Assembly (NCBI RefSeq): GCF_000178155.2
Contig: NZ_ADKM02000030.1
Span: 1-41,349 of the forward strand
DNA from: Hominimerdicola alba 8
GTDB lineage: Bacteria > Bacillota > Clostridia > Oscillospirales > Ruminococcaceae
DNA: 41,349 nt
Reading direction: 5' to 3'
The translations under genes and the position numbers were made by a program. Each line of letters opens with the position of its first letter. Position 1 is the first letter of the stretch. A model generated the notes under the pieces. The model saw only the letters and a program-made list of their open reading frames with translations, did not search any database and was not told where the DNA came from. Positions 1-41,349 of this stretch are shown one piece after another.

Positions 1-34
1 AAACTCCCGAAAGCACTTACACTTTCGGGAGTTT
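1..34. terminator. Hairpin terminator at the window edge
   Basis: A 13-bp perfect stem (1-13 with 22-34) with an 8-nt loop is followed by TTTTT on the plus strand. The minus-strand run begins outside the window. It lies about 90 bp past the stop of the xylanase gene, so it may end that transcript, or one entering from the left. Confidence 0.7.
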
Positions 35-126
35 TTATAATTTTACCGCATTTACAGTAATTGACCTTGAGATCGCTTATTTCGCGCTTTTACTCGTAAG
101 CCGTTAACTATAAACTATAAGCCGTA

Positions 127-1749
127 TTACCTTACAGTAACAACTATAGCATTCTTGATGGCATTTGCAACATCCCAGCTGCCGTTTACCTTTGCAGCAA
201 CAGCAACCTTGTAACTCTTGCCGGGTGTCAGGTTCTTAGGAGTTGTGTAGGAAGTGGTGTAAGGAGAAATGGACTGGGTCTGTATTCTCCATCTGCCTGC
301 CAGATAAACTGCTATGCCGTAGTTCTGTGCATTTTCTACCTTATCCCATGTAAATCTGATCTGATGATACTGAGAATTTGATTCTGCCCATACGTTGGTA
401 GGATATGTGTTGGTGTTGGGGTCAGGGTTGGGGCTGGGGTTGGAAGAATATACAGTGCCGCCGCCTGTTGTTACAGAAGAAGCCTTGCCCGATTTAGAAC
501 CTGCTGCGTTGTCGATATAGAAATCTGTGAGGCTGTCAGGTGCTTCAACATAGAGTATCAGATCACTAGCGCCGCTTGGAATGGTATATGCCTTGTTCTC
601 CAGCTTTGTCCACACGCCGTTGGAAGCTGTTGCGGAAGCTACCTGATCGTACTGGGTAGTGCCTGAAGAATCCTTGTACTGCATAGTGAGCTTCATTTCG
701 GTAGCAGAACCGCTCATCTGCATAACGCCTGTGCTGAAGCTGTAAGTGCTGCCCGGAACGAATGTGGAAGTGCTCAGCGGGATAGCCGCGCCGTTCCACT
801 CGCTTGTTCTGCCGCTTACAAAGAGCGACTGATTACCGCTGTAGTAGTTCTTGTTATCAAGCGCTACCGAAGCATCGCCTCTGCCTTCCCAGTTGTCATA
901 GACCGACTCGAATGTGCCTGTGAAGAAATCGCCGTTTGCATCAGGCTCAGGTGTGGGTGTAGGTGTAGGGGTGGTCTTGCCTTCCTTGATGGTGCATTTA
1001 ACATCTGCCTGACCATCGCTCTCCCAGCCTTCAACGTTGAATGCTACTTCGTAGAAGTTGCCCATCTTCATGCCCATAGACTCCCAAGCCTTGAAGTGCT
1101 CGGAAATGCTGATGGTACCCGAAGTTCTGGTGTTCTGACGAACGCTGATATACTGTGTGAAGTTCTTGTTGCCCTCGATGGTGTAGGAATATCTGTCACT
1201 GGTATATACCTTGTATTCACTGCCATCTATAGTTACAGAGCCCTTATAGTTGGAAGATGGATCCATACCGGGATTCCAGTTCTTCCAGTCTTCGATGATG
1301 TAGTACTCGACCAGAGGGTTCTGCGACCAGCCGTAGATGCAGATACGGGAGTTGCCCGAATCGCCTGCCGACCAGCTGCAATCGAAATCACAGGTGAAAC
1401 CTTCATAATCCTTCCATGTCTTTGGGTTGTTGAGGTCATAGAACAGACCGCGTCTTGCAAGAAAGTTGCCCTTTGAGTTGTTGGGTCCGCACTTCCATGT
1501 TGTGCTGAAACCGCCGTCATTATCATGCAGGGTCATTGACGAAGAGTTGGGGGTATCTGCCTGCCAGATCTCGTGGTGGTAATTGTTGTACCAACCAACA
1601 TCTCTGGTGTTCTGCGGCGATGTGTAAAGCACCTTCTCAGCAGAAACCGTCAGGCTAGTGTTTACAAATGGTGCCACTGTTGCAGGTGCTGTCATCATCA
1701 TACCTACGATCGCTGCGCTTACAACTCTCTTGATAACGTTGTTCTTCAT
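127..1749 (-). CDS. Secreted GH11 endo-1,4-beta-xylanase with CBM22-like and CBM37-like modules
   Basis: Predicted extracellular endoxylanase cutting beta-1,4 links in xylan. The chosen start (1749) gives 540 aa and follows GAGAGG at about 10 nt; longer versions add residues before the signal peptide. Order: signal peptide (about 1-37, ending near VSAEK); GH11 jelly-roll (about 40-260) with the nucleophile Glu in NPLVEYYI and the acid/base Glu in FNVEGWES; a TPTPTPTP linker; a CBM22-like beta-sandwich (about 280-425); a Pro/Asn linker; a C-terminal module of about 85 residues (YGIAVYLAGRWRIQ, VNGSWDVAN) resembling CBM37 of Ruminococcus albus. There is no dockerin, so it is not cellulosomal. 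It appears monocistronic, with a LacI-type palindrome upstream. GH11 assignment is firm; the carbohydrate-binding module names are from remembered motifs. Confidence 0.93.
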   Translation of the reverse strand: MKNNVIKRVVSAAIVGMMMTAPATVAPFVNTSLTVSAEKVLYTSPQNTRDVGWYNNYHHEIWQADTPNSSSMTLHDNDGGFSTTWKCGPNNSKGNFLARRGLFYDLNNPKTWKDYEGFTCDFDCSWSAGDSGNSRICIYGWSQNPLVEYYIIEDWKNWNPGMDPSSNYKGSVTIDGSEYKVYTSDRYSYTIEGNKNFTQYISVRQNTRTSGTISISEHFKAWESMGMKMGNFYEVAFNVEGWESDGQADVKCTIKEGKTTPTPTPTPEPDANGDFFTGTFESVYDNWEGRGDASVALDNKNYYSGNQSLFVSGRTSEWNGAAIPLSTSTFVPGSTYSFSTGVMQMSGSATEMKLTMQYKDSSGTTQYDQVASATASNGVWTKLENKAYTIPSGASDLILYVEAPDSLTDFYIDNAAGSKSGKASSVTTGGGTVYSSNPSPNPDPNTNTYPTNVWAESNSQYHQIRFTWDKVENAQNYGIAVYLAGRWRIQTQSISPYTTSYTTPKNLTPGKSYKVAVAAKVNGSWDVANAIKNAIVVTVR

Positions 1750-1829
1750 AAGCATAATTCCTCTCTCTCTAAAATTTGGTTCTAAAAATGAATGATAATA
1801 CAAAAACAGCAAAGTTTTCCGACAGTTTG

Positions 1830-1841
1830 GTAAACGTTTAC
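1830..1841. promoter_or_regulatory. LacI/GalR-type operator upstream of the xylanase
   Basis: GTAAACGTTTAC is a perfect 12-bp palindrome with the central CG typical of LacI-family operators, centred about 85 bp before the xylanase start. An AT-rich region with weak promoter-like boxes lies upstream of it. It suggests sugar-responsive or catabolite control of the xylanase; no LacI-family gene is in the window. Confidence 0.5.
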
Positions 1842-2009
1842 TATTCTTCTATTTGTTAATATTTTATACTTTTCACTCAACATTTTCTAATCATTTTTTG
1901 CTGTTTATACAACCGTCACCAACAAAAATTGCCTTCTTTGTGCCTTTATATCCGTTTTTTACACGGAATGTGCAGATAGTACACCACATCAAAGCCGTTA
2001 AACAGCAAA

Positions 2010-2038
2010 AAAAGACCGATCGGTGTGATCGGTCTTTT
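2010..2038 (-). terminator. Terminator of trpB
   Basis: A 12-bp stem (2010-2021 with 2027-2038) has a 5-nt loop and, read on the minus strand, is followed by a run of T. It begins 11 bp after the trpB stop codon. Confidence 0.88.
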
Positions 2039-2048
2039 GCTTTTATTA

Positions 2049-3416
2049 TCAGATCTTTGGCAATTTTGCAAAACTCTTTGCAAGTTCGTCATCGGTGGGG
2101 ATATAATCAATCATAACGCCGTCATTGTACTTCTGGTACGCCACCATATCAAAGTAGCCTGTGCCTGTCAGACCGAAGAGGATAGTCTTTTCCTCGCCTG
2201 TTTCCTTGCACTTGAGCGCTTCGTCGATAGCTGCCCTGATAGCGTGGCTGCTTTCGGGTGCGGGGAGAGTTCCCTCAATTCTTGCGAACTGTGTTGCAGC
2301 TTCAAATACAGAAGTCTGTTCAACGCTTCTTGCTTCCATCAGACCCTCATCATACAGTTCTGACAGTACAGAACTCATGCCGTGATATCTCAGACCGCCT
2401 GCGTGGTTTGCAGATGGTATGAAGCCGCTGCCCAGAGTATACATCTTCTGGAGAGGGCAAACCTTGCCTGTATCGCAGAAGTCATAAGCGTACTTGCCCC
2501 TTGTCAGTGACGGGCAGGAAGAAGGCTCGACCGCGATAAATCTGTAGTCAGCTTCGCCCCTGAGCTTTCTGCCCATGAACGGCGAGATAAGACCGCCCAG
2601 ATTTGAACCGCCGCCTGCACAGCCGATGATTATATCGGGCTTGATATCGTACTTGTCGCAAGCCGCCATAGTTTCCAGACCTATAACAGACTGGTGCAGC
2701 AATACCTGTGAAAGCACCGAACCGAGAACATATCTGTAGCCCTCAGTGTTGACAGCAGTTTCAACAGCTTCGGATATAGCGCAGCCCAGTGAACCTGTTG
2801 TGCCGGGGAATTCAGCGAGTATCTTTCTGCCGACCTCTGTTGTGTCAGATGGCGACGGAGTGACATCAGCGCCGTAGGTGCGCATTACTTCGCGTCTGAA
2901 AGGCTTCTGTTCGTAAGATACCTTTACCATGTACACCTTGCAGTCAAGTCCGAAATAAGAGCAAGCCATAGACAGCGCAGTGCCCCACTGACCCGCACCT
3001 GTTTCGGTGGTAACGCCTTTAAGACCCTGCTGTTTTGCATAGTAAGCCTGAGCGATAGCACTGTTCAGCTTGTGGCTGCCCGAAGTGTTGTTGCCCTCGA
3101 ACTTATAGTATATCTTCGCGGGAGTGCCCAGCGCCTTTTCAAGGAAGTACGCCCTTACCAGCGGTGCGGGGCGGTACATCTTGTAGAAATCCAGTATCTC
3201 TGCGGGAATGTCGATATACGGTGTATCGTTGTCAAGTTCCTGCTTTGCCAGTTCACGGCAGAATATGCCGCTCATCTCATCGAGAGTGACAGGCTTGCCT
3301 GTTGCGGGGTTAAGCAGGGGTGCGGGCTTTATCTTCATATCAGCCCTTACGTTATACCACTGTTTAGGCAGTTCATCTTCGCTGAGGTAGATCTTGTAGG
3401 GAATGTTTTTGTCCAT
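2049..3416 (-). CDS. trpB: Tryptophan synthase beta chain, TrpB2-type
   Basis: PLP enzyme condensing indole with serine to give tryptophan. At 455 aa with a long N-terminal extension (YNVRADM, MSGIFCREL) it matches the TrpB2 branch rather than the about 400-aa TrpB1 that pairs with TrpA. The PLP lysine is in NTSGSHKLNSA; the phosphate-binding loop is GCAGGGSNLGG. The start follows AAAGGA at 10 nt. No trpA or other trp gene is adjacent; it has its own promoter and terminator. Stand-alone TrpB2 proteins are thought to use free indole, for example to salvage indole made by other microbes; that role is inference here. Confidence 0.93.
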   Translation of the reverse strand: MDKNIPYKIYLSEDELPKQWYNVRADMKIKPAPLLNPATGKPVTLDEMSGIFCRELAKQELDNDTPYIDIPAEILDFYKMYRPAPLVRAYFLEKALGTPAKIYYKFEGNNTSGSHKLNSAIAQAYYAKQQGLKGVTTETGAGQWGTALSMACSYFGLDCKVYMVKVSYEQKPFRREVMRTYGADVTPSPSDTTEVGRKILAEFPGTTGSLGCAISEAVETAVNTEGYRYVLGSVLSQVLLHQSVIGLETMAACDKYDIKPDIIIGCAGGGSNLGGLISPFMGRKLRGEADYRFIAVEPSSCPSLTRGKYAYDFCDTGKVCPLQKMYTLGSGFIPSANHAGGLRYHGMSSVLSELYDEGLMEARSVEQTSVFEAATQFARIEGTLPAPESSHAIRAAIDEALKCKETGEEKTILFGLTGTGYFDMVAYQKYNDGVMIDYIPTDDELAKSFAKLPKI

Positions 3417-3457
3417 TAAAAGTCAGTCCTTTCGGTTTAAATCTTTATCACTTTATC

Positions 3458-3486
3458 ATTTTAACACATTTATCCGTCAGTGTCAA
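3458..3486 (-). promoter_or_regulatory. Sigma-A promoter of trpB
   Basis: On the minus strand TTGACA (3481-3486) and TAAAAT (3458-3463) are separated by exactly 17 bp, about 40 bp before the trpB start. Confidence 0.8.
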
Positions 3487-3561
3487 TGGTGAATGCGAAA
3501 TTTATATATTCCCATCAAAAGGAACTGACTAATTTGGTGAATATGGTCAGTCATACGACAC

Positions 3562-3600
3562 AAAAAGACACCTCTGCCTTTTACAGCAGAAGTGTCTTTT
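3562..3600 (-). terminator. Terminator of the sigma/anti-sigma operon
   Basis: An inverted repeat (AAAAGACACCTCTGC with GCAGAAGTGTCTTTT, one bulge) sits 14 bp after the PASTA gene stop, with T-rich flanks on both strands. Confidence 0.8.
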
Positions 3601-3613
3601 ATAACTTTCAGAT

Positions 3614-6600
3614 CTATTTTGCCGGTGTGATAGCAAGCAGACCATCTTTGTTCAGCCGACCGTTGAGGTCAGCGGTTTTCTTATCGTAATCGACATTGAA
3701 TACGGCATAGTCTACAGACTTGCCCGATTCTTCATTCTTAATGGAAACGGTCAGTGTTTCAGACTTTTTGCCAATAATATCAAGTGAAATATATGAGCCT
3801 GCAACTGCTTCGCCGTTTGCGATGGACTGTGTATAAGCCACATTGCCGTCCTTGTAGACATCGACCGTATATGCGCCATGCAGACCCTCAGGCAGAGGGA
3901 GCTTGATGGTCAGCGGTACTTCGGCTGTATCACCTGTTGAAACGAAGATAGTAACCTCAGTGCCCTTGTCTACCTTCTTGTCAGGTTCAATTGACTGATC
4001 GATCACCATGCCCTTGTCACCATCGTGCGACATTTCCTTAACGCTTACAGTCAGCTTGTTCTCCTTCAGAATGGTCGCAGCAGCTTCCGGAGTCTGACCA
4101 ACAACGTTAGGAACCTTGACACCATCAACCATAGGACCCTTGCTGATGTAGAGCGTTACATTGCCGCCTTCGGGGAACTCTGTGCCAGCCTCAGGATCAG
4201 TACTTATGATACAGTTCTCAGGAACATTATCGTCCCATGCGGCTCTCAGTACCACGTTGAAGTTCGCTTTCAAAAGCGTTTCTTGGGCTTTTTCACTCTC
4301 AAGACCTGTAACATCGGGCACTGTCTGATCGTTACTGCTGCCCGTACCGCTTTCGGGGTAGACATATCGCTCAGTCTTGTCTTCGTCTTTAAGCACTACC
4401 ACAACATCTTTGATATCATTTGCATAGCCCTTGTCATCGGTGTCTTCGTTGAAGTTTATCTGGAAACTGCGGTATGGGTAGTAGTCAGCTATATCATAAG
4501 CTATGCCATTTTTCTCATACAGCGCCTGCACGAATTCTTCGGCAGTTATCACGCCGTCAGAGGTAAGGTCAGTAGGCAGATCACCGTTGTCATAGTCATA
4601 GGTTTCGACCATATTTGCGTTAGCGCTTTCAGCGCTGACCTTGACACCCTTTGCCTTGAAACTCTCCAGCAGTTCCCACGCTTCATTATGCAATGCCATA
4701 GCATCACCGGAAGAATGGGTCACAAGATCATCTGCCCGACCATCGCTTTCACTATTCTTATTGTCCCTATGGTCAAGCGCATTTTCGGGATAGCTGTAGT
4801 AGCCTGTGTGAGTTTCGTCCTCGTAGATGACAACTGCCGCATAATAATCTTCATATTCATCAGGTTCAACTATGACTTCAATATCTGTATTCAGAATGTC
4901 TATCTCCAACGGCATGCACTGTTCGTAAAGTGCTTTCATCAGCCGGCCCTTGCTTGTGCTTTCGTCAAAGCCGTTCTTTACGGCTTCTGCCAGTTCATCT
5001 CCATTGAATGACAGCGAAGCGCCGCTGAACAGACTTTGTTCTTCGATCTCTGTTACGACCATATTGAACATCGTCTTGGCATTTGCCGCATTGATATTTG
5101 AAGGATCATCTATATAATTTAGCTCGCTCTGTTCTTCGCCGCCGTCATATCCGCCGTCAGTTTGCTTTATACCAAAGTTTGTGTATTCATCGGTGTAGAG
5201 ATTGAATGTCAGTACCGTATCCTGTCTTGCGGAAGGGAGAGTTTCGGCAGCAGTAAAGCCGCCTATGCAGACATCACCGCTCGCTTCATCGAACAGAACG
5301 TTTCTGCCGTCGGCAAAGGTGTCCGCAGAAAGCCCCTCAAATGAGAACACCTTTGCCTCAGCCGAAGTATCCTCAAGGTCATAAACGTAAATGTCAACGC
5401 CTGCATTATCAGTCATGGGTGCAGCAACAAACATGAATTTGCCGCCCTTTGTGACATAGATATCATCAGGATTTCTGACATTTGATGGGTATACCGCTTC
5501 GTAGCTTGTCGTTGTACTTTTGCCGCCATTGACGGGGTAGGCGTAAACTGTCAGCTTGCCGTTTTCATCGGGATACGCAATACAGCACTTATCGTCCGTT
5601 GAGAAAATGAGACGATCCGTAGATGTGGATAAACCTTCACCGGAATTGAAATATATCTCTTCACGATAAAATCCGTTAAGATACTGTATCTGCATGTGCA
5701 AACCATCATCTTCATCATTGGTATAGCAGAAATGTTCTCCGTTGCCTGCAACCGCAGGGAAAGATATAGTCCCCGATGAACTGCACTCTGCTACTCCCAG
5801 TTTTTCGCCGTTCTCCATATAAACGTTTATTGTATTCTTTTCACCATCATAAGACATGCCCGCATAGAACAGCTTGTTGTCTACACCGACTATCGGCGCA
5901 CCAATCGGGTCTTCGTGGTCGAGTTTCAGTTCAATGTTATCTTTGATAACTTCGAGGTCGGTGTCATATATGGTGCAGGTCATGGTGGTGTTCACGGTGA
6001 CACCGTATTCGTCCTGTTCACCGTAATTGGTCTTCCACGTAACGAAGCAGTCATCATATACATAAACGCCTGCGCCGTCGGTCTTGACCTCTTTGGTGAC
6101 TGCATTCTCACTGCCGTCATAGAGGAAATAGCAGAACTCCTGACCGTCAAACTGATAATACTCAGCGCCTTCGCCATTTACCTGTCTTACAAGGAAATTG
6201 CCGCTGTTCAGCCGCCATATATCAGAGTTCTTACCGAACTTATCATACAGCGTATAGCCCTGCGGGTCAAAGAAACCATCAAAATCAGCAGGCACACTGC
6301 CTACATAACTGCCTGTGCTCTCAGGCTTGCTATCCGGCTTGCTTTGTGGCTTATCGTCCACCCTGTCAAAGCCGCCTTTCAGCAGATAAGCGCCGCCGCC
6401 CACTGCCACTACTGCCGCCACAGCCGCCGCCGTGATGCGTCCCGAACGTTTTACTGCCGCCTTGCCGTTTGTAGCTGTTATCTCGCTCTTTGTTATATTA
6501 TCCGCTGCTGTGATATTTCTGTTATCCATATCATCACCTGTTATGCCTTTCTTTATGCGAGCCTTGACAGAGTCACCTGCCCGCACGTTATCAAACGCGG

Positions 6601-6634
6601 ATCTGATTTTTTCATCAAGCTGTTTATCTGTCAT
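3614..6634 (-). CDS. Single-pass membrane protein with extracellular PASTA domains, probable anti-sigma factor
   Basis: 1006 aa. A short cytoplasmic N-terminus (about 1-66, starting MTDKQLDEKIRSAF) precedes one membrane helix (about 67-86, Ala/Val/Gly-rich), then a Lys/Pro/Ser stalk and a large extracellular part. Residues about 110-500 contain repeated beta-strand blocks resembling a propeller. Two PASTA domains follow (about 769-835, starting VPDVTGLESEKAQ; about 836-902, starting VPNVVGQTPEAA), then a tail of about 100 aa. It starts 4 bp after the ECF sigma stop, with AGGAGAG as SD. Sigma followed by a membrane protein with a short cytosolic head is the usual ECF/anti-sigma layout. PASTA domains in other proteins bind uncrosslinked peptidoglycan and beta-lactams, so wall sensing is a reasonable inference. 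No classical zinc-binding anti-sigma motif is visible. Confidence 0.8.
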   Translation of the reverse strand: MTDKQLDEKIRSAFDNVRAGDSVKARIKKGITGDDMDNRNITAADNITKSEITATNGKAAVKRSGRITAAAVAAVVAVGGGAYLLKGGFDRVDDKPQSKPDSKPESTGSYVGSVPADFDGFFDPQGYTLYDKFGKNSDIWRLNSGNFLVRQVNGEGAEYYQFDGQEFCYFLYDGSENAVTKEVKTDGAGVYVYDDCFVTWKTNYGEQDEYGVTVNTTMTCTIYDTDLEVIKDNIELKLDHEDPIGAPIVGVDNKLFYAGMSYDGEKNTINVYMENGEKLGVAECSSSGTISFPAVAGNGEHFCYTNDEDDGLHMQIQYLNGFYREEIYFNSGEGLSTSTDRLIFSTDDKCCIAYPDENGKLTVYAYPVNGGKSTTTSYEAVYPSNVRNPDDIYVTKGGKFMFVAAPMTDNAGVDIYVYDLEDTSAEAKVFSFEGLSADTFADGRNVLFDEASGDVCIGGFTAAETLPSARQDTVLTFNLYTDEYTNFGIKQTDGGYDGGEEQSELNYIDDPSNINAANAKTMFNMVVTEIEEQSLFSGASLSFNGDELAEAVKNGFDESTSKGRLMKALYEQCMPLEIDILNTDIEVIVEPDEYEDYYAAVVIYEDETHTGYYSYPENALDHRDNKNSESDGRADDLVTHSSGDAMALHNEAWELLESFKAKGVKVSAESANANMVETYDYDNGDLPTDLTSDGVITAEEFVQALYEKNGIAYDIADYYPYRSFQINFNEDTDDKGYANDIKDVVVVLKDEDKTERYVYPESGTGSSNDQTVPDVTGLESEKAQETLLKANFNVVLRAAWDDNVPENCIISTDPEAGTEFPEGGNVTLYISKGPMVDGVKVPNVVGQTPEAAATILKENKLTVSVKEMSHDGDKGMVIDQSIEPDKKVDKGTEVTIFVSTGDTAEVPLTIKLPLPEGLHGAYTVDVYKDGNVAYTQSIANGEAVAGSYISLDIIGKKSETLTVSIKNEESGKSVDYAVFNVDYDKKTADLNGRLNKDGLLAITPAK

Positions 6635-6638
6635 GCCC

Positions 6639-7106
6639 TCACTCTCCTAACTCTTTTCTGAGTTTTTTTCTCGCTCGGTGTATGTATGAATATACTGTGT
6701 TCTCGCGGCAGCCCATAAGTTTTGCCGTTTCTGCGGCGGTGTAGCCCTCGTAAATGTTCAGGGTGACCGCCATGCGCTCCTTTTCGGGCAGGCGCATAAC
6801 TGCATCAAGAACTTCGTTGTACTGAAAATCCTTTCCTTGTTCTGCTGCTTCATCAAGGCTGACAGCTTTGCGGTGATGCAGTCTTAACATCGACTTGCAG
6901 GTATTCTGCGCTGTTACTATCAGCCATGCTTTGGTATGTTCGCCGCTTTCGGGCGGTGAGTCTGTCCCCAGATACTTCATAAAGACAGTCTGCGCCGCGT
7001 CTTCGGCATCGGCGGTCTGACCGCGAAAGAACACATAGCATATCCTGTACACCATATCAAAATATTCATCATATACGGCATCAAATCCGCTGACGTTTTC
7101 TATCAT
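6639..7106 (-). CDS. ECF-type RNA polymerase sigma factor
   Basis: 155 aa from the start at 7106, preceded by a strong AAAGGGGGTGG at 7 nt; a longer in-frame version to 7190 lacks such a site. Sigma region 2 covers about 12-75 (FDMVYRICYVFF, DAEDAAQTVFMKYL) and region 4 about 100-152 (LPEKERMAVTLNIYEGYTAA, ENTVYSYIHRARKKL). It directs RNA polymerase to stress-type promoters and is probably held by the membrane protein encoded 4 bp downstream. In the leader, five C can pair with the five G of the SD (complements at 7140-7144 and 7117-7121), inside an AAAGAC/GTCTTT stem, so the ribosome site could be masked. Confidence 0.93.
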   Translation of the reverse strand: MIENVSGFDAVYDEYFDMVYRICYVFFRGQTADAEDAAQTVFMKYLGTDSPPESGEHTKAWLIVTAQNTCKSMLRLHHRKAVSLDEAAEQGKDFQYNEVLDAVMRLPEKERMAVTLNIYEGYTAAETAKLMGCRENTVYSYIHRARKKLRKELGE

Positions 7107-7246
7107 TGTCAAACCACCCCCTTTAAAGACAGCGTTCACGGGGGAGTGCCGCCGTCTTTTTTCTGGTTTTCTATAAGTAATACGCCCCACAAGGTCATAT
7201 CCTTGCAGGATAAAAAATTTTTTTTTGAGATTTTTTAGACAAAAAT

Positions 7247-7405
7247 ATGACTATCCCTTTAGCACACTGGCTGAAAATGCGGTAAACAAAAGGATAATTG
7301 ATCGCAGGATATCTTTCCCCCGCCTGCGGCGGGGGAAAGATATCCGCCAACCACTTTAAGTTCTGCTAGATCGCTGTTTTTTGTGGTGTGTCAGCGGGAT
7401 AACCA
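7247..7405 (+). mobile_element. Miniature inverted-repeat element, copy 1 (with palindromic insert)
   Basis: Starts ATGACTATCCCTTTAGCACA and ends GGTGTGTCAGCGGGATAACCA; the ends are imperfect inverted repeats. It matches the copy at 13365-13489 along its length apart from an extra GC-rich perfect palindrome at 7307-7345. No clear target-site repeat is seen. There is no coding capacity. It lies between the sigma operon and rnfD. Confidence 0.75.
7307..7345. repeat. Perfect 18-bp-arm GC-rich palindrome inside element copy 1
   Basis: Two 18-bp arms (7307-7324, 7328-7345) flank a TGC loop. The core CCCCCGCC-TGC-GGCGGGGG recurs at 38201-38235 with different outer arm bases (TTT/AAA here, GTT/AAC there). 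The 13365-13489 copy lacks it, so it is a nested insertion. Confidence 0.85.
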
Positions 7406-7493
7406 TAATTTAAAAAGTTGGATCGCTATAGTGTTATATCGGAACTAAAGATAACCTCAACAAAATGTTTCCTTGTCATACAGCACTTTGTAG

Positions 7494-7521
7494 TGGTGTG
7501 CTAAAGGTAAAGAGATAGACC
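7494..7521 (-). mobile_element. Inverted terminal remnant of the miniature element
   Basis: TGGTGTGCTAAAGG then GATAG matches the outer end of the element in reverse orientation, with a 6-bp insertion. Only the end is recognisable. The stretch 7406-7493 shows nothing else clear. Confidence 0.4.
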
Positions 7522-7528
7522 ACAGACA

Positions 7529-7556
7529 AAAATATCGCCCATAAGGACGATATTTT
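7529..7556 (-). terminator. Terminator after rnfD
   Basis: AAAATATCG (7529-7537) pairs with CGATATTTT (7548-7556) around a 10-nt loop, followed on the minus strand by TTTTTG. It lies about 50 bp past the rnfD stop, so the transcript seems to end with rnfD. Confidence 0.65.
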
Positions 7557-7608
7557 GCGAAAACTTTTTTCAAGTTCTTTCTTTATCAGCATTCTGCCGC
7601 CGCACCGC

Positions 7609-8529
7609 TCAGCATCTCGGCTTGTTCTCAGTCAGCCTGTCTATCACAGGGGTAAGCAGGTCACAGACAAGTATCGCTATAAGCACTGCCTGCGGTACAT
7701 GCGTGTAAAATCTCAGCACACAGGTGATAGCACCTGCCAGCACGCCGAATGCCAGCTTGCCTTTCCATGTGATGGGTGTGGTAACACTGTCGCCGCCCAG
7801 AAAGAACGCCGCCAGCACAGTTCCGCCCGCAAGTATCTGATAGATGCCGTCCTGACCTGTCAGGTAGGAGAACACGAATATCGTTCCCAGAAAAGCCGCA
7901 GGTTCATACAGCGAGATGACCCTCATCGCCAGCAGGTAAAATGCACCTGTCAGCAGTGCCAGCACCGAAACTTCGCCCAGACCGCCTGCTACTCTGCCAA
8001 TGAACATATCGCCGTAGCTGTCAGCCATAGACACAAGTGACAGTGTACCTGTACTCTGCACATCGGCGGAATTTACCACAGGTTCGGGGTAAATGAAGCT
8101 GTTTCGGAAGATGAACCAGCAGGCAAGTCGGCTTGCCGCTGCGGGGTTGAGTATGTTCTTACCCAGTCCGCCAAAAAGCTGTTTGAATACCACTATCGCC
8201 ATGAACGTACCTACAGCGGCTTTCCAGAACGGGAAATTCGCAGGCAGCATGAACGCGAATACCATGCCTGTCACAACAGCCGAAAGGTCATCGGTGGACT
8301 TAGGGCGTTTGAGTATCATACCTGACAGCCACTCCCAGAAAATGGCGGTAAGTATGCAGAAGCCTGTCAGCAGCAGTGCGCTTCCGCCGAAGATTATGCC
8401 CGAAAGCAGCAGCGAGGGCAGCAAGCCCACCACCACATGGGTCATTATTTTTGAAGTCGATTGTTCTTCCTTTTCAAAGGGCGCTGAGAATTTTTTAAAT
8501 TCTGCGACCTCAGGTCTGAAATCTGTCAT
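7609..8529 (-). CDS. rnfD: RnfD-like membrane subunit of an ion-translocating electron transport complex
   Basis: 306 aa polytopic membrane protein of the NqrB/RnfD family, which carries a covalent flavin in the Rnf complex coupling reduced ferredoxin to NAD and ion pumping. Visible family blocks: LGKNILNPAAASRLAC, FIGRVAGGLGEVSVLALLTG and GGDSVTTPITWKGK, plus about eight hydrophobic segments. Oddity: the S/TGATPL flavin-attachment motif of the family reads STGTLSL here, one residue shorter, so flavinylation is uncertain. It overlaps rnfC by 4 bp and is probably translationally coupled. The next gene should be rnfG; instead a terminator and mobile-element copies follow. Confidence 0.88.
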   Translation of the reverse strand: MTDFRPEVAEFKKFSAPFEKEEQSTSKIMTHVVVGLLPSLLLSGIIFGGSALLLTGFCILTAIFWEWLSGMILKRPKSTDDLSAVVTGMVFAFMLPANFPFWKAAVGTFMAIVVFKQLFGGLGKNILNPAAASRLACWFIFRNSFIYPEPVVNSADVQSTGTLSLVSMADSYGDMFIGRVAGGLGEVSVLALLTGAFYLLAMRVISLYEPAAFLGTIFVFSYLTGQDGIYQILAGGTVLAAFFLGGDSVTTPITWKGKLAFGVLAGAITCVLRFYTHVPQAVLIAILVCDLLTPVIDRLTENKPRC

Positions 8530-9791
8530 TCTTCATCGCCCCCCTTTCTGTCAAGTATAGTCTTTGCCTTGTCTACTGCATCTTTCAGTTCGCGCTTTGC
8601 GGGACAGACATAAGTACACGACCCGCAGCCTATACAAAGGTCGGGGCGCAGCCGCCTGAGTTCGGTGCGTTTTCTCTTTTTGACAGCTTTTTCGATACGC
8701 ATGGGCATCAGTCCTGCGGGACAGGCTTTGGCGCATCTGCCGCAGCGTATGCAGTTCGTCTGACCGCCCACGACTTTCAGACTGCCCTTGCCGCCGCTTT
8801 CCAGCGGTTTCATGAATATCAGTGCAGCGCTGTCGCACTTGCCCAGCGGCAATTCGGGGTCGGTGACGCATCTGCCCGTCATAAGACCGCCGATGACCAG
8901 CTTTTCGGCAGGCAGAAGATTGCCGTCAGCAAAAGCGAAGAGGTCTTTCAGCGGTGTACCTATCGGCGCTTCGACCACGCAAGGTGTTTTTACAAGGTCG
9001 CCGTCAACAGTCACACGCCTTTTTATGAAAGGCATGCCTGTTTCAAAATAGCTTGCTATGAAAGCCACCTCAGAGGGCAGCAGTATCATGACTTTTTTCT
9101 CGGCGGCAGTTTCGTTAGCCTTGATGGGTCTGCCTGCCACATTGTTGACAAGCACCATATCCGCGCCTGCGGGGTGGTCGGGTCTGACCTTTACCACCTC
9201 ACACTTTGGGGCATCAGCGGCGGTCTTCTCCATAGCATCTACTGCTTCCTCACAGTCGGAAGCCACAGCTATGACCGTCTTTTCAATGCCCATCAATCTG
9301 CTTATGAGCGCTATGCCCGCAGTTATCAGCTTTCCGTCATCGAGCATGCACCTGTTCTCAGAAGTGACATACTGCTCGCTTTCCACGCCGTTGACTATGA
9401 GCATATCTGCATCAGCGGCGGCGGATATCTTTTCAGCCGCAGGACAGCCCGACTCACGCACTGCGTTTATGAAACTCTCCCTGTCATCGGCACGCGGCAC
9501 TCTCACAGCGGCATCTTTCTGATTTTCGTCAGCTTTTATGACCACTGCCGTGAAACTGCCGTCATCGGTATCGAACTCTTTTATCTCTTCGACTTTGCCC
9601 GACACCGAAGCATGGGCGGGCAGACTGCCGCCGCAAAGCCTGCTTCCTGTCAGCACCCACTGACCTGCCCTGACCTCAGCAGTGCCGTCTTTGGGCAGCG
9701 GCACTGCCACTCTTTCGGGAGTTGGCAATGCAATAGTCAGACCATTTTCCGTATTCTTTTCCCTATCAAGAAAAATTCCAAATATCTTCAT
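8526..9791 (-). CDS. rnfC: RnfC-like iron-sulfur subunit of an electron transport complex
   Basis: 421 aa from 9791, with TAGGAG at 5 nt. A 16-codon upstream extension would be read out of the repeat array and is not credible. The N-terminal barrel-sandwich part (HASVSGKVEEI) and SLBB-like middle are followed by two ferredoxin-type 4Fe-4S motifs near the C-terminus: CIRCGRCAKACP and CIGCGSCTYVCP. In canonical RnfC a GLGGAGFP glycine loop for flavin/NADH precedes NGAECEPY; here the region reads RESGCPAAEKI then NGVESEQY, so the glycine loop is absent. This suggests altered or lost NADH/FMN binding. The fold assignment is secure; activity is not. Confidence 0.88.
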   Translation of the reverse strand: MKIFGIFLDREKNTENGLTIALPTPERVAVPLPKDGTAEVRAGQWVLTGSRLCGGSLPAHASVSGKVEEIKEFDTDDGSFTAVVIKADENQKDAAVRVPRADDRESFINAVRESGCPAAEKISAAADADMLIVNGVESEQYVTSENRCMLDDGKLITAGIALISRLMGIEKTVIAVASDCEEAVDAMEKTAADAPKCEVVKVRPDHPAGADMVLVNNVAGRPIKANETAAEKKVMILLPSEVAFIASYFETGMPFIKRRVTVDGDLVKTPCVVEAPIGTPLKDLFAFADGNLLPAEKLVIGGLMTGRCVTDPELPLGKCDSAALIFMKPLESGGKGSLKVVGGQTNCIRCGRCAKACPAGLMPMRIEKAVKKRKRTELRRLRPDLCIGCGSCTYVCPAKRELKDAVDKAKTILDRKGGDEE

Positions 9792-9800
9792 TTCTGCTCC

Positions 9801-9925
9801 TATCTTGAATGGGGGCGAAGCCCCCATACCCCCACGCAAGCCTTTTTGCGCGTTAGGCTTGACGCTTCGTTCGCAAAACGCCCCTACGGGTCGTTTTGTT
9901 CACTACGGTCAAGGCGCAAAAAGCT
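9801..9925. repeat. Nested-hairpin repeat, unit A
   Basis: Opens with TATCTTGAA and the hairpin TGGGGGCGAAGCCCCCA. Then comes a long stem: CTTTTTGCGC (9842-9851) with GCGCAAAAAG (9914-9923), and CTTGAC (9858-9863) with GTCAAG (9908-9913). The inner hairpin CAAAACG (9874-9880) with CGTTTTG (9892-9898) has CCC-TAC-GGG at its tip. A 43-bp core (9864-9906) is identical to unit C. Confidence 0.8.
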
Positions 9926-9965
9926 CTTGCTCTTTGGCATGTTTTTCGGGCTTTGCCTTGTTACT

Positions 9966-10095
9966 TATCTTAAATGGGGGCGAAGCCCCCAAGCCCCCAA
10001 CGCGAGACTTTTGCGCTTCTGCCGACTTTGGCTTTCCGCTCACTCTGCGCCCTACAGTAGCGCCGTTCACTCCAAGCCAAAAGGCGCAAAAGCTC
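9966..10095. repeat. Nested-hairpin repeat, unit B
   Basis: Opens with the same TATCTTAAA plus GGGGGCGAAGCCCCC hairpin as unit A. Stems: CTTTTGCGC (10008-10016) with GCGCAAAAG (10084-10092), TTTGGCTT (10027-10034) with AAGCCAAA (10074-10081), and GCGC (10047-10050) with GCGC (10060-10063). TTCACT after the inner hairpin is shared with units A and C although the stem sequences differ. Confidence 0.78.
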
Positions 10096-10125
10096 TCGCT
10101 CTTTGGCACTATTTTATTTTTTTGT

Positions 10126-10260
10126 GAATGGGGGCTGACTCGCCCCCAAGCCCCAAACATCAGCTTTGCTGATGTTGCGCTCCGCCGCGCCCGAAGGGTT
10201 ATCGCTTCGTTCGCAAAACGCCCCTACGGGTCGTTTTGTTCACTACCGCGATAACGGGGC
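10126..10260. repeat. Nested-hairpin repeat, unit C
   Basis: Opens with TGGGGGC-TGACTC-GCCCCCA, has a side hairpin AACATCAGC (10156-10164) with GCTGATGTT (10168-10176), then an outer stem GTTATCGC (10198-10205) with GCGATAAC (10248-10255) enclosing the core identical to unit A (10204-10246). Period between units is about 155-165 bp. The tail 10261-10345 shows no gene. Confidence 0.78.
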
Positions 10261-10345
10261 ACGGGTCGAACGGCGGTGGCAAGCCCCCGCCCTACAATTG
10301 AAAACGCATTCTTCCGAAACGCGCGAAACTTGCGCCCATGTCAAT

Positions 10346-10374
10346 AATTATGAATTGTGAATTATGAATTATAA
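10346..10374. repeat. Short AT-rich tandem repeat
   Basis: Three imperfect copies of an AATTATGAATT-like unit, overlapping the stop codon of the pseudouridine synthase gene. The function is unknown. Confidence 0.5.
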
Positions 10375-11199
10375 AAGCTGTTTTGTTTGAACTGTTACAA
10401 GTCTGCCGTTTTCGGGGGAAACAAAGGTTATCTCGCCGCACATGAGCGCCTGACCTTTTCGTTTGGTACAGTCGCCGCCGTAGAGTTCATCACCTATCAG
10501 CGGAAGCCCTATATGCGCCATATGCACCCTTATCTGATGGGTGCGCCCTGTTTCAAGTATGAATTTCACCAGTGCGCAGTCATCACGCCTTTCTGTGACC
10601 TGCCAGCAGGTGGCGGCGAACTTTCCGTCAGCCCTGACACAGCGCAGTATCACCGACTCGCGCTCTCTTGCAATGGGTGCGCAGACTCTTCCGCCGCTTA
10701 GTTTTGTGGGCGGTATCAGCCCCATATAGACCTTGCTTATACTGCCTTGCAAAGCGTTGGCGGCAAACCTTGTTTTCGCCACGCAGACACAGCCTGCGGT
10801 ATCGCGGTCAAGCCTGTTTACCGCCCTGAAAGTCATGCCCTTACAGCGTTGCGCAAAGGCATTAGCCAGTGTATCGCCCCTGTGGTTTATCGACTCATGT
10901 ACAGGCATATTTGCGGGCTTGTCGAAAACTATAACATCGCTGTCCTCATAAAGAACGGGTACTTTCAGTTCCGGATTTGGGTCGGGGCAGGACTGTTCGG
11001 GTTCACAAAGCTGTACTTTCTGCCCTGTACAGACTGTCACTGTCACCCTGACAGCATCGCCGTCAAGAGTTATGCCGCCGCAAAGTTTCAGCTTTGTCAG
11101 CAGTCTGCGCGAAACACCTCTTCCGCGAAGCATATCTTTAAGTGTCAGACCGTTTTCTTTCTCGGTGACGGTCAGCGTTCTCACTGATACTTCTTCCAT
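10369..11199 (-). CDS. RluA/RluD-family RNA pseudouridine synthase
   Basis: Isomerises uridine to pseudouridine in rRNA or tRNA. 276 aa: an S4-like N-terminal part (about 20-65, RRLLTKLKLCGGITLDG) then the synthase domain with the catalytic Asp in AVNRLDRDTAGCV, and ETGRTHQIRVHMAHIGLPL and LIGDELYGG near the end. The ATG at 11199 lies 19 bp inside the upstream membrane-protein gene; an in-frame GTG at 11184 overlapping that gene's stop as GTGA, with GGAAG before it, is an equally good start. The target position cannot be told from the sequence. Confidence 0.9.
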   Translation of the reverse strand: MEEVSVRTLTVTEKENGLTLKDMLRGRGVSRRLLTKLKLCGGITLDGDAVRVTVTVCTGQKVQLCEPEQSCPDPNPELKVPVLYEDSDVIVFDKPANMPVHESINHRGDTLANAFAQRCKGMTFRAVNRLDRDTAGCVCVAKTRFAANALQGSISKVYMGLIPPTKLSGGRVCAPIARERESVILRCVRADGKFAATCWQVTERRDDCALVKFILETGRTHQIRVHMAHIGLPLIGDELYGGDCTKRKGQALMCGEITFVSPENGRLVTVQTKQLL

Positions 11200-12014
11200 C
11201 GCTTTATCATACCCGGAAGTCTGTCATTGTTTTTCTCGCCCAGCATCTCTGACATGAACAGTGCGTAGCTTACCTTAAAATATGGGTACACCAGAAAGAA
11301 AGGATACACCAGAAGCATCGCAGGCACAAATCTGACAAAATAGAACAGAAACGACAGGTAGCGCATATGTCTGCCCTCCATCATTTTTACCGACTGGTCA
11401 CAGGCATCAAAGATGTTTGCGCGGGGATTCAGCGCCATTATATAAGGTGTCAGCGCCAGCGAGATAAAGAACCTTACCGACACGAAAGTCCACACAGCGG
11501 TCATGCTGAGGCAGGCGGTCAGTGCAAACAGCGCCCCCGATGTAAGTTCGTTGAGGGTTATCTCCCTCGCCCAATAGTATATGCCGTAAGAAGTCAGCAG
11601 CCCCGGCGTTATTACAGTCAGCTTTATGAACAGCTGTATCAGCGAAGCGTAGAATGCGCCGCTGTAAAAGCTGACCGAATGGGCGCTTATGTACATCTTT
11701 GTTTCACTCATCCGGTTTCCGATTGCGACATCGAGGAAAAGTCTTCTCGCAAGACCGAAACAGGGTGCTATCAGTGCAAATTCGACTATCGTCTTGCTTA
11801 TCCAGAAAAGCCATGTGGAGTTTCTGCCTGCCAGAAGTTCAGCCCGACTGTACAGCCATGTGTGACCCATACTGCGAAGCGAGAGATACAGCGTTGATTC
11901 ACACAGCACCAGCAATGCCGCCAGCGAAAACTGGAAAACCATCAGCGATACGCAGTCACCGCTGTTCAGCGCAAGCCGCTTTGCGGCGGTATGCCTTATA
12001 TCTTTATAGTCCAT
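11181..12014 (-). CDS. Polytopic membrane protein, DUF975-like
   Basis: 277 aa from the ATG at 12014 (GAGGTGA at about 6 nt; an in-frame GTG at 12023 overlaps that SD). About six hydrophobic helices: near 25-45, 70-90, 115-140, 155-185, 190-205 and 235-255. The N-terminus (MDYKDIRHTAAKRLA) and topology recall DUF975 family proteins of Firmicutes, whose role is not established. It overlaps the downstream pseudouridine synthase gene, so the two are probably co-transcribed. Confidence 0.75.
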   Translation of the reverse strand: MDYKDIRHTAAKRLALNSGDCVSLMVFQFSLAALLVLCESTLYLSLRSMGHTWLYSRAELLAGRNSTWLFWISKTIVEFALIAPCFGLARRLFLDVAIGNRMSETKMYISAHSVSFYSGAFYASLIQLFIKLTVITPGLLTSYGIYYWAREITLNELTSGALFALTACLSMTAVWTFVSVRFFISLALTPYIMALNPRANIFDACDQSVKMMEGRHMRYLSFLFYFVRFVPAMLLVYPFFLVYPYFKVSYALFMSEMLGEKNNDRLPGMIKRWKKYQ

Positions 12015-12069
12015 GTGGGTCACCTCTTTTTTATGCAGTCAGATATCTTTTGTATACTATATATAATAC

Positions 12070-12128
12070 GTGACTATCCATTCAGCACACCATCTGAAAA
12101 TGTTATGCTAAACAGTATGATCGGGCGC
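12070..12128 (+). mobile_element. Degenerate left part of the miniature element
   Basis: GTGACTATCC, CAGCACACCA and CTGAAAATG match the first about 60 bp of the element at 13365 with scattered differences. The right end is not recognisable. It is an older copy lying just before the intact copy at 12203. Confidence 0.55.
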
Positions 12129-12202
12129 TGCATATATTCACCGTCTTAACGGAGATCAAATTTGTCATCGTTACGCTTATGCGTATCTCTGCATTTTCTA
12201 AT

Positions 12203-12314
12203 ATGACTATTCCTTTAGTACACCAACTAAAAATGCGGTAAACAAAAGGATATACGCCAAAAAACTTAAGTTATGTATAGCCGCTGTTTTTGTGGTGTGT
12301 CAGCGGGACAACCA
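12203..12314 (+). mobile_element. Miniature inverted-repeat element, copy 2
   Basis: 112 bp, from ATGACTATTCCTTTAGTACA to GCGGGACAACCA. It is flanked by an 11-bp direct repeat CATTTTCTAAT (12192-12202 and 12315-12325), which fits a target-site duplication. It is shorter than the 13365 copy by a block in the middle. It lies downstream of the XRE gene. Confidence 0.8.
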
Positions 12315-12368
12315 CATTTTCTAATGATCGAATTCCGACCACCCGATCATGCAAGGCTTGAAATATCT

Positions 12369-13034
12369 TTACTTATGTGTTATAATAGACATAAATTCTT
12401 CCTTGTCACCGATGGGCAGCTTGGCATCTTTTGAATTGCTCAGCATATGCTCACATTCTGCGATGAATGCCCGAAGTTCGGGGTTCTTTTCGGGTGGTAA
12501 CTCGAAATGGCTGGCATTTATGCTGTGGCTGGCACGTATAAAGCGTGCGATATTGTTCGGGGCGGCAAGAAGAATGTTCTTTACCCGCTCCATAGCTTCA
12601 TCAAAGCTGAGTGAGAACAGTTTATCGCTGTTGCGGGGGTTTTCGCGGTAGATGGTGCGGAATATCATATACACAACCAGCTTGAGGCAGTTATCCGTAC
12701 CTGCCACCAGCGCATCCGAGCGGCTTTTGCCCACCAGCATGCTGAGCAGTTCAAGGCTTATGTCAGTACTGCCGCCTGACGGGAAATCGCTCAGGTTATA
12801 ATCCCTTGTTTCACTGCCGAATATCATGTCATACGGCACTTTATAGTACCTTATCAGTGAGATTATCTGTGCAGTGCAGGCAGATTTCTGACCGCGTTCG
12901 AGCGATGACAGAAACGACTGGGAAATGCCTGTTGCTTCTGCCGCCTGCTTCTGGGTAATGCCCATAAGGAGTCTGACACCTCTGAGGCGTTCACCGACTT
13001 CCTTAAGATACTGCTGACTTTTTTCAACGTTCAT
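12369..13034 (-). CDS. XRE-family helix-turn-helix transcriptional regulator
   Basis: 221 aa from the ATG at 13034, with GGGAG about 12 nt upstream, a little far. The HTH_3 domain is at about 10-70 (LRGVRLLMGITQKQAAEATG, ISQSFLSSLERGQKSA). The remaining about 150 residues are mostly helical and not recognised; they may bind a ligand or partner. It has its own promoter in a divergent intergenic region shared with the interrupted gene at 13272, so that gene could be a target or the regulator self-controlled; this is inference. Confidence 0.88.
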   Translation of the reverse strand: MNVEKSQQYLKEVGERLRGVRLLMGITQKQAAEATGISQSFLSSLERGQKSACTAQIISLIRYYKVPYDMIFGSETRDYNLSDFPSGGSTDISLELLSMLVGKSRSDALVAGTDNCLKLVVYMIFRTIYRENPRNSDKLFSLSFDEAMERVKNILLAAPNNIARFIRASHSINASHFELPPEKNPELRAFIAECEHMLSNSKDAKLPIGDKEEFMSIITHK

Positions 13035-13163
13035 TATAAAATTCAACTCCCGAAATGATGTTAAGGATATTGCTGTGATATTGATAGCAAACAGCGCCGC
13101 AGGCGGTATGTTCACTACAGTAGTAAAGTCTTATTGTATACTGCGGGATATTCCCACATTTAC

Positions 13164-13192
13164 ATTATACATCAATTTTACCTGTTTGTAAA
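13164..13192 (-). promoter_or_regulatory. Promoter of the XRE regulator
   Basis: Minus strand TTTACA (13187-13192), 17 bp, TATAAT (13164-13169), about 130 bp before the start codon. Confidence 0.6.
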
Positions 13193-13221
13193 GGGAAAAG
13201 TCATAATTTTTATCAAATGAA

Positions 13222-13230
13222 TGTTATAAT
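13222..13230 (+). promoter_or_regulatory. Extended -10 promoter of the interrupted gene
   Basis: TGTTATAAT is an extended -10 with a perfect TATAAT, 41 bp before the ATG of the split gene. No good -35 box is present. Confidence 0.5.
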
Positions 13231-13271
13231 ATGGAAAAGCCGCTCTGACCATAAGACCGTGAGGGGGAACT

Positions 13272-13739
13272 ATGAGCGCAAAAGAAGTTTTTATCGGAAG
13301 ATCGTTATACCAAATGCCCGACAGTGTACCGAATGAGCAGGGTGACATGGTACTTTTAAAAATATGACTATCCCTTTAGCACACCAGCTGAAAATGCTGT
13401 AAACAAAAGGATAATTGAGCGCCCATACGCCAACCACCTTAAGTTCTGTAAAACCGCCGTTTTTGTGGTGTGTCAGCGGGATAACCACGTTTAAAAATAA
13501 GGTGTTTCGGTCCGCCGGAAACAGAGGATCGGGGCATAGATGCCGACGGCAGGTTCTACGAGGAATACTGCCGGTGTGAAGATGATCTATACAAAGACGA
13601 AAATTGCCGCAAATATATCACAAAAGAAGAGATGGCAGAAAGAATAAGAAGCGTGCAGGTAATGTTTGAAAGATCGGGTCGATCCGAATGGGCTGAGATC
13701 TATAAAAAATTACTTTACGAGCTTAATATGCGGGAATAA
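13272..13739 (+). pseudogene. Small gene of unknown function split by a miniature element
   Basis: The start at 13272 has GAGGGGG at 4 nt. Reading runs 31 codons (MSAKEVFIGRSLYQMPDSVP...) and stops at the TGA formed by the first bases of the element (13365-13367). After the element the frame resumes and runs to TAA at 13737-13739 (...YITKEEMAERIRSVQVMF... ending YELNMRE). Deleting the element plus one copy of the flanking 10-bp repeat (13365-13499, 135 bp) joins VLLKI to RCFGPP in one frame, giving 110 aa, charged and helical towards the end with four Cys. I do not recognise the family. Confidence 0.85.
13365..13489 (+). mobile_element. Miniature inverted-repeat element, copy 3, inserted in a gene
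   Basis: 125 bp, starting TGACTATCCCTTTAGCACAC and ending GTGTCAGCGGGATAACCACG. The ends are imperfect inverted repeats. The 10-bp direct repeat TTTAAAAATA flanks it exactly (13355-13364 and 13490-13499). It contains no plausible gene and interrupts a reading frame. The size, ends, target duplication and absence of a transposase gene are those of a non-autonomous element (MITE). Confidence 0.9.
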
Positions 13740-13841
13740 AAGGGAATATCTGCTTTGATGTTTTCTTTGCCTGCTTTTGATAAATGCACATCGGACACGA
13801 TACGATATATAAGTAAAATTTTCTTGTAAGGAGAATGTTAA

Positions 13842-14483
13842 ATGAAAGGATACAGAATAGCATTCATACGACACGGTATGACAGAAGCTAACGAGGACGG
13901 CAGGTACATCGGCACGACTGACCTGCCGCTGAGCAGTCTGGGGGCGCAGGAACTTTTTGACAAGCTGGAAACTCTGGATTACCCGAATCCGCAGAAAGTC
14001 TACATATCGCCGCTAAAAAGGTGCAAGCAGACGGCGGGGATACTCTACCCCAACTGCTACACTGTTGAACTGGACGAACTCAGAGAGATGGATTTCGGGG
14101 CTTTTGAGAACAAGAAAGCAGAAGACCTGATGGACACTCCCGAATACAAGCAGTACATAAAGGGCGGGCTTGATAACCCTCCTCCCGGAGGTGAGTCGGC
14201 GCGGGAGATGGTCAACAGGTGCTATGAAGCCATAAAGATAATCATTTCGGACATGATGTATGAGGGTCTGACTTCGGCGGCGGTAGTGACACACGGCGGC
14301 ATAATCATGAATATGCTCAGCTGTTTCGGTGTGCCGAAGAGAAAGCCGATGGAATTCGCCTGCGATTTCGGTGAGGGCTTTGAGGTGCTGGTGACGGCTT
14401 CGATGTGGCAGAGGTCGGAGGCTTTCGAGATACTGGGCAGATATCCTGACGGCAACATGGGGTTTGCTGACGAAGAGGAGTGA
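13842..14483 (+). CDS. Histidine phosphatase family protein (phosphoglycerate mutase-like)
   Basis: 213 aa. The catalytic histidine is in FIRHGMTEANEDGRYIG, the second histidine in VVTHGGIIMNML, and the acid glutamate probably in LREMDFGAFENK. AAGGAG lies 7 nt before the ATG. The family includes phosphoglycerate mutases and alpha-ribazole phosphatase (CobC); the short length and RYIGTTDLPLS resemble the CobC/PhoE side, but no cobalamin gene is near, so the substrate is open. Confidence 0.88.
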   Translation: MKGYRIAFIRHGMTEANEDGRYIGTTDLPLSSLGAQELFDKLETLDYPNPQKVYISPLKRCKQTAGILYPNCYTVELDELREMDFGAFENKKAEDLMDTPEYKQYIKGGLDNPPPGGESAREMVNRCYEAIKIIISDMMYEGLTSAAVVTHGGIIMNMLSCFGVPKRKPMEFACDFGEGFEVLVTASMWQRSEAFEILGRYPDGNMGFADEEE

Positions 14484-14625
14484 GGGGCGCTGTGTGCGCA
14501 GCTTCGGCATGATGAGAAAACTGACCGCTGTAAGGCTGTTATTCTCCCGCCGCAGGTATGGCGATGAGATATTCTGCGGTGTGCGGTGAGAGTCAGGCAT
14601 ATACTATTGATATATACGGCGGTAC

Positions 14626-14654
14626 TTGACAAATCATGCAATAAATGGTACACT
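14626..14654 (+). promoter_or_regulatory. Sigma-A promoter of serS
   Basis: TTGACA (14626-14631), 17 bp, TACACT (14649-14654); the predicted start leaves a leader of about 45 nt, too short for a T-box. Confidence 0.8.
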
Positions 14655-14705
14655 ATAAGTTGATAAATTTCGGGCTTTCGCCCAACGTATAAAGGAGTAG
14701 TAGAT

Positions 14706-15995
14706 ATGATAGATATCAAGCTGATTAGAACCGAACCTGAACTGGTCAAGGAGAATATACGCAAGAAATTTCAGGACGAAAAGCTGGTGCTGGTGGACGA
14801 GGTAGCTGAGTTCGACAAGGAGTACAGAGCCGCAAGAACAAGGGCTGACGAACTGAGAAACCAGAGAAATGTCAAGAGCAAGCAGATAGGCGCTCTGATG
14901 GGCAAGGGTCAGAAGGACGAGGCTGAGAAGGTCAAGGCTGAGGTAAATGCTATGGCTAAGGAACTGGCTGACCTGGAAGTTAAGGAAGAAGAACTGGAAG
15001 GCAAGATACGCGAGAGAATGCTGGTGATACCGAACATCATCGATGAGAGCGTGCCGATAGGCAAGGACGACAGCGAGAATGTCGAGATAGAGAAGTTCGG
15101 TGAGCCTGTTGTGCCTGATTTTGAGGTACCATATCACGTTGACATAATGGAAACTTTTGACGGCATCGACCTTGATGCGGCAAGAGAAACTTCGGGCAAC
15201 GGCTTCTACTATCTTAAGGGCGATATCGCAAGACTGCATTCGGCTATACTGTCTTATGCAAGAGATTTCATGATAGACAGGGGCTTTACATACTATGTTC
15301 CTCCTTTTATGATAAGATCGAGCGTTGTTACAGGCGTTATGAGCTTCGCTGAGATGGAGAACATGATGTACAAGATAGAGGGTGAAGACCTGTATCTGAT
15401 CGGCACTTCCGAGCATTCGATGATAGGCAAGTTCATCAAGACCACTCTGCCTGAGGCACAACTGCCCCAGACACTTACCAGCTACTCGCCATGTTTCCGC
15501 AAGGAGGTAGGTGCTCACGGCATCGAGGAGAGAGGTGTATACCGTATACACCAGTTCGAGAAGCAGGAGATGATAGTTGTCTGCAAGCCTGAGGACAGCA
15601 AGGCATGGTATGACAAGCTGTGGCAGAACTCTGTTGACTTCTTCCGTTCGCTGGACATACCTGTAAGGACACTGGAGTGCTGTTCGGGCGATCTGGCTGA
15701 CCTTAAGGTGAAGAGCTGTGACGTTGAGGCGTGGTCGCCAAGACAGAAGAAGTACTTTGAGGTAGGTTCCTGCTCAAATCTGGGCGATGCACAGGCAAGA
15801 AGGCTCCAGATAAGAGTTAAGGGCGAGGACGGCAGCAAGTACTTTGCTCACACCCTGAACAACACCGTTGTTGCACCTCCGAGAATGCTGATAGCGTTCC
15901 TTGAGAACAACCTCAACGGTGACGGCACTGTATCTATCCCCGAACCCCTGAGAATGTACATGGGCGGCAAGGACAAGCTGGTGCCTACTAAGTAA
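14706..15995 (+). CDS. serS: Seryl-tRNA synthetase
   Basis: 429 aa class II synthetase charging tRNA-Ser (and tRNA-Sec where present). The N-terminal long coiled-coil arm (about 1-105, rich in Lys/Glu) binds the tRNA variable arm. The catalytic core has motif 2 FRKEVGAHGIEERGVYRIHQFEKQEM-type residues (around 265-290) and motif 3 NNTVVAPPRMLIAFLENN near the end. AAAGGAG lies 8 nt upstream of the ATG. It has its own promoter and terminator; no T-box is visible. Confidence 0.97.
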   Translation: MIDIKLIRTEPELVKENIRKKFQDEKLVLVDEVAEFDKEYRAARTRADELRNQRNVKSKQIGALMGKGQKDEAEKVKAEVNAMAKELADLEVKEEELEGKIRERMLVIPNIIDESVPIGKDDSENVEIEKFGEPVVPDFEVPYHVDIMETFDGIDLDAARETSGNGFYYLKGDIARLHSAILSYARDFMIDRGFTYYVPPFMIRSSVVTGVMSFAEMENMMYKIEGEDLYLIGTSEHSMIGKFIKTTLPEAQLPQTLTSYSPCFRKEVGAHGIEERGVYRIHQFEKQEMIVVCKPEDSKAWYDKLWQNSVDFFRSLDIPVRTLECCSGDLADLKVKSCDVEAWSPRQKKYFEVGSCSNLGDAQARRLQIRVKGEDGSKYFAHTLNNTVVAPPRMLIAFLENNLNGDGTVSIPEPLRMYMGGKDKLVPTK

Positions 15996-16016
15996 GAGAT
16001 ATTAAAAAAGTCATTG

Positions 16017-16054
16017 ACTCGCTGCACTATGTACGGTGGTGCGGCGAGTTTTTT
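16017..16054 (+). terminator. Terminator of serS
   Basis: ACTCGCTGCAC pairs with GTGCGGCGAGT (one G-U) and is followed by TTTTT. Confidence 0.85.
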
Positions 16055-16131
16055 GAGGATAAGTTATACTTTCGGGCGCTGATGCCGTATTTCAGCAGCA
16101 CCCGATACTTTTTGCTGGGAGAGCAGACCAC

Positions 16132-17985
16132 ATGGAAAATTTTGATATAATCGTTATAGGCGCAGGTCATGCGGGCTGCGAAGCTGCGCTGGCAGGAGCA
16201 AGACTGGGGCTGAAAACGGCTCTGTTTACGATAACGCTGGACGGTCTGGCGAATATGCCGTGTAACCCGTCGATAGGCGGCACTGCGAAAGGTCATCTGG
16301 TGCGCGAGATAGATGCGCTGGGCGGCGAAATGGGCAGGGCGGCTGACAAGACTCTTATACAGAGCAGAATGCTCAATCGTGGGAAAGGCCCTGCGGTACA
16401 CAGTCTGCGGGCGCAGATAGACAGGGTGGCTTACCACAACCTTATGAAAAAGACCATTGAGGGCACTGACGGGCTGTACCTCAAACAGGCTGAGATAACA
16501 GACCTGCTGTTTGAAGAGGACGGCAGGACTGTACGCGGTGTGCGAACACATCTGGGTGTTGAGTACGGGTGCAGGGCGGTGATAATCGCCAGCGGCACTT
16601 ACCTGAACGGCGAGATACATGTGGGCGTGAACACCTATCCCAGCGGTCCTGATTCGGTACTGCCTGCGAGAAAGCTGTCTGACAGCCTGAAAGAGGCGGG
16701 CATGACGCTGAGGCGTTTCAAGACGGGTACTCCCGCCAGAGTTCACAGGCGTTCCATCGACTTTGACAAGCTGGAAGTTCAGCATGGTGATGAGGATATA
16801 CAGCCTTTCTCGTTCACAAATGAAGTTCTGCCCGAAAACAAGGTGGACTGCTATGTGGCGTACACCAACGCCGAAACACACAAGGTCATCATGGACAACA
16901 TACATCTTTCGCCCATATATTCGGGGCGCATACATGCTATCGGTCCGAGATACTGTCCGTCCATCGAGGACAAGATAATGAGGTTTTCGGACAAGCCCAG
17001 ACATCAGCTTTTTATCGAGCCGATGGGACTGGACACAGACGAATTCTATTTGCAGGGCATGAGTTCTTCACTGCCTGTTGATGTTCAGCTGAAATTTCTG
17101 CGGACGATAGAGGGGCTTGAACATGTGGAGATAATGCGCAACGCTTACGCCATAGAGTACGACTGCTGTGACCCCACAGACCTGCTCCCGACACTGGAAT
17201 TCAAGGAATTTCACGGCGTTTACGGCGCGGGGCAGTTCAACGGGACTTCGGGCTATGAAGAAGCGGCGGCACAGGGACTTGTGGCAGGCATAAACGCGGC
17301 GCTGAAATTAAAGGGCGAAAAACCGATGGTGCTGGACAGAGCAAGTTCATACATCGGCACACTGATAGACGACCTGTGTACTAAGGGCGTTTCAGACCCT
17401 TACAGAATGCTTACCAGCAGAAGCGAATACAGACTTCTGCTGAGGCAGGACAATGCCGATCTGCGGCTGACCGAAACAGGTCACAGGGTAGGGCTGATAG
17501 GTGATGAGCGCTACAATGCTTTTGTTAAAAAGAAAGAGCAGATAGACGCTGAGATAAAGCGTGTATCTGCCATAAACATAGCGCCGTCGGAGGTGCTGAA
17601 CGAGTATCTGGTATCACAGGGGACAGATCCCATCAACAACGGTTTCAAGCTGACACAGCTGATACGCAGACCTCAGCTGAGTTACAAAGGCTTGGCTTTC
17701 ATCGACCCCGAACGCCCCGAACTGCCCGAAGATGTCTGCGAACAGGTAGAACTGATGATAAAGTACGAGGGGTACATAAAGATACAGCTTGAACAGGTGG
17801 AAGCTATGCGAAAGCTGGAAAGCAAGCTGATACCCGCCGATATAGATTACTCGAAGATAGGTTCGCTGAGGCTGGAGGCGGCTGAAAAGCTGGCGAAGAT
17901 ACGCCCGCTGTCTGTTGGGCAGGCGAGCCGTATAAGCGGTGTAAATCCTGCGGATATAAATGTACTGCTGGTTTATCTACACTGA
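16132..17985 (+). CDS. mnmG: tRNA uridine-5-carboxymethylaminomethyl modification enzyme MnmG (GidA)
   Basis: 617 aa FAD enzyme that with MnmE modifies the wobble uridine of several tRNAs. N-terminal FAD motif IVIGAGHAGCEAALAGARLG; conserved CNPSIGGTAKGHLVREID, and SEYRLLLRQDNADLRLT in the C-terminal part. GGGAG precedes the ATG by 10 nt. In Firmicutes this gene usually sits at the origin in the order mnmE-mnmG-rsmG-noc-parA-parB. Here mnmE and rsmG are absent from the neighbourhood and about 11 kb of unrelated genes lie between mnmG and parB. Confidence 0.98.
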   Translation: MENFDIIVIGAGHAGCEAALAGARLGLKTALFTITLDGLANMPCNPSIGGTAKGHLVREIDALGGEMGRAADKTLIQSRMLNRGKGPAVHSLRAQIDRVAYHNLMKKTIEGTDGLYLKQAEITDLLFEEDGRTVRGVRTHLGVEYGCRAVIIASGTYLNGEIHVGVNTYPSGPDSVLPARKLSDSLKEAGMTLRRFKTGTPARVHRRSIDFDKLEVQHGDEDIQPFSFTNEVLPENKVDCYVAYTNAETHKVIMDNIHLSPIYSGRIHAIGPRYCPSIEDKIMRFSDKPRHQLFIEPMGLDTDEFYLQGMSSSLPVDVQLKFLRTIEGLEHVEIMRNAYAIEYDCCDPTDLLPTLEFKEFHGVYGAGQFNGTSGYEEAAAQGLVAGINAALKLKGEKPMVLDRASSYIGTLIDDLCTKGVSDPYRMLTSRSEYRLLLRQDNADLRLTETGHRVGLIGDERYNAFVKKKEQIDAEIKRVSAINIAPSEVLNEYLVSQGTDPINNGFKLTQLIRRPQLSYKGLAFIDPERPELPEDVCEQVELMIKYEGYIKIQLEQVEAMRKLESKLIPADIDYSKIGSLRLEAAEKLAKIRPLSVGQASRISGVNPADINVLLVYLH

Positions 17986-18006
17986 TAAAAACTCAGGTGA
18001 TAACTT

Positions 18007-18513
18007 ATGTTACGATTTATAAAACGACATATCAAGAAAATTATTTTTTCAATTTTTTTAGCAATAGTGTTATGTTTCCTGGGTTCTATTGTTTATAGCT
18101 TTCATAATTATTTTTCACTCCATAAAAAAACAACCTTTACCGATCAGGAAACAAAAATCCTGTGGTCAAGACTGGGTATGGATTATGTTGATCTGGATAT
18201 TAGCGAAGCATATTTTAATTCAAGTCTATATGTTATATCAGAAGGATTTGACAGCATTGATGCGGAGATCGAATATTTAAAACAGTTCAAAGGAAATGAA
18301 AATGTCCATAAAGACGTTACCTTCGATATAAACACCGCAACTGGTCATAATGACAAGACCGTTTATGAAATATACGATATAAAATGTGCTGATAAAGGAT
18401 ATTTTACTGATTGTTACACTTACGAAGAAAACGGAAAATACTACCTGGAATTTTATGTTCGAGAAGCCAGAGGTCGTGATTTAAATGAGATGTTTGGGTT
18501 TTATAAAAAATAA
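18007..18513 (+). CDS. Small membrane-anchored protein of unknown function, paralogue 1
   Basis: 168 aa. One N-terminal membrane helix (about 10-32) after a basic start (MLRFIKRHIKKI), the rest probably outside. Shared blocks with the next gene: TTFT, LWS-LG-Y-DLDIS-AYFNS, LYVISEGFDSI, EIEYLKQF-GNE, TYEENGKYYLEF and EMFG. AGGTGAT lies 6 nt upstream. The gene is clearly AT-richer than mnmG or the efflux genes around it. No family recognised. It starts 21 bp after mnmG. Confidence 0.8.
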   Translation: MLRFIKRHIKKIIFSIFLAIVLCFLGSIVYSFHNYFSLHKKTTFTDQETKILWSRLGMDYVDLDISEAYFNSSLYVISEGFDSIDAEIEYLKQFKGNENVHKDVTFDINTATGHNDKTVYEIYDIKCADKGYFTDCYTYEENGKYYLEFYVREARGRDLNEMFGFYKK

Positions 18514-18578
18514 TTCGGTATATGATAAAGATACAAAGCCTTATTTAAAAAACGACATATGACGATAGGAGATAACTT

Positions 18579-19094
18579 ATGTCACGATTAATAAAGCAGC
18601 ACTATAAGAAAATTATTGCTTTAGTAATAGTCTTATTTCTTCTGGTTTCTCTTGGTATTTTTGCTTATAGTGCGGATAAATATTTTAAGCGTAAAACAAA
18701 GCTTCATGAAAAAACAACGTTTACTGCTCAAGATATAGAATACTTATGGTCGGAACTGGGATTGGAATATATTGATTTGGATATAAGCAAAGCATATTTT
18801 AACAGCGGCGGTGACCTATATGTTATTTCAGAAGGATTTGACAGCATCGAATCGGAGATCGAGTATTTAAAACAGTTTGAAGGAAACGAAAAAGTCGAAG
18901 AAGGCGCTGCATTAGAGCATAATCACAAAGGAGATGTAGTTTCTGAAATATTCAATATAAAATGTACTAATAATATAAATTGTTTCACTTACGAAGAGAA
19001 CGGAAAATACTACTTGGAATTTCATAATGTTTATGCCGGAAGTAACAAGTTATATGAGATGTTTGGTTTAAAGACGAACAACAGTGACGACTGA
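18579..19094 (+). CDS. Small membrane-anchored protein of unknown function, paralogue 2
   Basis: 171 aa, the tandem copy of the preceding gene, with the same layout: a basic N-terminus, one helix (about 10-30), then the LYVISEGFDSI and TYEENGKYYLEF blocks. AGGAG lies 7 nt upstream of the ATG. The region before its start repeats the bases around the first gene's start, supporting tandem duplication followed by divergence. The function is unknown. Confidence 0.8.
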   Translation: MSRLIKQHYKKIIALVIVLFLLVSLGIFAYSADKYFKRKTKLHEKTTFTAQDIEYLWSELGLEYIDLDISKAYFNSGGDLYVISEGFDSIESEIEYLKQFEGNEKVEEGAALEHNHKGDVVSEIFNIKCTNNINCFTYEENGKYYLEFHNVYAGSNKLYEMFGLKTNNSDD

Positions 19095-19110
19095 TCTGTA
19101 AATTTTCAGC

Positions 19111-19141
19111 AAAAAAAGAGCCTTTTTTAGGCTCTTTTTTT
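19111..19141. terminator. Bidirectional terminator between convergent genes
   Basis: AAAAAAAGAGCC pairs with GGCTCTTTTTTT. It serves the AT-rich paralogues (plus) and the CotH gene (minus), whose stop codon touches the hairpin. Confidence 0.88.
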
Positions 19142-21491
19142 AGTTTATCAGCTTTATCTCGGTGTCGGCGGTGACTTTCAGGGTCAGTGTGCCGTCATAT
19201 TCGGCTGACTTGCCGCCTGCTGTGACCTGCCACTTTGCGTCATCGGCGGCGGTGAGGATCAGTTCACTGCCTGCGAAATATTTGCCGCTGAAACCGTCTG
19301 AAATATCAAGACCGTTCAGCTTTGCGCTGCCGCCCTTTACCGTTATCTTCTTTGGGGCGGTGAGCGAAAACTGCGCTGACAGGTCGGCTATGATGCGCGG
19401 CTGCCTTGCGGCAAAGAAATCGGTCATGCGCCTTATCATCGGCTTTGACGAACCTTCGACTGTGCGGTGGGTGGGGAAGCGCAGGTAGTAGGCTTCCATT
19501 TCTGGCAGGTATATATCGGAATATCTCTGCTGATATTCGCTGACGCGCTCTTCGGTGAAAACTATATTCGACATATCCATGATGCGGGTGGTCAGCTTAC
19601 TGCGGAAGTCATCGTTTTTCAGCAGGCTGAGTATCATTTTGACCATCGGCTTGTAGGACTTGCTATGCAGATACTCGAAGTAATCGAGTTTGGCATTGTT
19701 CATGTTATAGTGACAGGCACAGCTTTCGGTATCAAAGAAGAAAAAGCGCCATTTGCTGTCAAGTTCTCTGCTGCGCCAACAGCCGTAGTTGTTCTGCGGC
19801 CAGTCATCATTAAAAATATACATTTCGGCGGCGCAGTAGTCGATGAAAGTCTCCATATCGAGAAGTTCGCAGACGCGGGCATAGTTTTCGGCTTTTGACA
19901 TATCATTACCTATAATGAAACTCTGCATATTTTTAAAGCTGAGTTCGTCCACCGCAAGACCCTCGTCAAGCGTACCGTTTTTATAGATGGCAACGGTATC
20001 GCTGTCAACATCGTAATGACGGGCGAAATACTCCTGTGAATAGTCCTCTTGCAGAGTGTACAGCCCCCAGTATTCACCGTCTATGAAAAGCACGCACGCC
20101 CTGCCTGTCTGGGTGGCAGGTGAAAGGCATGATGCCATATCCTGCACCATGATGTCTTTATATTTAAGGAAATTCGAGTCATTGCCGCCGTTGCGCAGGA
20201 CAAAAGTTTTAAAGCTGTCGGCAGGCTGACCGTCCGAGTCGGTGAGTTCCTGCCAGAAAGGGTAATCGAAAGTATCTTTGCCGTAGGTCGAACGGGCGTA
20301 GAATCTGAAAGACTTCTGATAATCAGCCCTTGACCAGCCGCCCTGTATGCGCATGCCTGCGTCCTGAGTGAATTGCAGTGTGCCGTCACTCTCGAAGAAC
20401 TGGAGGGTACATTCACGCTCCCAATCTCTGCCTTTTTGGTTATAATTAGCGGGGATAGAACCGTTATAGAGGTGGTCAGGTTCGGTGGGGTAGTAGTCTT
20501 CATAGACCTTGCCGCGCGTATAGATACCTGTTTCGTGGTCATATAGGGCGGCGGGGTCGGTGACGAGGGATATCATTGGCAGACCGCTGTGGTCGGCGGG
20601 GGAAAGCCCCACCATGTAGGTCGCGGTGCTGACATGCCCCCACTCGCCGTCAGAACTTTTTGCACAGGCGCGGACGACTGTGCCTTTATCAACATTTTCG
20701 TCCTTAGGTGCTTCCACCTTGCCTTTGCGGTATTCAAGCTGTATCTTCATGGGGTCTTCGGCGGAGAGGACATTCTTCTCACCGCGCCTGTCCTTTACAT
20801 CAATGGCAGAAGTATACAGCTTTGCAGTGGAAGAGGTGCGGGGGTCTGTGCCGTCAAGGGTATAATAGATAGATGCTGAATTTGCCGCAGAGAGTTCCAG
20901 CGAAAATGGTTTTGGACAGTAGCCGCTTTCAGCCGAGAAAGTGACCTGCGAAGCGCGGGCATCTTCCGCATTGGCAGCACAAGGGGTAGGTGTGGTGATG
21001 TACACACCGCCCTTGCCCGCACATACGGTCGAACCTTTTGAAGTGGGTTCGGTAGTTATTGCATCGATAGTGCGAAAACCGCTTTTCAGCGTAATGGTAC
21101 AGCTTTCGGCTTTGGGTATCTTGAAATCGACGCTTGGCACTGAATCATCGGCAAAGCCTTTTTTGGAACAGTACACCAGCATGTAGCCGCCTGCGGGTAT
21201 TTTTCCGCCGCTGATGGCGCATTCGGCTTCATCATCGCGGCAGAGGGTATAGCGCTTAAGGCTGACAGCATGTTTAGTTGGGTTATATAGTTCTATCCAG
21301 TCGCAGAGTGCGCCTTTATTATCGGTTTCGGAAGCGGCGGGGAATTTGCCGTCATTAACGGCACAGACCTCGCTTATGACCAGCTTTGGTGGTGCGGTAA
21401 AGATAAGTATGCACAGAACTGTCAGCAGAATGGCTGTCACAGCGACTATCGTACAGATACGTAGTTTTCTTATCCTGAGTTTTTCTGACAT
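19140..21491 (-). CDS. CotH-domain surface protein with lamin-tail domain
   Basis: 783 aa from the ATG at 21491, with AAGGAGGTG at 7 nt; a start further upstream has no such site. One membrane helix (about 10-31), then an extracellular part: lamin-tail domain (about 35-150, LVISEVCAVND, DWIELYNPTKHAVSL), a chitobiase C-terminal-like block (SIYYTLDGTDPRTSS), and a CotH domain (about 300-690; RIQGGWSRADYQKSFRFYAR, FNDDWPQNNYGCWRS, WRFFFFDTESC). The C-terminal about 75 aa forms a short beta-rich unit. CotH-like proteins in spores are atypical kinases; in rumen bacteria CotH domains also occur on cell-surface and cellulosome-related proteins. The role here is unknown. Confidence 0.85.
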   Translation of the reverse strand: MSEKLRIRKLRICTIVAVTAILLTVLCILIFTAPPKLVISEVCAVNDGKFPAASETDNKGALCDWIELYNPTKHAVSLKRYTLCRDDEAECAISGGKIPAGGYMLVYCSKKGFADDSVPSVDFKIPKAESCTITLKSGFRTIDAITTEPTSKGSTVCAGKGGVYITTPTPCAANAEDARASQVTFSAESGYCPKPFSLELSAANSASIYYTLDGTDPRTSSTAKLYTSAIDVKDRRGEKNVLSAEDPMKIQLEYRKGKVEAPKDENVDKGTVVRACAKSSDGEWGHVSTATYMVGLSPADHSGLPMISLVTDPAALYDHETGIYTRGKVYEDYYPTEPDHLYNGSIPANYNQKGRDWERECTLQFFESDGTLQFTQDAGMRIQGGWSRADYQKSFRFYARSTYGKDTFDYPFWQELTDSDGQPADSFKTFVLRNGGNDSNFLKYKDIMVQDMASCLSPATQTGRACVLFIDGEYWGLYTLQEDYSQEYFARHYDVDSDTVAIYKNGTLDEGLAVDELSFKNMQSFIIGNDMSKAENYARVCELLDMETFIDYCAAEMYIFNDDWPQNNYGCWRSRELDSKWRFFFFDTESCACHYNMNNAKLDYFEYLHSKSYKPMVKMILSLLKNDDFRSKLTTRIMDMSNIVFTEERVSEYQQRYSDIYLPEMEAYYLRFPTHRTVEGSSKPMIRRMTDFFAARQPRIIADLSAQFSLTAPKKITVKGGSAKLNGLDISDGFSGKYFAGSELILTAADDAKWQVTAGGKSAEYDGTLTLKVTADTEIKLIN

Positions 21492-21622
21492 GGGGCGCAC
21501 CTCCTTTTTGAGATATCGGTCAGGGCACAAAAGTTTGTGGGCGGGCGGGCGGGGCTTGCAATGTTTCAGAGAATGGCAAGGGTCATACGCAGAAACTTTC
21601 CGCCATTACGCACACTGTTTTT

Positions 21623-21651
21623 ATTATACTAAATCACAGTGCAAATGTCAA
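21623..21651 (-). promoter_or_regulatory. Consensus sigma-A promoter of the CotH gene
   Basis: Minus strand TTGACA (21646-21651), 17 bp, TATAAT (21623-21628); both boxes are perfect. The leader is about 125 nt. Confidence 0.85.
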
Positions 21652-21790
21652 TCACAGGAAATTAAGTTTTTTCGGTATTTTACATGCGCAAACTGACATC
21701 TGCATCTATGCACTGCATCGTTAAAATATTAACGATGCCTGAGTTCAGAGGAAAATTTTCTTAAATTTCTTAAATTAATCTTACTTTTCA

Positions 21791-21819
21791 TTGACAGATA
21801 CGTTTATTTGTACTATAAT
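21791..21819 (+). promoter_or_regulatory. Consensus sigma-A promoter of the export operon
   Basis: TTGACA (21791-21796), 17 bp, TATAAT (21814-21819), both perfect. A weaker extended -10 (TGTTATAAT, 21930-21938) lies inside the leader. Confidence 0.85.
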
Positions 21820-21825
21820 AAATGT

Positions 21826-22192
21826 ATAGAGAAAAAAATCAAGTGTGGACACGCACAGGGGACAGCAGACATATCAAATAGAAGAATTTGTCTGTATAAC
21901 AACTATTTTTTCAGAGCAGTTTGCTGCCCTGTTATAATACTGAACGCTTTTTTATGATACTGCGACGTTCGGTATATGGCTTACGGCATATTATAGTAAA
22001 AGACATAAAAAAATTTCCCGTAAACCGACCGCACAGCCTGCGATATACGGCTCTGTGTTCGGGATATGAGTGAAAATTTATGTCGGTTGCTATATCTCAC
22101 CTTTACGTAAGGTAAGGCTGGTGTCGTCTGCTATGAGTGCGCTTATGCAGATTTTTTTATTTTTTTCAATTATTTTTAGGAGGAATAATTTT
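21826..22192 (+). other. Long 5' leader of the export operon
   Basis: About 365 nt separate the predicted transcription start from the first ATG. Only short inverted repeats and a poly-T tract just before the SD (AGGAGG) are visible. I recognise no riboswitch class and no convincing leader peptide. Confidence 0.4.
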
Positions 22193-23824
22193 ATGTCAAA
22201 GGCAAGCTCGATAGGTAAGGCAGTGGTCACGCTGCTGGTCATCGGTGGAGTGGGCTTCGGCGGCTGGAAGCTGTACAAAAGCTACGGCAGCAGTGAAGCT
22301 GACAGCAGCGACAAGGTCTATGTGCAGAAGGTATCGAATGTTAATACTGTAACAAGCGCTGACCTTTTCGCAAACAGTTTTTCGGGAGTCATAGTCGCAC
22401 AGAAATCGGTGGACATAAAGTATGACAGCAGCAAGACTGTCGGTGAGGTACTGGTGGCTGAGGGCGACAGCGTAAAAAAGGGTGACAAACTTCTGACTTA
22501 CGATACTGAGGCTATTCAGATAGACATTGATACTGCCAAGCTGGAAGTAGAAAAGCTGGAAAATGATATCGCAACAAATGAAGATCAGATAAAGCAGTAT
22601 GAAGAGGAAAAGAAGAAAGCCAACGAGGACGCGGCTGTTTCCTACACGAACCAGATTTTGCAGCTGCAAAGCGACATCGCACGAAGCAAGTACGATATCA
22701 AAGCAAAAAACGTTGAGATAACAAAGCTGGAAACTTCGCTGAAAAATGCCTACGTGGTCGCACCTATCGACGGCACTGTAAAGGACTTGAAAGACCCCAA
22801 TTCTTCGGTAAGCAGCAATGACTACTACAGCTACAACGACAATGCTGATGTTATAATGAAGCTGACTGCTGAGGGCGACTACAGAGTAAAGGGCGTTTTC
22901 AACGAGCAGAACCAGAATTCCATCTATCAGGGGGCTGAGGTCATACTCAGAAGCAGAGTGGACGACACCACATGGAACGGCACTGTGACAGAGATAGACA
23001 CTTCTCCGCAGCAGAACAACGGTGAGGGTGATGAACAGTCAAATTCATCAAAGTATGCTTTCTATGTTGAGCCTGAGTCGCTGGACGGCTTCATGCTGGG
23101 TCAGCACATACTTATCGACACTGACAGCGGCAGTGATGTTGAGAAAACAGGCATATGGCTGTATGAAGATTTTATACAGAAGGACGGCGAAAAGTCTTTC
23201 GTATGGGCTAAGAAAAGCGATAAAGATGTTATCGAGAAGCGCTATATCACCATCGGTCAGACTGATGAGGACTACGGTGACTGCGAGATAACCGATGGTC
23301 TTTCCACCGATGACTACATAGCTTACCCTGCTGACTACATCAAGGCAGGTCTTACAACTACCACCAACTCTTCCGACAAGGATATTCCCGAAAATGATAT
23401 CGGCGGCATGGACGATGAAGGCGGCATGATGACGGAAGATGAAGGCATGATGGAAGAAGGCATGGACGAAGAGGACATGGGCGGCGAGAACGACTTTGTG
23501 ATGAATGATGACGGCAGCTACTCGATGACCGATGAAAACGGAAACACTGTTGAGGTACGTACTGACGGCTCAGGTGTGATAACCTCACCTGACGGCGGTG
23601 TGGTAGAAGTTGACAACGAAGGCAACTGCATACGCGGCAGCATCGATGAAGAAACCGGCGAGTACATCTTCGACTACAGCGGCGAGTCTGCTGAGAGTGA
23701 AGAGGGTGCCGAAAACGGCGGTGCTTCTGCATTTGAAGAGCTTTACGGCATCACTGAAGAAGAGTTCAATGCCATGACACCCGAAGAACTTGATGCTTTC
23801 ATGAAAGAGCATTACAATAATTAA
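22193..23824 (+). CDS. Membrane fusion/adaptor protein 1 of a MacAB-like ABC exporter
   Basis: 543 aa from the ATG at 22193, 9 nt after AGGAGG. A longer in-frame version to 22070 has no SD and reads leader sequence. N-terminal anchor helix (about 9-27), lipoyl-like half-motif (about 65-105, VGEVLVAEGDSVKKGDKLL), coiled-coil hairpin (about 106-185), second lipoyl half (AYVVAPIDGTVKDL), beta-barrel part to about 390. An unusual acidic, Met/Gly-rich tail of about 145 residues (397-543) follows (EDEGMMEEGMDEED; then a repeated NDDGSYSMTDENGNTVEV-like block) and ends in a helix. The barrel resembles HlyD/MacA adaptors; the tail is unusual. Confidence 0.9.
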   Translation: MSKASSIGKAVVTLLVIGGVGFGGWKLYKSYGSSEADSSDKVYVQKVSNVNTVTSADLFANSFSGVIVAQKSVDIKYDSSKTVGEVLVAEGDSVKKGDKLLTYDTEAIQIDIDTAKLEVEKLENDIATNEDQIKQYEEEKKKANEDAAVSYTNQILQLQSDIARSKYDIKAKNVEITKLETSLKNAYVVAPIDGTVKDLKDPNSSVSSNDYYSYNDNADVIMKLTAEGDYRVKGVFNEQNQNSIYQGAEVILRSRVDDTTWNGTVTEIDTSPQQNNGEGDEQSNSSKYAFYVEPESLDGFMLGQHILIDTDSGSDVEKTGIWLYEDFIQKDGEKSFVWAKKSDKDVIEKRYITIGQTDEDYGDCEITDGLSTDDYIAYPADYIKAGLTTTTNSSDKDIPENDIGGMDDEGGMMTEDEGMMEEGMDEEDMGGENDFVMNDDGSYSMTDENGNTVEVRTDGSGVITSPDGGVVEVDNEGNCIRGSIDEETGEYIFDYSGESAESEEGAENGGASAFEELYGITEEEFNAMTPEELDAFMKEHYNN

Positions 23825-23837
23825 GAGGTGCAGGCAG

Positions 23838-24545
23838 ATGGTATTTGAACTAAACAATATTTTCAAGGACTACATGCAGGGCAAAGAACCTGTGCCTGTG
23901 CTGAAAGACATCTCGCTGAGCGTTGATGACGGCGAGTATGTGGCGATAATGGGTCCTTCGGGTTCGGGCAAGAGCACACTGATGAACATTATCGGCTGCC
24001 TTGACAAGCAAACTAAGGGCAAATTCATTTTTGACGGCGCTGACATAATGAAGTGCAGTGACAGACAGCTGTCGGATATACGCAACATGAAAATAGGTTT
24101 CGTTTTCCAGAACTTCAACCTGCTGCCAAGACAGTCGGCGCTGGAAAATGTTGAACTGCCGCTGCTGTATGCGGGTTTTTCAAGGAGAAAGCGCCGCGAG
24201 ATGGCTAAGGAAGCACTGAAAAGAGTGGGTCTTGAGGAGAGAATGAACTTCAACCCCACACAGCTTTCGGGCGGACAGAAGCAGAGGGTCGCCATAGCGA
24301 GGGCTATAGTGAACAAGCCGAAACTTCTGCTGGCTGACGAGCCTACAGGTGCGCTGGATACAAAGTCGGGCGACGATGTTATGGAGTTGTTTGAAGAACT
24401 GAACAATGACGGCGTTACCATAGTGATGATAACCCACGAACCTGAGATAGCTGAACATGCAAAGCGGGTAATGTATATCCGTGACGGTATGCTGCACAGC
24501 GGCGCATTCAACAGCCGCATCAAAAAGGAGGAGAACGAGGAATGA
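23838..24545 (+). CDS. ABC transporter ATPase, MacB/LolD type
   Basis: 235 aa cytoplasmic ATPase. Walker A GPSGSGKSTLMNIIG, Q-loop FVFQNFNLLPRQSALENV, signature LSGGQKQRVAIARA, Walker B LLLADEPTGALD, H-loop VMITHEP. It pairs with the FtsX-type permease two genes downstream. It starts 13 bp after adaptor 1 and overlaps adaptor 2 by 4 bp (ATGA), so the order is adaptor-ATPase-adaptor-permease in one operon. Confidence 0.96.
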   Translation: MVFELNNIFKDYMQGKEPVPVLKDISLSVDDGEYVAIMGPSGSGKSTLMNIIGCLDKQTKGKFIFDGADIMKCSDRQLSDIRNMKIGFVFQNFNLLPRQSALENVELPLLYAGFSRRKRREMAKEALKRVGLEERMNFNPTQLSGGQKQRVAIARAIVNKPKLLLADEPTGALDTKSGDDVMELFEELNNDGVTIVMITHEPEIAEHAKRVMYIRDGMLHSGAFNSRIKKEENEE

Positions 24546-26392
24546 AAAAACTGATAATTTTTCTTCTCTGCGTCGGTATCATCGGCGGGGGCGGCTATTT
24601 CGGTTACAAGAAATATATGGACAACAAGAAAAAGTCTGTTGTGGTCGATGTGGTGCCTGTCAGCATGATGATGCAGCCTGCGGAATGGTTTGAGTATTAC
24701 AACGAATCAACTCGCGGACATGTAGTGGCATCAAATTCGCAGAGAGTATTCATCGACACACAAAAGCTGGTAAAAGCTGTATATGTGAAAGAGGGTCAGG
24801 AAGTCAAAAAGGGCGACCCGATACTTGAATATGACATGACTGTGGTAGAACTTGAACTGGCACAGAAAGAAAATCAGGTCAACATAGTTGAGCATGACAT
24901 AAAGATGGCAAAAAAAGAACTTGAAAAGATAAAGACCTACAAGCCGTCTGAGGACGCGCCAAAGCCGCCTGAAATGGACTTTTCGGATATGTTCGGCTTT
25001 GATGACGAGCCTGATGATATCGAAATGCCGATGCTGCCCGATGATATGGAACTTCCCGACATGCAGCCCGAACCTCCTGCTTCGATAGTGACTGATGTGG
25101 TAAAGCCCGCATTCACACCTGCGGAGGGCAACGGTACGGTCGAAAGCCCGTACATAATCAACTGCACGCAGGAAGCTGAGGTATCAAAAGAGTTCATGAT
25201 GAGGCTGGCTGCCGAAAAGAAGTGCGCTGAGATATGCGTATACAGCAGCGACCTGCTGTACCTCTACAAGTGGATAATAGTACCCGCTGAGGATACAAAG
25301 ATGAACGAGTTTGAAAACTGGAAAGTCGCTGACGGCATAACCATCGATGAGATGGGGCAGGCTTCCATCGACACATCGGTGAAGCTATACGGCAAGCTGA
25401 GTTTTACACAGCCCACCAGCAAGAAAAATGCTGACAAAGTTCCCGATGAGCCTGATATCATTGACAAAGAGCCGACCCCCGAAGAGGACGAGAGCGGCTT
25501 CAACTATCAGGACTATGACCCTGATGACTACTACATCGACCCTGACGGCACTGACTATGTTTACTCGCGCGACGCCATCAAAAAGCTGATAAAGGAAAAG
25601 GAAACCGAGATAAAAGAACTGGAGATGAGTCTGAAGACTGAGAAATTCGAGTTGGAAACTGCCAAAAAGCGCAAGCAGGACGGCAAGCTATATGCTGAGA
25701 TAGACGGCTTTGTCAAGAAGATAGGCAAGGCTAGCGGCGAAGCAGAAGAGGTCGCAGAGGAGGAAGAAGAAGAGTTCGATAATGAAGATCTCTACGAAGA
25801 GCCGTCACCCGATGACAATGCTTTTGCAGTTATCGAAGGCGAGGGCGGCAGTGAAGTGGTATGCGAGATAAGCGAACTTAATCTCGGCAGCGCGAAGGCG
25901 GGCAGCACCATAACTATAAATTCATGGCAAACCGGTGCTACGGGCACTGCGGAGATCACCGGCATAGACACCGAACCTATCACATACAATACTGATGGCT
26001 GGGGCGAAAATCCCAACAATTCTACTTATCTGGTACACGCAAAGATCACTGAGGGTGCTGACGATTTCTCCATCGGTGAATGGATAGATGTGAAGATGAC
26101 AGGTTCACCCGATGACAACAGCAATACATCAGGCTCGGTATACATTCCGATACACTATGTACACCAAGAAGGCGGCGACTACTACATCATGAAAGCTGAC
26201 GAAGACGAAAGGCTGAAAAAGCAGTATATCAAGGTAGGACAGATAATGTACGGCATGTTCATAGAAGTAAAGGGCGGCATAAGCTCTAAGGACAAGATAT
26301 GCTTCCCATTTGGCAAAGATGTAAAAGAGGGCGCAAAGACGAAGGAAACGACAGAGGTACTTACGCCTGAGAACACAGACTTCTACTACTGA
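24542..26392 (+). CDS. Membrane fusion/adaptor protein 2 with a large insertion in its coiled-coil hairpin
   Basis: 616 aa. Anchor helix (about 4-21), lipoyl half (about 60-98, VKAVYVKEGQEVKKGDPILE), first coiled-coil helix (about 100-132), an inserted region (about 133-340), second helix (about 341-381), lipoyl half (YAEIDGFVKKIGK), an acidic loop (about 399-425, EEVAEEEEEEF), barrel and C-terminal part. The insertion is Asp/Pro/Met-rich at first, has a compact part with two Cys (NCTQ, KKCAEICVYSS), and ends Asp/Tyr-rich. Ordinary MacA/HlyD adaptors have a short turn at this place. SD AGGAG overlaps the ATPase end. Confidence 0.88.
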   Translation: MKKLIIFLLCVGIIGGGGYFGYKKYMDNKKKSVVVDVVPVSMMMQPAEWFEYYNESTRGHVVASNSQRVFIDTQKLVKAVYVKEGQEVKKGDPILEYDMTVVELELAQKENQVNIVEHDIKMAKKELEKIKTYKPSEDAPKPPEMDFSDMFGFDDEPDDIEMPMLPDDMELPDMQPEPPASIVTDVVKPAFTPAEGNGTVESPYIINCTQEAEVSKEFMMRLAAEKKCAEICVYSSDLLYLYKWIIVPAEDTKMNEFENWKVADGITIDEMGQASIDTSVKLYGKLSFTQPTSKKNADKVPDEPDIIDKEPTPEEDESGFNYQDYDPDDYYIDPDGTDYVYSRDAIKKLIKEKETEIKELEMSLKTEKFELETAKKRKQDGKLYAEIDGFVKKIGKASGEAEEVAEEEEEEFDNEDLYEEPSPDDNAFAVIEGEGGSEVVCEISELNLGSAKAGSTITINSWQTGATGTAEITGIDTEPITYNTDGWGENPNNSTYLVHAKITEGADDFSIGEWIDVKMTGSPDDNSNTSGSVYIPIHYVHQEGGDYYIMKADEDERLKKQYIKVGQIMYGMFIEVKGGISSKDKICFPFGKDVKEGAKTKETTEVLTPENTDFYY

Positions 26393-26407
26393 TAAGGAGG
26401 CAATTAT

Positions 26408-27694
26408 ATGATAGAAAACATTAGGCTCTCCTTACAGGGTATATTGAGCCACAAAATACGTTCGCTGCTGACCATGCTGGGCATAATCATCGGTATCGCG
26501 GCGATAATCGCCATAGTTTCAACAATTGAGGGAACGAACGAGCAGATAAAGAACAACCTTATCGGTTCGGGCAACAACACAGTAAAGATAACGCTGACAC
26601 AGGGCGATGCTGAACCTGATTTCAGCTGGTCGGAAGTGCCTGACAACATAAGGGTCATATCTGAGGAGAGCAAAAAGCGCATAACCGACCTGAAAGAGGT
26701 CGAAAGATGCACACTGTTCCGAACCAGACAGATGCCTGAGAACGTGTTCTACATGAACAAGATGCTGGAGTCATCTATAATCTACGGCATCGATGAAGAC
26801 TATTTTGAAACGCTGGGCTACGAGATAGCACAGGGCATCGGCTTTTCGGATAAGCAGTACAAGGACTTTTCAAAGGTAGCGATAATCGACTCAAACATGC
26901 AGAGGGGCATTTTCGAGAACGAAGACCCCATCGGAAAGATGCTGGATATCAACGGCGAGCCGTTCAAGATAATCGGCGTGGCGTGCAAGAGGTCTGGCTT
27001 TGAGCCTGTCATCAACAATATCGAGGACTACTACACCTATAATCAGTCTTCCAGCGGACTTATCTTCATACCCACCAACGACTGGGGGATAGTCTACCGC
27101 TATGACGAACCGCAGAACTGTGTAGTTCAGGCGATAAACACCGACAGCATGACAGGTGCGGGCAAGAAGACCGCAGATATCCTCAACGAGAATATCCAGA
27201 AGCAGACAAGTGCAGGCGAACAGCAGGCTGAGGGCGTGGCGAACACCCTCGAATACAAGAGCGAGAGCCTGCTTGAACAGGCAAAGCAGTTACAGGAACT
27301 TTCAAAATCCACCAACAACATGCTGATATGGATAGCCGGCATATCACTGCTGGTAGGCGGTATAGGCGTTATGAACATAATGCTGGTATCGGTGACCGAA
27401 AGAACGCGCGAGATAGGTCTGAAAAAGGCGCTGGGTGCAAGGCGCAACAGGATACTGGCGCAATTTCTGACAGAGGCATCGGTGCTGACCACCATCGGCG
27501 GCATACTGGGCGTGCTGATAGGTATAGGACTTTCAAAGGTCATAGCAAAGATAGCTGAAGTACCTGTTTCGATATCGACACCAGCCATAATCGTTTCGGT
27601 GGGCTTCTCGATGGTAGTCGGTATAGTTTTCGGACTGATACCCTCTATCAAGGCGGCAAACCTTAACCCGATAGATGCGCTGAGATACGAATAA
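26408..27694 (+). CDS. ABC transporter permease, MacB/FtsX type
   Basis: 428 aa. One N-terminal helix (about 20-42, LLTMLGIIIGIAAIIAIVS), an extracellular MacB-type core domain (about 45-300), and three C-terminal helices (about 308-332, 355-385, 395-415), with TERTREIGLKKALGARRNRI in the cytosolic loop as is usual for the family. AAGGAGG is 7 nt upstream. With the ATPase and two adaptors it forms a tripartite-like mechanotransmission exporter; substrates of this family include peptides, antibiotics and lipids. The substrate here is unknown. Confidence 0.94.
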   Translation: MIENIRLSLQGILSHKIRSLLTMLGIIIGIAAIIAIVSTIEGTNEQIKNNLIGSGNNTVKITLTQGDAEPDFSWSEVPDNIRVISEESKKRITDLKEVERCTLFRTRQMPENVFYMNKMLESSIIYGIDEDYFETLGYEIAQGIGFSDKQYKDFSKVAIIDSNMQRGIFENEDPIGKMLDINGEPFKIIGVACKRSGFEPVINNIEDYYTYNQSSSGLIFIPTNDWGIVYRYDEPQNCVVQAINTDSMTGAGKKTADILNENIQKQTSAGEQQAEGVANTLEYKSESLLEQAKQLQELSKSTNNMLIWIAGISLLVGGIGVMNIMLVSVTERTREIGLKKALGARRNRILAQFLTEASVLTTIGGILGVLIGIGLSKVIAKIAEVPVSISTPAIIVSVGFSMVVGIVFGLIPSIKAANLNPIDALRYE

Positions 27695-27707
27695 AAAGCA
27701 TAAAACA

Positions 27708-27741
27708 CCCCGCACTCTCAACATTGAGTGCGGGGCTTCTT
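27708..27741. terminator. Terminator between export operon and CAP gene
   Basis: CCCCGCACTC pairs with GAGTGCGGGG around an 8-nt loop, with T-rich flanks on both strands. It serves convergent genes. Confidence 0.88.
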
Positions 27742-27745
27742 TTTG

Positions 27746-29038
27746 TTATTCAGCGGCTTCTGCGGTGGGTATGTAGGTATCGTTGAACGCCAACATCTCC
27801 CAATAGGTATCACTGCCGTTTTCTGACTTTGCGAGTGACATATACTTCATATCGGGGTCAAGAATAACAGCGCGGTGTTCTTCCGAACTTATCCAGCTGT
27901 CGAAAACTTCCTTACTGCTTGAACCGCCTTTGGCGATATTTTCGCCGCATCGCCACCATCTCAGACCTGCATCGCTGAGGGCTGTGCTGTAAGCGCTCTC
28001 CTTTTCATCGGGTCTTACGTGGTCGAACTTCTGCGCAAGTTCTGCCGCCCTGACTGCTGCTGCGGCATCCAACTCATCAAGACCGTAGACAGGCTGCATA
28101 TCATACTGCTCACGGTACTCGTTGACAAATTCCAGCATCTCGGCAGTGAGGTCGCTTATGCCCTCATTGGCTGTGGAAACTGCGCCGTAGTCCATCGGTG
28201 GTTCCATCGGCTCAAAAGTGATATTCTCGGTATCTATCTTGATATCGGGGTCAGTATATTTATCGCTGTAACCATATGGCACAAGCTCCTGACCGTTGAC
28301 ATAGAGCACATTGCTCCACGAAGTATTCAGTATATCACCGTTGAGTTTATAGAAGTTATAGAACAAGCCGTCATCAGTACCTTCAGTATAGAAGCCCGAC
28401 TCGTCAGCTTTGATCGTAATAGATGTACCTGTGTTTTCCTTGAGCGTACACTTATTGGTGACCTTGCCCTTTGAATCTCTCAGCCTGTACTGACCCTTTG
28501 CGGTGCATTCAACGACATATTCGCTGTTAAGTCTGTAGGCAGAGAAAGAATCCGCCTTGTATTCGACGGGGCTGCTGTCATAGTACAGCTTGCCGTCTTT
28601 CAGTTCTACCACATGCTTGTTATAGATAAAGCCCGATGCGGACTGACCTGCTCTGGTCAGCGTCAGAGCGCCGTCTTTGACCTCAAATACGACATTTTCT
28701 CCGCTGTCGTCCTTAACAGTTATGCCGCCTGTATTGCTGCCGTTTTCGATAAACGAATAACTGCCGCTTGGGTCTGCAAAGACCACGCTGCCGTCAAAAT
28801 CGATCGAACCGCAGCTGAGTTCAGGAATTTCGGCGGCGAGTATTACCTTTTCTCTGCCGTCATCTTCGGCGCTGCTTGCCTCAGCTTTGCTTGAAGAAGC
28901 GGTGCTGCCCGACGGCTTTTTTTCAGGTTCTGTAGTGCCGCCCAGCTTTTTTTCCGCCGCAAACACACCCACGCCCAGCGCCAGCACGACGGCGAGGCAG
29001 GTGATATTCTTGGCATTTGCCAGTTTTTTTAAATTCAT
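27746..29038 (-). CDS. Membrane-anchored or secreted CAP/SCP-domain protein
   Basis: 430 aa. N-terminal hydrophobic segment (about 11-28), Ser/Lys-rich linker, a beta-rich region (about 65-285) of no known family, then a C-terminal CAP domain (about 295-425) like YkwD (EMLEFVNEYREQYDMQPV, AAELAQKFDHVRPDE, GENIAKGG, WISSEEHRAVILDPDM). The CAP histidines/glutamates (FDHVRP, CGENIA, SEEHR) are retained. AAGGAAAG lies 6 nt before the ATG. CAP proteins of this type are widespread in Firmicutes and of uncertain function. Confidence 0.88.
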   Translation of the reverse strand: MNLKKLANAKNITCLAVVLALGVGVFAAEKKLGGTTEPEKKPSGSTASSSKAEASSAEDDGREKVILAAEIPELSCGSIDFDGSVVFADPSGSYSFIENGSNTGGITVKDDSGENVVFEVKDGALTLTRAGQSASGFIYNKHVVELKDGKLYYDSSPVEYKADSFSAYRLNSEYVVECTAKGQYRLRDSKGKVTNKCTLKENTGTSITIKADESGFYTEGTDDGLFYNFYKLNGDILNTSWSNVLYVNGQELVPYGYSDKYTDPDIKIDTENITFEPMEPPMDYGAVSTANEGISDLTAEMLEFVNEYREQYDMQPVYGLDELDAAAAVRAAELAQKFDHVRPDEKESAYSTALSDAGLRWWRCGENIAKGGSSSKEVFDSWISSEEHRAVILDPDMKYMSLAKSENGSDTYWEMLAFNDTYIPTAEAAE

Positions 29039-29108
29039 AACACTTTCCTTCTATCCCTTAATATAACATTATCCGACAATAGTATTATACTCCACCCATG
29101 CGGATTTG

Positions 29109-30038
29109 TCAAGACTGTTCCTTTGCCAGCAGTTCAGCCAGCTTACCGAGAAGAGTTTCAGCGTCGATCTCTTTGGGCAGTTTAAGTTCAACTTTAACGC
29201 CGCCGCTGTTATCCGAACGCGCCTTGACCCTTACATCAGAGTTGGCGTTTACAGCCATTTCAAACTCTTTAAGAAAAGGTCTTTCCTTTTTGACTGAGCG
29301 TTTGCGGATAGTCTGCATATCGCTTTCCTGCTGTTTTGCCGCCTGCTGTTCAGCGGATCTGACGGCATCTTCAAGCTGTCTGACCGAAAGGTCCTCCTGC
29401 TTGACCAGCTTTGCAAACTCTGCCTGATTTGCCTTTTCAAGACCTGAAAGCACCTTTGCGTGACCGAATGATATCTCGCCCTTATCGACCATATCGCGTA
29501 CAGATTCGTCAAGTTCCAGCAAACGAAGTGAATTTGCCACAGCCGAGCGGGACTTGCCGACTGCCTGTGCCAACTGCTGTTGAGTCATATCATAGCTGTC
29601 CATCAGGCTTTTATAAGCCATCGCTTTTTCAACAGGTGAAAGGTCCTGACGCTGGATATTTTCGATGAGCGCCATCTGCATTGTCTGCTTGTCGCTCAGT
29701 TCTTTTATGTAAACAGGTACCTCGCTAAGACCTGCCAGCCTTGATGCACGCCATCTGCGTTCACCTGCAACTATCTGATATCCGCCGTTTTCGAGGGGGC
29801 GTGCGAGTATAGGCTGAAGCACGCCGTTCTCACGGATACTGTCAGCCAGTTCATTCAGCTTTTCGTCATCGAAAGTACTGCGGGGCTGTTCCTTGTTCGG
29901 TTCAAGAAGTGTGACCTTGACCATCGTCACGCTGTCACCGCTCTCCTGTTCGGGTGCAGTTTCGGATTCGGCGGCAGGACGGGTGTTCTCAGCGAACAGC
30001 GCGTCAAGTCCTGCGCCCATTCTGTTTTTCTTTGCCAT
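29109..30038 (-). CDS. parB: Chromosome partitioning protein ParB (Spo0J)
   Basis: 309 aa CTPase clamp that loads at parS and organises the origin region. ParB/Srx domain (about 35-130) with EPNKEQPRSTFDDEKL, IVAGERRWRASRLAG (the CTP/arginine motif) and ALIENIQRQDLSPVEKA; helix-turn-helix (MTQQQLAQAVGKSRSAVANSLRLL, about 150-175); C-terminal dimerisation part. AAGGAG is 9 nt upstream. It lies 45 bp after parA with a parS site in the gap. Confidence 0.97.
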   Translation of the reverse strand: MAKKNRMGAGLDALFAENTRPAAESETAPEQESGDSVTMVKVTLLEPNKEQPRSTFDDEKLNELADSIRENGVLQPILARPLENGGYQIVAGERRWRASRLAGLSEVPVYIKELSDKQTMQMALIENIQRQDLSPVEKAMAYKSLMDSYDMTQQQLAQAVGKSRSAVANSLRLLELDESVRDMVDKGEISFGHAKVLSGLEKANQAEFAKLVKQEDLSVRQLEDAVRSAEQQAAKQQESDMQTIRKRSVKKERPFLKEFEMAVNANSDVRVKARSDNSGGVKVELKLPKEIDAETLLGKLAELLAKEQS

Positions 30039-30067
30039 ATATAAAACTCCTTGCTATCTTGTCAAAA

Positions 30068-30083
30068 TGTTCCACATGGAACA
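30068..30083. other. parS site 1
   Basis: TGTTCCACATGGAACA matches the B. subtilis parS consensus at 15 of 16 positions. It lies directly after the parA stop codon. Confidence 0.9.
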
Positions 30084-30863
30084 TTATTTGCTCTTGCGCT
30101 TTTTGTCGCGTTTGAGCATTTCTTTTGCCAGTTCTTCATAGGCTTTTGAGCCTTTTGCTTTTTTATCATAATATATCGCGGGCTGACCGAAGCTGGGTGC
30201 TTCTGACAAGGCGACATTACGCGGTATGCTGGTGCTGAACACTTCTTTCGGGAAGTGCTTTTTGACTTCACTCATTATCTGACCAGTTATCTTATATCTG
30301 TCAACACACATGGTAAAAAGTATGCCCTCGATGATAAGTGACTTGTTCCATGTCTGCTTAACGCGGTCGATGGTGTTATGCAGTTCCACCAGACCCTCCA
30401 GCGAGAGAAATTCGCATTGGAGCGGTATCAGCACCGAATCAGCCGCCACAAGTGCGTTGATGGTCAGCATATCGAGAGTTGGGGGGCAGTCAATAAAAAT
30501 AAAGTCATAGAACTTTTTGGCTTCCTCCAGCCTTTCTTTCAGCTGATATGCGCGGTTTTCCATCGACATCAGCTGTACTGCCGCGCCTGCGAGGTCTTGC
30601 GTGGTGGGCACGACTGAAACTCCCCTGAATGCTGTGGCGCAGACGGCTTCAAACAAAGCGCAGTCACCCATAAGCACATCATATACGGTGTTGCGTATAC
30701 TGCGTTTCTGGATACCATAACTTGTGGTCGTATTGCCCTGCGGGTCAAAATCTATGATAAGAACCTTTGAACCCCTTGCACCGAAAACGGCGGCAAGGTT
30801 GCAGACGGTGGTCGATTTGCCGACACCGCCTTTCTGGTTTGAAACGGCGATTATTTTACCCAT
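30084..30863 (-). CDS. parA: Chromosome partitioning ATPase ParA (Soj)
   Basis: 259 aa. Deviant Walker A KGGVGKSTTVCNLAAVF at the N-terminus, Walker A' IIDFDPQGNTTTSYG, Walker B DFIFIDCPPTLDML; the C-terminal part is typical of Soj. Works with ParB in origin segregation and replication control. SD AGAGGAG. The promoter lies within the parS region. Confidence 0.97.
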   Translation of the reverse strand: MGKIIAVSNQKGGVGKSTTVCNLAAVFGARGSKVLIIDFDPQGNTTTSYGIQKRSIRNTVYDVLMGDCALFEAVCATAFRGVSVVPTTQDLAGAAVQLMSMENRAYQLKERLEEAKKFYDFIFIDCPPTLDMLTINALVAADSVLIPLQCEFLSLEGLVELHNTIDRVKQTWNKSLIIEGILFTMCVDRYKITGQIMSEVKKHFPKEVFSTSIPRNVALSEAPSFGQPAIYYDKKAKGSKAYEELAKEMLKRDKKRKSK

Positions 30864-30898
30864 TTTATCTCCTCTTTTCAGAATTATCGTTCTTTTAT

Positions 30899-30927
30899 AT
30901 TATACTACATTTTTCAGCGTTTGAAAA
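30899..30927 (-). promoter_or_regulatory. Promoter of parA-parB
   Basis: Minus strand TTTTCA (30922-30927), 17 bp, TATAAT (30899-30904), with parS site 2 about 20 bp upstream, so ParB spreading could affect it. Confidence 0.55.
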
Positions 30928-30947
30928 GACCTTTTTGAAAATTTCTT

Positions 30948-30963
30948 TGTTCCACGTGGAACA
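30948..30963. other. parS site 2 (perfect consensus)
   Basis: TGTTCCACGTGGAACA is identical to the Firmicute parS consensus, between parA and the divergent noc-like gene. Confidence 0.97.
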
Positions 30964-31016
30964 ATTCTTCATTAGCGTTCCAACTTTTAAGGCAGATCGC
31001 TATAAGAAAGCTGAAA

Positions 31017-31032
31017 TGTTCTACGTGGAACA
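31017..31032. other. parS site 3
   Basis: TGTTCTACGTGGAACA has one change from consensus, 54 bp beyond site 2. Confidence 0.9.
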
Positions 31033-31189
31033 TTTTTGTTCGACAGAACTATGATCGGTTTATGGGCAAAACTGTCGTACAACAGAAAAACATGTCCCAA
31101 AAGGGGATAATTTTACGATGAAACCTGAGCATATCCCACTGGAAAGTGCGGAGCTGATATGGTATCATAAATGTAAAGGGGGCAGAAAT

Positions 31190-32041
31190 ATGAACAGGTT
31201 AACAGATTTTATCTCAAAGGCATTTATCGAAATTTCCGAGCCGCCGAATGAAGAACTGCGCGAACTTGGCAGAGTGGTAGAAATCGGCGTAGGCAGTATC
31301 AAGCCGAACCCATCTCAGCCACGCAGACATTTTGCGGCAGACGAACTTACTGCGCTGGCAAAAAGCATATCTGCCAACGGTATAATACAACCGCTGACTG
31401 TCAGGCAGACAGAGGAAGGATTTGAACTGATCTCGGGTGAGCGCAGGCTGAGGGCGGCAAAACTGGCGGGACTGAAAAGTGTGCCATGTATAATCGTCAA
31501 GGCTGACAGGGGACGGTCTGCGGTGCTGGCACTGCTGGAGAACATTCAGCGTTCAGACCTGAACTGCTTTGAGGAAGCGGCGGCGATAAGTGCTTTGCTG
31601 GACAGCGGGAAAGTCACGCGGGAGGAAGCCGCTCTCAAACTGGGTCTGGCGCAGTCCACTATAGCCAACAAACTGAGATTGCTCAGGCTGAGCCGTGACG
31701 AGCAAAAACTCATCTGTGAGCATGGGCTGAGCGAACGTCACGCGCGGGCACTGCTTAAGCTGAACAGCGAAGAGGTCAGGCGGGAAGTGCTTGCGAAAGC
31801 CATAGAGGGCGGCTGGACGGTCGATACCCTTGAAAAGTACATAGCCCGTCTTGAAAGGGAAGCGGCAAAAAAGAACAGCTACGAAAAGCGTGCTGTGATG
31901 CTGAAAGATGTGCGGCTTTTTTTCAACTCGGTGAACAAAGCGCTGGAGGTGATGAAGCTGGCGGGCGTTGACGCAACGGCAAAGCGGGTGGACAAAGATG
32001 ATGTGATAGAGTACACCATAACCATCAGGAACGAGCACTGA
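31190..32041 (+). CDS. noc: Second ParB-family protein, probably nucleoid occlusion factor Noc
   Basis: 283 aa from the ATG at 31190 (AAAGGGGG at 7 nt); upstream in-frame codons have no SD. The start MNRLTDFISKAFIEI could form an amphipathic helix like the membrane-binding N-terminus of Noc. ParB domain: SIKPNPSQPRRHFAADEL, LISGERRLRAAKLAGLKS, ALLENIQRSDLNCFEEA; HTH TREEAALKLGLAQSTIANKL; a shorter C-terminal part. Noc is a ParB paralogue near parAB in Firmicutes. Unlike the usual arrangement it points away from parAB. A second ParB cannot be excluded without the specificity residues. Confidence 0.8.
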   Translation: MNRLTDFISKAFIEISEPPNEELRELGRVVEIGVGSIKPNPSQPRRHFAADELTALAKSISANGIIQPLTVRQTEEGFELISGERRLRAAKLAGLKSVPCIIVKADRGRSAVLALLENIQRSDLNCFEEAAAISALLDSGKVTREEAALKLGLAQSTIANKLRLLRLSRDEQKLICEHGLSERHARALLKLNSEEVRREVLAKAIEGGWTVDTLEKYIARLEREAAKKNSYEKRAVMLKDVRLFFNSVNKALEVMKLAGVDATAKRVDKDDVIEYTITIRNEH

Positions 32042-32048
32042 CAGCAAA

Positions 32049-32149
32049 CAAGCCCCGAAGCGATATCACTTCGGGGCTTGTAGCAAACAACATATTTATT
32101 TCTGTATCAAGCGCTCGCAGACGCTTTGTTTTGTGACTGTGAGCGCTTG
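32049..32149. terminator. Two hairpins between convergent noc and araC-type genes
   Basis: First: CAAGCCCCGAAG (32049-32060) with CTTCGGGGCTTG (32069-32080), no T run. Second: CAAGCGCTCGCAG (32108-32120) with CTGTGAGCGCTTG (32137-32149, one G-U), followed by ATTTT. Together they probably end both transcripts. Confidence 0.6.
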
Positions 32150-32180
32150 ATTTTCTGAGATCAATTGTGTTTGCTATAGT

Positions 32181-32951
32181 TCATACCACTGAATTATTTT
32201 TGCGCCATTCGCTTGGGGACATGCCTGCCGCCTGCTTGAACTGTCTGGAAAAATGCACTGCATTTTTGTAGCCACAAGTAAAAGCTATCTCCTCAACAGT
32301 CTGGTCGGTATAGGCTAAGAAGTGCTTTGCCGACTCGATGCGGCTGTTTATCACATCAGCATTGCAGGTAACGCCGAAAGCCTTTTTATAGAGCAGATGC
32401 AGGTAAGGCTCACTTACGCTTATCTGGTGCGCCATTTTCTGAACGCTCCAGTCCTCAGAGGGCTGGGCGTATATCTTTCTGCGCAGATCGAGCAGTTCGC
32501 GGTAGTGGGCTATACCCGATTCTTCCTGCTTGCCGTTTTCAGAAAAGACCTCACTCAGCAGTGCTTTTATCAGGAAACCTGCCGTCACAAGGTTATTGCG
32601 CCTGTAGTAGCAGTCAGCTATCAGCTGAAAATACATCGGCACATTTATCGACTCACCGATGTGCAGCGGCGTATCGAACCTGATATCTATGCCCGAAGAT
32701 ATATCATCGGTGCAGTCGAACTGTATCCAGTCGTTAATATACTCGCTCTCGCAGGCTTTGTAGTACTGGGGCGAGTTTCTGTTATATATCAAAAAGGTGT
32801 TCGGTTCGACATTATATGTGACGCCGTTGATGACAAAGACTGCCTTAGTCTTTATGAACAGCATCAGATAACCCTCAAAGCCTCTGGGTTGGTTCAGCAC
32901 AAAACTGCCGTCATGTTTGCAGCTGCAGCCCATGCGGTTTATCTCGAACAT
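32181..32951 (-). CDS. AraC-family transcriptional regulator
   Basis: 256 aa from the ATG at 32951 (GGAGG at 7 nt; an ATG two codons upstream touches the SD). N-terminal cupin-like effector domain (about 15-140; VNGVTYNVEPNTFLIYN) and C-terminal double HTH (about 155-255; VQKMAHQISVSEPYLHLLYKK, VEEIAFTCGYKNAVHFSRQF, GMSPSEWRK). Such regulators often control carbohydrate use, but no transporter or glycosidase is adjacent. It lies 55 bp after the zinc-ribbon gene with a hairpin between. Confidence 0.92.
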   Translation of the reverse strand: MFEINRMGCSCKHDGSFVLNQPRGFEGYLMLFIKTKAVFVINGVTYNVEPNTFLIYNRNSPQYYKACESEYINDWIQFDCTDDISSGIDIRFDTPLHIGESINVPMYFQLIADCYYRRNNLVTAGFLIKALLSEVFSENGKQEESGIAHYRELLDLRRKIYAQPSEDWSVQKMAHQISVSEPYLHLLYKKAFGVTCNADVINSRIESAKHFLAYTDQTVEEIAFTCGYKNAVHFSRQFKQAAGMSPSEWRKNNSVV

Positions 32952-32978
32952 CGCCATTCCTCCATTCTATATGAAAAT

Positions 32979-32998
32979 CGGAGCATTTTCATGCTCCG
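32979..32998 (-). terminator. Terminator after the zinc-ribbon gene
   Basis: CGGAGCAT pairs with ATGCTCCG, followed on the minus strand by ATTTT. It stands just before the AraC SD, so the AraC gene would need read-through or a very close promoter. Confidence 0.65.
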
Positions 32999-33006
32999 AA
33001 AAAATA

Positions 33007-33852
33007 TCAGTCGATATCATCAACGACAGTGATGACTGCTGCATTCTTCTTTGCCTTGCTGTCATTCTTATCGCCAAATATCTGCTTTTTGAATACTACA
33101 AAAACATCTACCAGTATAACTGCGATTATTGCGATGATCAGTATTATCGGTGCGATGCTCTTGCCGCCCTTTGCAGGTTTTGCGCTGTTCTGCTGATTAT
33201 TCATCGGCATGTTGTTCTGCGGCATATTGTTCTGGGGATAAGTATTCTGCTGCATAACAGGCTGACCGAAATTCGGGTTAGGCTGCTGCTGCGGAGGTAT
33301 CACAGACTGAGACTGCTGATACTGCTGTGCGGGCTGTGCAAAATTATTCTGCTGCTGAACGCCTGCCGAAAAGTTGTTAGGCTGGTTCATCTGCTGGAAA
33401 TTATTCTGCATCTGAGGTGCCTGCTGCGGAGCGATGGAAGGCTGCGGTACAGGTGCGGGTGCAGGCTTTGCTATCGGCACAGGCTTAGGCTTGGGTGCAG
33501 GTGCAGACTGACCGGGCATGAATATGCTGTCCATAGTGGGCATATCAGCCTTGTTGGGCTGTTCCTCAGTAAGACCCAGCATCTCATCTGTGATAACAGG
33601 AACGTCCACCGCGTCCATAGTAGGATTTTTCAGCATCTCCTGCTGTCTTGCCAATTCTTCGGCTGCTGTGGTATCCTGAGGTACGCTTACAGGTGTACCG
33701 CATATATTGCAGACCTTTGTGTTTTCAAGCAGAGTGTTCCCGCAGACGGGGCATATCTTCTGATTGATCTTTACAGGCAGCTTAGCGCCGCAGGTGTTAC
33801 AGAACTTCTGACCTTCCTCATAAGGAAAATTACATTCGGGACAATTAGGCAT
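33007..33852 (-). CDS. Zinc-ribbon protein with C-terminal membrane helix
   Basis: 281 aa. Two CxxC...CxxC zinc ribbons at the N-terminus (CPECNFPYEEGQKFCNTCG; CPVCGNTLLENTKVCNICG), a long disordered Pro/Gln/Asn-rich middle (about 90-235, many QQ, NN and PAP runs), one membrane helix (about 240-262) and a short charged tail. Topology suggests ribbons in the cytosol. The function is unknown. Oddly, the strong SD AAAGGAGG is 32 nt from the ATG, with a stable hairpin between. Confidence 0.85.
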   Translation of the reverse strand: MPNCPECNFPYEEGQKFCNTCGAKLPVKINQKICPVCGNTLLENTKVCNICGTPVSVPQDTTAAEELARQQEMLKNPTMDAVDVPVITDEMLGLTEEQPNKADMPTMDSIFMPGQSAPAPKPKPVPIAKPAPAPVPQPSIAPQQAPQMQNNFQQMNQPNNFSAGVQQQNNFAQPAQQYQQSQSVIPPQQQPNPNFGQPVMQQNTYPQNNMPQNNMPMNNQQNSAKPAKGGKSIAPIILIIAIIAVILVDVFVVFKKQIFGDKNDSKAKKNAAVITVVDDID

Positions 33853-33858
33853 AAACTC

Positions 33859-33892
33859 TTTCGCCGTCAGTGGCGGCGAAATACCCTCCTTT
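33859..33892 (-). promoter_or_regulatory. Hairpin between a distant SD and its start codon
   Basis: SD AAAGGAGG is complementary to 33885-33892; an 8-bp stem (33859-33866 with 33874-33881, 7-nt loop) fills the gap to the ATG at 33852. If folded, the effective spacing is about 9 nt, which is normal. No ATG, GTG or TTG in frame lies closer to the SD. Confidence 0.6.
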
Positions 33893-33953
33893 CGGTTCTA
33901 CATTTTATATATAAACACATATTCGTTAGTTTGAGCCATTTATATACACTAAT

Positions 33954-33982
33954 ATAATACAGCATTTTTCTCGCTTTGTCAA
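33954..33982 (-). promoter_or_regulatory. Sigma-A promoter of the zinc-ribbon gene
   Basis: Minus strand TTGACA (33977-33982), 17 bp, TATTAT (33954-33959). Apart from this and the plus promoter at 34139, the stretch 33893-34201 holds no gene. Confidence 0.8.
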
Positions 33983-34138
33983 GCATATTTTTAACATTTT
34001 CTATATTCATTGGTTACAAATTCGGAATACGCTTTTGATGCAGCCGCTTATGCGCCATCATAAGGCTTAATAAGCAAGCGCTGACATTTTTCATGATGTT
34101 TCGTCAATATAGTCATAATGTAAAAAAATTACATGTTA

Positions 34139-34167
34139 TTGCATTTTCGGACAGGTTGTGGTATAAT
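34139..34167 (+). promoter_or_regulatory. Promoter of the DUF3592-like/TSCPD pair
   Basis: TTGCAT (34139-34144), 17 bp, TATAAT (34162-34167). The -10 box runs into an in-frame ATG, so that ATG cannot be the start. Confidence 0.7.
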
Positions 34168-34201
34168 GTCATTAGAAAAACGGAAAGGTGATCTTACTGA
34201 C

Positions 34202-34711
34202 ATGTCAAACAACAGAGAAGGCGCGAGTCGTTCGGCTAAGATGTTTTGTGTGGGACTGGTGGCATTTTTCGGGCTGGTATTTGTCTGCGGCGGCATCTTC
34301 ATGATGCACCGCTATAACGATTTCAAAGAAAAATGCACAGCAGTCGTGAATGGTACTGTGGAACGTGAAGTGGTCGGCAAAGTACATGCAGACGATCTCG
34401 CATCGCCTGAATACCGCTACGCTGCGGGCAAATTCAACATTCTTATAAATGTTGAAGATGATGCCGTGTTCAGGCACAAAAACATCTACGCAGAGATAAA
34501 CGGCAGAAAAGCGGGCGACGCTATAAGCATATACTACTCGCCCGATGACCCCGACCTGTACTATCTCAGTGACAGGGTGGACAATGACCGTACTGCTGCA
34601 ATATTCGCATTAGCGGCTGGCGGAGCAATGTTCGTAGGGGCGGCATTTCTGCTGAGGCTGGCACTCAAGACACCAAAAGACAACGGAAAAGTTGACCTGA
34701 GAAAAATCTGA
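34202..34711 (+). CDS. DUF3592-like membrane protein
   Basis: 169 aa from the ATG at 34202 (AAAGGTGA at 10 nt). Two membrane helices (about 15-35 and 130-152) flank an extracellular beta-rich part (CTAVVNGTVEREVVG, GDAISIYYSPDDPDLYY), as in DUF3592 proteins. The function is unknown. It is followed after 13 bp by the TSCPD gene and probably co-transcribed. Confidence 0.78.
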   Translation: MSNNREGASRSAKMFCVGLVAFFGLVFVCGGIFMMHRYNDFKEKCTAVVNGTVEREVVGKVHADDLASPEYRYAAGKFNILINVEDDAVFRHKNIYAEINGRKAGDAISIYYSPDDPDLYYLSDRVDNDRTAAIFALAAGGAMFVGAAFLLRLALKTPKDNGKVDLRKI

Positions 34712-34724
34712 AGGAGTGAGTGGA

Positions 34725-34982
34725 ATGGCAACTTACAAGTACACCCCGCACGGGGTCTGTTCGCGGCAGATATCTTTTGATATCGAAGACGGCAAGTTAC
34801 ACGGCGTCAGCTTTGAAGGCGGCTGCAACGGCAACCTGAAAGCCATCGGCAAACTGCTGGAGGGTCAGAGCGCTGAAGAAGCGGTGCGCATACTCAAAGG
34901 CAACGACTGCAACGGCAGGGGCACTTCCTGCGCCGATCAGCTGGCAAAAGCTGTGGAGAAGGCACTGGCTGAAAACGCTTGA
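34725..34982 (+). CDS. TSCPD-domain protein
   Basis: 85 aa. It has the TSCPD pattern: VCSRQISFDIEDGKLHGVSF, GGCNGNLKAIGKLLEGQ, NDCNGRGTSCADQLAKAVEK, with four Cys. This domain also ends some ribonucleotide reductases; small stand-alone members are common in Clostridia and uncharacterised. The ATG at 34725 has AAGGAG at 8 nt; an upstream GTG is too close to it. Confidence 0.9.
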   Translation: MATYKYTPHGVCSRQISFDIEDGKLHGVSFEGGCNGNLKAIGKLLEGQSAEEAVRILKGNDCNGRGTSCADQLAKAVEKALAENA

Positions 34983-35003
34983 CATCGATATTTCAACAAA
35001 CGC

Positions 35004-35039
35004 AAAACACCTCTGTACCATATGATACAGAGGTGTTTT
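35004..35039. terminator. Bidirectional terminator between TSCPD and aminotransferase genes
   Basis: AAAACACCTCTGTA pairs with TACAGAGGTGTTTT around an 8-nt loop. Confidence 0.88.
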
Positions 35040-35085
35040 TGATGATCGTATATTTTGTCAGCTCAGGGAGAGCTGAGTAGAATAC

Positions 35086-36366
35086 TTACGCTTCAAGGAG
35101 TTTTTCGGCGCTTGCCAGCTTTACGCATACGGTGAACAGCTTGGCAGCTATCTTAAGTTCCTCAACAGGTGGGTAGGTAGGAGCAACTCTGATATTCTTA
35201 TCCTCAGGGTCTTTGCCGTATGGGAATGTTGCGCCTGCGCCTGTCAGCACTACGCCGGCCTCTTTACAGAGGGTAACTATGCGCTTTGCGGTGCCGTTCA
35301 TGGCATTGAAGCTAACGAAGTAACCGCCGTTCGGCTTTGTCCACTGTGCGATACCAAGTTCGCCCAGTTCATTTTCAAGGGTGTTCAGCACGACCTCAAA
35401 GCGGGGAGCGATAAGTGCTCTGTGCTTCTTCATATGCTCCTTAAGTCCCTCAAAATCACCGAAGAACTTAACGTGTCTGAGCTGATTGATCTTATCGTGA
35501 CCGATGGTCTGAACAGTCATCAGCGAAAGGATATACTTGATATTAGCTTCGCTTGCACCCATGATGGCAACACCTGCGCCCGCATAGCTGATCTTTGAAG
35601 TTGATGCGAACATAACAACTCTCTCAGGGCAGCCCGCAGCCTTGCACTCGTCAAGAATGTTCAGCAGCTTGTCGGGAGTATCGTTCAGGTGGTGTACGCA
35701 GTAAGCATTATCCCAGAAGATACGGAAGTCGGAAGCCTTTGTCTTCATATTTGCAAATCTCTTTACAACTTCATCGCTGTAGGTGACACCTGTGGGGTTA
35801 GCGTACATCGGCACGCACCAGATACCCTTGATGCTCTCGTCCTCAGCCACCAGCTTCTCGATCATATCCATATCGGGACCGTTCTCATCGGTGGGTATAT
35901 TTATCATCTCGATACCGAACTTCTCGCAGATAAGGAAGTGTCTGTCATAACCAGGAACAGGGCAGAGCCACTTGATCTTACCCTGATCTCTCCAGGGCTT
36001 CGACTGTTCGTCAACGCCGAACAGCAGATACTTTGCGATGGTATCATACATTATATTCAGGCTGGAGTTGCCGAATACTATCAGTTCTTTCTCACTTACG
36101 CCCAGCATGGGTGCGAACAGCTTCTTTGCAGCGGGCAGACCGTCAAGACCGCCGTAGTTTCTGCAATCAAAACCTGTATCGTCAAAGCAGTCACTGCTCT
36201 TTGAAACAGCAGTCAGCAGACCCTCAGTAAGATCCAGCTGTTCAGCGGCGGGCTTACCGCGTGCCATATTCAGCGCAAGACCCTGAGCCTTGTAACCGTC
36301 ATACTCCTCCTGCACCTTGTTCTTGAATTCCAGCAGTTCCTCGCGGGACATTTCTGTGAGCTTCAT
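35086..36366 (-). CDS. Aspartate-type aminotransferase, MocR-like class I fold
   Basis: 426 aa from the ATG at 36366, 6 nt after GGAGGTC; upstream in-frame Met codons lack an SD. PLP lysine in FASTSKISYAGAG; also MARGKPAAEQLDL, GNSSLNIMYDTIA, CPVPGYDRHF, MYANPTGVTYS, IFWDNAYCVHHL and NIRVAPTYPP. This matches the family of C. glutamicum-type aspartate aminotransferases (about 430 aa), giving oxaloacetate and glutamate. It is monocistronic with its own promoter. Confidence 0.9.
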   Translation of the reverse strand: MKLTEMSREELLEFKNKVQEEYDGYKAQGLALNMARGKPAAEQLDLTEGLLTAVSKSSDCFDDTGFDCRNYGGLDGLPAAKKLFAPMLGVSEKELIVFGNSSLNIMYDTIAKYLLFGVDEQSKPWRDQGKIKWLCPVPGYDRHFLICEKFGIEMINIPTDENGPDMDMIEKLVAEDESIKGIWCVPMYANPTGVTYSDEVVKRFANMKTKASDFRIFWDNAYCVHHLNDTPDKLLNILDECKAAGCPERVVMFASTSKISYAGAGVAIMGASEANIKYILSLMTVQTIGHDKINQLRHVKFFGDFEGLKEHMKKHRALIAPRFEVVLNTLENELGELGIAQWTKPNGGYFVSFNAMNGTAKRIVTLCKEAGVVLTGAGATFPYGKDPEDKNIRVAPTYPPVEELKIAAKLFTVCVKLASAEKLLEA

Positions 36367-36429
36367 ACTCTTGACCTCCAACATTAATAGCAAATTTTTT
36401 ATAGTAGAAAAATTCATTCCGACTATTGT

Positions 36430-36458
36430 ATTGTACTCCATTTCTCTGATTTTTGCAA
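36430..36458 (-). promoter_or_regulatory. Promoter of the aminotransferase gene
   Basis: Minus strand TTGCAA (36453-36458), 17 bp, TACAAT (36430-36435). Upstream are the palindrome ACACTA-acc-TAGTGT (36495-36509) and a 13-bp inverted repeat (36533-36545 with 36555-36567). Confidence 0.65.
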
Positions 36459-36604
36459 GTAAAAAAACACAATCCTGCAAAAAATCTCCGTTTTACACTA
36501 ACCTAGTGTGACTAATATCCCGATTATAGGCGAATTTCATAATCTACAAAATGCAGATTATGAAATTTATTTTAAGTTAACGCCCGATTTTTCACCTATA
36601 GACC

Positions 36605-36654
36605 AAAAAAACGCCCCCACATCGGGCTGCCCGCGAATATCGCGGGAAAAGCCC
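36605..36654 (-). terminator. Probable terminator of eno
   Basis: CCCGCGA-ata-TCGCGGG (36630-36646) inside GGGC/GCCC (36624-36627, 36651-36654). On the minus strand seven T follow after about 13 nt, so it is not a textbook terminator; a smaller GCCC/GGGC stem abuts the T run. Confidence 0.45.
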
Positions 36655-36697
36655 ATTATGCAGGGGACATTTCTATTTAGGAAGAAAATTGAGAATA

Positions 36698-38041
<1,344 letters not shown>

Positions 38042-38075
38042 TCTTGATTATAGTTATTACAAACTAACTATTGTT

Positions 38076-38104
38076 ATCATACCACGTTTCAGCTTATTTG
38101 TCAA
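38076..38104 (-). promoter_or_regulatory. Sigma-A promoter of eno
   Basis: Minus strand TTGACA (38099-38104), 17 bp, TATGAT (38076-38081). A second TATAAT lies closer to the gene without a good -35. Confidence 0.8.
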
Positions 38105-38152
38105 GGGTATTATGTGAATTGTTTGTCAAAGTCGTTTTTACGATGAAATAAC

Positions 38153-38250
38153 TCCCAATTTTGATATGTATCGCTGATGATACAAAATGGCTGTTCTTTC
38201 GTATTGTTCCCCCGCCTACGGCGGGGGAACAATACACAACCAAATTGGGA
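38153..38250. repeat. Nested palindrome with the GC-rich core
   Basis: Outer arms TCCCAATTT (38153-38161) and AAATTGGGA (38242-38250) enclose a perfect 16-bp-arm hairpin (38201-38216 with 38220-38235, loop TAC) sharing the CCCCCGCC/GGCGGGGG core with 7307-7345. Confidence 0.75.
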
Positions 38251-38314
38251 TTGAAATAAAGAAGCGCCGCACTTCCCTTTAAGAATAGTATCACCATCTT
38301 TTGCAGGGATATAC

Positions 38315-38374
38315 AACGCTCAATTATCCTTTTGTTCACCGCTTTTTTAGTTGGTGTGCTAAAGGGATAGTCAC
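38315..38374 (-). mobile_element. Half copy of the miniature element, reverse orientation
   Basis: Read on the minus strand it begins GTGACTATCCCTTTAGCACA and continues through GAACAAAAGGATAATTGAGC as in the other copies, then diverges. The other end is not found. It lies between eno and the unknown paralogue pair. Confidence 0.65.
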
Positions 38375-38385
38375 ATAAATTTTTT

Positions 38386-39012
38386 TCAGTCTTTTTTCAA
38401 CAGGTCGTCATTATTTTCGTTGAGAACTGCTTTGAGTTCTTTACCCTCGAACACTGCTATATAGTCATCGGGCAGGCACAGCACATCTACCAGTTCGGGG
38501 CGGAGTTTTATCAGTTCGTAGGCGCGTATAGTTTCATACTCGTTATCTTCGGCGGGGGCAGCTTTGCCATTTTCATTATGTTCATAGCTGTTTATCACCC
38601 AGCCCTTGATATCTTCGTCATTATACCTCTGCATATAGACATTTTCTTTTTCCAGCGCACCCTTTGTGACCACTATTATATCATAGTAGTTGACAGCTTT
38701 GCCCACAAGCCCGAGTTTGCGCAGTAAGAACACCTGTCTGTACTGTATATGCAGTGCAAGGGTGAGGTCGGTGGTGAGGGCAGTGAGCGGGTCATCGGTA
38801 TAATCGGGGGCGGCGATATCGTAACCGTCGCCGTGTTTGCTTAACATAAATGTGGTAAATCCCGAAGCTATGCGGAAACCGTCCCTGACCTTTTCCTTTG
38901 CGATATCATATTCAAGGCATTCCAGCAGAGGTTCTGCCAGCAGTCTTAGAGATTCATCAGCTGAAAAAGTATAGTTTATGCCGTTTATCTCTTCGGTGTA
39001 GGTTATCACCAT
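38386..39012 (-). CDS. Protein of unknown function, paralogue B
   Basis: 208 aa soluble protein. It shares with the next upstream gene the order: IASGFTTFML, GYDIAAPDY-DDP-TA--TDLT, YRQ---L--LGL-GK, a GALE- block (VTKGALEKENVYMQR), GWVIN and LPDDYIAVFEGKELKAV. No family recognised. SD AAGGAGG lies before the ATG, and it starts 16 bp after the paralogue, so the two are co-translated. No signal or helix is visible. Confidence 0.8.
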   Translation of the reverse strand: MVITYTEEINGINYTFSADESLRLLAEPLLECLEYDIAKEKVRDGFRIASGFTTFMLSKHGDGYDIAAPDYTDDPLTALTTDLTLALHIQYRQVFLLRKLGLVGKAVNYYDIIVVTKGALEKENVYMQRYNDEDIKGWVINSYEHNENGKAAPAEDNEYETIRAYELIKLRPELVDVLCLPDDYIAVFEGKELKAVLNENNDDLLKKD

Positions 39013-39028
39013 CTGATGTTCCTCCTTA

Positions 39029-39640
39029 TCAGCCGTACAGCTTCTTTTTGCTGTCGCTGTATATCTTTTTTATCTCGCCTTTTCTGAACCTGACGCTGTA
39101 GTTATCGGGCAGTGCCAGCACATCTGCCGCCCATGAGTAGTTTTTCACCAGTCGGCAGGCAGGTATCTCGTAGAAATCGGGCAGGTAAGATAAAGCATCG
39201 TCACTGCCGCCTACCTTGACTATCTGCCAGCGCGAACCGTCAACGGTGGGCACCCTTGTCATTATGACTTCATCGGCTTCAAGTGCGCCTTCTTCTATAA
39301 GCACATTTTCGGTGCTGTAGAACGGTTTGCCTGTTATGCCCAGTCCCGACACCAGCGCCGCCTGTCTGTACTCGACCAGAAAAGATTCGGTAAGGTCTGT
39401 CTTGAAGGCGGTGGTGGGGTCGTTATCGCTGAAATCTGGGGCGAGTATCTCATACATATCATCGTACCTGTTCAGCTTATACACCGTGAAACCCGCATAG
39501 ATGGGCATGCCATCGGTTATCTTGTCGTAGTCGTTATTTGAGATTATACCGAATATCGCGTCCATTATGCCTTCAAACATTTCTTCGCACACGTAGGTAT
39601 ATTTTTCGCCGTAAAGTTCTCTTAAATATCTTTTTAACAT
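39029..39640 (-). CDS. Protein of unknown function, paralogue A
   Basis: 203 aa, similar to the next gene over most of its length (YAGFTVYKLNRYDDMYEILA, DNDPTTAFKTDLTESF, VEYRQAALVSGLGITGKP, IEEGALEADEVIMTR, LPDNYSVRFRKGEIK). SD GAGGAA. It starts 10 bp after the cation transporter. Some spacing recalls immunity-type proteins, but I cannot name a family. Confidence 0.8.
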   Translation of the reverse strand: MLKRYLRELYGEKYTYVCEEMFEGIMDAIFGIISNNDYDKITDGMPIYAGFTVYKLNRYDDMYEILAPDFSDNDPTTAFKTDLTESFLVEYRQAALVSGLGITGKPFYSTENVLIEEGALEADEVIMTRVPTVDGSRWQIVKVGGSDDALSYLPDFYEIPACRLVKNYSWAADVLALPDNYSVRFRKGEIKKIYSDSKKKLYG

Positions 39641-39650
39641 TTATTCCTCA

Positions 39651-40817
39651 TTATTCTGTAAGACTGTAATCGGTATCGAGAGATGCTGTGACATCGTAAT
39701 CGGGCAGGGAAGATTTTACCTCTTCCAGCGCTTTTCTGAAAAGTGCCAGTCTGTCCTCTTCATCAAAGCTGACCACCATATCGAAGTGCATCGACTTGTT
39801 TTCGATATCGGCATAGAAGCCGTGTACCTGTAGGATATTCTTATGCGACATAACTACATCGCATACCTGTTTGCGCAGACTGACTATCTCAGGCACCTGT
39901 GTGTTCATGGCATAAATGCTGACTGCTGTCAGTATGACACCTGTTTTGGTATACACCCTTGATGTCACATCATGTATGATAGTATCTATCTCGTGGGCAG
40001 TGTGGGTATCTGCGACCTCGATATGCACCGAACCGTTGGTCTGGTCGGGTCCGTAATCGTGCAGGACGAGGTCATAAGCGCCTATAACATCGGGACAGCT
40101 TTTGACAGCTTCGATGACGGAAGCGGCTTTTTCGGGGCTGACCCTTTCACCGAGTATTTCCGACAGAGTACCGCCCAGCATTTCGATACCCGATTTTATT
40201 ATGACTATTGATATGATACCGCCGAGAAAAGCCTCAAGGCTGATATTCAGGGTAAGGTAGATTATCGCCGCGCCCAGTGTAGCCGCCGAGATGACAGAGT
40301 CCATCATAGCATCTGTACCTGAATTTATCAGCGAATCGGAGTTGACTTTTTCGCCCACGCCTTTGACATATCTGCCCAGCACTACCTTTACCGCAACAGC
40401 CGCGCCGACTATTATCAGCGAGGGTGTGGAATAATCGGGTGTGGCGGGTACGAGTATTTTCTTGACCGACTCGACCAGTGATGTTATGCCCGCATAAAGC
40501 ACGATAAGCGAGATGACCATAGCAGTCAGATACTCTATCCTGCCATAGCCCCAGGGGTGTTTTTTATCGGGGTGTTTAGCCGCCAGCTTAGTGCCTGCGA
40601 TGGTTATGACAGATGATGCCGCATCGCTGAGGTTATTTACAGCATCCAGCACGATAGCGATAGACCCGCTTATCACGCCGACGACCGCTTTGAATCCTGC
40701 CAACAGCAGATTAGCACCGATACCGACTATGCTCGTTCTGATAATGGTCTTATCTCTGCTTACTGCGGCATTTTCCTCCTGAGCGGACATTTCTGCCGCT
40801 TCGTTCAAGTATTTCAT
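39651..40817 (-). CDS. Cation diffusion facilitator family transporter
   Basis: 388 aa divalent cation exporter. Six membrane helices over about 25-235, with first metal-site residues in VLDAVNNLSDAASS and second in INSGTDAMMDSVIS, HPDKKHPWGYGRIEYL in the loop, and a cytosolic dimerisation domain (about 240-320, CPDVIGAYDLVLHDYGPD, SVHIEVADTHT) plus an extra C-terminal about 70 aa. SD AAGGTGG. It leads an operon with two unknown paralogues. The metal (Zn, Mn, Fe or other) cannot be assigned. Confidence 0.93.
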   Translation of the reverse strand: MKYLNEAAEMSAQEENAAVSRDKTIIRTSIVGIGANLLLAGFKAVVGVISGSIAIVLDAVNNLSDAASSVITIAGTKLAAKHPDKKHPWGYGRIEYLTAMVISLIVLYAGITSLVESVKKILVPATPDYSTPSLIIVGAAVAVKVVLGRYVKGVGEKVNSDSLINSGTDAMMDSVISAATLGAAIIYLTLNISLEAFLGGIISIVIIKSGIEMLGGTLSEILGERVSPEKAASVIEAVKSCPDVIGAYDLVLHDYGPDQTNGSVHIEVADTHTAHEIDTIIHDVTSRVYTKTGVILTAVSIYAMNTQVPEIVSLRKQVCDVVMSHKNILQVHGFYADIENKSMHFDMVVSFDEEDRLALFRKALEEVKSSLPDYDVTASLDTDYSLTE

Positions 40818-40840
40818 ACCGATCCCACCTTACAAAAACA

Positions 40841-40857
40841 GGCGGAAAATTTCCGCC
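40841..40857 (-). terminator. Terminator of the gene at the right edge
   Basis: GGCGGAAA pairs with TTTCCGCC and is followed on the minus strand by TTTTTG. It ends 23 bp before the transporter start codon, so the transporter may depend on read-through. Confidence 0.75.
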
Positions 40858-40863
40858 CGAATT

Positions 40864-41349
40864 TTATTCTTCAATAAAACGCTTTACTGTATTTTCAACA
40901 GTGTCAACGCTGTTTTGTTGAGTTATCTCGACCCGATAATCGTAGGTGACTGCACTGCCGTTATTTTCGGCATCGGTTATCTCGTCAAAATATTTCAGCT
41001 TACCGTCATTATCGAACATATACTCAGCCCGAAACCCTTTGACACTGCCTTCTTCGACCTGCGCACCTATCTTTTCCGCATCGTATACGTGGGTGACTTT
41101 TATGCCGCCATCGACAGTTTCTTCCTTAGCTTCGGTTATGTTTTCGGGGCTGTATATCAGCAGACCCGCGTCTGCCTGCGGGTGAGGAAGTTTGCGGGTA
41201 TACCGCACAAAATCAGCATCGCCCTTTGACATATGGCTGACCTTACTGTTCTCGTAGGTGAAACTTTCCAGCCCGTTATTATACTGGGCATACTCACTGT
41301 TGGCGCTTTTGCCGTAGTAAGAATACACCAGCGTATCCTTTTCATCGTA
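40864..41349 (-). CDS. 5'-truncated gene for a protein of unknown function
   Basis: 162 codons including the stop are in the window; the frame is open to the edge, so the true start lies outside. The visible part is charged and beta-rich (SYYGKSANSEYAQYNNG, VDGGIKVTHVYDAEKIG, FRAEYMFDNDGKLKYFDEIT, YDYRVEI) and ends VENTVKRFIEE. It has the look of the extracytoplasmic part of a lipoprotein or anchored protein, but the N-terminus is missing. No family recognised. Confidence 0.7.
   Translation of the reverse strand, partial: YDEKDTLVYSYYGKSANSEYAQYNNGLESFTYENSKVSHMSKGDADFVRYTRKLPHPQADAGLLIYSPENITEAKEETVDGGIKVTHVYDAEKIGAQVEEGSVKGFRAEYMFDNDGKLKYFDEITDAENNGSAVTYDYRVEITQQNSVDTVENTVKRFIEE

Follow-up and report, generated by a model that had tools for sequence, protein, structure and literature searches.

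The window, by which we mean the whole stretch of 41,349 nucleotides of DNA that was analysed, carries at positions 13272-13739 of its forward strand a small gene in two pieces. The 5' piece (13272..13367, + strand) runs for 31 codons from an ATG at 13272 to a TGA at 13365 that already lies inside an inserted element, and the 3' piece (13498..13739, + strand) is recognised from an intact homologue in a relative (L079:2784-3116); read straight through, the frame gives MSAKEV...VLLKI, then seven in-frame stops within the element, then RCFGPP...MRE. As the original prediction had it, TTTAAAAATA can be read directly at 13355-13364 and again at 13490-13499, and a repeat search returns a 13-nt direct repeat at this site with a spacing of 135. 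Removal of 135 bp leaves a single 110-codon frame ending at 13739, just as had been predicted for the deletion of the element with one of its repeats. The insertion lies at codons 28-31 of the gene and adds 127 + 8 = 135 bp, or exactly 45 codons, the same total as the 125 + 10 first proposed. Within it we place a putative IS1595-type miniature element of 127 bp (13363..13489, + strand), beginning in T, ending in G and lacking a transposase, a delimitation drawn from the flanks of 61 elements and from a related insertion sequence (IS); the element is absent from L079. It stands between two copies of a target-site duplication, TTTAAAAA, on the left at 13355..13362 and on the right at 13490..13497 (both + strand), placed by repeat search, empty site and flank analysis. 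At 127 bp it is too short for a transposase gene, and its own two ends, TATGACTATCCCTTTAGCACACCA at 13363..13386 (+ strand) and, read inwards, CGTGGTTATCCCGCTGACACACCA at 13466..13489 (- strand), are imperfect inverted repeats identical at 16 of 24 positions. The product of the split gene is weakly zinc-ribbon-like (Zn_ribbon_2 scores of 17 and 18.5 bits, where the Pfam cut-off is 22.5), and its intact homologue matched no NCBIfam family. Because the inserted 135 bp carries seven in-frame stops, the gene is very probably dead, a loss that was apparently tolerated.

That the restored frame is not a product of chance follows from a relative in which the gene is unbroken. Scanning genome contigs with the joined protein, among 102 pattern-matching stretches, yielded one such relative, the Ruminococcus MAG RUG10798 (NZ_CACWPP010000181.1, L079), where the same gene is an uninterrupted ORF of 110 aa whose protein is 89% identical and whose DNA reads ...GGTACT TTTAAAAAT GAGG..., with the repeat present once and the element absent. 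The genes on either side stay in place there, a phosphatase-like gene downstream and a regulator-like gene upstream (both named by eye). This empty site upholds the central claim of the original prediction, that transposition of a miniature element, with duplication of its target, broke up a genuine gene. Had the 3' piece been a self-standing gene with a separate start codon, the restoration of the frame would have been coincidental; however, the single uninterrupted 110-codon gene with its one TTTAAAAAT already refutes this, the first in-frame start codon after the element, at 13632, leaves 35 aa, so that the 3' piece does not obviously stand as a separate gene, and nothing was found in favour of an idea to which we give next to no weight. 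The split gene occurs in 7 of the 29 genomes of the genus, its own included, and the match in one of them (G024:C181) is the same protein as that of L079. To five more distant homologues in the genus (43-47% identity) the match is continuous, the frame being open without the insertion in four of these further genomes and holding one TAG in the fifth (G005). Downstream of the gene, RUG10798 also contains two additional stretches (L079:3162-3377) that are absent from the window and carry a hairpin repeat, CCCAATTTGGTTGTGTATTGTTCCCCC..., part of which recurs in the window near 38,300. Upstream, window positions 12029-12351, which hold a 115-bp and a truncated copy of the miniature element beside the regulator-like gene, cannot be aligned to the matching stretch of RUG10798.

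The exact boundaries were settled by the family rather than by the single copy. In a sample of twelve contigs of the same genome plus the window (1.93 of 4.05 Mb) we counted 111 left and 126 right ends, 12 of the left ends being without a right end within 6 kb. Identical 9-mers stood at both flanks in 43 of the 91 elements that were shorter than 300 bp and had both flanks available, whereas 100 random re-pairings averaged 0.61 such cases and never exceeded 3. Among the 97 elements shorter than 2.5 kb identical 8-mers were found in 52, with at least seven of eight positions matching in 61 and fewer in 36. The base to the left of the search pattern, which the pattern itself did not include, was T in all 61 elements with such matching flanks; the base to the right of the right-hand repeat was T in 53, A in 7 and C in 1, and its left-hand counterpart was A in 46, T in 13 and G in 2. 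A duplication of 9 bp or of 10, which the identical 9-mers had suggested, is refuted by the ninth base itself: it differs between the flanks in 8 of the 61 elements, and since the left one is T in every case, that base is part of the element, which leaves a duplication of 8 bp within a symmetric target of the form A-W8-T. The longer lengths are also contradicted by the related IS, whose ends show C or T (rarely another base) outside the 8-mers. In the window copy the ninth base thus matches because the T of the element coincides with a T in the target, and the tenth, A, probably matches by chance, the empty site having G. The original prediction was therefore right that an element and a duplication are present, but its 125 bp at 13365-13489 becomes 127 bp from T13363 to G13489, and its duplication of about 10 bp shortens, on the evidence of the ninth base and the related IS, to the 8 bp of TTTAAAAA.

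Members of the family are numerous. With up to two mismatches, a 17-mer from the left end matched 179 times in the genome of the window and its reversed control not at all; a tighter end pattern gave 159 matches in this genome, 302 in G024, 61 in G023 (not a count of miniature elements, most of those listed being the IS-type end) and none in 19 of the 29 genomes of the genus, the control again finding nothing anywhere. Used as a DNA query the element matched 9 of 61 genomes, its own included and all within the genus; 44 matches fell in its own genome, where 40 of 238 first-look candidates were scored. Lengths among the 92 elements below 300 bp, leaving out the terminal T, gather at 125-126 bp (25 elements) and 159-166 bp (36). 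Family searches of the window found three further members: a copy of 115 bp at 12202..12316 (+ strand), flanked by TTTTCTAA on flank analysis; a longer form with a central palindrome and unmatched flanks at 7246..7407 (+ strand); and a left end only at 38317..38376 (- strand). The near-perfect palindrome of the longer form, CCCCCGCC...GGCGGGGG (window 7246-7407; L026, L034, L051), is absent from the 127-bp form, and related palindromes in other subtypes suggest an origin of the short form through loss of the palindrome. Several members (L019, L020, L052) have a second small repeat with CTATAGCAATCC-type ends nested within them, and a mosaic at L054 (G000:C15), its left half of one subtype and its right half of another, suggests recombination between family members. 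Short, with inverted ends, a duplicated target, many copies and ends matching those of an autonomous element, the 127-bp element is by these tested features a miniature inverted-repeat transposable element (MITE).

Genes are not its usual landing place. After removal of the element, ORFs of 100 aa or more enclose 8 of the 61 sites, one of them the window's, compared with 33.5% of 600 AT-only decamers (p=0.0008) and 83.5% of 600 random sites. This is a crude test, with a homology check on the window site alone among the eight. Copies that split genes are a minority of the family. Such a distribution, with most sampled copies outside long ORFs, might be read as the mark of a functional RNA or regulatory repeat, kept for its role whatever its mobile origin, and the element does fold better than shuffled sequences as RNA (z -3.7 on the minus strand, z -2.6 on the plus strand; as DNA only z -1.15). 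Yet any MITE will fold through its inverted terminal repeats, selection is expected to keep copies out of genes, no Rfam family matched in the window at gathering scores, the copy in the window breaks a gene, and the duplicated targets and empty site show transposition, all of which leaves retention for function very improbable beside simple mobility.

The likely source of that mobility is an IS that measures about 1,023 bp and is present in intact form in another genome of the genus (G023), with ends such as CATGGTTATCCCTTTAACACACCA and TATGGTTATCCCCTTAACACACCA. By its profile matches (NF033547 at 162.9 bits against a cut-off of 75; PF12762 at 78 against 27; PF12760 at 41.4 against 25.4) its predicted protein is an IS1595-family DDE transposase with a zinc ribbon. 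Perfect 8-bp duplications flank 16 of its 18 distinct copies in G023, none of 3 in G005 and not the single copy in G027; its near-fixed terminal bases in G023 stand outside these 8-bp repeats, and at the outer flanks 20 of all 22 copies have A and 20 have T, the same A-W8-T target as that of the MITE. The ends of the two are identical at 19-20 of 24 positions at each end, the left one at 20/24 to either end of the IS and the right one at 19-20/24. IS and MITE are thus alike in ends, duplication length and target, and differ in that the IS carries a transposase gene and in their interiors, which beyond about 24 bp do not look, by eye, like those of an internally deleted copy. Transposase matches occur in 7 of the 10 genomes of the genus with the end motif versus 2 of the 19 without it (Fisher p=0.002), a co-occurrence that is partly circular, as IS copies carry the motif, and uncorrected for kinship.

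A transposase of the PF01609 type was also considered as the source, and rejected. It has 24 matches in six of seven genomes, and at no locus do such ends frame the gene: when the 24 loci were scanned for ends, L192 showed a pair belonging to a MITE next to the gene, three loci gave isolated weak matches, and L198 and L200 both revealed the same complete IS1595 copy within a split PF01609 gene, which is what led to IS1595. PF01610 has 8 listed matches in three of seven genomes, their ends lying outside the scan. Seven end-framed units of 611-4,859 bp occur in the sampled contigs of the window's own genome, and the five inspected by eye showed no transposase.

Within its own draft assembly of 136 contigs no intact IS1595 transposase gene was found; there are four partial matches, all on contig C113, although an intact copy of the IS may simply be unassembled. 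On that contig an istA/istB-like pair, which we take to be IS21-like, separates two parts of a transposase gene, codons 1-128 and about 127-291 (L263:5062-7370), and another IS1595 transposase has had its N-terminus replaced by a foreign stretch, presumably IS66 accessory-protein-like, in a fused open frame of 290 aa (L263:1388-2260). G024, with the most ends (302), has partial transposase matches only, and no transposase was matched in either G002 (11 ends) or G020 (33 ends). The lack of an intact transposase gene in the own assembly, the two genomes with ends and no such match, and an interior that by eye is unlike the IS are what one would expect had a different, unseen transposase mobilised the element, its likeness to IS1595-type ends then reflecting old shared ancestry or convergence. 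Against this stand the equal duplication length, the common A-W8-T target and the 19-20/24 identity of the ends, as well as the scan of the 24 PF01609 loci, where no such ends frame a gene and the only full pairs are the neighbouring MITE and the internal IS1595 copy, and we consider a separate transposase distinctly unlikely. From sequence comparison the 127-bp element is very likely a non-autonomous MITE of an IS1595-family IS, mobilised in trans by an IS1595-type transposase, and we infer that the transposase of this IS moved it. Acting in trans, such an enzyme would bind the imperfect 24-bp terminal repeats and direct the element to an AT-rich 10-bp target of the form A-W8-T, where a staggered cut would yield the 8-bp duplication; here the insertion fell within codons 28-31 of the small gene and added 135 bp.

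Larger units are also bounded by these ends. One of 1,174 bp on contig C119 of the same genome (G000:C119:91243-92416; L265:1744-2917) consists of a MITE left end, a gene for a membrane-protein-like product of 240 aa and, at its right, a full MITE; a single 8-bp duplication, TTTTTTAT, encloses the whole, which is possibly a mobile insertion cassette; its 240-aa passenger protein had no Pfam or NCBIfam match over cut-off. It could be that MITE ends serve the genus as a modular gene-capture system, in which two copies frame host DNA and move with it as a unit under an IS1595 transposase supplied in trans, C119 being one example. Seven other genomes have homologues of the passenger, at 71-83% over 538-691 bp, and at the five of these seven loci that were scanned for ends none is framed as the C119 copy is, which argues against a genus-wide system; at one of them two ends sit near each other on a single side, and that of G023 adjoins an IS1595 copy. 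We hold gene capture on this scale to be a tentative reading, rather less probable than its alternative.

Two observations bear on the age of the insertion. An identical copy of the element (127/127) lies at G000:C46:64391-64517, and the insertion is absent from RUG10798, so that it most simply followed the split from that relative. To this extent the claim that the insertion is recent stands, but the reason first given, that the rest of the frame is intact, does not carry it: were 15 unselected substitutions all placed in this copy, 0.9 new stops would be expected and the probability of none is 0.39, so the open remaining frame is weak evidence of recency. Between the split gene and its RUG10798 counterpart there are 13 nonsynonymous and 2 synonymous differences, against 9 and 18 in the neighbouring phosphatase-like gene (Fisher p=0.0012). 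W56 and D104, invariant in five aligned intact homologues (four distant ones and L079), are R and Y in the window copy, and at sites 39, 57, 81 and 91 the window copy agrees with at least one distant homologue where RUG10798 does not, so not all of the changes occurred in the window copy. The substitutions suggest relaxed constraint, fitting a gene that has lost its function, and a fast-evolving gene would look similar.

Comparable systems have been described. The MITE of the archaeon Haloquadratum walsbyi listed in Table 4 of PMC3852290, assigned to the IS1595 family (putative IS ISHwa6), is 165 bp long with 7 copies, terminal repeats (IR) of 25 and direct repeats (DR) of 8; it resembles the present element in being short and transposase-less with terminal repeats of about 25 bp and 8-bp direct repeats, and differs in its archaeal host and few copies, the two being likened by description and not by sequence. 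MTnSag1 and tISCpe8, as presented in PMC5704250, are mobilisable elements with an IS1595-type transposase, 25-bp terminal repeats, 8-bp duplications and AT-rich targets, all points of likeness, but they are larger (1.7-2.0 kb) and encode both a transposase and a resistance gene themselves. The mobile insertion cassettes of PMC3281130 recall the C119 composite, with its MITE ends, passenger gene and one outer duplication, unlike the element of the window, which has no passenger. No publication naming this Ruminococcus family was found among titles and abstract openings, in a search outside which most subscription journals lie. The family is new, and the mechanism is an established one, an IS1595-type MITE with 8-bp repeats having already been published (PMC3852290).

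Where such repeats go unannotated, the pieces of a broken gene may pass for separate small genes, and the repeats themselves may break draft assemblies. What emerges is an abundant repeat family, with 159 end matches in its own genome and 302 in G024, tied to a transposase family. The split gene is an ordinary consequence of its movement, unusually well documented thanks to the empty site, and with filled and empty sites both in hand it offers a clean, polarised example of gene loss by a putative IS1595-type MITE in a Ruminococcus-like genome.
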